From contig NZ_LATL02000178.1 in assembly GCF_000972705.2 (NCBI RefSeq), forward strand, positions 1 through 64,000: a stretch of DNA of 64,000 nucleotides, read 5' to 3'. The position numbers and the translations under genes are program-made. This DNA is from Limnoraphis robusta CS-951 (GTDB taxonomy: Bacteria; Cyanobacteriota; Cyanobacteriia; Cyanobacteriales; Microcoleaceae). This document shows positions 1 to 64,000 of the stretch, piece by piece. Position 1 is the stretch's first letter. Every line of letters begins with the position of its first letter. The notes under the pieces are model-generated. The model saw nothing but the letters and a program-made list of their open reading frames with translations. It was not told where the DNA came from and ran no database searches.

Positions 1-1
1 G

Positions 2-940
2 GCGGCAATTGCAACTTTTCTGGGTTTTTTGGGTCGCCAATGGTGGGTTTTCCAACTCCTCGATCATTTGCGAGTTCAATTGAGTTTAATTTTACTGCTG
101 GCTATTTTATTAAATGGGATTAAATATCGCTTTTGGAGTTTAGCTTTTAGTCTCCCCTTATTCCTGAACGTCCTGTTAATTTTGCCTTTGTTTATCCCAC
201 ATTCTCAAAATATTAACGCTGTTCAAGGGAATAATACTGCTCAAAATTCCTTACAGTTACTTCATCTGAATCTTGACCGCAACAACACAAATTATACACC
301 CACACTGCAATATTTAGACCAACAAAATGCCGATCTAATTTTTCTCCAAGAAGTGACACCCGCATGGTTAAATCAGATTGAATCTAATCTTACTCGTTAT
401 CGGGTTGTCGAGTCCCGTCCGCTAAAAAATTCTCATGGAGTTGCCTTTTTAGTCCCGACAAATTTACCCCCATCTCTGCAAATTAAAAACACAGAAATTC
501 TTCATTTTCCCTCAAATTCCGAACGTCCGATGATTGCCACTCAGATACAAGGGAATCAAACCCTATCTATTCTCAGTTTACACGTTACTCGTCCTCGAAA
601 TAACGGCACTTCTAACTTTCAACAAACTGAACTAGATGCAGTAGCCGCTTGGAGTCAGCAACAACAAAATCAGGGAAATCAAGTAATTATAATAGGTGAC
701 TTTAATCTTACCCCTTGGTCAAGTCGATTTCGTCAGTTTTTACAAGCCGCTCATTTGAGAAATTCTCAACGAGGTTTTGGACTTCAACCCACTTGGTTAG
801 CAGGTTTACCTCCTTTTATGATGATTGCAATTGATCACGCGGTGTACAGCGAGGATCTGATGACTTTAGACCGAAAAATAGGCCCTAAACTTGGCTCAGA
901 TCATTTACCGCTTTGGCTAGAAGTCACTCCCAGAGGTTAA
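2..940 (+). CDS. Endonuclease/exonuclease/phosphatase-fold protein, 5' truncated
   Basis: This is the C-terminal part of an endonuclease/exonuclease/phosphatase (EEP) family protein. The frame is open to the window edge; the first possible in-window start is TTG at 29, so the true start probably lies upstream. Two hydrophobic helices (about residues 12-30 and 38-55 from the TTG) precede a soluble domain. Family motifs follow: FLQEV near residue 105 (metal-binding Glu), GDFNL near 225 and SDHLP near 290 (catalytic Asp-His). Membrane-anchored EEP proteins of this shape are common in bacteria and their substrates are mostly unknown, so DNA, phosphoester or lipid-linked substrates are all possible. 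Fold is secure, activity is not. Confidence 0.8.
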   Translation, partial: AAIATFLGFLGRQWWVFQLLDHLRVQLSLILLLAILLNGIKYRFWSLAFSLPLFLNVLLILPLFIPHSQNINAVQGNNTAQNSLQLLHLNLDRNNTNYTPTLQYLDQQNADLIFLQEVTPAWLNQIESNLTRYRVVESRPLKNSHGVAFLVPTNLPPSLQIKNTEILHFPSNSERPMIATQIQGNQTLSILSLHVTRPRNNGTSNFQQTELDAVAAWSQQQQNQGNQVIIIGDFNLTPWSSRFRQFLQAAHLRNSQRGFGLQPTWLAGLPPFMMIAIDHAVYSEDLMTLDRKIGPKLGSDHLPLWLEVTPRG

Positions 941-1205
941 CTCAGTTGATTGAGGATAGGGCTTGAAAATTACCTAATACTTAACAATTTTGATAAAATA
1001 TGCTATGACATTAATAGAACGGTTAAAATCATTGAAACGGGTTGCATTTGTCTAAGCTGTTCTTTGCCGTTACAATTAGTGCATAATCTTACAGAACAGC
1101 GACTTGCTAATCTGAAGCTCTAAAGCCGATTAGTAAATTGGGTCTATAGAATCAACGTTAACACCAAAAGAAGTCAAAACCTGAAGTTTAGAAGGGGAAA
1201 GTTTT

Positions 1206-2195
1206 GTGAAAATCTTAGTGACAGGCGCGGCTGGATTTATTGGATTTCATTTGTCTAAAAGGTTACTGCAACGAGGGGACACCGTTATCGGATTAGATAA
1301 CCTCAATTCCTATTATGATGTTTCTTTGAAAAAAGATCGACTTGAGCAAATCAGTTCTTCAAAAGATTTCACCTTTTATCAATTAGACTTGGCCGATCGC
1401 GAACAAATAGAAAAGCTCTTTTCTGAACAAAAATTTGAAGTTGTTGTCAATCTAGCCGCTCAAGCCGGAGTTCGCTATTCTATCACGAACCCCCATGCTT
1501 ATGCTGATAGCAACCTCACGGGTTTTATGAACATTCTCGAAGGTTGCCGTCATACAAACGTGGGTCATTTGGTTTTTGCATCTTCGAGTTCAGTCTATGG
1601 GGCAAACAAAAAAATACCCTTTGCGGTTGAAGATAACGTTGATTATCCCGTCAGTTTATATGCAGCCACAAAAAAAGCAAATGAATTAATGGCTCACAGC
1701 TACAGCCATCTCTATAATATGCCCTTAACAGGCTTACGTTTCTTTACCGTTTATGGGCCTTGGGGTCGTCCAGATATGGCAGTTTTTCTGTTTACAAAAG
1801 CCATTCTTGCAGGAGAACCTATCAAAGTCTTTAATTATGGTAAAATGCAACGAGATTTTACCTATATTGATGATTTAGTTGAAGGCATTGTCCGGGTAAT
1901 AGATAACGTTCCTCAGCCCAATACAGAAGCTGAAAGCAACTCAAAAGCTCCTTACAAAATCTACAATATTGGCAATAATAAACCCGTTGAACTTTTGCGA
2001 ATGATCGAAGTTTTAGAGAACTGTATTGGGAAACAAGCCGTCAAAGAAATGCTTCCGATGCAACCCGGAGACGTGCCGATCACTTATGCAAATGTTGATG
2101 CTTTAGTTCAAGACGTTGGCTTTAGTCCCGATACCCCAATTGAAGTCGGAATTGAACGATTTGTAGAGTGGTATCGGACTTATTACAACTGCTAA
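1206..2195 (+). CDS. UDP-glucuronate 4-epimerase, NAD-dependent epimerase family
   Basis: A 329-residue extended short-chain dehydrogenase that most likely interconverts UDP-glucuronate and UDP-galacturonate for cell-surface polysaccharide synthesis. The NAD-binding glycine motif GAAGFIG is at residues 7-13, and the catalytic pair is Y152 and K156 in YAATK. The segment DNLNSYYD near residue 31 and the WGRPDMA segment are typical of the CapI/LpsL-type UDP-glucuronate epimerases rather than of GalE. The start is GTG at 1206, preceded by a purine-rich GGGGAAAG stretch. A UDP-glucose 4-epimerase role cannot be fully excluded from sequence. No other sugar gene is adjacent. Confidence 0.86.
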   Translation: MKILVTGAAGFIGFHLSKRLLQRGDTVIGLDNLNSYYDVSLKKDRLEQISSSKDFTFYQLDLADREQIEKLFSEQKFEVVVNLAAQAGVRYSITNPHAYADSNLTGFMNILEGCRHTNVGHLVFASSSSVYGANKKIPFAVEDNVDYPVSLYAATKKANELMAHSYSHLYNMPLTGLRFFTVYGPWGRPDMAVFLFTKAILAGEPIKVFNYGKMQRDFTYIDDLVEGIVRVIDNVPQPNTEAESNSKAPYKIYNIGNNKPVELLRMIEVLENCIGKQAVKEMLPMQPGDVPITYANVDALVQDVGFSPDTPIEVGIERFVEWYRTYYNC

Positions 2196-2225
2196 TTCTA
2201 ACTTGATAAGTTTCTCTGTTACTCC

Positions 2226-2251
2226 TCCCCTGATTAATTTTAGTCAGGGGA
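2226..2251. terminator. Stem-loop after the epimerase gene
   Basis: An 8-bp perfect stem (TCCCCTGA at 2226-2233 with TCAGGGGA at 2244-2251) lies between the epimerase stop and the helicase start. No T-run follows it, so it is only a weak intrinsic terminator candidate. Confidence 0.4.
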
Positions 2252-2302
2252 ACCTTGAACATGGTAGCCTAAACTATAGCGGAAAATTTCCCTTTTGCAG
2301 CC

Positions 2303-4645
2303 ATGACTCAGACCGTTGACTTCCTTAGCCATCTCAACCCCTGCCAACGCCAAGCCGTCGAACATTTTTGCGGTCCGATGCTCGTTGTGGCGGGAGCAGG
2401 TTCGGGTAAAACTCGGGCGTTAACCTATCGCATTGCCAACCTATTGCGAACCCATCACGTTCATCCCGAGAATATTTTGGCGGTGACATTTACCAACAAA
2501 GCCGCCCGAGAAATTAAAGAACGAGTCGAGACAATCTTTTCTGAACAACAGGCGCAAACTCAGTATCAAAAACCCTTTTCCGCCTTGACTCCCCCCGAAC
2601 AAACGAAGTTGCGATCGCAAGTTTATCGCAGTATTACTAAACATCTGTGGATGGGAACTTTTCACAGTCTTTGTGCGCGAATTCTTCGCTACGATATCAA
2701 CAAATATACCGACGAAAAAGGCAGACAGTGGCAACAAAACTTCTCGATTTTTGATGAATCCGATGCTCAAAGTTTAGTCAAGCAAATCGTCACCAAACAG
2801 CTTAACTTAGATGAGAAAAAGTTCGAGCCTCGAAAAGTTCGCTATCAAATTAGTAACGCCAAAAACTTAGGGCTTTCTCCCCTAGCTTATCAACGAGAAA
2901 ATCCTGAATATAATGGTCGAGTCATTGCCGACGTTTACAGCATCTATCAAGATAATCTCGCCGCCAATAACGCCCTAGATTTTGATGATTTAATTCGAGT
3001 TCCCGTTGAACTATTCCAGCAAAACGAACAAGTTCTAGCCTATTGGCATCAAAAATTCAGCCATATATTAGTCGATGAATATCAAGATACCAACCGCACT
3101 CAATATGATTTCATTCGGCTATTAGTCACCAACGGCGAACATCCGAGAACCTTTAACAACTGGAAAAATCGTTCAATCTTTGTCGTCGGAGATGTCGATC
3201 AATCGATTTATTCTTTCCGCATGGCAGACTATACCATTCTGTTAGAATTTCAAGAGGATTTTGGGGACGGTTTAGCCGATGACGACACCCGCACCATGAT
3301 TAAATTAGAAGAAAACTATCGCTCACGGGAAAATATTCTCGAAGTCGCCAATCAACTCATTCAAAATAATACCACCCGTATTGAAAAAGTATTGCGTCCG
3401 ACACGCGGAGAAGGGCCGCCTATTTTCTGTTATCAAGCCGACGATGAAGCCGCAGAAGCCCGATTTATTGCCACTCAAATTAACAATTTAACCCAACAAC
3501 ATCCCGAATTAGGTTATGGTAGTTTTGCAATACTTTATCGCGTTAACGCTCAATCTCGTGCCTTAGAAGATGCTTTAATTAAAAGCAATATTCCCTATCG
3601 AGTTGTGGGCGGCTTAAAGTTTTATGATCGCAAAGAAATCAAAGACGCAATTTCATATTTACGAGTGATTGCCAATCCTGCTGATAGCATGAGTTTAATG
3701 CGAATTATCAATACACCCCGCAGAGGAATTGGTAAAACTACCATTGATAGCTTAGTCAATGCGGCGCAACAATTGGGCGTTCCCCTGTGGGAAATTGTCA
3801 GCGATCAAGACTCAGTAAATACCTTAGCTGGACGTTCAGCAAAAGCTGTTAATCAGTTTGCTCAAATGATATCATCTTGGCAAGAACGAATCGCATCCTA
3901 CACGGTGCTTGATATTTTAGACGGTGTAATGCAGGAATCTGACTATATTCTAGATTTGACAAATCAAGGCACAGATGAAGCCGAAAGTCGCCTTGAAAAT
4001 ATTAAAGAATTGAGTAACGCCGTCGCACAATTTCAAGAAGATTCTGAAGATACAACCCTCGGCGGATTTTTAGCCAGTGCTTCTCTAGCGTCTGATTTAG
4101 ATAATCTCCAGGAAGGGGAACAAGCCGTTTCTTTAATGACGCTTCATTCCGCCAAAGGCTTAGAATTTCCGATAGTATTTTTAGTGGGAATGGAACAAGG
4201 ATTATTCCCCAATTTCCGCAGTTTAAATGATCCCTTAGCCCTCGAAGAAGAACGGCGACTTTGTTATGTGGGAATTACTCGCGCAAAAGAACAGTTATTC
4301 CTCTCACACGCCCGAGAACGTCGTCTCTGGGGATATTTAGAACCCTGCATTCCTTCGATGTTTTTGAAAGAATTACCCCCAGATCTCATCAAAGGTTATC
4401 TCCCGGTTACTCAACCTGCAAAATCAACTAAAAAGACTCAAAAAACTCCCGAAAAAAAGAATCAAACCCCCTCAAAAGTCGAAAGCTTTGCTGTTGGCGA
4501 TCGCGTACTTCATCGATCTTTTGGAATTGGAGAAGTCACCCATATTTTTGGAAACAAAGGTAAAATATCCATCGCCGTTAAATTCACAACTTCCAGCCCG
4601 AAAATTCTTGATCCGCAGATTGTTCCTTTAGAAAAATTAGAGTAA
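2303..4645 (+). CDS. pcrA: ATP-dependent DNA helicase PcrA/UvrD
   Basis: A 780-residue superfamily 1A 3'-5' DNA helicase for repair and replication-fork clearance. Seen in sequence: Q-motif region (LNPCQRQAV, residues 11-19), Walker A GAGSGKT (31-37), motif Ia TFTNKAA, motif II DEYQDTN near 251, motif III GDVDQSIYSFR, and motifs V-VI (SLMTLHSAKGLEFP, RRLCYVGITRAKE). The C-terminal 60 residues carry the VGDRVLHRSFGIGEV segment of the small Tudor-like domain, which in PcrA contacts RNA polymerase. Full family length. The PcrA/UvrD/Rep distinction is not sharp in cyanobacteria, but the Tudor-like tail favours PcrA/UvrD. Confidence 0.95.
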   Translation: MTQTVDFLSHLNPCQRQAVEHFCGPMLVVAGAGSGKTRALTYRIANLLRTHHVHPENILAVTFTNKAAREIKERVETIFSEQQAQTQYQKPFSALTPPEQTKLRSQVYRSITKHLWMGTFHSLCARILRYDINKYTDEKGRQWQQNFSIFDESDAQSLVKQIVTKQLNLDEKKFEPRKVRYQISNAKNLGLSPLAYQRENPEYNGRVIADVYSIYQDNLAANNALDFDDLIRVPVELFQQNEQVLAYWHQKFSHILVDEYQDTNRTQYDFIRLLVTNGEHPRTFNNWKNRSIFVVGDVDQSIYSFRMADYTILLEFQEDFGDGLADDDTRTMIKLEENYRSRENILEVANQLIQNNTTRIEKVLRPTRGEGPPIFCYQADDEAAEARFIATQINNLTQQHPELGYGSFAILYRVNAQSRALEDALIKSNIPYRVVGGLKFYDRKEIKDAISYLRVIANPADSMSLMRIINTPRRGIGKTTIDSLVNAAQQLGVPLWEIVSDQDSVNTLAGRSAKAVNQFAQMISSWQERIASYTVLDILDGVMQESDYILDLTNQGTDEAESRLENIKELSNAVAQFQEDSEDTTLGGFLASASLASDLDNLQEGEQAVSLMTLHSAKGLEFPIVFLVGMEQGLFPNFRSLNDPLALEEERRLCYVGITRAKEQLFLSHARERRLWGYLEPCIPSMFLKELPPDLIKGYLPVTQPAKSTKKTQKTPEKKNQTPSKVESFAVGDRVLHRSFGIGEVTHIFGNKGKISIAVKFTTSSPKILDPQIVPLEKLE

Positions 4646-4680
4646 AATTTGATGGGGATTTTCCCCCTAATAAAAGTTTA

Positions 4681-4976
4681 TATGATCATGTCCGACTAAT
4701 CAAGAATCATTCTGTAGGGGCGGGTTCTAAACCATCTCTGACACCTATTACTAAATTAAAAAAACCCGCCCCGCCTTCAGAACACGCATTAATCAACCGG
4801 ACATGGTATGATAGGAAAAAGTGATGAAAATGGTCAACTTTTATTAGATGAACCTTTAGAGATTAAATCATATGAAATCGAAAAAATAATGCTACAGATC
4901 AATTTCCTGCAAGAGGGGGCGGGTTTATTAAGATGATGTGTGGGATATATAAATGGGTTCGGAACCCGCCCCTACA
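4681..4976. repeat. Nested inverted-repeat element in a 368-bp gap
   Basis: The gap 4646-5013 is filled with palindromic sequence. A perfect 15-bp inverted repeat TGTAGGGGCGGGTTC lies at 4713-4727 and 4962-4976. Inside, the 4713 arm can also pair with the AACCCGCCCC at about 4763-4772, and ATGTCCG near 4689 pairs with CGGACAT near 4799. A 42-codon reading frame (4808-4936) sits between the arms and ends within the repeat; I do not recognise it. It looks like a short palindromic, MITE-like repeat. No gene can be supported here. Confidence 0.55.
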
Positions 4977-5013
4977 GCATTATCAATCATATGTAGCAAA
5001 TATTTAATCGTTT

Positions 5014-5382
5014 TTAACGAAGTTCTCGCCCAAAAGGAAATAGAGCCAGTGGAATCAGTTTAAAATGTTGTTGAGCAAAAGGAATCCCGATAATCGTAAT
5101 CAATAAAATCAGCCCATGAACTAAATGAGAAAGGGCAATTTCCCAACCAAAAAAGATCACCCAAATCACATTAAAAATCATCGTAAAAGGATTAGAAAAA
5201 CCTTCTAACACCACATTTTCTTTGCCAAAGGGCGTCATGGTTGCAAAACCGAGTTTAATCGCTTGCAGTCCAAACGGAATGCCAATAATCGTTAAACAAG
5301 TTGCCAGCCCACCCAAAATATATCCTAAACCCGAAAGAAAACCGCCAAAAATCAACCAGATAATATTTCCGATCAGACTCAT
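5014..5382 (-). CDS. YccF domain-containing membrane protein
   Basis: A 122-residue inner-membrane protein with two copies of the YccF (DUF307) motif, each a hydrophobic hairpin containing IGIPF (TIIGIPFGLQA near residue 31 and TIIGIPFAQQH near residue 96). About four membrane helices are predicted by eye. A strong ribosome-binding site (AAAGGAG) precedes the ATG at 5382. Molecular function of the family is not established. It lies 32 bp downstream of the TPR gene on the same strand, so the two may be co-transcribed. Confidence 0.88.
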   Translation of the reverse strand: MSLIGNIIWLIFGGFLSGLGYILGGLATCLTIIGIPFGLQAIKLGFATMTPFGKENVVLEGFSNPFTMIFNVIWVIFFGWEIALSHLVHGLILLITIIGIPFAQQHFKLIPLALFPFGRELR

Positions 5383-5414
5383 TTTTTATTCTCCTTTATA
5401 GCGTTAACGGCATT

Positions 5415-6035
5415 TTACACCCATTCTCGTAACGTTTGATGCACAACAGCCAGATGCCACATATAATCCTCTAAGGGGTATTCAGAAGCCGCTTTGATAA
5501 TAAACTCTTTGGCTTGCGCTTCATCCTGTTGGGCTTCATAATACAATCCCACATAGAGATGAGCATAAAACTGTCCTTGTTTTCCTAACTGTTTACCCGT
5601 TTTAACTACATCTTCGGGCTGACAATTTCCGCAAAAAAGTTCATAAACCTGTCGCATCACCTGGCGGGGATCATTACGCACAGATAATAGCGCATCTCTC
5701 GCCGCTTCCGCCCCTAAAAGTTGAGCCATACAGAGATATCGCCAAATCGTTTCTTCCACATCTTGCGAATTAACGACTAAATCCAGTTCAAATTGATTCG
5801 CTCCCGCTTGAAATTGTCGAACATAATAATAGGATAAGCCCCGTTGCCACAAATAAGGCTGAAGGGTTGGTTCAAGTTCTTCGGCTTTGTCAAAATCTTG
5901 AATCGATTCTTCGATTTTAGCCAATTTAAAATGAACCATCCCTCGCTGAATATAAGCTTTGGGATCAAAGGGTCGAGAAGCAATTTCATCGTTCCAATGA
6001 GCCAATTGATTTTGGAGAAACTCTTGACGATTCAT
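5415..6035 (-). CDS. Tetratricopeptide-repeat protein
   Basis: A 206-residue soluble helical-repeat protein. Residues about 23-85 contain two recognisable TPR units (KAYIQRGMVHFKLAKIEESIQDFDKAEEL, then LWQRGLSYYYVRQFQAGANQFE); the rest is degenerate alpha-helical repeat ending in a YAHLYVGLYYEAQ unit. It resembles cyanobacterial TPR proteins similar to lipoprotein NlpI, but there is no signal peptide. It probably acts as a protein-binding scaffold with an unknown partner. It is the first gene of a likely two-gene unit with the YccF gene. Confidence 0.8.
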   Translation of the reverse strand: MNRQEFLQNQLAHWNDEIASRPFDPKAYIQRGMVHFKLAKIEESIQDFDKAEELEPTLQPYLWQRGLSYYYVRQFQAGANQFELDLVVNSQDVEETIWRYLCMAQLLGAEAARDALLSVRNDPRQVMRQVYELFCGNCQPEDVVKTGKQLGKQGQFYAHLYVGLYYEAQQDEAQAKEFIIKAASEYPLEDYMWHLAVVHQTLREWV

Positions 6036-6171
6036 ATCAGAAAAAACAGTTCCGGGTGACTAAACATAATCATCTCACTGCTATCGAAAACTGATATAAC
6101 ACGGTATAAACCGTATTAATGTTTCGTTCCTGCATCACCCCGGACTGTCGGCAGCACCCGGTCAGACAGGC
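6036..6171 (-). ncRNA. Candidate omega (reRNA) region and right end of the TnpB element
   Basis: The 136 bp after the tnpB stop carry features expected of a TnpB guide-RNA scaffold and element end. On the minus strand, directly after the stop, CTGTC pairs with GACAG across a GC-rich loop (about 6138-6165), followed by an ACGGT-ATAA-ACCGT type hairpin near 6100-6114. The known rule for IS605/IS607-type TnpB is that the RNA overlaps the 3' end of tnpB and the right element end. The exact element boundary, and hence the guide, cannot be fixed from one copy. Confidence 0.4.
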
Positions 6172-7251
6172 TCAAACCGAATAGCCTTCGGCGTAATGCT
6201 TTAAGTTGAGGCTCGCATTCAAATCGCGATCAATTGATATGTCGCAAGCTTCACAGATGAAAACTCGTTCTTTCAGTGCTATTTCTTGAACGTGACCGCA
6301 ATTTGAACAGGTTTTAGTTGACGGATAGAAGCGATCTGCAAAAACCAGAGTCGAGTCGTACCACGAGGATTTATATTCGACTTGACGACGAATTTCATAA
6401 AGAGCAGAATCGGCAATAGCACCCGCTAACTTGTGATTTTTCAACATCCCAGAAATATTCAAGTCTTCTAACCCGATGACTGCGTGGTTTTTCCATAGCC
6501 ATGAGGTGAGTTTGTGAATTGTATCTTTCCGAATGTTGACAATTCTTTGTGAAGCTCTTGCTAATTTGAGCTTGGCTTTATTCCTGTTGTTTGAACCCTT
6601 TTGCTTTCTCGAGAGTTCGCGCTGAAGTTTTGCCAGATTTTTTTGAGCTTTTTTGTGAGCTGCTGGATTAACAAAAATAGTACCATCTGAACAGGTCGCC
6701 AATGCCTTAACCCCAACATCAACACCCAAATAAACTCTTGATTTAACAGTCTGTTCTGGCTCAAACTCGTAGGCTACAGACAGATACCAAGAATCAGCGA
6801 CTCGACTAATTGTGACTCGTTTAGTCTGAATTTCCGGGAGGGGTTCATAAGTGAATATCCATCCAATAAAAGGAAGCTTCAATCTCTTCCCCGAAAACCT
6901 CATTACCTTGCCACAGTTATCAATCGTAAAGCTATCGTTTCTGCCTTTTTTCTTTAATTTAGGATGTTTGGCAACGCCTTGAAAAAAGCGACTGAAAGCT
7001 TCTCCCAAGTGCATAAAGGCAAATTGATAAACTCTAGAACTTAGCGTTGACTGCCAGGGATAGTTTGGCTTAATGTGATTGGTGTAGAACTTTTTTAGCT
7101 TATTCGTTGAAGGTTTTAAACCCTGCTTGTAAGCTTCATTCCACATCGCTAACGCCCAGTTCCAGACCCACCTAGAATATCCGGCGTGGGTCGCCATTAA
7201 GGTTCTTTGACGGTTGTTAAGTTTGAGTTGGGTTTGAAAGGCTCGTTGCAT
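6172..7251 (-). CDS. tnpB: RNA-guided endonuclease TnpB, apparently intact
   Basis: A 359-residue TnpB of the IS200/IS605 or IS607 superfamily. All catalytic parts are visible: RuvC-I Asp in GVDVGVKA (near residue 176), RuvC-II Glu in GLEDLN (near 262), and RuvC-III Asp in DRDLNAS near 341, with the zinc-ribbon pairs CSNC and CEAC just before it. The N-terminal helix-turn-helix type region (FQTQLKLNNRQ) is complete. No tnpA transposase is adjacent, so mobility would depend on a transposase elsewhere. On the 5' side a hairpin GATCT-GTA-AGATC lies 15-30 bp before the start. It sits between the TPR gene and pfkA. Confidence 0.88.
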   Translation of the reverse strand: MQRAFQTQLKLNNRQRTLMATHAGYSRWVWNWALAMWNEAYKQGLKPSTNKLKKFYTNHIKPNYPWQSTLSSRVYQFAFMHLGEAFSRFFQGVAKHPKLKKKGRNDSFTIDNCGKVMRFSGKRLKLPFIGWIFTYEPLPEIQTKRVTISRVADSWYLSVAYEFEPEQTVKSRVYLGVDVGVKALATCSDGTIFVNPAAHKKAQKNLAKLQRELSRKQKGSNNRNKAKLKLARASQRIVNIRKDTIHKLTSWLWKNHAVIGLEDLNISGMLKNHKLAGAIADSALYEIRRQVEYKSSWYDSTLVFADRFYPSTKTCSNCGHVQEIALKERVFICEACDISIDRDLNASLNLKHYAEGYSV

Positions 7252-7309
7252 AGATCTATTATCTGATCTTACAGATCGTACCGTTTTGTACCATAAATCG
7301 TCTACTAAG

Positions 7310-8395
7310 TTACTTCTCTCCCAAATAGATGCCCATACTACGAGCCGTTTTCACTAAAATTTCATTGGGATCAACAGCCCGATATTGAGCGATCGCCTCA
7401 GCAATGGGGACACTATCGACCTCTCGATTATGCCAAATCACCATACGATCATATTTTTCCTCAGCAATTAAATCAACGGCCGCCACCCCAAAAGCCGAAC
7501 CAATCACCCGATCCGTCATCGTCGGTGTTCCGCCCCGTTGAACGTGACCTAAAACCGTCACTCGGGTTTCCGCCCCACTACAAGCCGCAATTTTATCCGC
7601 TAAATATTGACCAATACCTCGGAGTCGAGATTCTCCATGAAAATCTGTATTCGTCAGCGCCTCTCCGCTTTCTGTACGCACCGCCTCAGCAACGGCAATC
7701 AAACAATAGTTTTTACCCTGTTTTTGACGTTCGCGAATTTGGTCACAAATCTTTTCCAAACTATAGGGAATTTCTGGGATCAAAATCACATCCGCCCCAC
7801 CAGCAATTCCCGCTCGTAACGCAATATGTCCGGCGTCACGTCCCATGACTTCCACAATCATCACCCGACTGTGACTGGCTGCGGTAAAGTGTAAACGATC
7901 AATTGCCTCTGTCGCAATCGTTGCAGCCGTGTGATATCCTATCGATAATTCCGTACTTCCGACATCATTATCAATCGTTTTGGGAATACCAACGAGATTG
8001 AGATTTCCTTGTTGGGCGATTTTTCGTAAGATCGCTAAACTCCCATCTCCACCAATCCCAATTAACGCATCTAATTCGAGTAGATGGTAGCCTTCAATGA
8101 TTTCACCACATCGATCTTGTACGCTTCCATCTGGCATCGGAAACGCAAACGGATTCCCTTTATTTGTCGTTCCCAGCATGGTTCCCCCATGCGTCAGAAT
8201 TGACTGTACTTTCTCAATCGTTAAATTGATAGCATCCGGTGGACGAGACATCAAACCATTCGTGGCTTGACGAATTCCCCACACTTCCCAACCGTAAGTC
8301 CCAACTGCTCGATATACGGCGGCTCGAATGGCTGCATTCAAGCCTGCACAGTCTCCCCCACTGGTTAAGATGCCGATGCGTTTGTGTTCTCCCAT
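7310..8395 (-). CDS. pfkA: 6-phosphofructokinase
   Basis: A 361-residue phosphofructokinase catalysing fructose-6-phosphate to fructose-1,6-bisphosphate in glycolysis. The nucleotide-binding N-terminus (GILTSGGDCAGLNAAI) and GGDGS near residue 110 are present, with the catalytic PKTIDNDV loop near 138 and the MGRDAGH motif near 180. Gly in GGDGS is the usual marker of ATP use, whereas Lys in PKTIDND is usual in pyrophosphate-dependent enzymes; this mixed pattern is known from group III ATP-PFKs, so ATP dependence is likely but not certain. A 10-bp inverted repeat lies 29-80 bp upstream. Confidence 0.93.
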   Translation of the reverse strand: MGEHKRIGILTSGGDCAGLNAAIRAAVYRAVGTYGWEVWGIRQATNGLMSRPPDAINLTIEKVQSILTHGGTMLGTTNKGNPFAFPMPDGSVQDRCGEIIEGYHLLELDALIGIGGDGSLAILRKIAQQGNLNLVGIPKTIDNDVGSTELSIGYHTAATIATEAIDRLHFTAASHSRVMIVEVMGRDAGHIALRAGIAGGADVILIPEIPYSLEKICDQIRERQKQGKNYCLIAVAEAVRTESGEALTNTDFHGESRLRGIGQYLADKIAACSGAETRVTVLGHVQRGGTPTMTDRVIGSAFGVAAVDLIAEEKYDRMVIWHNREVDSVPIAEAIAQYRAVDPNEILVKTARSMGIYLGEK

Positions 8396-8423
8396 AATTC
8401 ACATCCTGCACTCACGTAATTTA

Positions 8424-8475
8424 AGATTAAGTCTTCTCCGTTTCAATACCGCTAAATTTTCTTCTGACTTAATCT
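8424..8475. repeat. 10-bp inverted repeat upstream of pfkA
   Basis: AGATTAAGTC (8424-8433) and its exact complement GACTTAATCT (8466-8475) are separated by 32 bp, just upstream of the pfkA start. It could be a leader hairpin or a regulator site; nothing else identifies it. Together with the terminator below it is the only structure I see in the 365-bp gap 8396-8760. Confidence 0.3.
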
Positions 8476-8647
8476 TTTATGTATTAGTACCCAGTGGTTA
8501 AGACCTGGCTTACTGATTTTAACAGCAAACTGTACTTCTGGCGATCGGCTGATTTAAAAGTTCATACTCCCGGTCAAATTCTCTGATGTCCCCCTCTGGG
8601 TGCTTTCATATTTATCTTACCCTGAGAATTCAAACCCGACTTCAATC

Positions 8648-8695
8648 AAAAAAATAGCAGACAGAACGCTTTAATTGTTGCTCTGTCTTGCTATC
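8648..8695 (-). terminator. Rho-independent terminator of the 152-residue gene
   Basis: On the minus strand a stem formed by ATAGCA-GACAGA (8654-8665) and TCTGTC-TTGCTAT (8682-8694, one bulged base) is followed directly by a run of T (the A-run 8648-8653 on the plus strand). It is correctly placed about 65 bp after the minus-strand stop at 8761. Confidence 0.75.
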
Positions 8696-8760
8696 ATAAA
8701 ACTTAAGCACTCGTTAACTGAGAAATCACATTTTTGCGTAGGTGAAAAGTTCAGTTCATC

Positions 8761-9219
8761 TTAGAAAGGGCAGCTAATAGGAGGAAATTGTGTTCCAGCG
8801 TTGATGCGGTTGTAGCCATTCAGGTCAAGAATTACACTTGTATAAATGACTTTCTTTCCTTCTTTTTTACCCCGACGAACGCGCAGAGAACCCGCCACAT
8901 CCCAAACAACAAAATCTTCTCCACAATTTCTTAAAATGGCTTCATCACCGGGTTCGGACAATTCTACCGCAGCACCTGTAATGGTATTTCCATTCACTTG
9001 ACCGCTAATACAAATATTATTAGAACTATTCGCTTGACTCAATTGACCTGTGATATTATTTCCTTTTTTACGGAATAAAAAGATTAAAGATTCAGTTTGA
9101 GCCAGTTCTGTTTCTGTAATAGGAGTGCTAGCGGTTACATAGCGATAATTTCCATCCGGTAAGCTAGAAACTTTGGGTTGAGAATAAGATTGTTGGGTTT
9201 CAGGTTTGATTTGTACCAC
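8761..9219 (-). CDS. Hypothetical protein with shared upstream palindrome
   Basis: A 152-residue soluble protein I do not recognise. It has a polar N-terminus (about 20 residues), then a beta-rich segment (NYRYVTAS, ITGQLSQANSSNNICISGQVNGNTITGAAVEL) and a basic patch (RVRRGKKEGKK, near residue 113). There is no signal peptide or membrane helix. Three or four cysteines are present but no metal motif. The start is GTG at 9219, chosen because AAAGGAG lies 7 bp before it. A 16-bp palindrome (9290-9305) lies about 70-86 bp upstream; the next gene up has the same site in its own upstream region, so the two are probably co-regulated. A good terminator follows. Confidence 0.75.
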   Translation of the reverse strand: MVQIKPETQQSYSQPKVSSLPDGNYRYVTASTPITETELAQTESLIFLFRKKGNNITGQLSQANSSNNICISGQVNGNTITGAAVELSEPGDEAILRNCGEDFVVWDVAGSLRVRRGKKEGKKVIYTSVILDLNGYNRINAGTQFPPISCPF

Positions 9220-9289
9220 GGTAGAACTCCTTTGCTGGTTTACTTATTTGCTTAATTACAATCTAACTTTTCAGTCTTCAGGATGAAAG

Positions 9290-9305
9290 TCACTTGTTCG
9301 AGTGA
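9290..9305. promoter_or_regulatory. Palindromic candidate operator, copy 1
   Basis: TCACTTGTTCGAGTGA, a near-perfect palindrome with half-sites TCACT/AGTGA, centred about 78 bp upstream of the GTG of the 152-residue gene. It matches three copies upstream of the 180-residue gene. Confidence 0.5.
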
Positions 9306-9339
9306 CATAAAACTTTGATAGCCCTGATGGGTTAACCTT

Positions 9340-9882
9340 TTAACTTTTGAGTGGAGATTTAGTAGAATGAAGTTTCACCTGTTCCCGAGGATTTTCTTGA
9401 ATAAATTCCACTTTCAAGGATTTAAAACCCTCTCGAATTTCTTCTATTTGCACCTCAGTTTCTGCTTCATATTCCAGATCACTCCGTAAGTTATCCGCTT
9501 TCACCAAAATTAGTTCATAGAGAGAAACTCTCTTACTCATGGGAACAGAAGCGATCCAACCATTTAAAGTGAAAGCGACTGTTCCTAAAGGTGTGACTAA
9601 TTCTTGGATTTCAGGCTTCTTGGAAGATCCACAAATAGCCGTTGCTGCGGTTAATGCTAGTGCAATTCCAATTGACCAACGATTAAATCGTCTTGACCAG
9701 ATTAACTCTTTATTCTTTTCGGCTTGATAAGCCTTGATTTCCTCAGTAAGCTTGACTTTTTTATTCCCTAAATCTTCATTACTATTCTCATGTTTATCCC
9801 CTTGCTCTACAGGATTTAAGGAATCATCAGGCGGAGTTGATGTTGTCGATTCAGAATGGGTTTTAATAGTGGTAGATGTCAT
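9340..9882 (-). CDS. Hypothetical two-helix membrane protein
   Basis: A 180-residue protein without a family I can name. Residues 1-55 are polar and charged (STTSTPPDD, then a predicted helix KLTEEIKAYQAEKNKEL). Two hydrophobic stretches follow (IGIALALTAATAICG, about residues 72-86, and VTPLGTVAFTLNGWIASV, about 96-113), then an acidic alpha-helix (LRSDLEYEAETEVQIEEIREGFKSL). This helix-TM-TM-helix plan superficially resembles SLATT/DUF4231-type membrane proteins, but no motif proves it. An excellent ribosome-binding site (GGAGGAATCAACC before ATG at 9882) supports the start. Three palindromic sites lie 83-291 bp upstream. Confidence 0.75.
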   Translation of the reverse strand: MTSTTIKTHSESTTSTPPDDSLNPVEQGDKHENSNEDLGNKKVKLTEEIKAYQAEKNKELIWSRRFNRWSIGIALALTAATAICGSSKKPEIQELVTPLGTVAFTLNGWIASVPMSKRVSLYELILVKADNLRSDLEYEAETEVQIEEIREGFKSLKVEFIQENPREQVKLHSTKSPLKS

Positions 9883-9964
9883 GGTTGATTCCTCCTATGC
9901 AGGATATCTTTAAGGTTGATAGTTGTGTATTTTTAATCTAACGTTTAGCTGAATCAGCTAACAG

Positions 9965-9980
9965 TCACTCATTTAAGTGA
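9965..9980. promoter_or_regulatory. Palindromic candidate operator, copy 2
   Basis: TCACTCATTTAAGTGA, half-sites TCACT/AGTGA, centred about 90 bp upstream of the 180-residue gene. It is the best-matching copy of the four and is preceded by AG as the other copies are by (A/T)G or a close variant. Confidence 0.5.
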
Positions 9981-10115
9981 AGTCAGTTTGTGAGCTAAAT
10001 ATCAGATTCAGTTGCTCTTAATCACACCCAAATCATTGATTCTAATTTACTTCTCTTTTCTCTCAGAGTTACCCTGTAATCCGGATAAATTTTTACTAAG
10101 ATCACCCTGAATCAG

Positions 10116-10131
10116 TCACCTTTTTGAGTGA
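10116..10131. promoter_or_regulatory. Palindromic candidate operator, copy 3
   Basis: TCACCTTTTTGAGTGA, one mismatch in the left half-site. Its centre is 151 bp from copy 2 and 42 bp (four helical turns) from copy 4. Confidence 0.45.
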
Positions 10132-10157
10132 TGTTTTAACATCAGTTGATCTAAGTG

Positions 10158-10173
10158 TCACTCATTTGAATGA
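10158..10173. promoter_or_regulatory. Palindromic candidate operator, copy 4
   Basis: TCACTCATTTGAATGA, identical to copy 2 over its first ten bases, one mismatch in the right half-site. The rest of the 444-bp gap 9883-10326 shows nothing I can name; it ends before the stop of the convergent-side kinase gene. Confidence 0.45.
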
Positions 10174-10326
10174 TACAACTTGACATTTAATAATAGGGGC
10201 CTATGGCATAAGCCCATATCCGTGTTTTTAGTTGATGAAACACTCGGTTTTTCTACTTCATCGTAGAAACAGCTATTCAGCAAGCGAGACGCTTGCACTA
10301 CTGTTATCCTTTTCAATATTTTTTGA

Positions 10327-11610
10327 TCAGCGATTTTGCATCGCTAAACGAGCCGCACCATAAGCAGCAGCAGTATGTATCGGTTTCACCATTGGTACTT
10401 GAAGATAACGTTCTCTCATCCTCGCCCAAACTTGATTTTTAGCCCCTCCTCCGGCTGTATAAACTTGAGTTAGCGGCGTCGCGCCTAACTGTTGCAAAAG
10501 TTGATAACCCTGGGCTTCAATACGGGCTATACTTTCGAGTAAACCGTGCAGAAACTCTACAGAATTCTCAGGGCGAGGTTCAAGTCGGGGCGGAAGTTCA
10601 GGATCATTAATCGGAAAGCGATCGCCTTTTTTTAATAAGGGATAATAATCTAAGGGACTGCTAAGATTAGGATTAATTTGCTCACTCAGCGTTTCTAATT
10701 CTTCATCTGTAAAAAACGCCCGCAATACCGCCCCCCCAGTGTTTGATGCGCCTCCAGTCAGCCACAAGTTCCCCAAACGATGGCTGTAAATACCATATCG
10801 AGCGTTATTAACGGGGGTATGGCTCAACAGTTTTAACACCAGAGTCGAACCCAAGGAAGTCACCGCTTCACCCGGAGAGGTTGCGCCACTGGCGAGAAAG
10901 GCAGCTATACTATCGGTGGTTCCCGCACAGACAACACAGTGTTTTGGTAGGTTGAATTGTTCAGCAATTTCTGAAGTAATTGCACTGATCGGGGTTCCCG
11001 GTGCCACCACTTTAGGCAATTTGAGTTTGAGGCGATTTGACTCACAATTCACTTGATTTGTCAACCAACCAGGGTAGCATAAATGAGTGATGTCGTAGCC
11101 AAGTTTAAGCGTGTTATGATAGTCGCTAATACCAAGTTTCCCATGTAGCAAAAACCCCAACCAGTCCGCTTGATGCAGAAAGTAGAGCGGCTGAAAAGGA
11201 ATGCTTAATTCGGAGTGATGATGTTCCCACCACAGCAGTTTTGCTAAACTAGAAGTCGCACTCAAAACAGGATGATTTGCCGGGGCGATCGCTTTTAATT
11301 GTTCCATGATTTCCACCCCTCGTCCATCGTTATAAAGCAGAGGGGATGTAATGGGTAAACCCAGTTGATCGCACAAAAGAGCCGTTGCTGATGTACCATC
11401 AATCGCGATCGCCTGAGTCTGTCTGCGAAGTTCTAAGGGGATTTTGCCAATTAAATCAAATAAAGTTGTTTTCCAAATAGAAGGCCATTCATCAGGGGAA
11501 GAAGATGCAGGAAATGGAGATTCTGCTTCCCCATAGATTTGACCTTTTATATTGGTAATCACCAGACGTCCGCCGGAAGTTCCAAAATCAATCCCGATGT
11601 AAAAATTCAT
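10327..11610 (-). CDS. FGGY-family carbohydrate kinase
   Basis: A 427-residue sugar kinase of the FGGY family (ribulokinase/xylulokinase relatives). The N-terminal phosphate loop GIDFGTSGGRL (residues 5-15), AIDGTSAT near 85, the adenosine-side motif CAGTTDSIAAFLASGA near 230 and GGASNTGGAVL near 285 are all present, with the C-terminal TAGGGAKNQVWARMRERYL. This short form is conserved in cyanobacteria and plants, where related proteins have been linked to D-ribulose phosphorylation; that substrate is inference here. ATG at 11610. No sugar transporter or isomerase is adjacent. Confidence 0.87.
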   Translation of the reverse strand: MNFYIGIDFGTSGGRLVITNIKGQIYGEAESPFPASSSPDEWPSIWKTTLFDLIGKIPLELRRQTQAIAIDGTSATALLCDQLGLPITSPLLYNDGRGVEIMEQLKAIAPANHPVLSATSSLAKLLWWEHHHSELSIPFQPLYFLHQADWLGFLLHGKLGISDYHNTLKLGYDITHLCYPGWLTNQVNCESNRLKLKLPKVVAPGTPISAITSEIAEQFNLPKHCVVCAGTTDSIAAFLASGATSPGEAVTSLGSTLVLKLLSHTPVNNARYGIYSHRLGNLWLTGGASNTGGAVLRAFFTDEELETLSEQINPNLSSPLDYYPLLKKGDRFPINDPELPPRLEPRPENSVEFLHGLLESIARIEAQGYQLLQQLGATPLTQVYTAGGGAKNQVWARMRERYLQVPMVKPIHTAAAYGAARLAMQNR

Positions 11611-11777
11611 CTAAAATTAACCCCAAAATAGTTTTTAACTTCAGATTTTAGAGTATGATAGTGGGTTTGTGATCAATGATTAAAACCGAGCATTTATTAA
11701 CTTTTGATAAAAAGTACGTGATCGAGTATTTTAGCTCTGGACTTTTAGGCAATTGATGGTTATAAAGTAGGATATAC

Positions 11778-11805
11778 CAGGGAAATCCCACCGGATTAAC
11801 CCCTG
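11778..11805 (+). promoter_or_regulatory. Leader stem-loop before the peptidoglycan-binding gene
   Basis: A nested stem: CAGGG (11778-11782) pairs with CCCTG (11801-11805), and inside it AATCC (11784-11788) pairs with GGATT (11793-11797) around a CACC loop. It lies 34 bp before the ATG at 11839. It may be a 5' UTR control element; I cannot assign it to a known riboswitch. Confidence 0.3.
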
Positions 11806-11838
11806 AAGAAATACTTTAACGAGCTTGCAGAGGATTTC

Positions 11839-12504
11839 ATGGATAACCTAGCTTTTACTCACTTAGTCTCCGCTTTTGAATCACCTCGTCAGTCCAATGT
11901 TGACGGGAGCCTCGTTCTATTCCGGGGTCTAAACTGGAATAAAGTATCTGGTGCTTGCTGGCTACCGATTGTCTCTCTGGCGATTGGCGCTGCTGTCGTT
12001 AGTGCCAGTCAACCTGCCAACGCCGCACTGTACTATGGTGATCGCGGTTCTGATGTCAAAGAGGTTCAGCACAAGCTGGCTTACTACGGCTACTTCCATT
12101 ACAACGCCACTGGCTACTACGGCAAGCATACCAAGCACGCGGTTAAAGCATTTCAGTATAGCCAAGGTTTACACGCTGATGGTATAGTTGGCCCTAGCAC
12201 GGCTGCTGCGCTGGGTTTGAACTGCTATAGCAGCTCCTGCTACAAGTCTAGCTATCACAAGCCTAGCTACAAGCAGGCCAGCCATCACAAATCCTATGGC
12301 TCTAGCCTGAGTCATGGTTCTAGCGGCTACAAGGTTGTCAAGCTGCAAAATAAGTTAGCTAACTATGGCTACTTCCATGCCAATTCTACTGGCTACTACG
12401 GCAAAATTACTGCCCATGCTGTGAAAGCTTTCCAGCGTGACTACGGCTTACACGCTGATGGTGTTGCAGGCCCGAGAACCCTGGCTGCTATGGGTATTTA
12501 TTAA
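11839..12504 (+). CDS. Secreted peptidoglycan-binding protein with two PG_binding_1 domains
   Basis: A 221-residue exported protein. After an unusually long N-terminal region, a signal-type hydrophobic segment (about residues 38-56) ends in PANA-AL, a good signal-peptidase site near residue 59. Two peptidoglycan-binding domains follow: residues about 62-130 (GDRGSDVKEVQHKL ... GLHADGIVGPSTAAAL) and 155-221 (GSSGYKVVKLQNKL ... GLHADGVAGPRTLAAM), joined by a Ser/His/Tyr/Lys-rich linker. There is no catalytic domain, so it probably anchors to or coats the cell wall. The two domains are near-duplicates. A strong bidirectional terminator follows. Confidence 0.88.
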   Translation: MDNLAFTHLVSAFESPRQSNVDGSLVLFRGLNWNKVSGACWLPIVSLAIGAAVVSASQPANAALYYGDRGSDVKEVQHKLAYYGYFHYNATGYYGKHTKHAVKAFQYSQGLHADGIVGPSTAAALGLNCYSSSCYKSSYHKPSYKQASHHKSYGSSLSHGSSGYKVVKLQNKLANYGYFHANSTGYYGKITAHAVKAFQRDYGLHADGVAGPRTLAAMGIY

Positions 12505-12522
12505 TCTCCTTTAAAGCCCATC

Positions 12523-12559
12523 AAAAAACCCTACACCTATTATAGATGTAGGGTTTTTT
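12523..12559. terminator. Bidirectional rho-independent terminator
   Basis: A 13-bp perfect stem, AAAAAACCCTACA (12523-12535) with TGTAGGGTTTTTT (12547-12559), ends in a T-run on the plus strand and an equivalent one on the minus strand. It sits between two convergent genes and serves both. Confidence 0.9.
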
Positions 12560-12594
12560 CAGTTAGATTTCGTTTTCAAAAACCGTTAAGCGAA

Positions 12595-12945
12595 CTATTT
12601 TTTCATGTCCCGAGCCATTTTGAGGAACTCGTCCATCTTCGTGTCAGGACGCCGGCGCTCTGTAGATGGGGTGGGAGCGGAAAAAGAAGAGGAAGAGGAA
12701 GATGAAGGAGTAGAAGCGTTGCCATTAGAAGCAGGTTTCGACATCTCCATCGCCGCTTTCGTCATAGAATCAGAGACCTTAAAGGGCTGTCCACCGGACA
12801 TCTTGGGGAAGCTCTTCTTGACCTCTTGCTGCTGACGCATGAATTCAACATTGCCAAAGGTTTTGGCATCGTCAGAATCCAGGTAGAAAGCCCCTGATTC
12901 AGTATTTTCTGACTTTTTACCAAATAAACCAAATAGTCCTGCCAT
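12595..12945 (-). CDS. Conserved cyanobacterial hypothetical protein
   Basis: A 116-residue protein with a short ordered N-terminus (MAGLFGLFGKKSE, then FYLDSDDAKTFGNVEFMR), a central region, a serine run near residues 84-92, and a basic C-terminal helix (MDEFLKMARDMKK). I recall proteins with this N-terminal pattern as conserved unknowns of cyanobacteria, but no function is established. No signal peptide or membrane segment. The low-complexity serine run suggests a flexible linker between two binding segments. It has a T-rich terminator shared with the convergent gene. Confidence 0.75.
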   Translation of the reverse strand: MAGLFGLFGKKSENTESGAFYLDSDDAKTFGNVEFMRQQQEVKKSFPKMSGGQPFKVSDSMTKAAMEMSKPASNGNASTPSSSSSSSFSAPTPSTERRRPDTKMDEFLKMARDMKK

Positions 12946-13200
12946 CTAATACTCCGAATAGCTGTATGATAATTTTTCGTCCTTATGTAAAATATTATCA
13001 AATTTTATGTAAATATGAATCGAATCTTAATTTTTTCACGGCTGGCTCCTGCTATTGAGTAGAGAAGGGGTAGAAGTCTTAAAATGTCTATATCTCTTGA
13101 CTAGAGGTAGATTGAAACCGTCATAGAGTTCTCAACGACTGCACAGAGGCTCACTCAACAGACCAACTCAATATGAGAAAAATTAACAGGTAATCGGTTT

Positions 13201-14445
13201 ATGATTAATGTTTGGATCGGACATATCGCTTGGGGACTGGGTACTGTACTAGGAGCCGAACTGGTGAGAGATTTTTACCACGTCCTGTCTCACATTTGGT
13301 CGCCCCTCTACCGTTGGCACGTTTGGCATCATCGGGTATTTCGTCCAGATTATACCGTTGTCAGTGACCAAATATATCGCCAGGGAAACTGGTATCACGA
13401 CGTACCCGAAGCGATCGCCATGCTAACATTTAGCTTAATATTTGGAATCATCGCCCATTATTTCGCCCCTGAACATCTTGGGTTTGCGATCATTGGTAGT
13501 GTGTATAGCCTGAGTTTTTTGTTTCCGGCGATCGCCCGAGGAATGGGTATTCCCAAAGTCGATCAATTAACAGATATTACTCATCTTCCCGGACAATTTT
13601 TGAGTCCGCCTTCTCACTGGTTTGTTAACCGTCCCTATCACTGGCGACATCACTTTGACAACCAAAACGCCTATTTTTGCGGTACCCTGACATTTGTAGA
13701 TAAACTGATGGGAACAGCACTTTCTCTCAAAGGTAAAACAATTGCAGTCACAGGCGCTTCTGGAACATTAGGGCGATCGCTTTTGTTACAACTTCATCAA
13801 GCAGAAGCCAAAATTATCGCCCTGACTTCTAGAGATGAAACGGTGACTCTCAATGTCAAGGGCGAAGAATTTCCGGTCAAAACTATAACCTGGAAAATTG
13901 GAGAAGAAAATCAACTTAAAGAGTTACTTGAAAAAGTCGATATTCTGATTTTAAATCATGGGATTAACGTTCACGGAGAACGCACCCCAGAAGCGATTTC
14001 CCAATCCTATGAAGTCAATGCTTTTTCCAGTTGGCGGTTACTAGAATTATTTCTTTCAACCGTTCAAACGAACGCAGACAAAGCCAAAAAAGAAGTCTGG
14101 GTGAATACCTCAGAAGCAGAAGTCAGTCCAGCGTTGAGTCCGTTGTATGAACTTAGTAAACGAACGTTAGGAGATTTAATTACACTGAGACGTTTAGATG
14201 CGCCCTGCGTCATTCGGAAATTAATATTAGGGCCATTTAAAAGTAATCTAAATCCGATTGGAGTGATGTCGCCTGATTGGGTTGCCAAACAGATTGTTAA
14301 ACAAGCCCGTTCTGATATTAGAACAATCATTGTAACCATTAATCCGATTACTTTTCTTGCCTTTCCGATTAAAGAGTTTTTTGTTTCCATCTATTTCAAA
14401 CTCTTTAGTCAGAAACCTGTTTCGACGAACCGAACCTCTGAATGA
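13201..14445 (+). CDS. Sterol desaturase-like / short-chain dehydrogenase fusion
   Basis: A 414-residue two-domain protein. Residues about 1-175 are a membrane fatty-acid-hydroxylase/desaturase-like domain with histidine boxes WHVWHHR (near residue 38) and HWRHHFDNQ (near 149); a full set of iron-ligand boxes is hard to complete, so catalysis is not certain. Residues about 180-400 are a short-chain dehydrogenase with the NAD(P) motif TGASGTLG (near 187), NHG near 260 and the pair YELSK (Y317/K321 approximately). Such fusions are recognised as bifunctional sterol desaturase/short-chain dehydrogenases in cyanobacteria; the substrate is unknown, probably a membrane lipid or carotenoid. Confidence 0.85.
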   Translation: MINVWIGHIAWGLGTVLGAELVRDFYHVLSHIWSPLYRWHVWHHRVFRPDYTVVSDQIYRQGNWYHDVPEAIAMLTFSLIFGIIAHYFAPEHLGFAIIGSVYSLSFLFPAIARGMGIPKVDQLTDITHLPGQFLSPPSHWFVNRPYHWRHHFDNQNAYFCGTLTFVDKLMGTALSLKGKTIAVTGASGTLGRSLLLQLHQAEAKIIALTSRDETVTLNVKGEEFPVKTITWKIGEENQLKELLEKVDILILNHGINVHGERTPEAISQSYEVNAFSSWRLLELFLSTVQTNADKAKKEVWVNTSEAEVSPALSPLYELSKRTLGDLITLRRLDAPCVIRKLILGPFKSNLNPIGVMSPDWVAKQIVKQARSDIRTIIVTINPITFLAFPIKEFFVSIYFKLFSQKPVSTNRTSE

Positions 14446-14451
14446 GGAGAT

Positions 14452-14475
14452 GGGGAGATAGGGAGATAGGGAGAC
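14452..14475. repeat. Three tandem 8-bp units between convergent genes
   Basis: GGGGAGAT-AGGGAGAT-AGGGAGAC, three copies of an 8-bp unit, in the 70-bp space between two convergent stops. A short tandem repeat of the kind common in cyanobacterial spacers. Confidence 0.6.
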
Positions 14476-14515
14476 TGATCACTGAAAAACTGTTACCTAT
14501 TGCAAGATTGCCTGT

Positions 14516-17500
14516 TTATTTAATAGGAAGTGTAATCTCAAATTGAGTTCCGTGACCTAAAGTCGAATTAACAGAGATTAAACCTTTGTGTTTTTCGACG
14601 ACAATTTGACGTGCGATCGCCAACCCTAATCCAGTACCTTTTCCGACGGCTTTCGTTGTAAACAAGTGATCAAATATTTTGGGTTTTACGGCTTCATTGA
14701 TCCCATGCCCATTATCAGTAATGGTAATTTTAACATTTTCATTTTCGACTGATGTTTTAATAATAATTCGGTTAGGATTTGCTTGAATTTCAGCAAAACT
14801 TCGCCCAATATTCGACTCATCCAACGCATCAATCGCATTAGACAAAATATTCATAAACACCTGATTTAATTGCCCAGGAAAACACTCGACTTTCGGTAAG
14901 TTACCATAGTCTGTGACCACTTCCATTCCGGGACGTTTATCGTTAGCTTTGAGGCGATGCTTGAGAATTAAAAGTGTACTATCGATCCCTTCGTGAATAT
15001 TGAATGGCACTTTATAATCCTTATCAGCCCGAGAAAATGTTCTTAAACTGGTGCTAATATTTTTTAATCGGTCACAAGCGATCAACATTGAATCGAGCAT
15101 CTTGGGTAAATCTTCTAAGCTATAATCTAAGTCAATTTTTTCGGCGTGTTCTTGGATTTCATCACTGGGATTTGGTAGAGATTTTTGATAGAGTTTCAAG
15201 TGTTCAACAAGAGCAGCAATAGTCGGTTGAGCCTGTTTGAGACTAGCAAAAATAAAGCCCAAAGGATTATTCATCTCATGGGCAACACCCGCAACTAAAT
15301 TGCCCAAGGCTGACATTTTCTCACTTTGAACAATTTGTAATTGAGCTTGTTGTAAATCCTGCAATGCTTTTTCTAATTCTTGGGATTTTTGTTGAACAGC
15401 CGCTTCTGCTTTTTTGCGATCATCAATGTCAGTACAAGTGCCAATCCATTCATAAATACTGCCATCTTCTGCCAGGAGTGGCACCCCTCGAACCGCAAAA
15501 TAACGATAGTTTCCATCTGCACGTCGAATGCGATACTCCGTCTGATAAATACTTTTTGTTTCAATGGCATGAGTCCAGTCTTGAACGGTGTGTGAAATAT
15601 CATCAGGATGAATGGCATTCAGCCATCCGGTTCCTTGGACTTCTTCTTCCGTTTGTCCTGTATATTCCATCCAGTGGACTGTATTGGTGTTCTCTCCTGA
15701 AACATTAGCTAACCAAATCATTTGAGAGGTTGCAGTTGCTAGAAAACGATAGCGTTTTTCACTTTGTTCTAATGCCTGGGATTTTTCTTGGGCTTGAGTA
15801 TATAAACGAGCATTTTCTAGAGAAATTGCAGCTTGGGCGCAAAGTATGTTGAGGATTTTAACGCGATCGCTCGTAAATGCACCTGTTGCTAAGTTGTTCT
15901 CTAGATACACCATACCGATCAGCTTGCCCTGATGCAAAATTGGGCTGCACAGAATACTCTTTAAGAGGTGCTTCTGAATGTAAGCATCATTAATAAACTG
16001 CGGATCTATCCTGGCATCAAAGATCACAACGGGTTTCAGGCTGCGTTGAACCGTGTAAATTAAGCGAGTGGGTAACTCTTGGCTGTCTTCAACCGGATGA
16101 GGAAGCGATAAAACTGGACAACAATCAATGCCAGAGACAGCTTGAACCATCAAACCCTGTTCTTCTGATAAAATCAACACAGCTTTATCGGCTCCGGCAT
16201 TTTCGATCACCACTTGCAGCAGAGTAGAGAGCAGTTTGTCTAATTCGATCTCCCTCGAAAGGGTTTGGGAAGCTTTCAAAATAGCCGCTAGATCGAAGGA
16301 ATCCGAGATGCTGCATGAAGAACTCGTCGCAATAGCTGTAAGCGATGCAGTGATGGTTTCTTTGATCGAAAAAGGGGAATGACGCTGCTGCTTCAGGGGG
16401 GTGAGGAGTTGGGGATAACGTTGTTCTAAATCAATCACTTTGGCTTTCGCGCCCCAACGAGTATAACAATAATATGCTTCTTGGATATAAACTTGAGCGA
16501 CCTTTTCTTTACCCCAGTCGAGGTAGAATTTAGCGGCGAGTTCATTCGCCAGCGCTTCTTCTTGGATAAAACCGTTTTCTTTGGCTCCAGAAATAGCGCG
16601 ATCATAATATTCGATAGCTTCTGTTTTCTGACCCAAAACTCGATAACGTTCCGCTTCTACTAAATCAAATTTATGTTGAAAATTCATGGGCGCGTAAGTT
16701 GCCCAGTCTTTGAGTTTTTCTTGGTTATTCGCGATGCTTTCGTTCATCTGTTGCTGTTGCAGGCTTGAACAGTTTCCCAACACCGCTAAATAGGCTAAAG
16801 ACTCATAGAAATGAAAGATGGGTACATAGACAAAAGCAAGTAGAGCATCCAAATATTGTTTAGCTTTCTCTACCTGTTCTACGGCTCCTTCAAAGTCTGA
16901 AAACAGATAGGAAACAACCAATTTATTAATCCAGAACAATCCTAATCCCGTGCGATCGCCCGATGTTTCATGTAAAGGAAGTTGATGCTGTTCATTGTAA
17001 GCAGTACCGCTCAACAGCAGTACGTTATCTCTCTCTCCCATTAAATTGAGCAGAATTTGTTGAGTCAACTGAGAATAAGTCAGAGTTACAGTTTGTCGAA
17101 GCTGATTGAGCGCTTCACAATATCGGCTAATTTCCGATTCCAGTTGTGGTAAATTTTCGCCCGAAAAATAGGCGTTTAAACTGTAGATCCACGCGGAATA
17201 ACCCGCAAAAGCTAAATCCCCTAAGTCTAAACAAGTACAATAGGCATTTTGTAAGGGATTTAAGGTTTCGCGCAGGTGTATTTTCCAATGGCGGGTGTAT
17301 ACATAAACGAGTAATAATGTTTTCCCTTTTAATTCTGAATTTGGATAATGTGATAGCAGATCAAGGGCTAACTGACCGAATTCATACCCTAATTCAACAT
17401 TTCTAATTACACCACACATCAATATCCCATAAGAAGCATAAGCAAAGGGGGAAGTTGACTCATTACCATAAACAACAGATAAATAAACCTTTTTTAAAAC

Positions 17501-20314
17501 CACCAGTAAATACAATTGCGGTTCTGATAAATAAGCGACGGGTGCGGCAGATGTCAAAATGCGAGCGGCTGCTAAAATATTCACATCCGTTGCTTGGGGT
17601 AAATTTAGTAATTCGTTCGGTGAGCGTCCAGCGATCGCATCTGAGACGGTTTTAAAGGCTGTTTCTACATCTTCAGGACTGGGTGTTGCAGGCAGTTCTA
17701 CGCCTAATTGTTGTAAGATAGCGAGTGCTGTGGCGATCGCTTCTGTGAACTGACCCTGAGCCGTTAAAGCCTCAATTTTCACCTGATAAACCCTGACTTG
17801 ATCGAATGGGGTTTTCGCATGGTTGAGGATCTTATTTCCCAACGTCTCCATCTGCTCTAAATCACCGCCCAAATAAGCCGCTTCCGTGGCGATTTGATGC
17901 AGTGTTAGAGTCAATTCATACTGAGTTTGCCAACAGTTTTCAGCTAGTAAATTAATACCCAGTTTAGCATATTTCAGGGCAGCGAGATATGCAGTAGCCG
18001 CTTTTGCCTTGCGACTTGCCATCAAGTTAAACTGTGCTAGTTCCTGACGTTCGGTCAATTGGGTAATTAATTCAACGGCTATATTCAGTTGACTAACGAT
18101 TTCAAAAATGCGGTCTTCGAGGTGAGTTTCTGGTATGTTATTCCGAAGTAATTGTCCAATCTTCAGGTGAACGGGTTGTTTCTCATCGCTGGGAATCAAA
18201 GAATACGCAGCTTGTTGAACGCGATCATGAAGGAATTTATAACTAACAATCTGTGAATGTTCTTGAGAAACCGCTTGATTGACTTCCCCAACATAAAACT
18301 TATAAACTTCACTTTGGGGCAAAATTAACCCTTCTTGCAAGGCTTTCCATAAACTTGCGGCGGTTTCTATTTCTGAGTGTTCTGAAACAATGGCTAAGGT
18401 TGCTAAATCAAATTGATTTCCAATACAAGCCGCTAACTTGAGTACATTTTGGGTTACTTCTGGCAACTTCTGCAACTGCAACGCCATAAATTCAACGACA
18501 TCATCTGTCAGTGCTTGTTGATTGATCTGGGGAAGATCACATTGCCAACATCCCTCTACTAAATTGAACTTGATTAGCCCATCTTGATGTAATGCTTTCA
18601 GAAATTGCGTGGCAAAAAATGGATTTCCTTGAGTTTTTTTATAAACCAATTCAGAAAGCGGCAATGCAAATTTTTCTGTACATTTCAGGGTATCAGCTAC
18701 TAACTGATTGATTTGCCTTTGACTTAAGGGTTTTAACGTAATGGTATGAATGGCGGCAGTTTTTTCGATTTCACTTAAAGTTAACATTAACGGATGGGCT
18801 GGATTCACTTCGTTATCCCGATAGGCCCCTATTAAAAAAAGATGTCCGGTATCAGCCATTAATAACTGCATTAACTTCAGCGAGGCTGAATCAGCCCATT
18901 GCAAATCATCTAAAAATATCACTAATGGATGTTCAGCCGTCGTAAAAACTTGAGTAAATTTTTGAAATAATAAATTAAATCGATTTTGTGCTGCCGTTCC
19001 TGATAATTCTATAGCGGGCGGTTGTTCACCCATAATTCTTTCTAATTCGGGGATGACTTCAATAATCACTTGTCCATTTTCCCCAATGGCTTCTAATATT
19101 TTGCTTTTCCATTGCTGGATTTTAGTCTCGCTTTCTGTTAATAATTGCTCGATTAAATCTCGAAAGGCTTGCACAAATGCACTGAAGGGAATATTTCGTT
19201 GAAATTGGTCATATTTTCCTTTGATAAAATAACCCAGTTTCCTGACAATCGGTTTATGAACTTCGTTGACTACGGCTGTTTTTCCAATCCCAGAAAAACC
19301 AGCGACTAGCATGAGTTCTCCTCTTCCTTCTGGGGGATTACTGACTCTTTCAAAGGCTTGCAGGAGGGTTTTTACTGAGGTTTCTCGTCCATAGAGTTTG
19401 TCGGGGATGATCAAGCGATCGCACAGATCCCGTCGCCCGATTTCAAAAGATTCAATCTCACCCGTTTTTTGAAGTTCAGTTAAACATTTTTCTAAATCAT
19501 ATTTCAGTCCCAATGCACTTTGATAGCGATCTTCGGCATTTTTTGCCATCAATTTTTCGATGATTTCTGATAAGACAGATGGAATTTTTGAATTAATTTC
19601 ATGGACTAAGGGTGATGCTTTGGCAATATGATAATGTACTAACTCCATCGGATCACTAGATTGAAAAGGCAATTCTCTTATGAGTAATTCATAAAACGTT
19701 ACACCTAAAGAATAAAAATCGCTGCGGTAGTCAATTCCCCGGTTCATTCTGCCAGTTTGTTCGGGGGAAAGATAGGCTAAAGTCCCTTCTAGGACGTTAG
19801 GATTTTCGATTTCTGGGGTTTCTTTGGGTAGCAGCGAGGAAATACTGAAATCTATCAGCTTGACTTCTAGGGTTTCGGCTTGAATGAGAATATTGGCAGG
19901 TTTAATATCTTTATGAATCACCCCATATTGATGCAACTGCTGTAGGGTATCTGCGAGTTGAATAGCAATCAAGAGAAATTGCTCTAATGTCAGTGGTTTT
20001 TCCAGGGTAAATCGCTCCAAAGAAATGCCACCAAAATCTTCCATCACCAAAGCATAGCCATTTTGGTAGGGTTCTAAGTTGTAGGGTTTGATAATACCTG
20101 GAATCTCTAAATTTTTGGCAATGGTATACTGATTCCGAAATTGCACCAGTTCACTAAAAGTGGGATATTGCCGTTTTAGAAGCTTAATGACTACAGGGAA
20201 TTTGTCATCAATACGGACGGCTCGATAAACTAATGTTCGACTCCCTAAATAAACGGTTTCGGTAATTTCATAGTTAGGAATATTAACAGTTGTTTGAGAG
20301 TTGGAGTTATTCAT
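14516..20314 (-). CDS. Giant Ser/Thr kinase - AAA ATPase - GAF - PAS - histidine kinase
   Basis: A 1932-residue multidomain signalling protein. Domains in order: Ser/Thr kinase (about 10-270; VIHKDIKPANILI catalytic loop, LIDFSIS in place of DFG-APE start, SPEQTGR), STAND/AAA-type ATPase (about 300-580; Walker A AGFSGIGKTAV, Walker B LVIFLDDLQWAD), a long helical/TPR-like region (about 650-1290), GAF (about 1345-1500), PAS with PAC (about 1520-1640), a phosphoacceptor domain (H1679 in AHEMNNP) and HATPase (N-box ILSNAIDAL, DNGHGI, GTGLGLA). This architecture is typical of filamentous cyanobacteria (HstK-like proteins), where it links phosphorylation of Ser/Thr and His. The input signal is unknown. 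A collapsed paralogue lies immediately upstream. Confidence 0.95.
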   Translation of the reverse strand: MNNSNSQTTVNIPNYEITETVYLGSRTLVYRAVRIDDKFPVVIKLLKRQYPTFSELVQFRNQYTIAKNLEIPGIIKPYNLEPYQNGYALVMEDFGGISLERFTLEKPLTLEQFLLIAIQLADTLQQLHQYGVIHKDIKPANILIQAETLEVKLIDFSISSLLPKETPEIENPNVLEGTLAYLSPEQTGRMNRGIDYRSDFYSLGVTFYELLIRELPFQSSDPMELVHYHIAKASPLVHEINSKIPSVLSEIIEKLMAKNAEDRYQSALGLKYDLEKCLTELQKTGEIESFEIGRRDLCDRLIIPDKLYGRETSVKTLLQAFERVSNPPEGRGELMLVAGFSGIGKTAVVNEVHKPIVRKLGYFIKGKYDQFQRNIPFSAFVQAFRDLIEQLLTESETKIQQWKSKILEAIGENGQVIIEVIPELERIMGEQPPAIELSGTAAQNRFNLLFQKFTQVFTTAEHPLVIFLDDLQWADSASLKLMQLLMADTGHLFLIGAYRDNEVNPAHPLMLTLSEIEKTAAIHTITLKPLSQRQINQLVADTLKCTEKFALPLSELVYKKTQGNPFFATQFLKALHQDGLIKFNLVEGCWQCDLPQINQQALTDDVVEFMALQLQKLPEVTQNVLKLAACIGNQFDLATLAIVSEHSEIETAASLWKALQEGLILPQSEVYKFYVGEVNQAVSQEHSQIVSYKFLHDRVQQAAYSLIPSDEKQPVHLKIGQLLRNNIPETHLEDRIFEIVSQLNIAVELITQLTERQELAQFNLMASRKAKAATAYLAALKYAKLGINLLAENCWQTQYELTLTLHQIATEAAYLGGDLEQMETLGNKILNHAKTPFDQVRVYQVKIEALTAQGQFTEAIATALAILQQLGVELPATPSPEDVETAFKTVSDAIAGRSPNELLNLPQATDVNILAAARILTSAAPVAYLSEPQLYLLVVLKKVYLSVVYGNESTSPFAYASYGILMCGVIRNVELGYEFGQLALDLLSHYPNSELKGKTLLLVYVYTRHWKIHLRETLNPLQNAYCTCLDLGDLAFAGYSAWIYSLNAYFSGENLPQLESEISRYCEALNQLRQTVTLTYSQLTQQILLNLMGERDNVLLLSGTAYNEQHQLPLHETSGDRTGLGLFWINKLVVSYLFSDFEGAVEQVEKAKQYLDALLAFVYVPIFHFYESLAYLAVLGNCSSLQQQQMNESIANNQEKLKDWATYAPMNFQHKFDLVEAERYRVLGQKTEAIEYYDRAISGAKENGFIQEEALANELAAKFYLDWGKEKVAQVYIQEAYYCYTRWGAKAKVIDLEQRYPQLLTPLKQQRHSPFSIKETITASLTAIATSSSCSISDSFDLAAILKASQTLSREIELDKLLSTLLQVVIENAGADKAVLILSEEQGLMVQAVSGIDCCPVLSLPHPVEDSQELPTRLIYTVQRSLKPVVIFDARIDPQFINDAYIQKHLLKSILCSPILHQGKLIGMVYLENNLATGAFTSDRVKILNILCAQAAISLENARLYTQAQEKSQALEQSEKRYRFLATATSQMIWLANVSGENTNTVHWMEYTGQTEEEVQGTGWLNAIHPDDISHTVQDWTHAIETKSIYQTEYRIRRADGNYRYFAVRGVPLLAEDGSIYEWIGTCTDIDDRKKAEAAVQQKSQELEKALQDLQQAQLQIVQSEKMSALGNLVAGVAHEMNNPLGFIFASLKQAQPTIAALVEHLKLYQKSLPNPSDEIQEHAEKIDLDYSLEDLPKMLDSMLIACDRLKNISTSLRTFSRADKDYKVPFNIHEGIDSTLLILKHRLKANDKRPGMEVVTDYGNLPKVECFPGQLNQVFMNILSNAIDALDESNIGRSFAEIQANPNRIIIKTSVENENVKITITDNGHGINEAVKPKIFDHLFTTKAVGKGTGLGLAIARQIVVEKHKGLISVNSTLGHGTQFEITLPIK

Positions 20315-20407
20315 AGTCAGAGTTGATTGAGAGTTGAGCAGGAAGTCTGTTGTTTTAATGATTTGAATTTTACCAATAAATTAACTTTTTATTTCGGCTT
20401 TACTAGG

Positions 20408-21190
20408 TCAAGTGATCACAAATTCTGTTCCTTCTCCCAGTCTAGAGTTGACGTGAATCGTTCCCCGATTCTTTTCAACTACAATTTGACCTGGGATTGC
20501 TAACCCTAACCCTGTTTCTTGTACTAGGGGTTTCGTTGTCAATAAAAATGTATCGGCTATTAAGATGATCAAGCGATCGCACAAATCCCGTCGCCCAATT
20601 TCAAAGTCTTCTATCTCACCCGTTTCTTGAAAATGCACCAACTCCATCGGATCATTGAATTGAAAAGGCAATTCCCCGGTGAGTAATTCGTAAAACGTCA
20701 CACCTAAAGAATAAAAATCACGTTGAGTTTCGGGTTGAATCAAAATATTGGCAGGTTTAATATCTTTATGAATCACCCGACAACGATGCAGCCCGGAGAG
20801 CGTTTCTGTCAGTTGCAGCCCAATGTTAAGAAAATCGACAATCGATAGGGGGGTTAAGTGATGATCAGGATTTGCTGTTGTTGGTTTGAGGTAATCTGCC
20901 AGGGAAATACCGCCCACATCTTCCATAATTAGGGTATAGCTCTGACGATACCGCTCTAACGCTAAGGGTTTAACCACAGTGGGTAGCGCCAGATTTTGAG
21001 CAATCACGTACTGGTTGCGAAATCGGACTAATTCTGCAAAGCTTGGGTATTCCTCTGGCAGCAGTTTGAGGACGACGGGATACTGATCGGTTTCACGAAT
21101 CCCTCGATAGACCAGGGTACCTGACCCAGCATAGAGCTGATTGATAATCCGATAGCCTGGTAAATCGATATTAACGGTATTCATGCTCAA
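20408..21190 (-). pseudogene. Collapsed paralogue of the giant kinase, three in-frame deletions
   Basis: A 260-codon open frame made of four pieces of a protein like its 1932-residue neighbour. Piece 1 matches kinase residues 1-150 (ending in the HKDIKPANILI loop and QPETQ); piece 2 resumes at DFYSLGVTFYELL; piece 3 at TGEIEDFEIGRRDLCDRLII; piece 4 at the last 45 residues of the HATPase (TGLGLAIPGQIVVEK ... GEGTEF). The DFG/activation segment, ATPase, GAF, PAS and phosphoacceptor domains are gone. All junctions keep the frame. It cannot be an active kinase. Either a decaying copy or a retained dominant-negative-like fragment; I favour decay. Confidence 0.82.
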
Positions 21191-21373
21191 CCCCTCCGAT
21201 CAACCTGCGAAAAATCTTTCTTTTAAGCCCAAAAATTTTCCCTCGTTGCGATACTGTACAACGAATCTGCTCTGACTTCCATTATACAAAGGTTTCCAGT
21301 TGCATTGATTTTTGAGCTTTTAACTGAACAATTTGAGGGTTTTTTTTTAAGTAAAGACGATAAAATAACAAAT

Positions 21374-21408
21374 AAGCCAATTAGTGATCAGTGAATCCTA
21401 ATTGGCTT
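21374..21408 (-). terminator. Stem-loop terminator after the VOC gene
   Basis: An 11-bp perfect stem, AAGCCAATTAG (21374-21384) with CTAATTGGCTT (21398-21408). On the minus strand it is followed by ATTTGTTATTTTA. It lies 34 bp after the stop of the VOC protein gene. The rest of 21191-21441 shows nothing else. Confidence 0.7.
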
Positions 21409-21441
21409 TCTCTATTTCTGATTGTGTATTAAATTTTTGTT

Positions 21442-22035
21442 CTAATTCTTGACTTCTGACATTTCTACAACACGTCCGTCTAAATCTTTGACTAGAAAAT
21501 TAAGGGGTTTTTCACTGCGAATTTTAAATTTTACGCCGCGTGTTTGTACTCGCATTAAGATTTGTTCTAAACAGTCGTGATCGAAACAAACATGACGATG
21601 ACGGTTTTTCGGGCCATAGCTTGCACCACTAATGATGTGTAACTGAGTATTTTTCATTAATTGATACCATAAACCCTCAGAACTACCCAACTCAGAAGAG
21701 GTCCTCGAAGGAGTGGCGAGGCTTGTAGACATATAGAGGGGATCAATTCCTGTTGCTCCTAGTGTTTGCTCATAGTTGTAATAATAGTGCAGGGGAACAT
21801 CTGCAACGGGCATATCGAGCAAGCCTTCGTAAAACTGTCGGGCAACGTTAAGATCGCTCACCATAATGGTATGTACTTTCGGCGCACTGGTGAGAAACAT
21901 CCACATAGCCCCAGCATAGGCGGCAAGCAGCATCACCATTACACCTTGAGTCGAGAAGATACTGTCAAGTGCAGGGAAAAAGGCACTCAAGGGGAAATGG
22001 GGCAGGGAAAAATCAATCAGACGAATGGCTAGCAT
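21442..22035 (-). CDS. VOC (glyoxalase/bleomycin-resistance) family protein, membrane-anchored
   Basis: A 197-residue protein. Residues about 32-50 form a hydrophobic anchor (MVMLLAAYAGAMWMFL); the rest is a vicinal-oxygen-chelate domain beginning VHTIMVSDLNVARQFYEGLLDMPV and ending RGVKFKIRSEKPLNFLVKDLDGRVVEM. Possible metal ligands are His in KVHTI, His in RHRHVCF and Glu in VVEMSE. The family covers glyoxalases, dioxygenases and resistance proteins, so the substrate is open. The N-terminal anchor is typical of a cyanobacterial subgroup. A terminator follows. Confidence 0.85.
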   Translation of the reverse strand: MLAIRLIDFSLPHFPLSAFFPALDSIFSTQGVMVMLLAAYAGAMWMFLTSAPKVHTIMVSDLNVARQFYEGLLDMPVADVPLHYYYNYEQTLGATGIDPLYMSTSLATPSRTSSELGSSEGLWYQLMKNTQLHIISGASYGPKNRHRHVCFDHDCLEQILMRVQTRGVKFKIRSEKPLNFLVKDLDGRVVEMSEVKN

Positions 22036-22321
22036 GAATGATATAAATGTAAACTAGACTTAACAGTGGGGTTGGCAGAGAGAGTAACGCCCAAATGTCT
22101 GGCTAATTCTAATGTTAACAAAAAGTTATCCAAACACGTCGGGTTTGGGGAGCCATACAACGAAGTTCTCGCCTATCGAGGATCTTGGTAACTTAAAAAA
22201 TTACTAGACCCCAGAGAGGGAGGGTCATATCAATAGTAGCCATGACTGAACTGATCGTTTCCTTTATTATAGCGCTACTGTGACAAACAAATTGGGGATA
22301 AAGTCGTTGATTCCCACTGAG

Positions 22322-23320
22322 TTAATCTTTGTGAGCAATCACATAATAACGCCAAGGTGCGGGATAACCTTCTATCGTTAATGAAGGATTTTCTGGATCT
22401 AGAAATTCCGATAAACTCTCAATATTTGCCCAACTTGTGCGGCGTTGTTCTTGAGTTGAAAGCGGTTCAGCAAAAAAACAATTGACGTTCGTAAAACCTG
22501 CCCGATTGATCCAATTTTCGAGTGCTAATTGAGTGGGCAAAAACCAAATTCCTCGCGCCTGTGCATAACGTTTTTCAGGGGTGAGTGCAACAGGTAAATC
22601 TCCCGGTATTCCCTGACAGTCAATAATAATTTCTCCCGTTTTTTTCAGAGATTTATGCAGTTTTCGCAGTAAACCCACAGGATCAGTATGATGATACAAA
22701 ATCCCTAAACAGAAAATTGTATCAAAAAAATCAGGATAAAGGTCAATATGTTCGACACCTAAAAGTTCAAAATGAAGCATTTCCTGTTGAACAATATTCT
22801 GAAATAATTGAAAATTCCAGAAATGTTTAGCATAGGGTTCAAACCCAACTACACAAGCTGGGTTTTGATGCGCCATTCTCAACATAAAATAACCATTATG
22901 ACAGCCAATATCAGCGATTTTTTTATCTGTTAAAGGTAGAATATGGGGTAAAATTCGCTGCCATTTCCAATCCGAACGCCATTCGGCATCAATCAAAGTT
23001 CCAAACAGTTCAAACGGCCCTTTTTTCCAGGGACAGAACGTTTTGATGGTTTGATAAAATCGTTGCTGTTCTTCGGGAGAGAGTTCATCCGCTTCACCAA
23101 TTTTCACCACCGAATCTGCAAAGTTAAACTTATTGGTTTGAATATCTCTAACCGCTTTAACCGCTTGATAATAGGGCTGATTTTTAGCCTCAAATCGTTG
23201 TATTTGTCGTTTTTGACGAATGTCTAAAATTGTTTCCCGTTCAATCAGATCACTGTATTCTTCAAGATAGTCAGGCGCAACATAGCCAATATTTTCATCT
23301 AACATTTTAGATCGATACAT
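22322..23320 (-). CDS. cmoB: tRNA U34 carboxymethyltransferase CmoB
   Basis: A 332-residue carboxy-SAM-dependent enzyme that transfers a carboxymethyl group to 5-hydroxyuridine at tRNA position 34, giving cmo5U. Family features: the N-terminal CmoB region with WKKGPFELFGTLIDAEWRSDWKW (residues about 97-119), the cofactor motif IADIGCHNGYFMLRM near 138, VVGFEPYAKHFWNFQLFQ near 158 and LGILYHHTDPVGLLRKL near 206. Length fits the family. It lies 228 bp downstream of cmoA on the same strand; the gap contains no terminator I can see, so it may belong to the same operon or have its own promoter. CmoB is best known from Gammaproteobacteria. Confidence 0.93.
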   Translation of the reverse strand: MYRSKMLDENIGYVAPDYLEEYSDLIERETILDIRQKRQIQRFEAKNQPYYQAVKAVRDIQTNKFNFADSVVKIGEADELSPEEQQRFYQTIKTFCPWKKGPFELFGTLIDAEWRSDWKWQRILPHILPLTDKKIADIGCHNGYFMLRMAHQNPACVVGFEPYAKHFWNFQLFQNIVQQEMLHFELLGVEHIDLYPDFFDTIFCLGILYHHTDPVGLLRKLHKSLKKTGEIIIDCQGIPGDLPVALTPEKRYAQARGIWFLPTQLALENWINRAGFTNVNCFFAEPLSTQEQRRTSWANIESLSEFLDPENPSLTIEGYPAPWRYYVIAHKD

Positions 23321-23548
23321 TTACAGATTCATCTATCTTAGAGTAGCTTAAGTTGACATTTATAGCAATCAGCAGGGAGCCTGTTTACAACTTCTTTGTG
23401 TTCTTGGTGTCTTGGTGGTTAAATTAGCCTGGCTGCTATCCAACTCAACAAAATTAATCAAAAAGTGAATCCTGTAGACAGAATTGAGAAAAATAACGAG
23501 TTTACCCCTGAGTATGAGAAATTAAGATGTTTTAGGTTAACGCAGAAA

Positions 23549-24310
23549 CTAAGCCGATTTTAAAGCCACAAATGAAATAAAGTTATGCAGTTTAATAATA
23601 GAGTCAACCTGTTCAAAACCACTTTCCTGTAACATGGCAATTTGTTCATTTTCAGTTAACGGAATTAAGACGTTTTCGAGTGCTTCTTTCTTGCGTTCAA
23701 TTTCATTTTTGGCGTAACCATTACGAGTTTTAAAGGCTTCATAGTGTCGGGTAATTGTTTCTTGAAATAGGGGAGAAGCTGATCGAATTTTTTCACTGAG
23801 AAAGAACAAGCCACCCGGAACTAAACCTTCATAGATTTTTCGCAGTAACTTTTGACGTTGATGTAGGGGTAAAAACTGTAATGTATAGTTCATTACCACA
23901 ACACTACTTTGATGAAATGAACAGTTTTCGGCTTGATTACAAATTAGTTCAATTTGATGAATTTTAGAGATTTCAGCTAACTTTGCTGAGGCTTTTTCTA
24001 ACATCGCTTGAGAACTATCTATCCCCACTAAGGTTGCAGGTTGCTTCAGAAAACGTCCGAGTAATTCTAAAAAAGTTCCTGTTGAACAACCAATATCAAT
24101 CACTTTTGTTCCCTCTTGATAATAGGCTAAACTCCAATGCGCCGCACAAGCAACCACCTCTCGATACAGAGGAACGGAACGAGACACCATATCATCAAAA
24201 ACCCGCACCACTTCTTCATTAAATACAAAAGGTTTGGGCCAGGTTCCTTTCTCAAAAAGTTCGTCTTTTTCGGAACTAAAATAGAGTTCAGTATTGAATA
24301 AATCGCTCAT
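23549..24310 (-). CDS. cmoA: Carboxy-S-adenosyl-L-methionine synthase CmoA
   Basis: A 253-residue methyltransferase-fold enzyme that makes carboxy-SAM from SAM and prephenate, the cofactor for CmoB. Seen: the N-terminal segment FNTELYFSS near residue 5, FVFNEEVVRVFDDMVSRSVPLY (28-49), the SAM motif VIDIGCSTGTFLELL near 70, and the VVMNYTLQFLP segment near 138, which in CmoA contributes to the active site. Its start is 3 bp after the trmN6 stop, so the genes are co-transcribed. The start ATG at 24310 agrees with family length. Confidence 0.94.
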   Translation of the reverse strand: MSDLFNTELYFSSEKDELFEKGTWPKPFVFNEEVVRVFDDMVSRSVPLYREVVACAAHWSLAYYQEGTKVIDIGCSTGTFLELLGRFLKQPATLVGIDSSQAMLEKASAKLAEISKIHQIELICNQAENCSFHQSSVVVMNYTLQFLPLHQRQKLLRKIYEGLVPGGLFFLSEKIRSASPLFQETITRHYEAFKTRNGYAKNEIERKKEALENVLIPLTENEQIAMLQESGFEQVDSIIKLHNFISFVALKSA

Positions 24311-24313
24311 TTT

Positions 24314-25033
24314 TTAATACTTGAGATAAAAATCTTTAACTAAATCAATGAACTCTTGTGTGTAAATATGTCTATCAGTTTCAATTGTTAGAGTATTTTC
24401 TGCATAGTTGTTTGAGTTGAGACTAAATTCCATTAAAATTCGCTTGACTGAACTTGTCGGAGTCGGTTTAACAAACAGCTTTTTATTACAAAAAAGACTC
24501 AGTTTTTGAGCCATCTTTTGAAAACTGTTCGCCGCTTCTGTGGGATAAATAACCGCTAACCGTCCATCCTCTTTTAAAAGCTGTTTGGCGACGTTTAATA
24601 AATCTATCGGTGACAAAAGATCCGTATGTCGCGCCACTGTTCTCGCTGGTTTAGAGGCTTTAGAGGCATTCTCAAAAAAAGGAGGATTTGAGATCATTAA
24701 ATTATATCGCATTGAACAACAGTTTGTATAGTCCTGAATAGAAAGATGATAGATTTTAACTCGTTCTTTCCAAGGTGATAATGCAACATTTTCTTTCGCT
24801 TGAATACATGAACGTTCATCAATTTCTACTGCGTCTATTTTCGCCATTGAACGTTGCGCCAGCATTAACGCTATCAAACCCGTCCCTGTACCAATATCTA
24901 ATATATTCTCAGTCTTTTCAACCTCTGTCCAGGCGCCTAAAAGTACACCATCGGTTCCCACTTTCATCGCACAACGATCTTGAAAAATCGTAAACTGTTT
25001 AAACTGAAAATAAGGATTTGAACATCTAGCCAT
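24314..25033 (-). CDS. trmN6: tRNA1(Val) adenine-37 N6-methyltransferase TrmN6
   Basis: A 239-residue SAM-dependent methyltransferase (YfiC family) that makes m6A37 next to the anticodon cmo5UAC of tRNA1-Val. The SAM site is ILDIGTGTGLIALMLAQ (about 44-60), the acidic SAM-ribose residue is in AVEID near 69, and the adenine-flipping NPPFF tetrad is near residue 116 (ISNPPFFENA). The N-terminus YFQFKQFTIFQDRCAMKVGTDGVLLGAW is characteristic. Its start overlaps the end of the upstream U32 gene by 8 bp, so translation is probably coupled. Other NPPY/NPPF enzymes are possible, but the family match is close. Confidence 0.9.
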   Translation of the reverse strand: MARCSNPYFQFKQFTIFQDRCAMKVGTDGVLLGAWTEVEKTENILDIGTGTGLIALMLAQRSMAKIDAVEIDERSCIQAKENVALSPWKERVKIYHLSIQDYTNCCSMRYNLMISNPPFFENASKASKPARTVARHTDLLSPIDLLNVAKQLLKEDGRLAVIYPTEAANSFQKMAQKLSLFCNKKLFVKPTPTSSVKRILMEFSLNSNNYAENTLTIETDRHIYTQEFIDLVKDFYLKY

Positions 25034-26204
25034 TCTCTATTTTACCTAAAAGTACAGCACCTGGCATCGCTTTTTTAAACCAATTGGTAATCAAAATTTG
25101 TTCGCCGTCGCATTTTGTTATTACTTCCGCTTTTAAATTGCGAAATTCTAGTTCCTCTGGAAGTTCTCGTTCTTCACCTGTTGGCAAAATTAAAGCATGA
25201 ATTTGTGAAAACTCAAAGGGTTGTAACGCATAAAAAATAACAGCAGTTTTGCTTTCCACCGCTACAATTTCTGCCAGCCCTATTTCATTGCGATATTCAG
25301 ACAATTTCGCCTTTGACTTCATGCGATGAAAAATAGAAGTCGTGCGGTTCGCTTTAAAAAAAGGTGCGCGAATAGGTTTAGGCCATTGAGTTTTTAGTGT
25401 TGTTGGGTTTTCTAAGATTTGCTGACAAATATTATCGATATTTACTGCAACATTATCAGCTTGGCTTAAATGTCTTAAGTCTAAACGAACCGTCTGTAAA
25501 CCCGCCTTTTCTAACGAGGCTAACTGATCTAAAATAAACTGATCCTTATCCAAAAACATCAACGTACCATGTACCGTTTCTAACGTTGGAAAAGGTCGAT
25601 TTTGAGTTTCTTCAGATGCAACAGTTGTTTCGATATAACGAATTTCTTCTGAACTGTTAACCGATAAATGTTGGGCTAACAAAGAACGAGGAGAATAAAA
25701 CAGCAAAATTCGCCCCACGCCTAAAATTTCACAAGCAACAGGAAGCTTTTGACAATATTCTATCAGTTGTTGTTCGGGAAGTTCTATCGATAAAATTAAC
25801 CGTTCTAGGGAACCAGAAAGAACTTCACACCACCCGAGTAAGGCTTCAAAATTATGATTTCCCGTTTCTACAATAAGCTGTATTTTAAGCTTCGGAAAAT
25901 TGGTTTTCACCCACCAAGCTGCACCCGGATCACAAACTCGAATTGCTGAAAAGATGTTAAAATTAACTGGGGTCAGTTTTTGACAGATTTCTATCATCAT
26001 CTGTTCTGTCATTAAAATATCCCAAACTAACACCGGATGCAGTGAACGGTTAACCGCTTCCAAGGCGAGAAATTCTACAGTTTCAAGCGAAAGTTTACCT
26101 TGACGCGCTAATAGTAAAGGTTCAAGTAAAACCTCTTGTAAATTCGGCGCATGAACACACCGTTCTAAATCAGCAATAGATGAGACAAAGGTGTTAAATT
26201 GCAT
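25026..26204 (-). CDS. U32-peptidase-like partner protein lacking the Fe-S cysteines
   Basis: A 392-residue protein that I place next to the U32 family through its position and its barrel-like pattern (LQEVLLEPLLLARQGKLS, ILSIELPEQQL, SLEKAGLQTVRLDLRHLSQADN). It lacks the four-cysteine iron-sulphur motif present in the neighbouring TrhP. In Bacillus two adjacent U32 proteins (TrhP1/TrhP2) act in tRNA U34 hydroxylation, and UbiU/UbiV form a U32 pair in ubiquinone synthesis, so a non-catalytic or partner subunit of TrhP is plausible. It starts 7 bp after trhP and overlaps trmN6 by 8 bp. Family placement moderate, role inferred from operon. Confidence 0.7.
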   Translation of the reverse strand: MQFNTFVSSIADLERCVHAPNLQEVLLEPLLLARQGKLSLETVEFLALEAVNRSLHPVLVWDILMTEQMMIEICQKLTPVNFNIFSAIRVCDPGAAWWVKTNFPKLKIQLIVETGNHNFEALLGWCEVLSGSLERLILSIELPEQQLIEYCQKLPVACEILGVGRILLFYSPRSLLAQHLSVNSSEEIRYIETTVASEETQNRPFPTLETVHGTLMFLDKDQFILDQLASLEKAGLQTVRLDLRHLSQADNVAVNIDNICQQILENPTTLKTQWPKPIRAPFFKANRTTSIFHRMKSKAKLSEYRNEIGLAEIVAVESKTAVIFYALQPFEFSQIHALILPTGEERELPEELEFRNLKAEVITKCDGEQILITNWFKKAMPGAVLLGKIENG

Positions 26205-26211
26205 TAAAAAT

Positions 26212-27444
26212 CTAAGAATAAGTGACTAATTCAGCTTGAACAAGGGTATTTTGTTGGGCGAGTCGAATGACCGTTAATTTTGTAATATTCTGTAGAATAT
26301 TAACCCTCGGAATACAGACAACACTATCTTTTTGGATGCTGTTTAAACGTTCCCCTGTGACTGAAAACAGTTGAGTTATTTTCCAGTTAATAATCTCTCC
26401 TTGCGGTGGAATAATGTCAATTTCATCTCCCACTGCTAAAGGTTCTAATAACTGAATTGCCAAATAATTAGGTGTTGTATCAATAACAATCCCCAAATAT
26501 TCGTGAGTTCCGCGATTATTTCCCGACAATTGACCAAATACAGAATCACTATCAGCCGGATTTTCTAAGGAACCCGAAGAATAATCCCGATGAGGAATTG
26601 ATTCTAAATTTTTCGCAATTTTATCAATTAATTCAGGTGTTACTGTTCCCTCAACATAAGCATCAATCAGTTGTCGATAGGCTTTACACGTCATCGCAAC
26701 ATAAAAAGAAGACTTCATGCGTCCTTCTATTTTCAAAGAACAAATTTTATGTTGAAAAAACTCGGCGATTTGATGAACTCCCCACAAATCTTTTGAAGAC
26801 ATAAACGTGATCGGATTTTCCTCTTGATTTTCAAGTTTATAAGGTAATCGACAAGATTGTATACAACCCCCTCGATTAGAATCTCGACCTGCGGTAAAAT
26901 TAGAAATCGTGCAGTGACCCGAATAAGCCATACACATCGCCCCATGAATAAACATTTCAACATCAATCCCGCATTTTTCTCCGATTAAACCTGTTTCTGC
27001 AATACTCAATTCTCGGCCAACAATTAAACGTTTAACGCCAAATTGTTTCCAAAGTTCTGCGGCGGAAGAATTCAAACAAGAGGCTTGGGTTGAAAGATGA
27101 ATATTCAGGTTAGAACTCTTGCGAACCACTCGTAAAACTCCTAAATCTGAAACAATGACCGCATCAATTCCAATCGATTCTAGAAACTGACAATAGTCTC
27201 CTAAACCGTCAAAATCGGCATCATGCAAAAAGGCATTTAAAGTCACATAAAGTTGAGCGTTATACTGATGAGCAAATTCTGCCCCCTGTTGCAAATCATA
27301 ATCCGTAAAATTATCGGCCCGCGCCCGTAAACCATAGTTCTGTCCGCCCACATAAACCGCATCTGCACCATAAAGAATGGCAACTTTTAATCGTTCTAGA
27401 TTTTTCGCTGGGGCTAGGAGTTCAGGTTTCCATTTGGTGATCAT
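26212..27444 (-). CDS. trhP: U32 family tRNA 5-hydroxyuridine synthase TrhP
   Basis: A 410-residue U32 (YegQ/TrhP) protein that makes 5-hydroxyuridine at tRNA position 34, with prephenate required in known cases. The U32 signature is clear: ELLAPAKNLERLKVAILYGADAVYVGG from residue 8, then the iron-sulphur ligand set C171, C178, C194 and C198 in GAMCMAYSGHC and GGCIQSC, with the SLKIEGRMKS motif near 235 and the C-terminal beta-domain with EYLG near 320. First gene of a tight minus-strand operon followed by the second U32 protein, trmN6 and cmoA. The neighbourhood makes a tRNA role far more likely than peptidase activity. Confidence 0.9.
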   Translation of the reverse strand: MITKWKPELLAPAKNLERLKVAILYGADAVYVGGQNYGLRARADNFTDYDLQQGAEFAHQYNAQLYVTLNAFLHDADFDGLGDYCQFLESIGIDAVIVSDLGVLRVVRKSSNLNIHLSTQASCLNSSAAELWKQFGVKRLIVGRELSIAETGLIGEKCGIDVEMFIHGAMCMAYSGHCTISNFTAGRDSNRGGCIQSCRLPYKLENQEENPITFMSSKDLWGVHQIAEFFQHKICSLKIEGRMKSSFYVAMTCKAYRQLIDAYVEGTVTPELIDKIAKNLESIPHRDYSSGSLENPADSDSVFGQLSGNNRGTHEYLGIVIDTTPNYLAIQLLEPLAVGDEIDIIPPQGEIINWKITQLFSVTGERLNSIQKDSVVCIPRVNILQNITKLTVIRLAQQNTLVQAELVTYS

Positions 27445-27548
27445 TTTTATTTTTTGTTAACTCCAATGGGTTCAATTTGTTCTACAATATATTTTAATCG
27501 ATTCTCTAACCAGTCGGGCGAGTTTATCTAGAAATCATTGCATAAATA

Positions 27549-29006
27549 ATGTTAGACCAAACAAAAGCCCCTTTAGTCGAAACACTACAAACCCTAGCGA
27601 ACCGTCCTCACGCTGCTTTTTATGCACCCGGACATAAACAAGGACAGGGAATAAACCCTCTTTTGCAGACTGTTTTGGGTTCAAAAGTCTTTCGCGCAGA
27701 CTTACCCGAATTACCCGAATTAGATAATTTATTTGCACCCGAAGGCGTTATTAAAGAAGCACAAGAACTCGCTGCCGAGGCATTTGGGGCTGAACAAACT
27801 TGGTTTTTAGTCAATGGTTCAACAAGCGGAATTATTGCGGCAATTTTAGCAACGTGTCGAACAGGCGATCAAATTATTGTACCGCGAAATGTACATCAAT
27901 CTGTGATTTCTGGGTTAATCTTATCCGGGGCAATTCCTATCTTTATTCAACCCGAATATGATACTCATTGGGATCTCGCTTATAGTATTACGACTGACGC
28001 TCTTAAAGCCGCCCTAAATCAACATTCCGATGTCAAAGCCGTTCTTGCAGTTTATCCCACCTATCACGGCATTTGTGGAGAGATAAAACAACTTGCTGCA
28101 ATCACTCATCAATACAATATTCCCCTACTCGTTGATGAAGCACACGGCCCCCATTTTCACTTTCATCCAGACTTTCCCATCGCCGCATTAACCGCAGGTG
28201 CAGATTTAGTTGTACAGTCTATTCATAAAGTATTAGGCGCAATGACACAAGCTTCAATGTTACACGTTCAAGGAAATAAAATTAATCTAAATCGCTTAAA
28301 CCAAGCCTTACAAATGGTACAATCTAGTAGTCCGAATTATTTATTATTAGCCTCTCTTGATGCCGCTCGTCAACAGATGGCAACTCAAGGGCGATTTTTA
28401 ATGGAACAAACGTTAAACTTAGCAGCAAAAGCGAGAATATTATTAGATAAAATCCCGAAAATTTCCGTTCTCGAACTCCCCAAAAGCAAACAAACATCCT
28501 TTACCGAATTAGACCCCACTCGCCTGACGATTAAAATTTCAGATTTGGGGTTAACAGGGTATCAAGCCGACGAGATTTTACATCAACAATTCAAAGTTAC
28601 AGCCGAGTTACCCAGTTTAAAGCATTTAACGTTTATTATAAGTTTGGGCAATACAGAAGCCAATATTGAACAACTGGTGAGCGCTTTCACTCAACTGTCT
28701 ACAATGGGCAATTTTCAAGTCGTCAACCCTGAATTTCCACTTCCGCCTGGGTTTTTACCTGCGATGCAACTTTCACCTCGGGAAGCCTTTGAGGCGGCAA
28801 GTCAGAGGCGAAGCGTTCAAGATTGTCTGGGTTGTATTAGCGCTGAAATCATCTGTCCCTATCCACCCGGAATTCCGATTTTAATGCCCGGTGAACAAAT
28901 TACTCTAGAGGCAATTACCTATTTACAAAATATTTTAGCTGGAGGTGGAATTATTACCGGATGTAGCGATCCGACTCTGGAAACCCTAAAAATCTGCAAG
29001 CCGTAA
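27549..29006 (+). CDS. Orn/Lys/Arg decarboxylase-family PLP enzyme
   Basis: A 485-residue fold-type I PLP decarboxylase of the Orn/Lys/Arg major domain family. Signatures: APGHKQGQG at residues 25-33, FLVNGSTSGIIAAI near 94, VDEAHGPHFHF near 197 (PLP-ring Asp and His) and the Schiff-base lysine in SIHKVLGAMTQAS (K about 227). The C-terminal domain carries SAEIICPYPPGIPILMPGE. Cyanobacterial members are lysine or arginine decarboxylases for polyamine or cadaverine synthesis; the substrate cannot be read from sequence. Divergent from trhP with a 104-bp shared promoter region, and followed 61 bp later by cbiT. Confidence 0.9.
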   Translation: MLDQTKAPLVETLQTLANRPHAAFYAPGHKQGQGINPLLQTVLGSKVFRADLPELPELDNLFAPEGVIKEAQELAAEAFGAEQTWFLVNGSTSGIIAAILATCRTGDQIIVPRNVHQSVISGLILSGAIPIFIQPEYDTHWDLAYSITTDALKAALNQHSDVKAVLAVYPTYHGICGEIKQLAAITHQYNIPLLVDEAHGPHFHFHPDFPIAALTAGADLVVQSIHKVLGAMTQASMLHVQGNKINLNRLNQALQMVQSSSPNYLLLASLDAARQQMATQGRFLMEQTLNLAAKARILLDKIPKISVLELPKSKQTSFTELDPTRLTIKISDLGLTGYQADEILHQQFKVTAELPSLKHLTFIISLGNTEANIEQLVSAFTQLSTMGNFQVVNPEFPLPPGFLPAMQLSPREAFEAASQRRSVQDCLGCISAEIICPYPPGIPILMPGEQITLEAITYLQNILAGGGIITGCSDPTLETLKICKP

Positions 29007-29067
29007 GCCAGACAAAATAATCTTAGGGTCTATTCTTAATATGTATATCTCAGTTTCAAATTATTTT

Positions 29068-29670
29068 ATGCCTTCCCAACTGTGGCCTTATATCACCCCC
29101 GGTATTCCCGATGAATTATTTGAACGTTTACCGGGTATTCCGATGAGTAAGCGAGAAGTTCGCTTATTATTAATATCTCACCTACGACTCCAAGCCGACT
29201 CCGTAGTATGGGATATTGGCGCCGGTACCGGAACCATTCCCGTCGAAATTGGGTTATTGTGTCCCCAAGGTAAAATTGTAGCCGTTGAACGAGACTCAGA
29301 TGTTGCCAGTTTAATTCGCCAAAATTGCGATCGCTTTGAAGTACACAATGTAGAAATCGTAGAAGGAAGCGCCCCTGAGTGTCTAAAAGATTTATCAACC
29401 ATCCCCCATCGAGTTTGTCTAGAAGGAGGGCGAGATATCAAAGCCATCTTGACAGAAGCTTGGAAATACTTGCAAACTGGAGGTCGAATTGTTGCCACCG
29501 CTTCTAACCTAGAGAGTCTCTATGGCATCTCAGAAGGCTTCGCCCAGTTACAAGTTCGGAATGTAGAAGTCGTTCAATCTTCCATTAACCGTTTAGAACG
29601 ACGGGGAAGGAGTCAAAGTTTTGAAGCGATTAATCCCATGTTTATTTTAAGCGGCGAAAAACTCGATTAG
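29068..29670 (+). CDS. cbiT: Precorrin-6Y C5,15-methyltransferase subunit CbiT
   Basis: A methyltransferase of corrin (vitamin B12) biosynthesis that methylates C15 and decarboxylates precorrin-6/7-type intermediates. The start at 29068 (MPSQLWPYITPGIPDELF) fits the cyanobacterial family better than the in-frame ATG at 29041, giving 200 residues. Motifs: GIPMSKREVR near 21, the SAM site VWDIGAGTGTIPVEIG near 46 and VEGSAPECL near 95. Only the C15 (CbiT) half is present; the C5 methyltransferase (CbiE) half would be elsewhere. cobH of the same pathway lies at 60.8 kb in this window but is not linked. Confidence 0.9.
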   Translation: MPSQLWPYITPGIPDELFERLPGIPMSKREVRLLLISHLRLQADSVVWDIGAGTGTIPVEIGLLCPQGKIVAVERDSDVASLIRQNCDRFEVHNVEIVEGSAPECLKDLSTIPHRVCLEGGRDIKAILTEAWKYLQTGGRIVATASNLESLYGISEGFAQLQVRNVEVVQSSINRLERRGRSQSFEAINPMFILSGEKLD

Positions 29671-29769
29671 GAAAAGTTGTAACTTGTTTACTCAATGCCG
29701 TCATACTTAAAGTTGGGGGGCGTAGTGGTTTAAGCCTTCAACCCAGCATCACGCCATATCATCTGCCTT

Positions 29770-30660
29770 ATGTCTTGGTCTCGCGTCTTTAGTGGAATTG
29801 TTGCCATCACCGTCGCTCTCGGAATGATTCTTTGGGGAGGATGGTACTTTACCATTGGCTTTGGAATTATTATTTACCTGGGTCAACTCGAATATTTTCA
29901 GCTTGTCCGGGCAAAGGGAATTGAACCTGCGGGGAAAACCACCTTGGTTGTGAGTCAAGCCTTGCTGATTACGGCAGCTTTTGCCCCCAATTTAGTCGAT
30001 GCAATGTTTGCCCTAGCTGGAACCCTAATCTGTTTTTACCTATTGTTTCAGCCCAAACTCTCCACAATTGCTGATATCGCCTCCTCAATTTTAGGACTAT
30101 TCTATGGGGGTTATTTGCCGAGCTACTGGGTGCGATTGCGTGTGGGCATTGAACACCCTTCACTGTTAGTCAGTAGCGCGATGATCAACCCTCAACTCAA
30201 CCTCGACTGGCATCAGTGGTTGACTCATCCGAATAATCTTCCGGTGGGATTAACCGCAACCTTACTGGCGTTTCTCTGCATTTGGGCGGCGGATATTGGG
30301 GCTTATATTGTCGGTAAGTTTTTCGGGCGGACTCGCCTCTCAGAGATTAGTCCCAAAAAAACCGTCGAAGGCGCTGTGTTTGGCGTAACTGGAAGTATCG
30401 TAGTTGCTATTACTGGGGCTTGGTATCTGCAATGGCCGGGTTTTCCTTGGTCGGGTGGGGCCTTGGGTTTATTGATTGGGATTGCCAGTTTACTCGGGGA
30501 TTTAACCGAGTCGATGATGAAGCGGGATGCGGGAGTTAAAGATTCTGGACAACTGATTCCGGGTCATGGTGGAATATTAGATCGAGCCGATAGTTATGTA
30601 TTTACCGCACCCTTGGTTTATTATTTCATCACGTTATTGTTACCCTTACTTTCTCGTTGA
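29770..30660 (+). CDS. cdsA: Phosphatidate cytidylyltransferase (CDP-diglyceride synthase)
   Basis: A 296-residue integral membrane enzyme making CDP-diacylglycerol from phosphatidate and CTP, the branch point for phosphatidylglycerol. About eight hydrophobic helices are visible. The C-terminal family signature runs from SLLGDLTESMMKRDAGVKDSG to LIPGHGGILDRADS near residues 238-275, containing the metal-binding Asp residues. Length fits the family. ATG at 29770, 99 bp after cbiT; promoter unclear. Confidence 0.96.
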   Translation: MSWSRVFSGIVAITVALGMILWGGWYFTIGFGIIIYLGQLEYFQLVRAKGIEPAGKTTLVVSQALLITAAFAPNLVDAMFALAGTLICFYLLFQPKLSTIADIASSILGLFYGGYLPSYWVRLRVGIEHPSLLVSSAMINPQLNLDWHQWLTHPNNLPVGLTATLLAFLCIWAADIGAYIVGKFFGRTRLSEISPKKTVEGAVFGVTGSIVVAITGAWYLQWPGFPWSGGALGLLIGIASLLGDLTESMMKRDAGVKDSGQLIPGHGGILDRADSYVFTAPLVYYFITLLLPLLSR

Positions 30661-30711
30661 TGGTTGACCAAAAAAATTGGGATACAAGCCCCGTCCGTGA
30701 CTGACGGCTTT

Positions 30712-31098
30712 TCAAGATTGCTGAATATACTCTTTCAGCACTTCAATCGGTGCGCCTCCAACTGAACAAGCAAAGTAGGCAGGACTCCACAAAGCTTCTT
30801 TATGCGGTTTTGGGTATCCTGCCTGTCCGTATCTACGGCTAGAGACACCTTTGAGAGTGTTAACAATTTGGGACACTGAAAGTTTAGGCGGATACTCAAT
30901 AATGGCGTGAATGTGGTCTGATTCTCCATTGAACTCCAATATTTGAAAGTTCATTTTTTTAGCCACTTCTCGGAAAGATTGATCTATTACTCTCAGCCTT
31001 TCATTGGTCAAAACAGGCTGACGATATTTGGTTACGCAGACCAAATGGGTGAGCAATGCTGTAACGCTATGCCTTTCGTGCCTTAAGTCTCTTGTCAT
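30712..31098 (-). CDS. tnpA: IS200/IS605 family transposase TnpA (Y1 HUH)
   Basis: A single-strand-DNA HUH transposase of about 128 residues. The HUH motif is DHIHAI (two His separated by Ile, near residues 62-64) and the catalytic tyrosine is in LKEYIQQS near the C-terminus (Y124). The start at 31098 (MTRDLRHERHS) fits the family; an upstream ATG at 31122 and a TTG at 31134 are in frame. A 13-bp perfect inverted repeat (31107-31119 with 31134-31146) surrounds the 31122 ATG and could fold in the mRNA leader and limit expression, as is known for other IS200 members. It appears intact. Confidence 0.88.
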   Translation of the reverse strand: MTRDLRHERHSVTALLTHLVCVTKYRQPVLTNERLRVIDQSFREVAKKMNFQILEFNGESDHIHAIIEYPPKLSVSQIVNTLKGVSSRRYGQAGYPKPHKEALWSPAYFACSVGGAPIEVLKEYIQQS

Positions 31099-31106
31099 TT
31101 TTGCAG

Positions 31107-31146
31107 ACTCAGCTATAATCATGTAGTAGACCAATTATAGCTGAGT
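31107..31146. promoter_or_regulatory. 13-bp inverted repeat between divergent tnpA and tnpB
   Basis: ACTCAGCTATAAT (31107-31119) and its exact complement ATTATAGCTGAGT (31134-31146) with a 14-base loop. It is placed at the tnpA start and before the relic tnpB start, so it could act as leader hairpin for either. Confidence 0.5.
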
Positions 31147-31511
31147 TCCGTGAAAGCCAGGTATCAATTCCGAATTTACCAAGAGAAGCAGGTTTAGAGC
31201 AAGGTCGTTCACGACGGATTATTTTATGCTAACATAAGTTTATCGTGGCTTGATGCCGATAATCTATGCTTGTGTATGAAATGAAGCTGCAAGGAACGCA
31301 ATACCAGTACAGAAAGTTAGACGAAGCTATCCGTACTGGTAGGTTTGTTCGCAACAGCATCATTAAAGCATGGATAGACGGTCAAATCAAAAGTCGTAAC
31401 GATGCTTATACCTACTGCAAACTACTGTCAGACAACCCGAGTTTTCCCTGGGTAAACAAACTCAATTCTATGGCTCGACAAGCACACGCAGAGAGAGCAT
31501 GGGCATCAATT

Positions 31512-31620
31512 TAAAAACGGATAGAGAAGCGGAAGAACGGATTAACTTAACTGTAAAACCCATATATCTTGGCATCTCACAGATAGCTTAATCCGTTAAA
31601 TCCTTATCCTATCTGTTTTA
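31512..31620. mobile_element. 109-bp mini-element, copy A, with AATT target repeat
   Basis: Ends TAAAAACGGATAG and CTATCTGTTTTA are near-perfect inverted repeats; an inner inverted pair AACGGATTAA/TTAATCCGTT lies inside. It is flanked by AATT at 31508-31511 and 31621-31624. It codes for nothing and breaks tnpB after the codon for Ile in AWASI. Confidence 0.85.
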
Positions 31621-32491
31621 AATTGAGCGATTTTATCAAAATTGTCGGCAAAAAATACCGGGGAGGAAAGGCTTTCCCCAGTTCAAAAAGTACCAAGTCA
31701 GAGCTTCTGTTGAGTATAAGACATCGGGATGGAAACTTTCAGAAGATAGACGCTATTTAACGTTTTCTGATAAGTTTCAAGCAGGTACATTTAAACTTTG
31801 GGGAAGTCGAGATTTGCACTTCTATCAACTCCAACAAATTAAACGGGTTAGAGTGATTAGAAGACACGATGGGTATTATGCTCAATTTTTAATCGATCAT
31901 ACCAGAGAGGAAAACAAAGAACTCAGTAACAAACAAACAGGTTTGGATGTAGGTCTAAACCATTTCTACACCGATTCTTTTGGCTCACAGATAGACAACC
32001 CCCGCTTTTTAAGAAAAGACGAGCGACGAATTAAAAAGCTGCAACGTCGATTATCTCGAACAAAAAAGGGAAGTCAAAACCGCTCAAAAGCCAGAAATCG
32101 TTTAGGTAGAAAATATCTTAAGGTTTCACGCAGGCGTAATGATTGGGTTTGTAAATTAGCTCAACACGTCATACAGTCTAACGACTTGGTAGCGATAGAA
32201 AACCTACGGATACGCAATCTGGTTAAAAACCATCATTTAGCCAAGTCAATTAACGATGCTGCGAGGGTTCGATTTAGAGAATGGTTAGAATATTTTGGGA
32301 GGGTTTATGGGGTGACGGTGATTGCTGTTGAACCCGCATATACTTCTCAAAACTGCTCAAATTGCGGTGAGAAGGTTGTCAAAACTCTCAGCACCCGGAC
32401 TCACAAATGTCCTCACTGTGGGTATGTAGCAGACCGAGATGAAAATGCCGCAAAAAATATTCTAAAATCTGCACTCAAACAGCTATCAAAT

Positions 32492-32600
32492 CAAGAAACG
32501 GATAAGAAATAGATTAACGGATTAACTTGACTGTAAAACGCATAAATCTAGGCTTCTCACACGTAGCTTAATCCGTTTTTCCGCTTAATATCTGTTTTTA
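32492..32600. mobile_element. 109-bp mini-element, copy B, with AAAT target repeat
   Basis: Same length and same core as copy A (ACGGATTAACTT-ACTGTAAAAC and GCTTAATCCGTT shared), with a more diverged left end (CAAGAAACGGATA) and right end TATCTGTTTTTA. Flanked by AAAT at 32488-32491 and 32601-32604. It separates the last 36 codons of tnpB from the rest. Confidence 0.82.
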
Positions 32601-32712
32601 AAATACCGTCGGGCAGATGGAAATCAACGCCTCCCGAGAGACTGATCTCTGCTTAAGTGGGGAAACCCAGTTGAGTAAGTCAACTCATAGAAAGAGGAAA
32701 CCCAAACAGTGA

Positions 32713-32752
32713 TGTTTGGAATCTCCGTCGTTTACGGCGGAGAGGATGTCAA
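32713..32752 (+). mobile_element. Right end hairpin of the IS605-type element
   Basis: Directly after the true tnpB stop, TTTGGAATCTCCGTC pairs partly with CGGCGGAG and ends in AGGATGTCAA at 32752. In this family the segment is both transposase-binding right end and the 3' part of the TnpB guide RNA scaffold; the guide would be read from the bases after 32752. The 115 bp from 32753 to the next start show nothing more. Confidence 0.6.
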
Positions 32753-32867
32753 AAGCAGAATCAAACCGCTTCCACTTCACGGGAATCCGATGCAGTTTCC
32801 AGTTATTAGAAGTCGAAGCCGATTCATTTGCATCTATTCTAAGTTAACGATCTGAGGCTAAAATTTC

Positions 32868-35294
32868 ATGCGGTTTTTAGTTGTAGAAGAAGATGAAGCA
32901 CAAGCTCATCAAATCAAAGTAGCGCTCACAGAACAAGGCTATGTCGTCGATGTCGTTATCGATGGCGAACAGGGGTGGGCTTATGTGGAAACGTTCACCT
33001 ATGACCTACTTTTAATCAATACTAGCCTGCGCGACCTCGATGGCATTGATTTATGTCGGTGTCTTCGCAATGAGGGCTATAGGGTCCCTATTCTGCTTTT
33101 AACGGTTCAAAACAGCAGCATCGATCAAGTCTCCTATTTAGAAGCCGGCGCCGATGATCACCTCGTTAAACCCTTTACTCGAACTGAACTATTTGCTCGT
33201 ATTCGCGCTTTATTGCGTTCCCCTAGCAGAGCCAATGCTCCCCTACTCCATTGGAACGACTTACACCTTGATCCCGTCTCACGGGAAGTCACCTACCGAC
33301 AAAAACCTCTATCCCTGTCGCCCAAAGAATACAGTCTGCTAGAACTGTTTCTTCGCAACCCAAAACGAGTTTTAACCCAAAGCGCCATTCTTGAACACCT
33401 TTGGTCTTTTGAAAGTCAGCCGAATGAACACACGGTACGAGCGCACGTTAAACGGTTGCGACGCAAGCTCCAAAGTGTCAACGCGGAGAAAATCATCGAA
33501 ACGGTCTATGGAGTCGGTTATCGCCTCAAACCGCCTTCTCCAGAGCTGTCCAAACAACAGGCTGACATCGCCCCGGCGGAAAGTCCAGAAACACCAGCAG
33601 AACTGTTATCTGTCAAGTCTGCGGCTGATGTTTCCCAAGGATCGATCGCTCCATCTAGGGATCTCCCCGCATCCAGGGAACGATTTAAGACCATCATTTT
33701 CAATCGCATTCAGACTTTAGAAGAAACGATCAATAATGCTCAAACTTTCACCTCAGAACTGTGTGAAAATGCCGAACTGCAAGCCCACAAACTCGCAGGT
33801 TCCCTGGGAATTTTAGGTTTAAAATCCGCGTATCAACTCGCTCAAAACATTGAACAGTGCTTCATTGAAGCCCGTCAAAACCCTCAAACTCAGAGCTTGA
33901 TCGACACTCTAAAAACATTGATTGCTCAACTCTACCAAGAACTCCAACATCCATTCGACGAGTTCGAGGAAAAAATACCTGTTCAAAGTGAGCAAGAATC
34001 AATCTCAGAACAACAAACGTCATTTCAAGTGTTAGTTGTTGATGATGATCTCGAACTCACCGAACAATTAAAACGAATTGCCATCCATTGGAATATCCAA
34101 CTGAATGTCACGACTAAACTAGAAGAAGCTCGTGTTGCTTTGCGAGAAACTCCGCCTCATTTAGTCTTGCTTGATTTGGTTTTTCCCGATCATCAAGACG
34201 GGGGTTTTGTGTTGCTCGAAGAATTAAAATATCAGTTTCCCGAGTTACCTGTGTTGGTGTGGACGGTACGGGATGACATGAGCGATCGGGCTGCGGTGGC
34301 TCGTTTAGGGGGAAATGCTTTTTTATCGAAATCGGTTTCTTGTGATCAAGTTCTCGAAGCGATCAAAGATATTCTCCAGTCTACATCAACGGCTCCAACT
34401 AAAATTTTAGCAGTTGACGATGATCCGATCACACTCAACTGTTTACAAGAACTACTTCCTTCTTATGGTTTAGAATTAACCCTCTTAGATGATCCGCGTT
34501 TATTTTGGGAAACTCTGGAAAAAACCGGGCCAGATCTGCTGATTCTGGATTTAGAAATGCCTCATTTTAATGGAGTGGAATTGTGTAAAACGGTTCGCTC
34601 TGATCGCAGTTGGAATGCTTTACCGATTTTGTTTCTCTCGGCTCGCAAAGATCCGCAAACCATTCAACAAATTTATCAATTTGGAGCGGATGACTATATT
34701 TCAAAACCCTTTGCTGAAGCTGAATTAATTACTCGTATTTTTAACCGTTTAGATCGGATTCATCTGTTGCGAAGTTTAGCCGAAACTGATCCGATCACTG
34801 GTTTGGTAAACCGTCGTCGCTCTACCCATGATTTGCATCGATATTTGCATCTTTCACGCCGTCACTGTCAGCCGTTTTGCTTAGTTTTGATTGCTCTGGA
34901 TTGTTTTCAAAGCATTAATAATCAGTATGGCTATACGGTTGGAGATAATCTGATGAGACAGTTCGGGCAAATTTTACAGCGTCAGTTCCGCGATGAGGAT
35001 ATTGTGGCGCATTGGGGCGGTGAGGAGTTTATCGTGGGATTGTATGGGAGTTATCAATCTGACGTTGCTAAACGAATTACTCAACTGCTAGAGTTAGTAC
35101 AAATGACTGTTTTTCCAGTTGCTAATCATGTGCAGATTCAGATGACAATGAGCGCTGGAATTGCCGCCTATCCAGAAGATGGAATGGATTTATCGAGTTT
35201 GTATGCGGCTTCTAATGCGGCACTTTATCAAGCAAAAGCTGCTGGGGGAAATTGCTTTTTCACACCATCAAGCTACTCTCGCTCAACAGTCTGA
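32868..35294 (+). CDS. REC-wHTH-Hpt-REC-REC-GGDEF response regulator
   Basis: An 808-residue hub protein. Order: receiver-like domain (1-117), OmpR-type winged helix (about 128-222; SPKEYSLLELFLRNP, YGVGYRL), Hpt domain (phosphoacceptor H307 in QAHKLAG), receiver 2 (from 382, phospho-Asp in LVLLDLVFPD), receiver 3 (from 508, LLILDLEMPH) and GGDEF (from about 630; active-type WGGEEF near 722). The first receiver has Asn at position 51 (LLLINTS) where the phosphorylatable Asp should be, while K101 is kept. So it can bind DNA, relay phosphate and make cyclic di-GMP. Cyanobacterial relatives are known with this plan, usually with an intact first receiver. Confidence 0.93.
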   Translation: MRFLVVEEDEAQAHQIKVALTEQGYVVDVVIDGEQGWAYVETFTYDLLLINTSLRDLDGIDLCRCLRNEGYRVPILLLTVQNSSIDQVSYLEAGADDHLVKPFTRTELFARIRALLRSPSRANAPLLHWNDLHLDPVSREVTYRQKPLSLSPKEYSLLELFLRNPKRVLTQSAILEHLWSFESQPNEHTVRAHVKRLRRKLQSVNAEKIIETVYGVGYRLKPPSPELSKQQADIAPAESPETPAELLSVKSAADVSQGSIAPSRDLPASRERFKTIIFNRIQTLEETINNAQTFTSELCENAELQAHKLAGSLGILGLKSAYQLAQNIEQCFIEARQNPQTQSLIDTLKTLIAQLYQELQHPFDEFEEKIPVQSEQESISEQQTSFQVLVVDDDLELTEQLKRIAIHWNIQLNVTTKLEEARVALRETPPHLVLLDLVFPDHQDGGFVLLEELKYQFPELPVLVWTVRDDMSDRAAVARLGGNAFLSKSVSCDQVLEAIKDILQSTSTAPTKILAVDDDPITLNCLQELLPSYGLELTLLDDPRLFWETLEKTGPDLLILDLEMPHFNGVELCKTVRSDRSWNALPILFLSARKDPQTIQQIYQFGADDYISKPFAEAELITRIFNRLDRIHLLRSLAETDPITGLVNRRRSTHDLHRYLHLSRRHCQPFCLVLIALDCFQSINNQYGYTVGDNLMRQFGQILQRQFRDEDIVAHWGGEEFIVGLYGSYQSDVAKRITQLLELVQMTVFPVANHVQIQMTMSAGIAAYPEDGMDLSSLYAASNAALYQAKAAGGNCFFTPSSYSRSTV

Positions 35295-35302
35295 ACATTT
35301 AC

Positions 35303-35520
35303 GCCTCAACGGGGTTTGTAGAGCGAAACTTTAACATTTCAGCTCTAGTACACCAAGGAGAAACTGGGTTTTTCAGCCATGATGTGCATAAGTCCTCTGT
35401 CTGATTCTCTATATCTAGTCAGGCTGAAACCCAGAAAGACAAAAATTGATCATTTATTTTTAACAGTACCAGGATTTAGGCCTCAACCGGGTTGATCGTC
35501 CCCGATGTGCGTAAGTCCTC
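35303..35520. repeat. Duplicated motif pair and stem in the gap before the single-receiver gene
   Basis: The 375-bp gap 35295-35669 holds two copies of a motif pair. GCCTCAAC(G/C)GGGTT occurs at 35303-35315 and about 35480-35493, and GATGTGC(A/G)TAAGTCCTC at 35381-35397 and 35504-35520 (16 of 17 identical). Between them, CTGGGTTTTTCAGCC (35364-35378) can pair with GGCTGAAACCCAG (35422-35434). No gene is visible. These look like remains of a dispersed palindromic repeat. Confidence 0.5.
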
Positions 35521-35669
35521 AGTACATTGAACTTTTTGATCTCAAGCCTCAAATGGACTTCGATCTAAGAATGTGAAAAACTTGAGACCAATTTTGGGTT
35601 TTTCAATTCTTGATTTAAGTTAATAATAGAGCAGAAAATCACACATTTTATAGGAAAATACAACAGATT

Positions 35670-36068
35670 ATGACAGATGAATTAAGAGAAATGAAACGAC
35701 GAATCTTAGTGATTGATGATGAGGAGGATATTCGGGAACTGCTACAATTGAGTTTAGAAATGAGTAGTAGTTGGGAAGTGTTCACGGCAGGATCGGGTCA
35801 AGAAGGCTTAGAGATAGCCCTGACTTATCAGCCTGATGCGATTATCTTAGATGTCGTGATGCCCGAGATGGACGGGCCAGCAACCTTCAAACAATTGCAA
35901 CAAAATCCCGCAACTCGGCATATCCCCGTTGTCCTGCTAACTGCCAAAGTGCAAGCGACTGAGCAACCCCGTTACACTCAACTGGGAGTGAAGGCGGTTC
36001 TCTCTAAATTGATTGATCCTCTCAGTTTTGCCGAGCAATTAGCAAGGGTTTTAGGTTGGTCCGTCTGA
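35670..36068 (+). CDS. Single-domain response regulator
   Basis: A 132-residue stand-alone receiver. The acidic pocket is D16-D17 (VIDDEED), phospho-Asp D61 (AIILDVVMP), Thr in VVLLTAK near 81 and Lys K113 (AVLSKLI). No output domain, so it acts as a phosphate shuttle or protein-binding switch, like CheY/PatA-type receivers. It has no immediate partner on its strand; the nearby kinases at 37.5-43 kb are candidates. Confidence 0.9.
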   Translation: MTDELREMKRRILVIDDEEDIRELLQLSLEMSSSWEVFTAGSGQEGLEIALTYQPDAIILDVVMPEMDGPATFKQLQQNPATRHIPVVLLTAKVQATEQPRYTQLGVKAVLSKLIDPLSFAEQLARVLGWSV

Positions 36069-36211
36069 TCTTCAAGTCAGGCAAAAATCAGGAAGTTTAG
36101 GCGAAATTTTATGAGAAACAAAAAGAATAGCACTGATTCTAAAAAATGGTTGATAATCAGCTCATTTTTTTAAAGATTTTCTCATGAATTGAGCTTTCTT
36201 TAATGGGTGTA

Positions 36212-37279
36212 TCAATGACTCGAAAAGTGCTGGGATAGCAAGAGACTCGCGGCTTGACTATCTACAGGACGTGAAAATAAAAAGCCTTGAAGATAGGGAC
36301 ATCCCAACTGCTGGAGTTTAACCCAATCTTGTTCGGTTTCGACGCCTTCTGCTATGACTTCTACGTTTAAGCTATTGGCAAGCATCATAATCGCTTGGAT
36401 CATATTCCATTTGCCCGATCTGACGAAAGAGTTATCAATTTTTAAAACATCAATCGGCCAGTCTTGTAAGCGAGAAAGGCTGGAGTAACCTGTACCAAAA
36501 TCATCAATATGTAAACGAACGCCTTGCTGTTTTAAATTCTGCAAGTTGGCGATCGCGATGGTAGAATTTTCCAAAAAAGCACTTTCTGTAATCTCTAATT
36601 GTAAGCTTTTGCCATCTAAGTGAGTCTGTTGTAAAATCTCCTGCACTCGTTCACTCAAAAGCGGATCGGATAGTTGGAGAGTTGAGAGGTTAACACTGAT
36701 GTTGAAAGAGGGATGTAAGGGAAATTCCTGTCGCCAAATTTCGAGTTGCTGACAAGCTTGATGCAGTACCCAGTCTCCGATGAGTTGAATGAGTCCAATT
36801 TCTTCGGCTAGGGGAATAAATTCTGCGGGTGTCACCCAACCTCGTCGAGGATGTCGCCAGCGAATTAAGGCTTCAAATCCTGTAATTAGAGCGTTTTCGG
36901 TAGAAACAATGGGTTGATAAAACAGGAGAAATTCATCTTGCTTTAAGGCTTTGTATAGGTCTTTTTCTAGACGAAAACGTTCGATGACTTCGAGTGATGA
37001 AAGAGAAGCGGATAGAGGTTGATTTTCAAGGATTTGTGTTAAACGAAGCAAGCGGTTTGTGTTATTGAGGGCAATGTCTAACAAACGCTGGCCTTTGGTA
37101 GATAAGTTGCCAAGCTGTCCGGTTTGTAAGAGTCGCAATGCTGCTTGAATTGAGGTGATCGGTGTGCGAAGTTCGTGACTAATCAATTGGTTAATATCTT
37201 CTAATGATGCTGTAGAGGTCGCCTCTAACTCAGCGTTAGGTTTCGATGGCTTTGAATGGGCTATTTTTATCAGGGTCAT
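36212..37279 (-). CDS. HisKA-EAL cyclic di-GMP phosphodiesterase
   Basis: A 355-residue soluble protein. Residues 25-90 form a histidine-kinase dimerisation/phosphoacceptor domain (H35 in LISHELRTPIT) with no ATPase domain after it. Residues about 105-350 are an EAL domain with all catalytic residues: EAL in FEALIRW near 134, NLS, E in ITESAF, DDFGTGYSSL, K in LKIDNSF and E in AEGVETE. It should hydrolyse cyclic di-GMP, with the phosphoacceptor domain giving dimer control or phosphate input from another kinase. This pairing without HATPase is uncommon. Fifth gene of the signalling island and not overlapping its neighbours. Confidence 0.9.
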   Translation of the reverse strand: MTLIKIAHSKPSKPNAELEATSTASLEDINQLISHELRTPITSIQAALRLLQTGQLGNLSTKGQRLLDIALNNTNRLLRLTQILENQPLSASLSSLEVIERFRLEKDLYKALKQDEFLLFYQPIVSTENALITGFEALIRWRHPRRGWVTPAEFIPLAEEIGLIQLIGDWVLHQACQQLEIWRQEFPLHPSFNISVNLSTLQLSDPLLSERVQEILQQTHLDGKSLQLEITESAFLENSTIAIANLQNLKQQGVRLHIDDFGTGYSSLSRLQDWPIDVLKIDNSFVRSGKWNMIQAIMMLANSLNVEVIAEGVETEQDWVKLQQLGCPYLQGFLFSRPVDSQAASLLLSQHFSSH

Positions 37280-37529
37280 GAGGGTTCTCCAGATTTTAAT
37301 GAGGGTTTTGTTTACATTACTCTGAAAATGGGAAAAAATATGACAAATGGGTTTTTTTGTTCACTTGTCCGGTCATTATCGATCACCCTGCTCTAATCAT
37401 AGCTTTAAAAGCGGCTTTTCTAAATCCGTAGAAATTCGGAAAAGTTATAAGTTTTTTATACTTCTAATCTTAGTCTTGTTCATCTCTCTGATTGGTCTTA
37501 GATTCATCGAATGATTGAGAATCATAATA

Positions 37530-38759
37530 TCACTCTACATCTAAATTTAATGTAAAGTAAAATGTAGCTCCTTGTCCTAGAACTGATTGCGCCCAAATTT
37601 TTCCCTGATGACGGTGAATAATTCGTTGAACGGTTGCTAAACCAATTCCTGTCCCCGGAAACTCTTGGGATGAATGTAAGCGTTGAAAGGGTTTAAAGAG
37701 TTGATCGACTTGACTCATCTCAAAACCTACGCCATTATCCTGCACAAAGTAAATGGTAGGAAGAGTCTGTTGAGAAGAATTGACTGGAGAGGTGCAAATT
37801 GGGGATCGGATTTTTCGTTCAGAGTCTAAAATCGTTTGAGGATCTGATAAAACTCCAAATTGAATGGAAGCTATTTTTTCTTGAGCTGTGTACTTCCAAG
37901 CATTCGCAATTAAATTTTCTAAAGCCACCTTTAAAAGCTGCTTATCCCCTTTAACTGTAAGATTCGGTGTAATCACAAAATTAACAGGACGTTCGGGATA
38001 TTGCTGTTTAAACTCTTGATAAGTTGCGTGAACAATCTCACTTAAGTTAACTTGTTGAATACACATCTGATTTTTTTGAACTTGTGATAATCCCAATAAA
38101 TTATCAATCAATCTATCCATCCGTTGAACCGCTTCTCGAATGCGTTTAATATAAGATATTCCCTTGGAATTGAGTTGCTCACTATACTCTTTTTCGAGAA
38201 AGCAGCTAAACCCATCAATACTTAATAAAGGCGATCTCAAATCGTGAGACACCGTATAACTAAAAGCTTCTAACTCGGCATTTAAAAACTCTAATTGTTG
38301 CGTGCGTCTTTCGAGTTCAGTATTCGCCGCTTCTAGCTGAATTTTTTGTTGTTTGAGTTGTTCTTGAGTGCGTTTTCGTTCAATCGCGTAGCAGAGAGAA
38401 TAAACGAGCAAATCTCCAATCACTAGCTCTTTTTTTAGATAATCTTGGGCGCCGAGTCGCACGGCTTGAATCGCCATTTCTTCATCATTGAGTCCGGTTA
38501 AAACAACGATAGGTAAATGATTGGCTTTGGGCAAAATTCCGGTAAAGGTATCGAGTCCTTGACTATCGGGAAGAAATAAATCAAGCAAAATAATATCAAA
38601 ATTTTGCTGATCTAAACTCAAAAAAGCCTCTTGCAATCCTTCAACCTGAGTGACTTTAAAGTGCATGGTTGTATGCCGCTTTTTCAAACTTTCTTGAATC
38701 AGAAAAGCATCTCCTGGATTATCTTCAACTAATAAAATTTTAATTAATTCTTGATACAT
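37530..38759 (-). CDS. Receiver-histidine kinase
   Basis: A 409-residue reversed-order hybrid: receiver (residues 5-125; D60 in IILLDLFLPD, K in YLKKELV), coiled coil (130-175), phosphoacceptor domain (FSYTVSHDLRSPLL, H near 188) and HATPase (N-box ENLIANAWKY, DNGVGFEM, GTGIGLA). The start chosen is ATG at 38759, not the upstream in-frame codon at 38807, because it overlaps the preceding stop as TGATG and is preceded by GGAG. Translation is therefore coupled to the upstream kinase gene. A receiver at the N-terminus of a kinase usually tunes kinase activity in response to another kinase. Confidence 0.92.
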   Translation of the reverse strand: MYQELIKILLVEDNPGDAFLIQESLKKRHTTMHFKVTQVEGLQEAFLSLDQQNFDIILLDLFLPDSQGLDTFTGILPKANHLPIVVLTGLNDEEMAIQAVRLGAQDYLKKELVIGDLLVYSLCYAIERKRTQEQLKQQKIQLEAANTELERRTQQLEFLNAELEAFSYTVSHDLRSPLLSIDGFSCFLEKEYSEQLNSKGISYIKRIREAVQRMDRLIDNLLGLSQVQKNQMCIQQVNLSEIVHATYQEFKQQYPERPVNFVITPNLTVKGDKQLLKVALENLIANAWKYTAQEKIASIQFGVLSDPQTILDSERKIRSPICTSPVNSSQQTLPTIYFVQDNGVGFEMSQVDQLFKPFQRLHSSQEFPGTGIGLATVQRIIHRHQGKIWAQSVLGQGATFYFTLNLDVE

Positions 38760-39898
38760 CAAGGGTTCTCCGATGAACTCAATAGAGGGTTTATTTGAAC
38801 AGAGCAAGGAATCGTAAAATAAAAAATTGAGCCTTGTTGAGTTTGGGAATCAACCCAAATACAACCCTGATGTAACTCAACAATTCTTTTGGCGATCGCT
38901 AATCCCATGCCAATCCCAGGGTAATCTCGTTGAGAGTGAAGACGCTGAAAAATATCAAAAATACAAGCATAATCCTTGGCATCAATCCCAATGCCATTAT
39001 CTTGAACTGAAAACACCCAGACTTCAGCTTGAAGTTGAACGGCTATTTCTATTTTTGGCGGGCAAGCGCGGCAATATTTAATCGCATTTTCAATTAAAAT
39101 TGTGAATAACTGAGTGAGTTGGGGGCTATCTGCGATTACCTTGGGTAAAGCGCTGGTCTTGATTTGTGTTTGAGTTTGAACAATCTCTAATTGTAGATGA
39201 TTGATTGCTTCTTGTAGAGCGATATGAGCATCAATCAATTGGGGAGGTTGATGTCGTATTTTTAGACGAAAATAGACTAACAACCCATCTATCATCTGTT
39301 GCATTCGTCCAGCCGCATCAACCATAAAATGAATCATTTGATCGGCGCTAGAGTCGAGTTTTCCCCCATAGCGTTGTCTCAATAACTGGCTAAAGTTAAC
39401 AACCATTCGCAACGGTTCTCGTAAGTCGTGAGCGATCCGATCCATTAACTGTTCAAGTTCAAGTTGTTGATCGTCAGATTTTGCTGAGGAGTAAGAGCGC
39501 CTCGAAACTGTTGGAATACAATTTTGCAGCGTCAACAACCCATAAAAACCTTCTCCTGCGATCGCCGAGATGGGAGTGAGCGAGACTTGTCCGAGAGAAG
39601 ACGCTTCTGTGCTGTGACAGGCGGAACTCTTCCACTCGTTCAAGGGTACCGAAAAGTGAACTGAGCCTCCCTGCTGAAAGACTTGATAGCCGTAGGAGTG
39701 AAATTTCTGTGGGTTCAGTTGGTGAAAATGAGCAAATAATGGAGTTCCAACAATCTGCTGTTTGGGAATTTGTGTGTATTGTTCTAAGTAGCGGTTCCAA
39801 AACAATACGATCCAGTCTGATCGCAGCAAACATAAACCAACCGCAACAAAATCTAGAATATTATACTGTATGGTAACTGTTTCTATTTCATTATCCAT
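38759..39898 (-). CDS. PAS-type sensor histidine kinase
   Basis: A 379-residue cytoplasmic kinase. Residues about 10-140 form a PAS-like sensor (ILDFVAVGLCLLRSDWIVLFWNRYLEQYTQIP), followed by a phosphoacceptor domain (MDRIAHDLREPLRMV, H near 160) and HATPase (ILIENAIKYC, VQDNGIGIDA, GIGMGLA). The phosphoacceptor and ATPase parts closely resemble phytochrome-type kinases. The last base of its stop is shared with the start of the receiver-kinase gene. No chromophore-binding GAF/PHY domains are present, so it is not a phytochrome. Confidence 0.92.
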   Translation of the reverse strand: MDNEIETVTIQYNILDFVAVGLCLLRSDWIVLFWNRYLEQYTQIPKQQIVGTPLFAHFHQLNPQKFHSYGYQVFQQGGSVHFSVPLNEWKSSACHSTEASSLGQVSLTPISAIAGEGFYGLLTLQNCIPTVSRRSYSSAKSDDQQLELEQLMDRIAHDLREPLRMVVNFSQLLRQRYGGKLDSSADQMIHFMVDAAGRMQQMIDGLLVYFRLKIRHQPPQLIDAHIALQEAINHLQLEIVQTQTQIKTSALPKVIADSPQLTQLFTILIENAIKYCRACPPKIEIAVQLQAEVWVFSVQDNGIGIDAKDYACIFDIFQRLHSQRDYPGIGMGLAIAKRIVELHQGCIWVDSQTQQGSIFYFTIPCSVQINPLLSSSENP

Positions 39899-40087
39899 TG
39901 GAATTGAACAGATGTTTAAACATTGACTGGATTGGTGGTATCAGGATTTTGTCTGTTTTTTGAGGTTCACCTCTGAGCAAAGTTATTTTTTTGACAGTTG
40001 AGGCAAATATTGATGGTCACAGGGGTCACTTCAATCTATATTAGATGTACATAACTGATTCTCAAAATAAACGGAAGGAAGTCTAAC

Positions 40088-40510
40088 ATGAATTATAACT
40101 CTTGTCCGGTCAGTCTTGAAATTCTTTTGGTTGAGGACAATCCCGGTGATATCTTTCTGACTCAGGAAACCCTGAAAAATTTAACAATACCGAACCATAT
40201 ACACATTGTTCGAGATGGAGAAGAAGCCCTGGCATTTCTCTATCAGCAAGATCCCTATAAAACTGCTCCTCGTCCCCATATTATTTTACTTGACTTGAAT
40301 CTTCCTAAAAAAAATGGTCGAGAAGTTTTAGAAGCCATTAAAACCAATCTCAGTCTGAATCAAATTCCTGTTATTGTTCTAACGACTTCAGTCGCCGATG
40401 AGGAGATCCTCAAAAGTCATCATCTCCCGGCTAACTACTACATTCCCAAACCCTACGATTTGAGTCAATTTTCTCAGATTGTCCAGGCGATTGAAAGCTT
40501 GAGAGGATAA
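40088..40510 (+). CDS. Rcp1-like response regulator
   Basis: A 140-residue single receiver of the Rcp1 type, the partner class of phytochrome-like kinases. VEDNPGDIFLTQETL (residues 15-29), phospho-Asp D69 (IILLDLNLPKKNGREVL), Thr in VLTTS near 97 and Lys in IPKPYD near 119. Its stop is 33 bp before the PAS-kinase gene on the same strand; the two almost certainly form an operon and a cognate pair. Ribosome-binding site AAGGAAG precedes the ATG. Confidence 0.93.
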   Translation: MNYNSCPVSLEILLVEDNPGDIFLTQETLKNLTIPNHIHIVRDGEEALAFLYQQDPYKTAPRPHIILLDLNLPKKNGREVLEAIKTNLSLNQIPVIVLTTSVADEEILKSHHLPANYYIPKPYDLSQFSQIVQAIESLRG

Positions 40511-40543
40511 AACCTTAAACCCGATTTAACTCTATTCTAATTG

Positions 40544-43000
40544 ATGATGAAGTTTTCAATGAATTTATTAACAGATTTTAATTTCTATTTAATTGCAAAT
40601 AATATCTTAATTCTATTCAGCCTTGACTCAAAAATATCTGTAGTTTCAGATGCTTTGTTCACCCTAGCTTTAGGCTCATTATTCCTCACATTAGGGTATT
40701 GGATAAGCCAGGGAAAAGATTCACCCTTTAAACAAATTCTGGGCTTATTAAGCCTCCTGAGCATTTCGATGGGAACCCCTCATGTTGTCGCGATTTTAAT
40801 CGGGTGGTGTGCGCTTAATCAAGGGTTGAATCTGATCAACGCAATGGCAGCCCTGATCTCTTGCTGGATAGTTTTCCAGATGATGTTTTACATCCCTAAA
40901 ATTTTAGCAGTGCCGAGTTCTTATCAGTTAGAAGAAGCCAATCTTGCTCTACAACGAGAAATTTTAGAACGCCAACAAGCAGAAGCCGCTCTGAGGAACT
41001 CTGAAGAACTATTTCGAGCGACTTTTGAACGAGCCGCTATCGGTATTGCTCACGTCGGACTTCAAGGTGAATGGTTGCGAGTTAATCAGACGTTATGTGA
41101 TCTGGTGGGCTACAGTCGTGAGGAATTGCTGCAACTGAGATGTCAAGATCTCACTGATTCTGATCGTCTCATTCATGCTTCTAATTCTGTTGATCGTCTT
41201 TTAAGCGGAGAAATTTCTAGTTGTTGCTTAGAAAGATGTTTGCTTCACAAAGAAGGGACTCAAGTGTGGGTTCATCTGTCTGTCTCATTAGTTCGAGATG
41301 TCAGTAACAAACCTGCTTATTTTATTGCGATACTGGAAGACATTACAACTCGCAAACAAACCGAAGCAGAAATACAAAAACTCAATCACGAACTCGAACA
41401 ACGAGTTCAAGAGCGAACCGCTCAACTCCAACAGATTAATCGAAATTTAGAGTCTGAAATTAGCAAATGTAGCCTGATTGAAAATCAATTAAATGTGACT
41501 CAAGAACGACTTCAATTTTTGCTGAGTTCGAGTCCCGGCGCGATTTATACCTGCAAACCAAGCGGAGATTATGGCGCGACTTACATGAGTCAAACAATTT
41601 ATTCGATTACAGGTTATCAGGCTTGGGAGTTTGTGGAAAATTCTCAATTTTGGGCGAATCACCTTCATCGAGAAGATTTTGAAAAAACGTTTAATCAGTT
41701 ATTAAAGATTTCAAAAACAGAAACGGATATTCTAGAATACCGATTTCTGCACAAAAATGGTACTTATCGCTGGATACGGGATGAAGTGAAGTTAATTCGA
41801 GATCAAACCCATCAATCGACTGAGGTTATTGGCTATATGATTGATATTACCGAACGCAAACAAATAGAAGAAGCTTTGCGGGAAAGTGAAGAACGTTTTC
41901 GGTTAATGGCAAATAGTGCGCCTGTGTTAATTTGGATGGCTAATGCTGAGGGTGAATGTACTTTTTTTAATCAAGTTTGGCTAGATTTTACTGGACGAAC
42001 TTTAGATCAAGAATTAGGAAAAGGCTGGCTTGCTGGTGTACATCCCGATGATGCTCGATATTTGCTGGAGAGTTGTTCTTCAAGACTTCAACACCGAGAG
42101 CATTTTATCATGGAGTTTCGTCTGAAACGTTGGGATGGAGAATATCGCTGGATTTTAAACCAAGCTGTTCCTCGAGTGACTCAAGATGAGCATTTTTCTG
42201 GATATATTGGTTCCTGTATTGATATTACTGAACGCAAACAAGCTGAAGAACAATTGTTTACTCTCAACCGAGAGTTACTTCTGTCGAACCGTGAACTTGA
42301 ACAGTTTGCTTATGTGGCGTCTCACGACTTACAAGAACCCTTGAGAATGGTGAGTTTATTCTCCCAGTTATTGGCTCATAAATATCAGGATAATCTCGAT
42401 GAAGATACTCAGACTTATATTCATTATATCGTGGATTCTGCCACCAGAATGCAACAACTGATCACCGATTTATTGGCTTACTCGCAAGTGGGAACCAGTA
42501 AGAGCAAAGGAAATTTTAAACTGATAGATTGTAATCAAGTTTTACAGCAAGTTTTGCAGAATCTCAAAATAGCGATCGCCGAATATAATGCTACTATTCA
42601 TTTGGCTCCATTACCGACAGTGATTGCCGATGAACAACAGTTAGTGCTCTTGCTACAAAATCTGATTTGTAATGCCATCAAATATTGTCATCCTCAGATT
42701 TTACCTCAAGTTGAAATTGCCGTTCAATCCTTACCCGGAGAATGGTGTTTTAGCGTGCGAGATAATGGAATTGGGATTAAATCCGAACATTTTGAGCGAA
42801 TTTTTAAGATTTTTCAACGCTTACATCATACTCAGGAATATCGAGGAACGGGTATGGGTTTGGCGATTTGTCAAAAAATTGTTGAACGTCATGGCGGGCG
42901 AATTTGGGTTGAGTCAGAAGTTGATCAAGGTTCAACGTTTTATTTTACAATTCCGATGTCAAAAAATTCCGGGATAACTGCACAAGAATTGATTCTTTAA
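40544..43000 (+). CDS. Ethylene-receptor-like membrane PAS-histidine kinase
   Basis: An 818-residue kinase (ATG 40544; a TTG three bases earlier is possible). Three N-terminal membrane helices (about 35-53, 65-86, 99-120) resemble the ethylene-binding domain of ETR1: VSD with D36, then M76 and H80 in MGTPH, and LISCWIVFQMMFYIPKIL. The D-to-M/H spacing (40 and 44 residues) equals the D25-C65-H69 spacing of ETR1, but the copper ligand Cys is Met here. Three PAS/PAC units follow (about 140-265, 325-450, 455-580), then phosphoacceptor (VASHDLQEPLRMV) and HATPase (LICNAIKYC, DNGIGIKS, GTGMGLA). Cognate regulator upstream. Confidence 0.9.
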   Translation: MMKFSMNLLTDFNFYLIANNILILFSLDSKISVVSDALFTLALGSLFLTLGYWISQGKDSPFKQILGLLSLLSISMGTPHVVAILIGWCALNQGLNLINAMAALISCWIVFQMMFYIPKILAVPSSYQLEEANLALQREILERQQAEAALRNSEELFRATFERAAIGIAHVGLQGEWLRVNQTLCDLVGYSREELLQLRCQDLTDSDRLIHASNSVDRLLSGEISSCCLERCLLHKEGTQVWVHLSVSLVRDVSNKPAYFIAILEDITTRKQTEAEIQKLNHELEQRVQERTAQLQQINRNLESEISKCSLIENQLNVTQERLQFLLSSSPGAIYTCKPSGDYGATYMSQTIYSITGYQAWEFVENSQFWANHLHREDFEKTFNQLLKISKTETDILEYRFLHKNGTYRWIRDEVKLIRDQTHQSTEVIGYMIDITERKQIEEALRESEERFRLMANSAPVLIWMANAEGECTFFNQVWLDFTGRTLDQELGKGWLAGVHPDDARYLLESCSSRLQHREHFIMEFRLKRWDGEYRWILNQAVPRVTQDEHFSGYIGSCIDITERKQAEEQLFTLNRELLLSNRELEQFAYVASHDLQEPLRMVSLFSQLLAHKYQDNLDEDTQTYIHYIVDSATRMQQLITDLLAYSQVGTSKSKGNFKLIDCNQVLQQVLQNLKIAIAEYNATIHLAPLPTVIADEQQLVLLLQNLICNAIKYCHPQILPQVEIAVQSLPGEWCFSVRDNGIGIKSEHFERIFKIFQRLHHTQEYRGTGMGLAICQKIVERHGGRIWVESEVDQGSTFYFTIPMSKNSGITAQELIL

Positions 43001-43007
43001 TGTTAGA

Positions 43008-43739
43008 TTATTCTGGATTATGAGCGGTGATTAATTGCCGTTGAAAAGCTTGATGTTCGGCTGAGGCTAACCCCGTTTGCAAGGTGTTGATAACTTGAGA
43101 CATTTCTCCGGCTAAAAGTGCTGAAACAGCTAACCACAATCCCGGAAATATCCGACTGCGAATGATTTCATTTTCGGGCATGAGGGAAATATAATCTCCG
43201 TCTTCTAAAACAAACCAATCCAATTTATGATCGCTGACTTGCCAAACAATATATTCCTTTACGCCATTGCGACGATAAGCCCGTTTTTTATCTCTTAAAT
43301 CAATCGTTGCCGTACTCGCAGAAATCTCAGCAATGAGTTCCGGTGCGCCCTCAATATAACCATCATCACTCAGGCGAGATTGTCCCCCATATTGGCTATC
43401 AATCAGCAAAACAATATCAGGCTGGGGTTCGTTATCAAGATCTAATCGCACTGTAGGATTATCGCCCAAACGAACACCAGGAGTTGATATTTTGTAAGTC
43501 CCTAACCAAATCATTAAATCAGCATGAGGTTCAGCATGAGGTTCAAATCGTAAAGGTGAAGCCATATAAACAATTCCTTCAATCAGTTCAGCTTTTTTAA
43601 TGTGAGGCATAGTGCTATAGCGTCGCTCAAATTCGGGGCGCGTTAGGGAGTCTCCATTTTCTAAAGGAGGAATGGAAACATTTCTTTTCTGTGTGTGTGA
43701 GATGGCTGTCATATTAGTCATCAGTCGTGAGTTGAACAA
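43008..43739 (-). CDS. Uma2 family (DUF820) PD-(D/E)XK nuclease-fold protein
   Basis: A 243-residue Uma2 protein. The family core is clear: KKAELIEGIVYMASPL near residue 48, EPQPDIVLLI near 107, ELIAEISASTATIDLRDKKRAYRRNGVKEYIVW near 134-165, with D/E/K residues fitting a restriction-endonuclease fold (D110, E136, and YRRNGVKEY downstream). Such proteins are highly multiplied in cyanobacterial genomes and their role is unknown. Divergent from the GHL10 gene. Convergent with the kinase gene, 7 bp from its stop. Confidence 0.92.
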   Translation of the reverse strand: MFNSRLMTNMTAISHTQKRNVSIPPLENGDSLTRPEFERRYSTMPHIKKAELIEGIVYMASPLRFEPHAEPHADLMIWLGTYKISTPGVRLGDNPTVRLDLDNEPQPDIVLLIDSQYGGQSRLSDDGYIEGAPELIAEISASTATIDLRDKKRAYRRNGVKEYIVWQVSDHKLDWFVLEDGDYISLMPENEIIRSRIFPGLWLAVSALLAGEMSQVINTLQTGLASAEHQAFQRQLITAHNPE

Positions 43740-43799
43740 AACAAGCTAATCTTTGCTCTATTATAGAGTAAAATATATTCATCAACACAAGACTAAAGA

Positions 43800-45062
43800 A
43801 TGATCAGAAAAAGACGAAAGCCCATTGATCTATTAACTTTTATTTTTTTTAGTTTATGCTTGATCTTTTCCCTGACTTGGACAAGCTTTTATCCAGCAGA
43901 AATCTCTCAAAGTTCTGTTGCCGCTCGTGATGAAATTCGAGGCGTTTGGATTACCAATGTCAACAGTGGAGTTTTATTTTTACCGGGTGGAATTCAACGA
44001 GCATTAGATCAACTTTCACAATTAAATTTTAATACCATTTATCCAGTCATCTGGAACCGAGGAACCACTTTCTATCCCAGTGCAAGCGCTCGTCGAGTCA
44101 CAGGACGTTTTCAAGATAGACTCCTGAATTTAATGCACTTAGGAAAAGATACTTTATCAGAGATTGTTAGCAAAGGAAAACAACGAGATTTAAGAGTCAT
44201 TCCTTGGTTTGAATATGGGTTGATGGCACCGATAAATTCTCAACTGGTTCAACGCCATCCCGAATGGATTACTTTACCGCAAAGTTATCAATTTTCAGCT
44301 ATTCCCTCTCTCAAGGAATTAGAAGATGCTTTACTTCCAAATTATCCCCCCAGTAATCGAACTGCTGGCTGGTTTGGCATTAAAAATTTGTGGTTAAATC
44401 CCTTTCATCCTGAAGTTCAGAGATTTATAGAAGATTTAATTATTGAAGTGGTGATCAAATATGATATCGATGGGATACAATTTGATGATAACTTTGGAAT
44501 GCCCATTGAACTTGGTTATGATTGGTTTACCCGCAAACTTTATAAACAAGAACATGAGGGTAAACTTCCTCCGAAAAATCCCGCCGATCCCGAGTGGATG
44601 CGTTGGCGGGCGGATAAAATCACAGCCTTTATGAAAACCTTACATGATCGGATAAAATCAGTGAAACCTGACTGTATGATTTCTCTGGCGCCAAACCCGA
44701 GCGAATTTGCTTATAATGAATCGCTACAAGACTGGCCAGCCTGGGTTAAACAGGGTTTAATAGAAGAGTTAATCTTGCAAGTCTATCGAGACAGTCCCAA
44801 AGCCTTTTTAAAGGAGTTAGAAGATCCGGCAGTCAAGGAAGTTCGGCGTAAAATTCCTGTAGGGATTGGCATTTTAAGCGGAACATTATCACACGCTGTT
44901 GAGATCAAACAAATTCAGCAACAAGTTCAAGACGTTCGCGATCGCAAATTTAAAGGAATTTCATTTTTTTACTGGGAAACGTTGTGGAGTTATTTGACTC
45001 CAGATGCACCCAGAGAACGTCGGAGAGTGTTTAAAACTTTATTTTCGCCTTCGCCCTCCTAA
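43800..45062 (+). CDS. Glycoside-hydrolase-like family 10 (GHL10) protein
   Basis: A 420-residue exported or membrane-anchored protein. A hydrophobic N-terminal helix (about residues 11-30) is followed by the GHL10 TIM-barrel domain (EIRGVWITNVNSGVLF near 43; NTIYPVIWNRGTTFYPS near 78; VIPWFEYG near 138; YDIDGIQFDDNFGMP near 222; ISLAPNPSEF near 296). The catalytic acids are probably in DIDGIQFDD. It has low similarity to alpha-amylase-type barrels and may cleave cell-wall or exopolysaccharide. The family is common in cyanobacteria; substrate unknown. Confidence 0.9.
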   Translation: MIRKRRKPIDLLTFIFFSLCLIFSLTWTSFYPAEISQSSVAARDEIRGVWITNVNSGVLFLPGGIQRALDQLSQLNFNTIYPVIWNRGTTFYPSASARRVTGRFQDRLLNLMHLGKDTLSEIVSKGKQRDLRVIPWFEYGLMAPINSQLVQRHPEWITLPQSYQFSAIPSLKELEDALLPNYPPSNRTAGWFGIKNLWLNPFHPEVQRFIEDLIIEVVIKYDIDGIQFDDNFGMPIELGYDWFTRKLYKQEHEGKLPPKNPADPEWMRWRADKITAFMKTLHDRIKSVKPDCMISLAPNPSEFAYNESLQDWPAWVKQGLIEELILQVYRDSPKAFLKELEDPAVKEVRRKIPVGIGILSGTLSHAVEIKQIQQQVQDVRDRKFKGISFFYWETLWSYLTPDAPRERRRVFKTLFSPSPS

Positions 45063-45111
45063 CGTTCTAGGATTAATTCATGTCACTGATTCAAACTCAA
45101 ACCCTGAAAAT

Positions 45112-46431
45112 TCAAGAATTAGATTCATTCAATCGTTTTTGCCATTCAGCATCAATTTTATCCGTTTGTTCAAGTTCTTGTTCAATCAAATCCGATTCTG
45201 TCGTGTAGGCTAAATCTTTCTGAGTGATCACTGTTTCGGCAGCAAACTGACGAGCATAGCTCAGTTTTTGCTGTACAGAATTATCAGCTTGATTTAACAA
45301 AGCGACTCGTTCTTGTCGGTGATGATTGCGGACTTCTATTCTAGCGTTGCGCCATTTCATCAATAGATAACGCACCAAAGGAACGGTTAAAAATCCAATG
45401 CCATAAACCAATAAAAGAGGAAAAATTCCCTCGACAAATGCGACTAATCCTCCCAGGGTTTGAGCAATCGTACCCTCTCGTAATAAACTACCCAAAATGA
45501 TCGCACCGACAATGTTAACAACTCCTAAACCTGCCGCTAACATGAGTTGACCCGAACTCGCTTGACTAAATTTCCACAACTGTTCTTTGAGATAACTAGA
45601 AATCGGTTGAGGACGATATTGAGTTGCTGTCATTTGCAACTCTGGAAAATGATAGACAAATTCACCTTCGGGACTGACTTTTGGATAGCCGTTAAACCGA
45701 GTCAAAACAGGCAACATATAGTCCTCGTATTCTTCCTGTTGACGGCTAATGTCATCAAGATAGGGTGCAACTTGTTCGGCAATAATTGCCCCTTGATTGT
45801 TGCGAATTAACGTAGCAATCGTTTTCCATCGCCATTCCTCTAAATTGGCATTCGGATTCCCCTCTCCAAACAAGAAAGAAAAGACCGATTCTAAAAAGTT
45901 GTATTGATCAGTTTGGGAAGTTCCCACACGCGGGCGTCGATGGGAGGAATAATCATCATAATCCCAATACAAAAACCAATACCAATTAGGGCCGAACCAA
46001 ACGCGAGGAACAAAGAATATTCCCCCTCCGCCCTCACTACTTCCGCCCGAATCATCACCGTCTCGACTGGAATTAACCGCCATCAAAATCAGGGCAATGC
46101 TAACAAAAATTAGCACAATCGAAACTATCAGCAAAATCCCGAAGGAAATGCGGATGAGATAAAATAATACCCGCCAAACTTTTTCCCACCATTCCTGCAA
46201 TTTTAACCGCCAAAACTTATTGCGGAGAATGCTACGAAAGTCCTGGGGAAATAGAAAGGCAATTTCCCCAGACTCGGCAACTTGCAGGTGTCCACCTGCA
46301 TCAGAAGCAAGTGCTAGAAGTTGTTGTTGAGCGACATTAACATCAATTCCGGCTTGGGCGGCGACGTCCCCGGTGGTGACGCGATAGCCCAACTGCTCAA
46401 CCGCTTTCATAATTGAAGGGTTTGGTATCAT
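45112..46431 (-). CDS. Conserved cyanobacterial/plastid membrane protein
   Basis: A 439-residue membrane protein. Residues 1-65 form a winged-helix-like domain (MKAVEQLGYRVTTGDVAAQAGIDVNVAQQQLLALASD), followed by an N-terminal membrane helix (about 90-118), a glycine/serine-rich loop (DGDDSGGSSEGGGG), a soluble region, and two further helices (about 302-322 and 333-358). A basic, glutamine-rich tail ends the protein. Plants carry related plastid proteins annotated loosely as iron-sulphur cluster biosynthesis proteins; I see no cysteine motif to support that. Function unknown, but conservation between cyanobacteria and plastids is likely. Confidence 0.82.
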   Translation of the reverse strand: MIPNPSIMKAVEQLGYRVTTGDVAAQAGIDVNVAQQQLLALASDAGGHLQVAESGEIAFLFPQDFRSILRNKFWRLKLQEWWEKVWRVLFYLIRISFGILLIVSIVLIFVSIALILMAVNSSRDGDDSGGSSEGGGGIFFVPRVWFGPNWYWFLYWDYDDYSSHRRPRVGTSQTDQYNFLESVFSFLFGEGNPNANLEEWRWKTIATLIRNNQGAIIAEQVAPYLDDISRQQEEYEDYMLPVLTRFNGYPKVSPEGEFVYHFPELQMTATQYRPQPISSYLKEQLWKFSQASSGQLMLAAGLGVVNIVGAIILGSLLREGTIAQTLGGLVAFVEGIFPLLLVYGIGFLTVPLVRYLLMKWRNARIEVRNHHRQERVALLNQADNSVQQKLSYARQFAAETVITQKDLAYTTESDLIEQELEQTDKIDAEWQKRLNESNS

Positions 46432-46893
46432 CGGCGTTGTTTCGCTCTCAAGCTATTCACTATCTATTTACAGTATAGATTTTTCAGCAATACTCAGAAA
46501 GAGCTACAGTAGACAATAGGCCATTTTCAGAGCGTGAACGCAGGTTGAGGTTAAACGGGAGCGGGAATTGGGACTGACTCTTTTCTAGAGCCGCCTTCAA
46601 AGCCAGCCCGGAGGCTATTCAACCGAGCGCTTTTTTTGTGGTAACATACAAAGTACCCAATTGAGGCTAGATGGGATCTCTCGGAGATGTAAGTCATACA
46701 CTTAAACTCCGAAAAGCTCTCAATCAAAAATCTAAGTGTTTGTTTTAATTTGTAACATTTAGAGTTCGATTTGTTGTAGTTTTTAACCTGAATCAGACCG
46801 TGAGGTTTTCGTCTCAAAACCTTGGGACTTCAAGTTGACCAGTCGGTTTCATCCTGGGAATAACAAAACACTTAAAACTGGAGATTAGAGCCA
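46432..46893. other. 462-bp gap upstream of ycf3, nothing identified
   Basis: No gene, RNA or strong repeat is visible. The only reading frame (46551-46817, minus) has no family pattern and no ribosome-binding site. A GC-rich stretch near 46600-46640 ends in a T-run but does not fold into a convincing stem. It presumably contains divergent promoters for ycf3 and the membrane-protein gene. Confidence 0.5.
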
Positions 46894-47415
46894 ATGCCAA
46901 GATCGCAACGCAACGACAATTTTATCGATAAAACCTTTACGGTGATGGCAGATATTATCCTCAAAATTATGCCCACGAATCAAAAAGCTAAAGAAGCTTT
47001 CGCCTATTATCGGGATGGAATGTCCGCTCAAGGTGATGGTGAATATGCAGAGGCTTTAGACAACTACTATGAAGCCCTCAAGCTCGAAGATGATCCCTAT
47101 GATCGCAGCTACATTCTTTATAATATTGCCTTAATTCATACCAGTAATGGCGAACATGAAAAGGCATTAGAATATTATCGTCAAGCCATTGATCTTAATC
47201 CCCGGATGCCTCAAGCTTTGAATAATGTTGCGGTGATTTTTCACTATCAAGCCGAAAAAGAAAAAGAGGAAGGAAATGGGGACAAAGCTGAAGAATATTA
47301 TCGTCAAGCGGCTGAATATTGGGTACAAGCGATTCGTCTCGCTCCCAATAACTATATTGAAGCACAAAACTGGCTCAAAACCACCGGACGCTCCAATATT
47401 GATGTCTATTTCTAA
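46894..47415 (+). CDS. ycf3: Photosystem I assembly protein Ycf3
   Basis: A 173-residue TPR protein that acts in assembly of photosystem I at the thylakoid. Family N-terminus [31 protein letters not shown] (residues 6-36) and three TPR units follow: [48 protein letters not shown] and [12 protein letters not shown]...[16 protein letters not shown]. Length equals the chloroplast and cyanobacterial family. Strong indicator that the host is a cyanobacterium. gatC follows after 92 bp. Confidence 0.97.
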
Positions 47416-47507
47416 GTTTGATTTTGTTGATTTCAGTGGCTTGTCTAATGTCATCAATTAGCCCTGAAAAATTCTGGTTTTCTGATTGACTCTTTTCTCT
47501 TGATTTA

Positions 47508-47801
47508 ATGATGATTGATCGCGAACAAGTCCGCAAAGTTGCTCATTTAGCTCGGCTAGAAGTCACGGCTGCTGAAGAAGAAAAGTTTACAACTGAACTC
47601 GGCAGCATTTTAGAATATTTTGAACAGCTTAAAGAACTCGACACCGAAAACGTTCCGCCAACAACCCGAGCAATTGATGTCAGTAATATTACCCGAGTTG
47701 ATCAATTACAGCCCTATGAAAACCGAGATTCTCTATTAGGAAGTGCGCCGGAAGCTGATGGGGATTATTTTAAAGTTCCCCGGATTTTAAAAGAAGAATA
47801 G
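47508..47801 (+). CDS. gatC: Asp-tRNA(Asn)/Glu-tRNA(Gln) amidotransferase subunit C
   Basis: A 97-residue GatC, the small subunit of the GatCAB complex that converts mischarged Glu-tRNA(Gln). Family motif [12 protein letters not shown] (residues 9-20), [22 protein letters not shown] and the C-terminal [16 protein letters not shown]. Two consecutive ATG codons at 47508 and 47511 make the start ambiguous by one residue. Glutaminyl-tRNA formation in cyanobacteria depends on this route. gatA and gatB are not in the window. Confidence 0.95.
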
Positions 47802-47809
47802 AGATGTAG

Positions 47810-47829
47810 GGGCAATTCATGAATTGCCC
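47810..47829. repeat. Perfect 20-bp palindrome
   Basis: GGGCAATTCATGAATTGCCC, a perfect palindrome 8 bp after the gatC stop, within TGTAGGGGCAATTC..., a form seen repeatedly in cyanobacterial spacers. It may also act as a transcript-end hairpin for gatC. Confidence 0.7.
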
Positions 47830-47931
47830 TTACCCATTAGTCCCATTTTAATTATTTTTTGTTCCCGAAACCAGTCCCTATATTATTGTCTGTACTCGCA
47901 AGTTTAACCCTGACAATTGAGAACATTTTGG

Positions 47932-47964
47932 AGAAACCCAGTTTTTGAAATTAACCGGGTTTCT
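47932..47964. terminator. Stem-loop near the alpha/beta hydrolase stop
   Basis: AGAAACCCAGTT (47932-47943) pairs with AACCGGGTTTCT (47953-47964) with one G-T pair. It lies 20 bp beyond the minus-strand stop at 47984 and may terminate that gene. The same AGAAACC(C/A)GG unit recurs inside the 100-bp mini-element at 52 kb, so it may be a dispersed repeat used as terminator. Confidence 0.45.
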
Positions 47965-47983
47965 GACGAACATCCTCAAATAA

Positions 47984-48889
47984 TTAGAGACTAAATTCTA
48001 CGGTTTTCAACCAATCCAAGATTTTGGGATTAACAATTTCCGGGCGTTCATCGTGGGGACAATGACCCGTTTTTGGTACAGAAACAAACTCAACAGGTTG
48101 TCCCGCATCCACTAAATCTTGATAAATTTTCGCCCCTTTTATCGGAGTCCAAGGGTCATCTTCGCCCCATATTACTAATAAAGGCTTTTTGACTTTTGGT
48201 AATAATTGCGTCGGATGGGGGCCAGCCGGAGCCGTTAAAATCGCCGCAAAAACTTTCTGAGCGCCTTGATCATTTGAAGGGGTATAAAGTAATTCAACTA
48301 ATTCATCAGTAATCGCTTCTTTATTCCCATAAACCTGACGCAAAGTATTACGAATGCGATGTTTTTGACGCACTTGGTTGAACAGAAACGAACCAATAAC
48401 CGGAGAACTCACCATCTTACTAAACGTTCCCATAATCAATCGTAACGGCAAATTTAACTCCTCTGGGCGATGATTTAAACCGCCTGCACAGTTGAGTAAA
48501 ACAGCCCCGGCGGAAAGTTCGGGATATTCCGCCACCATCATCAAACTGAGTAACGCCCCGATAGAATTTCCGATAAAAACAGTCGGTTCTTGAATCTGTT
48601 CCGCCCAGAAATCATGCAACAGTTCAGTCCACAATTCCAAAGAATAATTAATCGCAGGTTTAGCCGAACCTCCAAACCCAAGTAAGTCTAACGCAAAAAC
48701 TCGATAACCGCCTTCAGCCAATACCGAAATATTCTGGCGCCAATGTCCAATAGAAGCACCAAACCCATGCACTAAAACAAGAGGATGTCCGTTCCCTTGA
48801 ACCGTGTATTCGATGGAATGTCCCCGCCATTGCCAGGTTTGCAGGTTTAGGGGAAAGTTGGAAAGAGGTTTTTCAGTTGAAAGCGTCAT
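47984..48889 (-). CDS. Alpha/beta hydrolase
   Basis: A 301-residue alpha/beta hydrolase. The nucleophile elbow is GNSIGAL (Ser near residue 108), preceded by HGFGASIGHWR (oxyanion region near 43), with acid in GEDDPWTP near 242 and His in GHCPHDERPE near 273. A haloalkane-dehalogenase-like cyanobacterial/plant family; likely esterase or lipid hydrolase, possibly plastid-related in plants. I chose ATG at 48889 over the GTG at 48922 because the family begins near the STEKPLSNFPL stretch. Stem-loop follows. Confidence 0.88.
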   Translation of the reverse strand: MTLSTEKPLSNFPLNLQTWQWRGHSIEYTVQGNGHPLVLVHGFGASIGHWRQNISVLAEGGYRVFALDLLGFGGSAKPAINYSLELWTELLHDFWAEQIQEPTVFIGNSIGALLSLMMVAEYPELSAGAVLLNCAGGLNHRPEELNLPLRLIMGTFSKMVSSPVIGSFLFNQVRQKHRIRNTLRQVYGNKEAITDELVELLYTPSNDQGAQKVFAAILTAPAGPHPTQLLPKVKKPLLVIWGEDDPWTPIKGAKIYQDLVDAGQPVEFVSVPKTGHCPHDERPEIVNPKILDWLKTVEFSL

Positions 48890-49289
48890 GTGATAAACTT
48901 TTGTAAACAGTGTTACTCTCACATGATAATGGGTTACAAGAGTATTGGGAAAGCCGCCTATTGATCAAAAACCCTAAACAGAGTTTGAGAACAAGTTTGT
49001 TGCATTATCAAACCCATTGACATTTCGGAGATTTGTCGAGTTTTCTATGGAAACCCAAGAATTTAAAATGGGGCTTTACAGAATCTTGACTCGGTTCGCG
49101 AGTCTACGCCACGCACCGCCTTTTCGCTTGCGGTGAACGGATGACATCCTACTTGGAATAACATCTCTAAATTTCTATGTGCGGGACAAATCCACTCGAC
49201 GGCTTTGGTATACTGATAGACAAACATTCAGACTTAACTGTGCTATTCTAAAAATGCTTTCGCAAGCTATTATTTCTTTAGATGAAGAA

Positions 49290-49458
49290 GAATTCAGAAG
49301 TCAGAATACATCCGTCAGAATCAATCAGTGGGGGATTGGGACCCGCCACTGATTGTAGACCGCTAAATCTTCTATTTATCGGGGGTCTTCAACCCAATTA
49401 TTCATCTGCCACTCGCACAGAATTCAATTCTGAATTCTGGCTCCTGACTCCTGAATTC
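49290..49458. repeat. 169-bp imperfect hairpin repeat
   Basis: GAATTCAGAAGTCA (49290-49303) is nearly complementary to TGACTCCTGAATTC (49445-49458; one mismatch), with a further inverted CAGAATTC/GAATTCTG pair near 49415-49440. This AATTC/TGACTTCTGA type of spacer repeat is common in cyanobacteria. It fills much of the 700-bp gap 48923-49618; a 107-codon frame crossing it is not a gene. Upstream of 49280 I see nothing else of note. Confidence 0.6.
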
Positions 49459-49468
49459 TGTTTGATAA

Positions 49469-49614
49469 GCAGTTTGCATTTTTCAATCGCTTTAACCGTT
49501 CGGTCTGGCCTAGTATTTTTAAATATTACAAGGGATATACGCAGTTTGCATTTTCCCTTTGACTTTGAACCTTTCTGTCTAGATAGTATTTTAAAACATT
49601 ATTAAGAGACATAC
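49469..49614 (+). repeat. Diverged tandem duplication of a 72-74-bp leader
   Basis: Unit A (49469-49540) and unit B (49541-49614) both begin GCAGTTTGCATTTT, share TAGTATTTT in the middle and end with AGRGATATAC/AGAGACATAC. Unit B ends five bases before the ATG at 49619. The duplicated block therefore carries the promoter or leader of the next gene. Confidence 0.6.
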
Positions 49615-49618
49615 ATAT

Positions 49619-51868
49619 ATGTATCGGTTCCAGGTAAGGGCGCACACAGAAACCGGAGAATTCATCGGACTCGTCGGTTCGACTCAGGACTTAGGAATGT
49701 GGGACGCAAACAATTGCATACCTCTACGCACCAGTGGTGAAAGTTATCCTTTATGGTGGGCAGACATTGAATTGTTAGAGTCGCCCAATAACCAAAGCAT
49801 TAATTATAAATACGTTCGACTCAGTGCAGACAATAGCGTGGAATGGGAAGCTTGGGGAGCAGACCGTTGGATACCGCTCGAACCCAATCTACCACCGTCC
49901 ACCATTATTGTAGAAGATGGCTGGTTCGGTTACGTCCAGCCTTGTCCTTACGGATATTTTAAAGAACCATTCGCCCAAAAGCCACTCATCAAAGCAGAAC
50001 AAGGTCTAAAAATCGCCGTTGTGGGGAGTTCTGTCGCGATAGGATGCAGTTCATGGTTATTGCGGGGCTGGGCTTGGCATCTGGAAAAAGCATTGCATGA
50101 AAAATATGGTCACATCCTGGTCAATCTATCTGAACTGGGTGCCAATGTTAGCACAACAATTGACAGGTTTCCCTTGATTGTCGCACCCGAACAACCCGAT
50201 ATCGTCATTATTGCCCTATCTCTGGGTAACGAGGGCTTGGCTTATTGTCCACCTCACCAACAACGAGCCGTGCAACGCCGTTATGAAAGAGGATTGCAGC
50301 AACTCGTCAAAATGACCAAAGAATTGGGAGCAATGCCCATTTTAGCAGGACTATACCCAAACGGGGATTATACCTTAGAACATAATTTACTGTTGCGAGA
50401 TACCCACAATCGGATGCTCAGTTGGGGTGTGACCGTACTGAATTGGCTGGATGCTGTAGATGATGGGGAGGGGCGTTGGAAACCGGGGATCTCCTTTGAC
50501 ACGGCTCATCCCAACAGCTTAGGACACCGCCTGATGTACGATCAGATCGATCTTCGCTTATTCGAGATAGATAAAGACAAATTAATTCAAGCAAAACAAC
50601 TCTCGAATCAGAAGCAGGAAGTCCCGATTTATCGCGATAATTGGGGTTTCCATGTATTTGCTTGTCAGGAAGAAAAGAGTTTGCGAGTGATTAATACTTC
50701 AAAACATCCTTACAGCATCACGAGCGACTGGAAAAAACTCCAAACAGCGATTCAACGTCAAGCCGGATTAATCCCTGGTATTTATATCACGAAAACCATT
50801 GAAAAAAATATGATCCCCTTCTTTTGGGTGCGAGAAGATGGGACGATTGAAACGTTAGTTAATATTCCCCCAGGTGCTGACATTGAATATAGTGCAGCTT
50901 TCAATTTCTTGACACCCAAAGTCTCACAAGTTTTACACTACGACGGACTTTTAGGACTGTTGAAAGAAAGCGATTCAACTCTGCGCGTGATCAATGAATC
51001 AGAACACGAATATAACATCCACCCCATGTGGAAAGAAGTCCGCAGCGCCCTTAAACAAATGCCATCGGGTGTTTATGAAGATTTAATAGAACCCGATATG
51101 CCTTTTCGCACGATGATCATTGGCAAAGACGGACTAGAAAGCCGAGTCAAAGTACCCGCTAAATCATCGGTAATTTTTCAATACAAATGTAAATTATCAG
51201 ACATTAGCCGAGTGGGAATTATTCCGTTGGGCGCTCGTTGTGCGGCGAGAATGTTGTTATACAAAATGGAATATGATGGGCCAGCTTTTCCCTTTGATCT
51301 AACCCGAACAACCAATCTTGGAGATGTAGCCGATATGATTGAAACGGGTTTTTCTGATATGTGGAACCCGAACCTTTTACATTACAATCACGACGAAAGG
51401 AGAATCTATCATAGCAAATGGACAGGGCTATCTTTCGCTCATGAAGTGGAAGAAACAGACGACCCCTTAAATGATATGTTACCTATCTATGAACGAATGC
51501 GCGTGCGTTACTCAGCGCGAGCGAAACGCTTTTGGTATACGCTACAACAATGTGACGAAGCCCTGTTTATTCGCGCCGGTATTACTAATCGCGGTTATGT
51601 GATCGATTTGGTCGATAAATTGACAGCAAAATGTCAAGGAAAACCCTTCCGCGTCTTGCTGATTTCTCCCCAATCTTCTGACGAATTTTCAGAACTTCCT
51701 CATGTGCTGCATTATAATTTGGAGTTCAATCCAGATACAATGTATGAAGATTTGGAATATTGGATGCACTGCACAAATATAATGCGAGGAATTCTTGAAT
51801 CCTTGGGAGTATCGAGTAAAAATTTATATTGGTGTCCGCCAAATGCTCCTAAAGAGCAACCGAAATAA
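49619..51868 (+). CDS. CBM20 - SGNH hydrolase - repeat - DUF1796 protein
   Basis: A 749-residue cytoplasmic-looking protein (no signal peptide) with four parts. Residues 1-108: starch-binding CBM20-like domain (GLVGSTQDLGMWD, YPLWWADIEL, NYKYVRL, WEAWG). Residues 130-312: SGNH/GDSL-type hydrolase fold with block I VGSSVAIG (Ser in place of the usual GDS), LSLGNEG for GxN and a clear D294-x-x-H297 (FDTAHP). Residues 341-434 and 435-527: two related copies of an unknown module (LRVIN-S-H-Y-I then GxIETLV/GLESRV). Residues 529-740: DUF1796 papain-like domain (LGARCAARML with C541, FPFDLTRTTN, H608 in SFAHEV). The combination is not one I know. Role unknown. Confidence 0.85.
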   Translation: MYRFQVRAHTETGEFIGLVGSTQDLGMWDANNCIPLRTSGESYPLWWADIELLESPNNQSINYKYVRLSADNSVEWEAWGADRWIPLEPNLPPSTIIVEDGWFGYVQPCPYGYFKEPFAQKPLIKAEQGLKIAVVGSSVAIGCSSWLLRGWAWHLEKALHEKYGHILVNLSELGANVSTTIDRFPLIVAPEQPDIVIIALSLGNEGLAYCPPHQQRAVQRRYERGLQQLVKMTKELGAMPILAGLYPNGDYTLEHNLLLRDTHNRMLSWGVTVLNWLDAVDDGEGRWKPGISFDTAHPNSLGHRLMYDQIDLRLFEIDKDKLIQAKQLSNQKQEVPIYRDNWGFHVFACQEEKSLRVINTSKHPYSITSDWKKLQTAIQRQAGLIPGIYITKTIEKNMIPFFWVREDGTIETLVNIPPGADIEYSAAFNFLTPKVSQVLHYDGLLGLLKESDSTLRVINESEHEYNIHPMWKEVRSALKQMPSGVYEDLIEPDMPFRTMIIGKDGLESRVKVPAKSSVIFQYKCKLSDISRVGIIPLGARCAARMLLYKMEYDGPAFPFDLTRTTNLGDVADMIETGFSDMWNPNLLHYNHDERRIYHSKWTGLSFAHEVEETDDPLNDMLPIYERMRVRYSARAKRFWYTLQQCDEALFIRAGITNRGYVIDLVDKLTAKCQGKPFRVLLISPQSSDEFSELPHVLHYNLEFNPDTMYEDLEYWMHCTNIMRGILESLGVSSKNLYWCPPNAPKEQPK

Positions 51869-51902
51869 AGATAAAATCAGTAGGATGGGTTAAGTTGGGG
51901 AA

Positions 51903-52114
51903 GCGATCGCACTTTGCTATTTATAGATAATAGTGAAGTCGCGATCGCTGAGAATTTTAACACCTATTGATTGTTGCGATCGCAATAAATATAGCAGTTT
52001 TCAGTTCTGTGAGGTACACCGATTGGTAGAAACCCGGTTTCTGCTAGAAACCGGGTTTCTGGTTTGTACCTCATAGGAGCGCACACCGCTATAAAATAAG
52101 TAGTGATTTTGAAT
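51903..52114. repeat. 110-bp direct repeat, copy 1 (carries a mini-element)
   Basis: From GCGATCGCACTTTGC to AGTAGTGATTTTGAAT. Without the inserted mini-element and one TA it is 110 bp and differs from copy 2 at only four positions. It ends 51 bp before the small ORF. Contains two HIP1 octamers. Confidence 0.88.
51992..52091. mobile_element. 100-bp mini-element with TA target duplication
   Basis: TAGCAG... to ...CCGCTA, exactly 100 bp, flanked by TA at 51990-51991 and 52092-52093. Inside it has nested inverted repeats TGAGGTACA/TGTACCTCA and AGAAACCCGGTTTCT-GCT-AGAAACCGGGTTTCT. The sister repeat at 52361 shows the empty site (AAATAAAAC) with a single TA. TA duplication points to an IS630/Tc1-mariner-type transposase acting in trans. 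Confidence 0.85.
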
Positions 52115-52164
52115 ATGAGTTGCCGACAATTTGTACACCTTATGAGCTAGTGGAGAACTAAATC

Positions 52165-52347
52165 ATGTGGCAAGATGAGATTTTAGAAGAAATTCATCGT
52201 ATCCGCGAAGAACACGCTAAGTCTTTTAACTATGACTTAGATGCAATGTTTGCAGATTGGCGGAAGAAGCAAGCTGAAAGCGGAAGACAAGTAGTATCGT
52301 TACCTCCAAAGCGACGAGTTAAAAAATCCTGGCATCCGACTGTTTAA
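52165..52347 (+). CDS. Small antitoxin-like protein
   Basis: A 60-residue acidic/basic protein: MWQDEILEEIHRIREEHAKSFNYDLDAMF (helical, binding-type N-terminus), then ADWRKKQAESGRQVVSLPP and a basic tail KRRVKKSW. Proteins of this plan are common in cyanobacteria and often precede a toxin gene; none follows here. GGAGAACTAAATC before the ATG is a good ribosome-binding site. It sits between two 110-bp direct repeats. Function as an orphan antitoxin is inference. Confidence 0.6.
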   Translation: MWQDEILEEIHRIREEHAKSFNYDLDAMFADWRKKQAESGRQVVSLPPKRRVKKSWHPTV

Positions 52348-52360
52348 GAAGCTAATTGTG

Positions 52361-52470
52361 GCGATCGCACTTTGCTATTTATAGATAATAGTGAAGTCGC
52401 GATCGCTGACAATTTTAACACCTATTGATTATTGCGATCGCCATAAATAAAACAAGTAGTGATTTTGAAT
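52361..52470. repeat. 110-bp direct repeat, copy 2 (empty mini-element site)
   Basis: 106 of 110 bases match copy 1 after removing the mini-element. It begins 13 bp after the small ORF stop. Includes two HIP1 octamers. The rest of the gap to 52608 holds nothing recognised. Confidence 0.88.
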
Positions 52471-52608
52471 AACAAGGTATAGAAGTGCTGCCACCTAGCG
52501 GTAACATTAGAAGTTTGTTTAGTGCTGGATAACGCAGGAACTTTGATCACTCAGAAAGTCTCGGGCAATGATATCCTTGATTTTAACGAAATAAACTGAT
52601 GAACTAAC

Positions 52609-54093
52609 ATGAACCTCCCACTCATTGATCGCGCCCAACAAAACCCAAACAAAATCGCCATTGTCGCCACTGAAGGAACTTTTACCTATCATAATTTGCT
52701 CCAAACTTCAGCTCAAATTGCTACCAAACTTCTCGAAAATCAAGACGATTTACAAGAACAGCGAGTTGCTTTTCTGATTCCTTCGGGATTTCAGTATGTG
52801 GCGACACAATGGGGAATTTGGCGTGCGGGTGGGATAGCTGTACCTTTGTGTGTTTCCCATCCCAAACCAGAGTTAGACTATGTAATTGCAGATTCAGGCG
52901 CATCAATTATTATTGCACATCCGAGTTTTGAAGCACTATTGCGAGCGATCGCTGAAGATCGAAATATACGATTTATTTTAACATCAGAAACGCTTCCTGA
53001 AAATGTCAGTTTACTTCCAGAAATTGAGATCACTAGACGCGCATTAATCCTTTATACAAGCGGTACAACAGGTAAACCCAAGGGAGTTGTTAGCACACAT
53101 CAAAATATTCAAGCACAAGTAACTAGCTTAGTTTCGGCTTGGGGATGGACGGCAGACGATCGCATTCTACACGTCTTACCTTTACATCACATTCATGGCA
53201 TTATTAACGTGTTAACTTGCGCGTTGTGGAGTGGTGCTGAGTGTCATATTTTACCGAAATTTGATGCAGAAATCGTTGGCGATCGCATTAGCCAAGGTGA
53301 CTTAACTTTATTTATGGCAGTACCCACAATTTATGTCAAGTTAATAGCCGCTTGGGAAAATTCCGATCGCGATCGCCAACAAAAAATCTCCTCGGGTTGT
53401 GCTAAAATGCGCTTGATGGTTTCAGGATCAGCCGCTTTACCCGTTCAAGTCTTAAAAAAATGGCAAACCATTAGCGGTCATTTTCTGTTAGAACGGTACG
53501 GAATGACTGAAATCGGCATGGCTTTATCTAATCCTTTGCAGGGTGAAAGATTAGCAGGATTTGTCGGGAAACCTTTGCCACAAGTCGAAGTTAGATTAGT
53601 CGATGAAAGCGGAGAATTAGTCACTCCAGGAACACCGGGAGAAATTCAAGTTAAAGGATCAACTGTGTTTCTTGAATATTGGCAAAAACCCGAAGCGACT
53701 ATAAAAGCATTTCGCGACGGTTGGTTTTGTACAGGTGATTTAGCCGTATTAGAAAATGAGAACTATCGCATTTTAGGTCGAATCAGTGTAGATATTATCA
53801 AAACTGGCGGTTATAAAGTTTCAGCTTTGGAAATTGAGGAAGTCTTACGAACTCATTGTGATATTCAAGATTGTGCAGTTGTGGGAGTGGAAGATGCCGA
53901 ATGGGGTGAAAGAGTTTGTGCCGCTTTAGTCTTAAAATCAGGAACTGATTTAACCTTAGAAACCCTCAGAAGTTGGGCGAAAGAACAATTGGCTACCTAC
54001 AAAGTTCCGAGCAAAATTATAGCGGTGGAAGAATTACCGCGCAACGCGATGGGAAAAGTAACCAAGCCTAACGTCGCCAAGCTATTTCACTGA
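52609..54093 (+). CDS. AMP-dependent acyl-CoA ligase, malonyl-CoA synthetase-like
   Basis: A 494-residue ANL-superfamily ligase that activates an acid to acyl-AMP then acyl-CoA. Motifs: LYTSGTTGKPKGV (P-loop, near residue 148), LPLHHIHG near 188, YGMTEIGMALSN near 299, the GWFCTGDLA motif near 371 and the Lys in RNAMGKVTKPNV near 484. The overall pattern (LHVLPLHHIHGIINVLTCALWSGAECHILPKFD) is close to malonyl-CoA synthetases/ACSF3-like enzymes, but other short or medium acids are possible. No pathway partner is adjacent. Confidence 0.85.
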   Translation: MNLPLIDRAQQNPNKIAIVATEGTFTYHNLLQTSAQIATKLLENQDDLQEQRVAFLIPSGFQYVATQWGIWRAGGIAVPLCVSHPKPELDYVIADSGASIIIAHPSFEALLRAIAEDRNIRFILTSETLPENVSLLPEIEITRRALILYTSGTTGKPKGVVSTHQNIQAQVTSLVSAWGWTADDRILHVLPLHHIHGIINVLTCALWSGAECHILPKFDAEIVGDRISQGDLTLFMAVPTIYVKLIAAWENSDRDRQQKISSGCAKMRLMVSGSAALPVQVLKKWQTISGHFLLERYGMTEIGMALSNPLQGERLAGFVGKPLPQVEVRLVDESGELVTPGTPGEIQVKGSTVFLEYWQKPEATIKAFRDGWFCTGDLAVLENENYRILGRISVDIIKTGGYKVSALEIEEVLRTHCDIQDCAVVGVEDAEWGERVCAALVLKSGTDLTLETLRSWAKEQLATYKVPSKIIAVEELPRNAMGKVTKPNVAKLFH

Positions 54094-54265
54094 GATCGGA
54101 TTGTTCTTTCATCTGCGATTAGCATTATAATGTCTTTACGGTAAAGTGCAGAGATCAAAACCTGTCGGTGATTCCCGCACCACACCAACCCAAGCTTAAA
54201 GATCAATCAAAACTGACTAGGGTGCGTCTCGACCGGAACTTCTGTTAACAATTTATTGATCGCAG

Positions 54266-54640
54266 TTGACATCCTCCCGTCGCTAAAAGCGAGGGATTCC
54301 TAGACTTCACAATCTAGGTTTCTGCTTCACCCACATCTGCGTACACTACCAACCTTGGTTGATTATGTTCCCGTCTTACGTCATGTCCACAGACTTTCGA
54401 CCCATTGCAGAGTCCCGATTCCGCCAGCCCGGCGGTACGGTGTCTTGTCAGACTTTGTACTTGTTGCTTAGAGTTTTTACCCAATCAAGCTTTCCTGATT
54501 GGAACCCCCAAACTCGAGTTTTCAAGGTGCTAAACCGATTACTTGATTTTTGTATTTCGGTATTTTTCAATTATACAACTATGGGAGGCACGGCTTTCCT
54601 CCCGTCGCTTTTAGCGAGGGTCGACCGCCGAGAGAAAAGA
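54266..54640 (-). mobile_element. IS200/IS605 remnant: tnpB tail and ends
   Basis: Both ends carry a CCTCCCGTCGCT(T/A)3-AGCGAGGG hairpin (54274-54294 and 54598-54620). Read on the minus strand the right end finishes GAGGATGTCAA at 54266, as in this family. Between, a short minus-strand frame (RTAGLAESGLCNGSKVCG...ADVGEAET) looks like a tnpB C-terminus. No complete tnpB or tnpA remains. It is the remnant of an IS605-type element inserted in the 676-bp gap 54094-54770; the remaining ends of the gap show nothing. Confidence 0.6.
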
Positions 54641-54812
54641 TGAAGAAGACAAAGATATAATTTCCAGAAGGCACTATGAGACAAATAACCCCTTTGGATT
54701 GGCTAGGTTTGTGCCGTGAGGAACTTCTTACCCGGAGAAAGACTCAAAAATACTGAGCCTGCCATCTAGAGTGGGTAGCCATAAGTTTCTCAGCTTGGAG
54801 ACTTTTAATGAG

Positions 54813-55316
54813 ATGACCAATTTTTCACGGGACCGTGTAGATCTGCACATCAACTCAAGACTGAGCCAGTTTTTACTGGTCAGCGTTTTTTCTATGATAG
54901 CCGCGATCGCAGGAGTTGTACCCAATCTAGCAACGCTACCGTCTACATTCACTCAGACTCCCGTTGCATCGGCTCAGTCGAGTCAGGAGTTCAGCGAGGG
55001 GGAAATTCTCAACTATGCTCGTGCTGTTTTAGCCATTGAACCCAAGCGTCAACAAACTTATGACGAAATTCGACAAATCATCGGTGAATCTGTTCCGGTG
55101 GTGGTTTGTAATGAAACGGGTAGCCTTAACCGCTTAAAGCAAGACGTGCGGGTGTTGGCGACAAATTACTGTTCTCACGCCAAAAAAATGATTGAAGACA
55201 ATAACCTCACCGTTGCGAGATTCAACGAAATTACTCGCAAACAACAAAGCGATGCTCAACTGCAACAACGAATTCAAGCCGCGTTGGTCCAACTGCAACA
55301 ACCCCCTAGAAACTAA
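54813..55316 (+). CDS. DUF4168 domain protein, copy 1
   Basis: A 167-residue exported protein. The N-terminal membrane/signal helix (FLLVSVFSMIAAIAGVV, about 19-35) leads to a DUF4168 domain (FSEGEILNYARAVLAIEPKRQQTYDEIRQII...VARFNEITRKQQSDAQLQQRIQAAL). Two cysteines (VVVCNETGS, NYCSHAK) may form a disulphide. Start ATG at 54813 preferred over the upstream GTG at 54771 because a purine-rich GGAGAC lies before it. Function of DUF4168 unknown. Tandem paralogue 50 bp downstream. Confidence 0.85.
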   Translation: MTNFSRDRVDLHINSRLSQFLLVSVFSMIAAIAGVVPNLATLPSTFTQTPVASAQSSQEFSEGEILNYARAVLAIEPKRQQTYDEIRQIIGESVPVVVCNETGSLNRLKQDVRVLATNYCSHAKKMIEDNNLTVARFNEITRKQQSDAQLQQRIQAALVQLQQPPRN

Positions 55317-55365
55317 AGGGCTTTGTTTTCTCGACTCTATTCTCCCTATCTATAATACACTTGGT

Positions 55366-55860
55366 ATGAAAACTCACACTCAACTGTCCTCTCTAAACTG
55401 GTATCACGCCATCTCCAAAACTCTCGGCGTCAGCGTTATTTCTATCGTCAGTCTGTTGAGTGGGTTGACTCCCAGCCTCTCAGGACAAGATCTGAGCTTT
55501 GGTGTGAGCGCTGTTCACGCTCAAGTCAATCAAAACTTTAGCAACGAAGAAATCACCAACTATGCTCGTGTGGTTCTCGCTCTGGAGTCGAGAAGATATC
55601 AAGTATTCAACGAGATTAAAAAAATAGTTGGCGAAGTTCCTCGCATTGTTTGTGATGAACCCGGTAGTATTAACGCCCTTCCCGGAAATGCGCCCCAACT
55701 GGCGGTGAGTTACTGTGATCAAGCCAAGCAAGTGATTGAAGCTAGAGGCTTGACTGTGACTCGGTTTAATGAAATCACCCTTCGCCAACAAAATGATCCT
55801 CAATTTAGGCAAAAAATTCAAGCCGAAATCTTACGACTGATGGAATCTTCTAAACCATAA
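55366..55860 (+). CDS. DUF4168 domain protein, copy 2
   Basis: A 164-residue exported protein with a signal segment (TLGVSVISIVSLLSGLTPSLS, about 16-36) and a DUF4168 domain (FSNEEITNYARVVLALESRRYQVFNEIKKIV...TRFNEITLRQQNDPQFRQKIQAEILRLM). Two conserved cysteines are in the same places as in copy 1. The frame is open 174 bp further 5' into the previous gene, but only the ATG at 55366 fits. A duplicated gene pair. Confidence 0.86.
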   Translation: MKTHTQLSSLNWYHAISKTLGVSVISIVSLLSGLTPSLSGQDLSFGVSAVHAQVNQNFSNEEITNYARVVLALESRRYQVFNEIKKIVGEVPRIVCDEPGSINALPGNAPQLAVSYCDQAKQVIEARGLTVTRFNEITLRQQNDPQFRQKIQAEILRLMESSKP

Positions 55861-56009
55861 TATTGACTCACCCGAACGATAGGCAGTTTAATCAGTTTGG
55901 CAGTGTTGGTCACAACTCTGCCCAATGGGAGCATCTTTTTGTTTGAATTGCATCCCTGTTAAATAATTTCCCAAATCGTTTGAAATTATGGTATAGTTAA
56001 TCAAGATAT

Positions 56010-56082
56010 GGGTATGTAGCTCAGTGGATAGAGCATCAGATTCCGGTTCTGAGGGTCGGGGGTTCGAGTCCCTCCATACTCG
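56010..56082 (+). tRNA. tRNA-Arg (anticodon CCG)
   Basis: A 73-nt cloverleaf: acceptor GGGTATG with CATACTC (one G-T pair), D-arm GCTC...GAGC, anticodon stem TCAGA/TCTGA with loop TTCCGGT (anticodon CCG, reads CGG Arg), T-arm GGGGG-TTCGAGT-CCCTC and discriminator G. No CCA is encoded, as usual in cyanobacteria. Confidence 0.95.
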
Positions 56083-56104
56083 TTTAATACATTTCCTGAC
56101 CGAT

Positions 56105-58672
56105 CTACCAACAAGGTTCAGACTCAATAAATGCGATGACAATATCAGCCGGAACAGGTCTGAGAAAATAATACCCTTGAGCAAATTCGCTACCAAGTGT
56201 TCGCAATTGTTCGACTTGTTTTGCGGTTTCGACTCCTTCGGCGATCACCGCCAATTTTAACACATGAGCCAGGGTAATAATCGTCTGCACAATCCCGAAA
56301 TTTTCTCCTTCTCCTTCCGCTTCCATTTGAGAGATAAAGCTACGGTCAATTTTGAGAGTATCAATGGGGAAACGATTTAGAGAACTGAGGGAAGAAAATC
56401 CGGTGCCAAAATCATCAATACTCAGCCGCACATTTAATGCTTTTAACTGTTGTAATAAAGCAATGGTTTCGTCTACATCTTTCATAACAACACTTTCGCA
56501 AATTTCTAGCCGTAAATACCGAGGATCAATACCCGATTCTAGAATAATATCGTGAATTTGCTCAACTAAATCGGGTTGCGAAAATTGGCGACCTGATAAA
56601 TTAACACCCATAATTAATTCTAAGTCTCCAAACCGATCTTGGATTTCTTTTAACTGATGACAAGCTTCTCGGATCACCCATTGACCCATCGGAATAATTA
56701 ACCCTGTTTCCTTAGCGACAGACATAAACTCATTCGGGAAAAGTAAATCTCGTTGGGGATGTTCCCAACGAATTAATGCTTCTAACCCGATTACTTTACC
56801 TGTTTTTAAGGAGATTAAAGGCTGATAATAAAGGACAAATTCTTGACGTTGTAAGGCGAGTCTTAAATCGGTTTCTAGCTGAAGATGCTGTTTCCCGTCA
56901 ACATTCATTTTTTGCTCAAAAACTTGATAGGAACCTGTACCTTGACTTCTCGCTTGATACATCGCAGTATTGGCATTTCTTAATAAATCCTCAGCACTCA
57001 TATCAGTCGAGTCATTTAAGGCAATCCCAATACTCATCGTTCTAAAAACCTCTTGTCCTTGTAAAAAAAATGGCAAAATTAAAGCTTGTTGAATTCGTTC
57101 CGCTACCCAAATTGCATTTTGAGGTTGTCTGAGATTTTCAATCAAAATTGCAAATTCATCGGCACTTAATCGAGCAATCACATCACTGGTTCGCACACAA
57201 GTTTTCAAGCGGTGAACCAGATCAACTAACAGTTGATCTCCGGCTTGATGACCTAAACTATCATTGATCACCTTAAATCGATCAACATTTAAAAATAAAA
57301 CTCCACAGAGTCTATTCTGCCATCGACTTCGATAAATTTCTCCTTCTATTCGATGCAAAAAAGTCGAACGGTTTGGTAAACGAGTTAAGGAATCATGGGA
57401 AAGATAATAAACCTGTTTATAAGCAATCACACTAATACTGGTGAGGATAAAAGCTAGCCCTGGCGCAATCAGAGGAAGCCATCCTTTAAAAATAAATAAT
57501 CCATAGCCAATTGCGAATAAACCCATCAGTACAATACTCAGGGTAATCGCTTGTTTTACCGGATGTCGAATTTGCCAGGTGATTATCCCACCGATGATCG
57601 CCCAACCCCAAATCCAAAGAGGTTCTAAACCTAATGGTAAAAACCAAAATAATCGCGGTGATTGCCAAAAATTTTGGCGTTGATTGAAGCCAAAATCATT
57701 CAATGCTACACTCATAATATTGCTAACCATTTGAGCATGAACAAATACTCCTGGCATCATCACATCATGGGAGGCTGCCGCACTATAGGGAGTTAAAAAA
57801 GAGTCTTTTAAACTTGGGGCTGTTGCACCAATTAATACAACCCGATCTCGCACTAAACTGGGATTAAATTGTCCAGCTAATACCTCTCCAATAGACAGGG
57901 TTTCAGCTATCTGAGGCTGGCGATAGTTGAGCAGAATTTGATAACCTTGATCATCAATCGCAGTATATCCACCATTCCCAGCTTTTAACGGAATAAAAAC
58001 TCCATTCCCCAACTGCATATAATTTGAGTTTCCAGAATAATTTTGCGCTTCAATTCCTTGAGTTTTGAGGTAAAATAAGGCAAGTTGTAGCGACAAAGAA
58101 AATAAAGTTTCCTCATCCGTACTCGCAAATAAAAGTTGGCGGCGAATCACACCATCAGGATCAACTGGAACATCATTAAACCCAATCCGTTCAGGGGGAA
58201 TATTGGGTGGAGACGGAATACGAGGAACACCTAAATTAGTAATTGCAACAATATTCTCCGCTTGCAATTGTCTGATTAGTTTTTCGGTTCCTGGTGGATG
58301 GGCTAAATCTCGATAAAGATCAATGCCAATCACATGGGGTTGATGCTGTTGCAGTTGAGTTAATGTTTCTGCTAAAATCTCATCGGAGAGCGGCCAACCT
58401 TGGGTTTTTAAGTCCGCTTCCGTAATGGTAACAATTAACAGTCGAGGATCGAGCTTTTGGGAAGGTTGTAGTCGCACCAACAAATCAAAGATTCTCAACT
58501 CTAAAGGCTGTAAACTCCCCCATTGTTGTAAAATGACAACAACCAAAGCGATCGCTAAACTAGCAACGAACCCCGGAGCGAAGAAAATTTTAGCCCCAGG
58601 GGGTAGGCTGTTATGATTGCTATTGAGGATAGGTATTCGAGATAAAATCGAAGGAAGTTTAGGAGAAAACAT
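56105..58672 (-). CDS. CHASE2-GGDEF-EAL cyclic di-GMP protein
   Basis: An 855-residue membrane sensor. Residues about 29-50 form the first helix; CHASE2 extracytoplasmic domain about 45-330 (LELRIFDLLVRLQPSQKLDPRLLIVTIT); three membrane helices about 340-415; GGDEF about 425-590; EAL about 600-850. The GGDEF signature is degraded (RLSADEFAIL instead of GGDEF), so cyclase activity is unlikely, whereas EAL is intact (GLEALIRW, DDFGTGFSSL, EGVET). It should degrade cyclic di-GMP in response to an external signal. ATG 58672. Confidence 0.93.
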   Translation of the reverse strand: MFSPKLPSILSRIPILNSNHNSLPPGAKIFFAPGFVASLAIALVVVILQQWGSLQPLELRIFDLLVRLQPSQKLDPRLLIVTITEADLKTQGWPLSDEILAETLTQLQQHQPHVIGIDLYRDLAHPPGTEKLIRQLQAENIVAITNLGVPRIPSPPNIPPERIGFNDVPVDPDGVIRRQLLFASTDEETLFSLSLQLALFYLKTQGIEAQNYSGNSNYMQLGNGVFIPLKAGNGGYTAIDDQGYQILLNYRQPQIAETLSIGEVLAGQFNPSLVRDRVVLIGATAPSLKDSFLTPYSAAASHDVMMPGVFVHAQMVSNIMSVALNDFGFNQRQNFWQSPRLFWFLPLGLEPLWIWGWAIIGGIITWQIRHPVKQAITLSIVLMGLFAIGYGLFIFKGWLPLIAPGLAFILTSISVIAYKQVYYLSHDSLTRLPNRSTFLHRIEGEIYRSRWQNRLCGVLFLNVDRFKVINDSLGHQAGDQLLVDLVHRLKTCVRTSDVIARLSADEFAILIENLRQPQNAIWVAERIQQALILPFFLQGQEVFRTMSIGIALNDSTDMSAEDLLRNANTAMYQARSQGTGSYQVFEQKMNVDGKQHLQLETDLRLALQRQEFVLYYQPLISLKTGKVIGLEALIRWEHPQRDLLFPNEFMSVAKETGLIIPMGQWVIREACHQLKEIQDRFGDLELIMGVNLSGRQFSQPDLVEQIHDIILESGIDPRYLRLEICESVVMKDVDETIALLQQLKALNVRLSIDDFGTGFSSLSSLNRFPIDTLKIDRSFISQMEAEGEGENFGIVQTIITLAHVLKLAVIAEGVETAKQVEQLRTLGSEFAQGYYFLRPVPADIVIAFIESEPCW

Positions 58673-58845
58673 GGAGTCTATGTAGAGTTAGATCCGAATC
58701 CAAGTCAAATCATTTAATCGAGAGCCTGTAACTTCGCCTGATCCAGAAATGATTCGGCTGACAACAAATATTTTTGATCTTACATACAAATGTAAGTCTA
58801 AGTCTTAAAATATCGTTATCGAATTTCAGGAATCAATTAAAGCCG

Positions 58846-59673
58846 ATGACAAATCAACTTCCCATCCCCGTGATTGTGAATGGTGCGGGTGGTAAAATGG
58901 GTCGAGAGGTAATTAAAGCCGTCGCGACAGCCTCCGACATGACCTTATTGGGGGCAATTGATCGCAACCCGGAAACATTACATCAGGATGCGGGGAGTTT
59001 AGCCGGAATAGAGCCTCTAGAAATCCCTGTAACGAATGATCGTGAAGGGACTTTAGCAATGGCAGCTCAGGAAAAACAACCGGGTGTCATGGTCGATTTT
59101 ACCCATCCTGATTCCGTTTATGATAACGTAAGGGCAGCGATCGCTTATGGGGTGAGTCCAGTGGTCGGAACAACCGGGTTGAGTCCCGAGCAAATTCAAG
59201 ACTTGGCGGAGTTTGCAGATAAAGCGAGTATTGGCTGTTTGATTATTCCTAATTTTTGTATTGGCATGGTGTTGCTTCAACAAGCCGCAGTCACCGCTTC
59301 TCAGTATTTTGATCATGTAGAAATCATCGAACTTCACCATAATCAAAAAGCGGATGCTCCCAGTGGAACCGCCATTAAAACTGCCCAAATGTTAGGAGAA
59401 TTGGGGAAAACCTACAACCCCCCCACTGTCACAGAAACGGAAAAATTACCGGGTTCCAGAGGCGGTAAAGCGGCGGAAAATATCCGCATTCATAGCATTC
59501 GCTTACCGGGGTTGATCGCCCATCAAGAAGTGATTTTTGGCGCATCCGGTGAAATTTATACCCTGCGCCATGATACCACAGATCGAGTGTGTTATATGCC
59601 TGGAGTTTTACTCGCCATTCGGAAAGTTCTTCAACTCAAAACCCTCGTTTATGGGTTAGAAAAGATACTATAG
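58846..59673 (+). CDS. dapB: 4-hydroxy-tetrahydrodipicolinate reductase
   Basis: A 275-residue enzyme of the diaminopimelate/lysine pathway, reducing the dehydrated dipicolinate precursor with NAD(P)H. Nucleotide motif [13 protein letters not shown] (residues about 10-22), [10 protein letters not shown] near 105, and the substrate/catalytic [13 protein letters not shown] segment near 163. The start ATG at 58846 ([13 protein letters not shown]) is preferred; the frame is open to a TTG at 58774, which would add 24 non-conserved residues. Family length fits. Confidence 0.95.
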
Positions 59674-59780
59674 AAGTTCAGGGTGAGGGATGAAAGGTTG
59701 TGACAATTTGATCAACGGGTCTTGTCTCAACCTAACATCACTCTATCACAAAAGAACGGATAAAATACCAATGAAGCTCT

Positions 59781-60464
59781 ATGTTGATTCCCTTAACTCG
59801 TAAAACCTTTGAGGAATTGATTCCGGCAGTCGCAACTAGCGATCAATATCGTTATTGTTGGGGAAAGCTTTCTGATTTTATCAAGCGACTGTTAATTTCT
59901 GCGGTTTGTGCCTCAGTTTGGATTCTTCTTGAGATTTCCGCATCTGATAGCATCAAACCCGTGTTATTAATATTAGGATTAATTACCATTCTCTACTGGT
60001 TTTGGGGGCCAGTTGTAGAAGCCAGTTTGCGGAATATTCAATGTCGAAAATATCCCTACTGCGGATTTTTGCAGGGAAAAGTCCTGGATTTTTATATTAC
60101 AGAAGAAGTCACCAGCGAACAAGAATCCGTCAATCAACGAGGAGAGTTAATTATCATTGAAAATTTAGAGCGGCGAATTAACGTGGAAGTGGGAGATGCT
60201 CAAGGGTTTACAACCTGCATTCAAGCCCCCCTAAACCGCTCCCATAAAAAGATTCATCGGGGTCAAGTTGCTCAACTGATTGTCATGTCTTTCCTGGAAG
60301 ATTTAAGCGGCATTAACCAAGTTTCTGATCTCTATATTCCCAGTCAAAACTTGTGGGTTAGTGATTATCCTTATTTGCGTCGTGACGCCTTTGTAGATTT
60401 AAGTCGCTGGGTTCGTTCTCAACGAGAAACCCGCAGGCGATCGCGAACAACCGTTGACCAATAA
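59781..60464 (+). CDS. Conserved cyanobacterial membrane protein
   Basis: A 227-residue protein with two close hydrophobic segments (about 37-52 and 59-76, forming a hairpin), then a soluble C-terminal region (GKVLDFYITEEVTSEQESVNQRGELIIIENLERRINVEV, then YIPSQNLWVSDYPYLRRDAF) and an arginine-rich tail. Similar cyanobacterial proteins are sometimes annotated as phosphate ABC transporter permease, but two helices alone cannot be a permease; I regard that name as unsupported. Function unknown. Confidence 0.8.
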   Translation: MLIPLTRKTFEELIPAVATSDQYRYCWGKLSDFIKRLLISAVCASVWILLEISASDSIKPVLLILGLITILYWFWGPVVEASLRNIQCRKYPYCGFLQGKVLDFYITEEVTSEQESVNQRGELIIIENLERRINVEVGDAQGFTTCIQAPLNRSHKKIHRGQVAQLIVMSFLEDLSGINQVSDLYIPSQNLWVSDYPYLRRDAFVDLSRWVRSQRETRRRSRTTVDQ

Positions 60465-60594
60465 TTGAGCAATAAAATCCCTGTGTCCTTCATCTAGGTT
60501 TCATCCGAAAAAACGACTGATAGCCGGAGCAGAAGCTCGTATAGATTAGACATATCTAGGGTTGTCAACTCCCTATCAATCGGAGGAACACACA

Positions 60595-60762
60595 ATGGAA
60601 ACACCGGGAAATCTCAGTTTAGAACAGCAATTCAAGTTAGAAGTTCTGCAAAAAGAAGTTAAACGTCTAACCCAAGAACAAGCTCAAGCCTATCTCATTG
60701 AACTTATGCGTCAGAATATGGTCAAGGATAATTTACTCAAACATTGGATTAAAAATCCTTAA
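60595..60762 (+). CDS. nblA: Phycobilisome degradation protein NblA
   Basis: A 55-residue NblA-family protein that targets phycobiliproteins for proteolysis under nutrient stress. The whole chain is the family pattern: METPGNLSLEQQFKLEVLQKEVKRL, then EQAQAYLIELMRQNMVKDNLLKHWIK. The start ATG at 60595 is set by a near-perfect CGGAGGAA ribosome-binding site 7 bp before it; the frame is open further upstream but that stretch is not NblA. It indicates a host with phycobilisomes. A palindrome follows at 60809. Confidence 0.93.
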   Translation: METPGNLSLEQQFKLEVLQKEVKRLTQEQAQAYLIELMRQNMVKDNLLKHWIKNP

Positions 60763-60808
60763 TGGATCTTCCGAGATCAGGGGAATAAGGTGTTGATTTG
60801 TGATAGAT

Positions 60809-60831
60809 GGGGCGCTCTTGAAGAGCGCCCC
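60809..60831. repeat. REP-like palindrome between nblA and cobH
   Basis: GGGGCGCTCT-TGA-AGAGCGCCCC, a 10-bp perfect stem with a 3-nt loop, followed on the plus strand by TACATTTGAAAAAA. It may end the nblA transcript but lacks a T-run; palindromes with this GTAGGGGCGCTCT core are frequent in cyanobacteria. Confidence 0.6.
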
Positions 60832-60846
60832 TACATTTGAAAAAAA

Positions 60847-61473
60847 TTAATTCACATTCGCCTCACGACCGTAAGCTTGCCAAGCCAAGTCTACCAAACC
60901 ATTAACAATGGCAACCGAGACAACAGCGCTTCCTTTGCGGCCATCAATGCGAATATGAGGTACCATCGAATCATGTAGACGAGACTTTGCCACATCAGCC
61001 CCCACAAACCCAGAAGGCGTTGCAATCACTAAAGCGGGTTTAATTTCTTCAGCTTCAATTAAATCAACCAAAGCCGAAAGAGCAGTCTGTTCTTGACCCA
61101 CGACAAAAATAGCTTCAGGATACCGTCGAGCTAAAGTTTGAATTCCCCAAGCCGTGCGGGTTTTTTCCCTCTGGGGTCGAGTTACCGCTTCCATCGAACA
61201 GTAGACGGGATTAGCAAAAGTAGCGAGAATCTGGGGACTAATCCCCACCTGCACCATCGGTACATCGACTACAATTGTTGTTCGGGCGGCTAAAGCAGCA
61301 GCGCCCGCTTGTAAAGCTTGATCAGAAAAGCGAACGAGGTACTTGTACTCGAAATCAGCAGTCGCGTAAATCACCCGACGGACAATTTCGTACTCGGCTG
61401 GGGAAAAAACATGATCGCCAATTTCGTGATCAATAATCCCTAAACTTTGGGCATCGGTAATGTGCCATTCCAT
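60847..61473 (-). CDS. cobH: Precorrin-8X methylmutase
   Basis: A 208-residue methylmutase (CobH/CbiC) that moves a methyl group to form hydrogenobyrinic acid in vitamin B12 synthesis. Family motifs: MEWHITDAQSLGIIDHEIG at the N-terminus, VRRVIYATADFEY (catalytic His replaced by the family's usual residue set not visible in full), VVDVPMVQVGI near 67, and TPSGFVGADVAKSRL near 154. Length fits. cbiT lies at 29 kb, unlinked. Confidence 0.92.
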   Translation of the reverse strand: MEWHITDAQSLGIIDHEIGDHVFSPAEYEIVRRVIYATADFEYKYLVRFSDQALQAGAAALAARTTIVVDVPMVQVGISPQILATFANPVYCSMEAVTRPQREKTRTAWGIQTLARRYPEAIFVVGQEQTALSALVDLIEAEEIKPALVIATPSGFVGADVAKSRLHDSMVPHIRIDGRKGSAVVSVAIVNGLVDLAWQAYGREANVN

Positions 61474-61664
61474 CGTGATTTTTTGTTGTTATCGCTCTGT
61501 GAATCTGTGCAGCACCACCGAACCCAAAAATCTGAGCCAGGTTGTTTCTGTTTACAGGAGTTTAGGATGGGAATTCAGGTGGCACAGTATCATTATATTA
61601 GACAAGTTGATCCGGCAAAATGGAGAGTCGATAACTTTCCAGCCATTAATTTTATAAGTTTTCT

Positions 61665-61703
61665 CAAAACAAACAGGATCGAGAGCGTTAACCCTCAATC
61701 CTG
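61665..61703 (-). terminator. Stem-loop terminator after psb32
   Basis: On the minus strand CAGGAT (61698-61703) pairs with ATCCTG (61674-61679), with an inner GAGGG/CTCTC-like pairing, followed by TTTGTTTTG. Located 26-55 bp after the stop at 61729. Confidence 0.6.
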
Positions 61704-61728
61704 CTGTTAAATGGGTCAGTTGATTAAT

Positions 61729-62538
61729 TTAAAGTTCACTCTCCGAAGCAGAAGCTTGGTTAAAAGCCGGAGTCAGATAAGCCGCCAACACACCAATGAG
61801 AAACGCCGCAATATTACGAACTAACGGCACCCAGTCAGAAGTCCGAGAGACAACCGGGCCGATACCGAAAGCAATAAACAAAATCCCCCACAAAGGAGAG
61901 AAAATTAAAGCCCATTGCCAAGCGAAAATTTGTCCGGGTTTGCGAGGAATAGCAGCAATTCCACAAATCACACCTCCCAAAGCCGAGGTAATCAGCGTTA
62001 AAATCCACTGTTCACGGGGAAGTCCGGGTACGACTCGACAACCGCCTTGGCTTAAACAAGATTTAATCGCACCCAGAGATTGGATAATCGATTGATCCTC
62101 ACCATTGTCTCGCACAAAGTATTGATTTCCGTAACGGGTTTGTAGTTCTACCCAAAAAGTCCGAGAAAGTAAAGCATAGAGGTCACGACCGACATTAAAG
62201 TTAAGAATATTTCCACCCCGTTGGTCTGCGACGAGCAGAACACTTTTGTCATCCAGTCCCCAATAGCCTTTAACGGCACGACCTGGACTTCGATCAAATT
62301 GAGTCAGAACTCTTAATTTCCAGCCTGTCTCTGACTCAAACTGTTGAATATCTGAAGCGAGCAGTTCTTCTTGAGTATCGGAGAGAACTTCTGCTAAGTC
62401 AATAATCGGCGTTTGAATCTTGGGGAGTAACTCGGGATTATCGTAAGCCAGAGCAACCGGAGCAATTATCCAAGTCGATAAGCTCAGACAGCAGGCGACT
62501 AAAGATACAAGCAGTCTAGGAAGCCAAGTCGGTTTCAT
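61729..62538 (-). CDS. psb32: Photosystem II protein Psb32 (TPM domain)
   Basis: A 269-residue Psb32-type protein involved in photosystem II protection and repair. A signal-type helix (LLVSLVACCLSLSTWIIAPVALA, about residues 9-31) leads into a luminal TPM domain (PIIDLAEVLSDTQEELLASDIQQFESETGWKLRVLTQ ... FNVGRDLYALLSRTFWVELQTRYG). Two or three membrane helices close the chain (ALGGVICGIAAI, FSPLWGILFIAFGIG, IAAFLIGVLAAYL). Length fits the family. Terminator follows. Confidence 0.9.
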   Translation of the reverse strand: MKPTWLPRLLVSLVACCLSLSTWIIAPVALAYDNPELLPKIQTPIIDLAEVLSDTQEELLASDIQQFESETGWKLRVLTQFDRSPGRAVKGYWGLDDKSVLLVADQRGGNILNFNVGRDLYALLSRTFWVELQTRYGNQYFVRDNGEDQSIIQSLGAIKSCLSQGGCRVVPGLPREQWILTLITSALGGVICGIAAIPRKPGQIFAWQWALIFSPLWGILFIAFGIGPVVSRTSDWVPLVRNIAAFLIGVLAAYLTPAFNQASASESEL

Positions 62539-62655
62539 GGGATTTTCTGTAAAGGTCTAAATCGTCAACGATAAAGGATTTTGTTAACCAGGAGATAATC
62601 GAAATCTTATATTTCTTTACAATTGTTAACTTTAGCATAGAATTTTATCAGAAAA

Positions 62656-62695
62656 CAGTGATCAGTGACCAGTCATCACCTCTTGCCTGTTGCCT
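62656..62695. repeat. Heptanucleotide tandem repeats
   Basis: CAGTGAT-CAGTGAC-CAGTCAT (62656-62676) and CTTGCCT-GTTGCCT (62682-62695), period 7. This is the short tandemly repeated repetitive (STRR) type known from cyanobacteria. The rest of 62539-62814 shows only a weak AT-rich stem near 62720. Confidence 0.6.
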
Positions 62696-62814
62696 ATTTA
62701 CCAAAAATTGCCGCACACCCCCCTATCTTTAGATATGGGGATATAAGGCAATTTTCAGTAAACAGGTTTGCGAAGTATCCCGCTTTGATCCGAATTTGAG
62801 CCGCTTCAAGATTT

Positions 62815-63144
62815 TCACTGACGGCGATGAGCGATTGCGAGTAAAATATCACTGACATCTACATCTGCCATGTCTAAATCTTGGGAAGACTCAAAATAAA
62901 CGACATGGTATCCAAATTGTTCTAAGGTGTCTTTGAGCCGAAATAGCTCCGTCGATTTGCCACAACCGATGTGTCCAGAGAAGAGTTGACAGGTGGGTTC
63001 ATCCCCCGAGAGTTCTCGCACTAGATCGCTACCCCGAACCGAGGAAAAATCGATATAATACTGCCGATCCTCTGGATTTGCCATGTCAATGGTTTTACTA
63101 GGATTGCAGGCTTTGTAAAATTGGATCAAATCTAAGCTCACCAC
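62815..63144 (-). pseudogene. Truncated P-loop NTPase fragment
   Basis: A 109-codon N-terminal fragment of a cyanobacterial P-loop ATPase family with members of several hundred residues. The chain starts like the family (DLIQFYKACNPSKTIDMANPEDRQYYIDFSSVRG), has Walker A SGHIGCGKSTEL near residue 57, continues YFESSQDLDMADVDVSDILLAIA and then ends in an unrelated HRRQ before a stop. A stretch of about ten residues seems missing before GDEPTCQ. No Walker B or sensor region remains, so it is not an active ATPase. Confidence 0.75.
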
Positions 63145-63425
63145 AGCAGACTCTCTTTCGTGACAATTCTGTACTCAAAGTATAGATTGACACTTCCCTA
63201 CTGAGGTGTAGACTCACACGAGGCAGGAGAGGCGGACAGACGGGATGACCACACTGAGGGAGGGGTTCAACCCTGGGGCATTAATTCTTACACAGGAGCC
63301 TGTAGAGAGTTGCTAAAGTTGAAATCTGTATGTCGGGCTTCACTGACCCCTGTTGATCCCCAATCTTTTATTGAGACGAACTCCATGATTTTGAGCTATC
63401 ACAACAGTAGCTGCAAGAGGAACTT

Positions 63426-64000
63426 ATGGCCAATATTGTATCTGTTTCTTCTAATGAATTAGGAAATCGGCGTCAGCAATTACGGCGTCAGCGTCGTCAG
63501 CGCTTAGTCCAAATCCTTTGGCAAGGCCTAGCGGTGAGTAGTCTGACCGGGGGAGTCTTTTGGGCGCTCAATCAGCCGATTTGGTTGATTCGTCAGCCCG
63601 AACAAGTCACCATTGAGGGAAATCAGTTACTCTCAGATGCACGAATTCGCGACCTACTGCCATTATCCTATCCTCAATCCCTCTGGCAAATTCAACCGCA
63701 AGATCTGGCAAAGATTTTAGAATCTCAAGGCCAAATTGCCTCCGCGACCGTCACCCGAGAGTTGTTTCCCCCTCGCTTAACCATTAAAATTCAAGAACGT
63801 CGTCCAGTGGCGATCGCTCAACCGAGTCCCACTTTAACACGACGCTCAGATGCCTCTGGGGTCGGCTGGTTAGATGCCAATGGAGGCTGGATTCCGTTAG
63901 AGAGTTATGCTAAGTTAGAGCGATCGCGACAGTTGCCCAGCTTGAAAGTGATTGGCAACCCCGACCAATATCGTCCTCATTGGACCCAAATGTATGAAAC
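63426..64000 (+). CDS. ftsQ: Cell division protein FtsQ, 3' truncated by window end
   Basis: The frame is open from ATG at 63426 to the window edge (191 codons). A basic N-terminus (RRQQLRRQRRQR) and one membrane helix (about 29-50) precede a POTRA domain (VTIEGNQLLSDARIRDLLPLSYPQSLWQIQPQDLAKILESQGQIASATVTRELFPPRLTIKIQERRPVAIAQ), then the beta domain with WLDANGGWIPLE. In cyanobacteria ftsQ precedes ftsZ. GAGG lies before the ATG. The gap 63145-63425 shows nothing else. Confidence 0.9.
   Translation, partial: MANIVSVSSNELGNRRQQLRRQRRQRLVQILWQGLAVSSLTGGVFWALNQPIWLIRQPEQVTIEGNQLLSDARIRDLLPLSYPQSLWQIQPQDLAKILESQGQIASATVTRELFPPRLTIKIQERRPVAIAQPSPTLTRRSDASGVGWLDANGGWIPLESYAKLERSRQLPSLKVIGNPDQYRPHWTQMYE

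Follow-up and report, generated by a model that had tools for sequence, protein, structure and literature searches.

A cyanobacterial protein of four parts: CBM20, an SGNH hydrolase domain, a duplicated module and DUF1796

Domain architecture of the protein

What would a cell do with a single polypeptide that joins a starch/glycogen-binding domain, an SGNH hydrolase domain, a duplicated module and a domain of the family DUF1796? The question is raised by an open reading frame (ORF) of 749 amino acids, with ATG as start codon, that occupies 49619..51868 on the forward strand of the window, that is, of the whole 64,000-nucleotide stretch of Limnoraphis robusta CS-951 DNA analysed here. An earlier note had read the order of the parts as CBM20, SGNH, two copies of a repeat and DUF1796, and this reading was borne out: the three Pfam domains score above their curated cut-offs, the duplication was confirmed by profile-profile alignment, and structure models liken the two repeats to domain C of GH13 enzymes. 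As the note had also surmised, the whole architecture is without a family name in Pfam and NCBIfam, neither of which has a model of it. Homologues go by differing database names ('lipase', 'DUF1796 family putative cysteine peptidase', 'glycoside hydrolase, starch-binding protein'), and in the literature matches listed the titles and abstract openings do not describe the four-part protein. A new enzyme class is unproven. The start methionine is common to most of 40 aligned homologues, a few of which have short N-terminal extensions, and the CBM20 match begins at residue 3, which makes a signal peptide unlikely; the protein is probably soluble and, as had been proposed, cytoplasmic. An ORF of 107 aa (49282-49605) lies upstream of the gene.

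The CBM20 domain (residues 1-108, 49619..49942, forward strand, as are all parts of the protein) was detected by Pfam at residues 3-86 (E 7.2e-19, 67.8 bits against a cut-off of 23.3). In an alignment with the glucoamylase domain 1ac0, W28, K64 and W76 fall opposite W35, K70 and W82, which we take to be binding site 1 of glucoamylase CBM20. In a 40-row alignment of homologues W76 is invariant and W28 and K64 are present in at least 90% of the rows; judged by these alignments, the site-1 binding residues (W, K, W) are kept, and the domain presumably binds glucan in vivo. Profile alignment with 23 cyanobacterial amylase-type sequences matched it to their CBM20 as well (E 2e-22), and the structure model gives it the CBM20 fold. 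The GH13-type alpha-amylases in which domain C and CBM20 are recognised by eye (L005, L033, L034) have a CBM20 homologous to that of the four-part protein and a GH13 barrel, whereas the four-part protein has no barrel. The other CBM20 matches from the genome search are mostly frames of ~650 aa, 23 of which (L005, L033, L034, L094-L113) appear by eye to be amylases of the GH13 type that end in a CBM20.

The SGNH hydrolase domain (residues 128-318, 50000..50572) matches Lipase_GDSL_2 at residues 134-305 (E 1.4e-13, 52.2 bits against a cut-off of 32.9). The serine nucleophile of block I, the glycine of block II, the asparagine of block III and the D-x-x-H of block V are all present, block I reading GSS and block III GNE. 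In the 40-row alignment G136-S137-S138, G174, N204 and H297 are invariant and D294 is found in at least 90% of the rows, one of the 40 having N at this position; S138, G174, N204, D294 and H297 are kept in 26/26 locus sequences that carry the domain. Both the D294-x-x-H297 dyad and the GSS of block I, which the earlier note had pointed out, are thus seen and conserved across homologues, and the structure model agrees with the hydrolase fold claimed for residues 130-312 in that it matches SGNH hydrolases. When the model was compared with the PDB, the closest folds were those of the acetylxylan esterases PbeAcXE and CspAcXE and of a polyvinyl-alcohol esterase. PbeAcXE (7tog) and CspAcXE (7toj), SGNH carbohydrate acetylesterases that we take to belong to family CE20, share 20-21% identity with our domain in the aligned part. 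They differ from our protein in that enzymes of their type usually have GDS and GxND where ours has GSS and GNE, and in that ours adds CBM20 before the SGNH domain and the GH13-C-like repeats and DUF1796 after it. The model and the motifs suggest that the SGNH half hydrolyses esters. No sequence link between the SGNH and DUF1796 parts was found by profile-profile alignment.

Repeat A (residues 333-431, 50615..50911) and repeat B (residues 432-527, 50912..51199) align with each other with a probability of 98.1 (E 1.2e-13 for a single comparison), which makes the duplication real. The description of the module as unknown held for its sequence, residues 341-527 matching no Pfam family at E up to 1, but not for its fold, which resembles the C-domain of GH13 amylases and CGTases: in the structure models the repeats have the beta-sandwich of GH13 domain C, a resemblance in which many of the PDB rows are mutants of the same few enzymes. 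Alignment of the repeats with the 23 cyanobacterial amylase-type sequences by hhalign gave probabilities of 1.4 (A) and 0.2 (B), hence no sequence-profile link to domain C, and Pfam gave no GH13 match in the protein that would place a catalytic barrel before them. The domain C of the cyanobacterial amylases (L005, L033, L034) therefore resembles the repeats by fold, without profile similarity. On these models the repeats are likely GH13 C-domain-like modules, and a formerly unknown repeat gains a likely fold.

The C-terminal domain (residues 529-743, 51203..51847) matches DUF1796 at residues 534-682 (E 2.8e-8, 34.2 bits against a cut-off of 23), so that the calls at both ends of the protein are significant; 12/12 tested members match this Pfam family. 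All rows of the 40-row alignment and 27/27 locus sequences keep C541, D560 and H608; among 52 DUF1796 proteins, whose identity goes down to 19%, D560 and H608 never vary and C541 is present in at least 90%. In both models the secondary structure of this part alternates between strand and helix and looks alpha/beta, with C541 five residues past the first strand. The PDB structure matches listed for the whole-protein models barely cover DUF1796 and none covers it alone. A viral structure library yielded eight matches to the model at E up to 0.001, seven of them giant-virus proteins named papain-like peptidase and one named glycosyltransferase (615 aa). Viral contigs gave 17 pattern matches and 0 relatives by tblastn.

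Distribution, split genes and eukaryotic relatives

The earlier note had called the four-part protein unusual. A search of 5.8 billion proteins showed that the architecture is not rare and is a conserved family in cyanobacteria: among the best 120 of 492 matches, the protein of this window included, 118 carry CBM20, SGNH and DUF1796 in precomputed Pfam annotation, the other two being P0017, without a DUF1796 call, and P0060, without a CBM20 call, and all organism names given for these 120 are cyanobacterial. P0161 (440 aa) has CBM20 and DUF1796 with no SGNH in the same annotation, which may reflect a real loss of the domain or a fault of the assembly. A sample of 386 genomes of the phylum was scored at two candidates each: the whole protein was found in 25, as two genes in one (G145) and as broken pieces only in two (G169, G120), and 38 genomes match by a single domain only. 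An internal TAA was reported in six of the 25 whole-protein rows; five of these, all except G284, were re-read and proved to be an unbroken ORF over query residues 1-742 or more. DUF1796 was matched in 80 of 373 genomes, in 24 of them within the four-part protein (split in G145); elsewhere the matching frame is mostly shorter and the genome 1.7-2.5 Mb in size, unlike G370, where a frame of 267 aa belongs to a genome of 4.2 Mb. The broken pieces lie at G169:C3:6269010-6269308 and G120:C100:24161-24597, and both genomes are without the ligase described below at E 1e-120, as if the two had been lost together.

The natural split in G145 (L057) separates a CBM20-SGNH gene from a repeat-DUF1796 gene; ligase, CBM20-SGNH and repeat-DUF1796 are three neighbouring genes on one strand, with the ligase directly upstream of the pair. 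The CBM20-SGNH gene, used as query, gave 46 matches, two of which have a eukaryote source label: the EukProt protein P0258 (46% identity), whose source name we take to be Cyanophora, and the MMETSP transcript P0257 (45%), both CBM20-SGNH without DUF1796. In a tree of the CBM20-SGNH part, whose rooting is unsure, P0257 and six metagenome proteins form one starred clade, made up of seven of the eight rows marked beforehand as possibly eukaryotic; P0258 branches apart from it on the same side, with two long outgroup rows between. A CBM20-SGNH half in eukaryote data would connect the family to algal starch metabolism. The metagenome relatives of P0257 and P0258 include P0253, P0254, P0259, P0263 and P0264, and, by eye, P0257 and several relatives stop just past a repeat-A-like stretch, with an RRRSSL-type linker.

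Gene neighbourhoods

The next gene downstream (52609..54093, forward strand) encodes a malonyl-CoA-synthetase-like acyl-CoA ligase. The enzyme is AMP-forming, the solved structures nearest to it are those of malonyl-CoA synthetases (E 1e-80), and it has in common with them the stretch ERYGMTE, which we read as a motif of malonyl-CoA synthetases; the best NCBIfam model, PRK07514 (malonyl-CoA synthase), is yet below its cut-off (387.3 against 558 bits). A close homologue of the ligase is found at most five genes from the four-part fusion in 10 of 27 loci, where gene order and strand differ from one to the next. When the neighbours of the 27 fusion loci were clustered, two clusters recurred in four loci or more, that of the ligase (10) and that of a valine-tRNA-ligase-like gene (4, named by eye), a recurrence that we read as shared synteny. 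Of 373 genomes, each scored for no more than four candidates, 16 have the ligase at E 1e-200, and every one of these belongs to the 24 fusion carriers (Fisher p 1.5e-22, shared ancestry ignored). In a set of 51 chosen genomes, scored at up to 30 candidates each, the cut-off E 1e-120 gave the ligase in 3 of 10 with the fusion, 0 of 2 with a broken fusion and 0 of 39 without it. Overall, 19 of 26 fusion genomes have the ligase and seven do not; 10 of the 19 encode it at a distance from the fusion. The ligase is therefore dispensable in some genomes and unlinked in others. A malonyl-CoA-synthetase-like ligase is in this way tied to a glucan-binding protein, which suggests acyl-CoA, perhaps malonyl-CoA, as part of the role of the latter. 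No glycogen gene was found among the seven neighbours scanned in the 64-kb window.

The DUF1796 relatives of small-genome bacteria, which have the same Cys, PFD and His pattern as our domain, and those of giant viruses, which match it structurally, are mostly stand-alone, unlike our fusion. A set of 26 stand-alone loci was assembled, 23 of them from among the best-scoring matches of the 373-genome search and three from the 386-genome search, and 40 hand-picked flanking ORFs were scanned around 25 of them, the remaining locus having no neighbour ORF. These ORFs included 10 GT2, six DegT/DnrJ/EryC1, three GT-D and one GT8. Such a gene flanks 15 of the 25 loci, a count that comes from hand-picked ORFs without a background rate and in which three loci (L067, L073, L075) are near-copies; none was seen among the scanned flanking ORFs of the other 10. 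L068 is a GT2-DUF1796 fusion and the DUF1796 gene of L081 adjoins a sulfotransferase gene. Because many relatives adjoin glycan-synthesis genes and the secondary structure alternates strand and helix, the papain-like reading that the earlier note had given to C541 and H608 is doubtful on this indirect evidence, although the conservation of both residues stands. The label is inherited from the Pfam name, so that a peptidase annotation that is wide in databases is called into question, and DUF1796 may act as a Cys/His glycan-modifying domain. As described in PMC4104973, the capsule enzyme WcbI binds acetyl-CoA between its residues Cys14 and His201; like our DUF1796, though by analogy only, it has a Cys close to where the first beta strand ends and a His far from it. 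Of the DUF1796 members, 0/12 match the WcbI family of Pfam (PF18588) at E up to 1. A search of 146 cyanobacterial genomes gave no WcbI gene, but as its controls gave nothing either this absence carries no weight.

Proposed function and alternatives

The reading that we tentatively prefer, at somewhat less than an even chance, is that one cytoplasmic protein unites a glycogen-docked SGNH deacylase with DUF1796 as a second glycan-modifying domain, not a protease. The soluble protein would dock on the storage alpha-glucan (glycogen) via CBM20, probably with the help of the two amylase-C-domain-like modules; the SGNH half would strip acyl groups that are esterified to the glucan or to sugars bound to it, and the DUF1796 half, through its Cys/His pair, would modify that sugar or one linked to it; substrate, direction and acyl group are what we infer. 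We know of no acylated glycogen in cyanobacteria, and this counts against the esterase reading. Plant starch is phosphorylated; if the esterase reading is true, bacterial glycogen would be decorated and edited in much the same manner, and the gene would be a tractable one to test. The family suggests that many cyanobacteria may edit chemical groups on their storage glucan.

The sequence of the SGNH part points in another direction from its fold, since at E up to 1 its PDB sequence matches include no carbohydrate esterase and are only of the TesA type (4jgg, E 1.7e-5; 1jrl, E 0.084), and the NCBIfam TesA model PRK10528 matches weakly (E 0.0029, or E 5.4e-5 with the split gene of G145). TesA, a thioesterase I/lysophospholipase L1, shares the SGNH fold with our protein and is a single-domain enzyme, whereas ours is a multi-part one with a glucan-binding domain. 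The protein could thus be a TesA-type acyl-CoA or acyl-ester hydrolase tethered to glycogen, cutting malonyl-CoA or another acyl-CoA made by the co-occurring ligase, with the glucan-binding parts only localising or regulating it and carbon storage coupled to the supply of fatty-acid precursors; we hold this to be unlikely. That the target is not glycogen and is instead another alpha-glucan-like polymer, for example cytoplasm-made precursors of sheath or envelope polysaccharides, seems distinctly unlikely: the many stand-alone DUF1796 genes that adjoin genes for GT2, GT-D or a DegT-type aminotransferase, an arrangement found in loci for surface glycans, speak for it, and against it stand the resemblance of the CBM20 to that of cyanobacterial amylase-type proteins and the recurrence in at least four of the 27 fusion loci of only the ligase and valine-tRNA-ligase-like clusters, neighbours having been clustered, not annotated.

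A true papain-like peptidase acting on glycogen-bound proteins, whose esterase half trims a lipid or acyl modification, is very unlikely. The Pfam name of DUF1796 ('putative papain-like cysteine peptidase') and the conserved C541 and H608 would fit it, as would a non-significant match (E 0.93) of a longer profile holding DUF1796 to pseudomurein endoisopeptidase, presumably a cysteine peptidase; the same profile also matched weakly, at a place outside the DUF1796 core, a viral nonstructural protein 2 (E 0.019). The profile of the domain itself has no match among PDB sequences at E up to 10, the 12 members match no peptidase family besides DUF1796 in Pfam at E up to 1 (PilJ_C, NB-ARC and DUF2540 were matched by one member each), and both the strand-helix alternation and the glycan neighbours at 15/25 stand-alone loci argue against a peptidase. 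Quite improbable, too, is an extended form of the deacylase reading, in which glycogen would bear a reversible, regulated O-acyl (perhaps malonyl) mark: the ligase would make the acyl-CoA, the Cys/His of DUF1796 would transfer the group and the SGNH domain of the same polypeptide would remove it, the eraser half being found in some algae as well.

Elsewhere in the window, an ORF of 260 aa (20408-21190, reverse strand) looks by eye like an internally shortened relative of the adjoining 14516-20314 (reverse strand), a kinase/ATPase/histidine-kinase protein of 1932 aa, with which it shares a similar start and end, the middle missing. The overlapping ORFs 54771-55316 and 55192-55860 (forward strand) appear by eye to be similar tandem proteins, the first of which is DUF4168 in Pfam, and those at 6172-7251 (reverse strand) and 31814-32512 (forward strand) look by eye like TnpB/OrfB-type transposon proteins.
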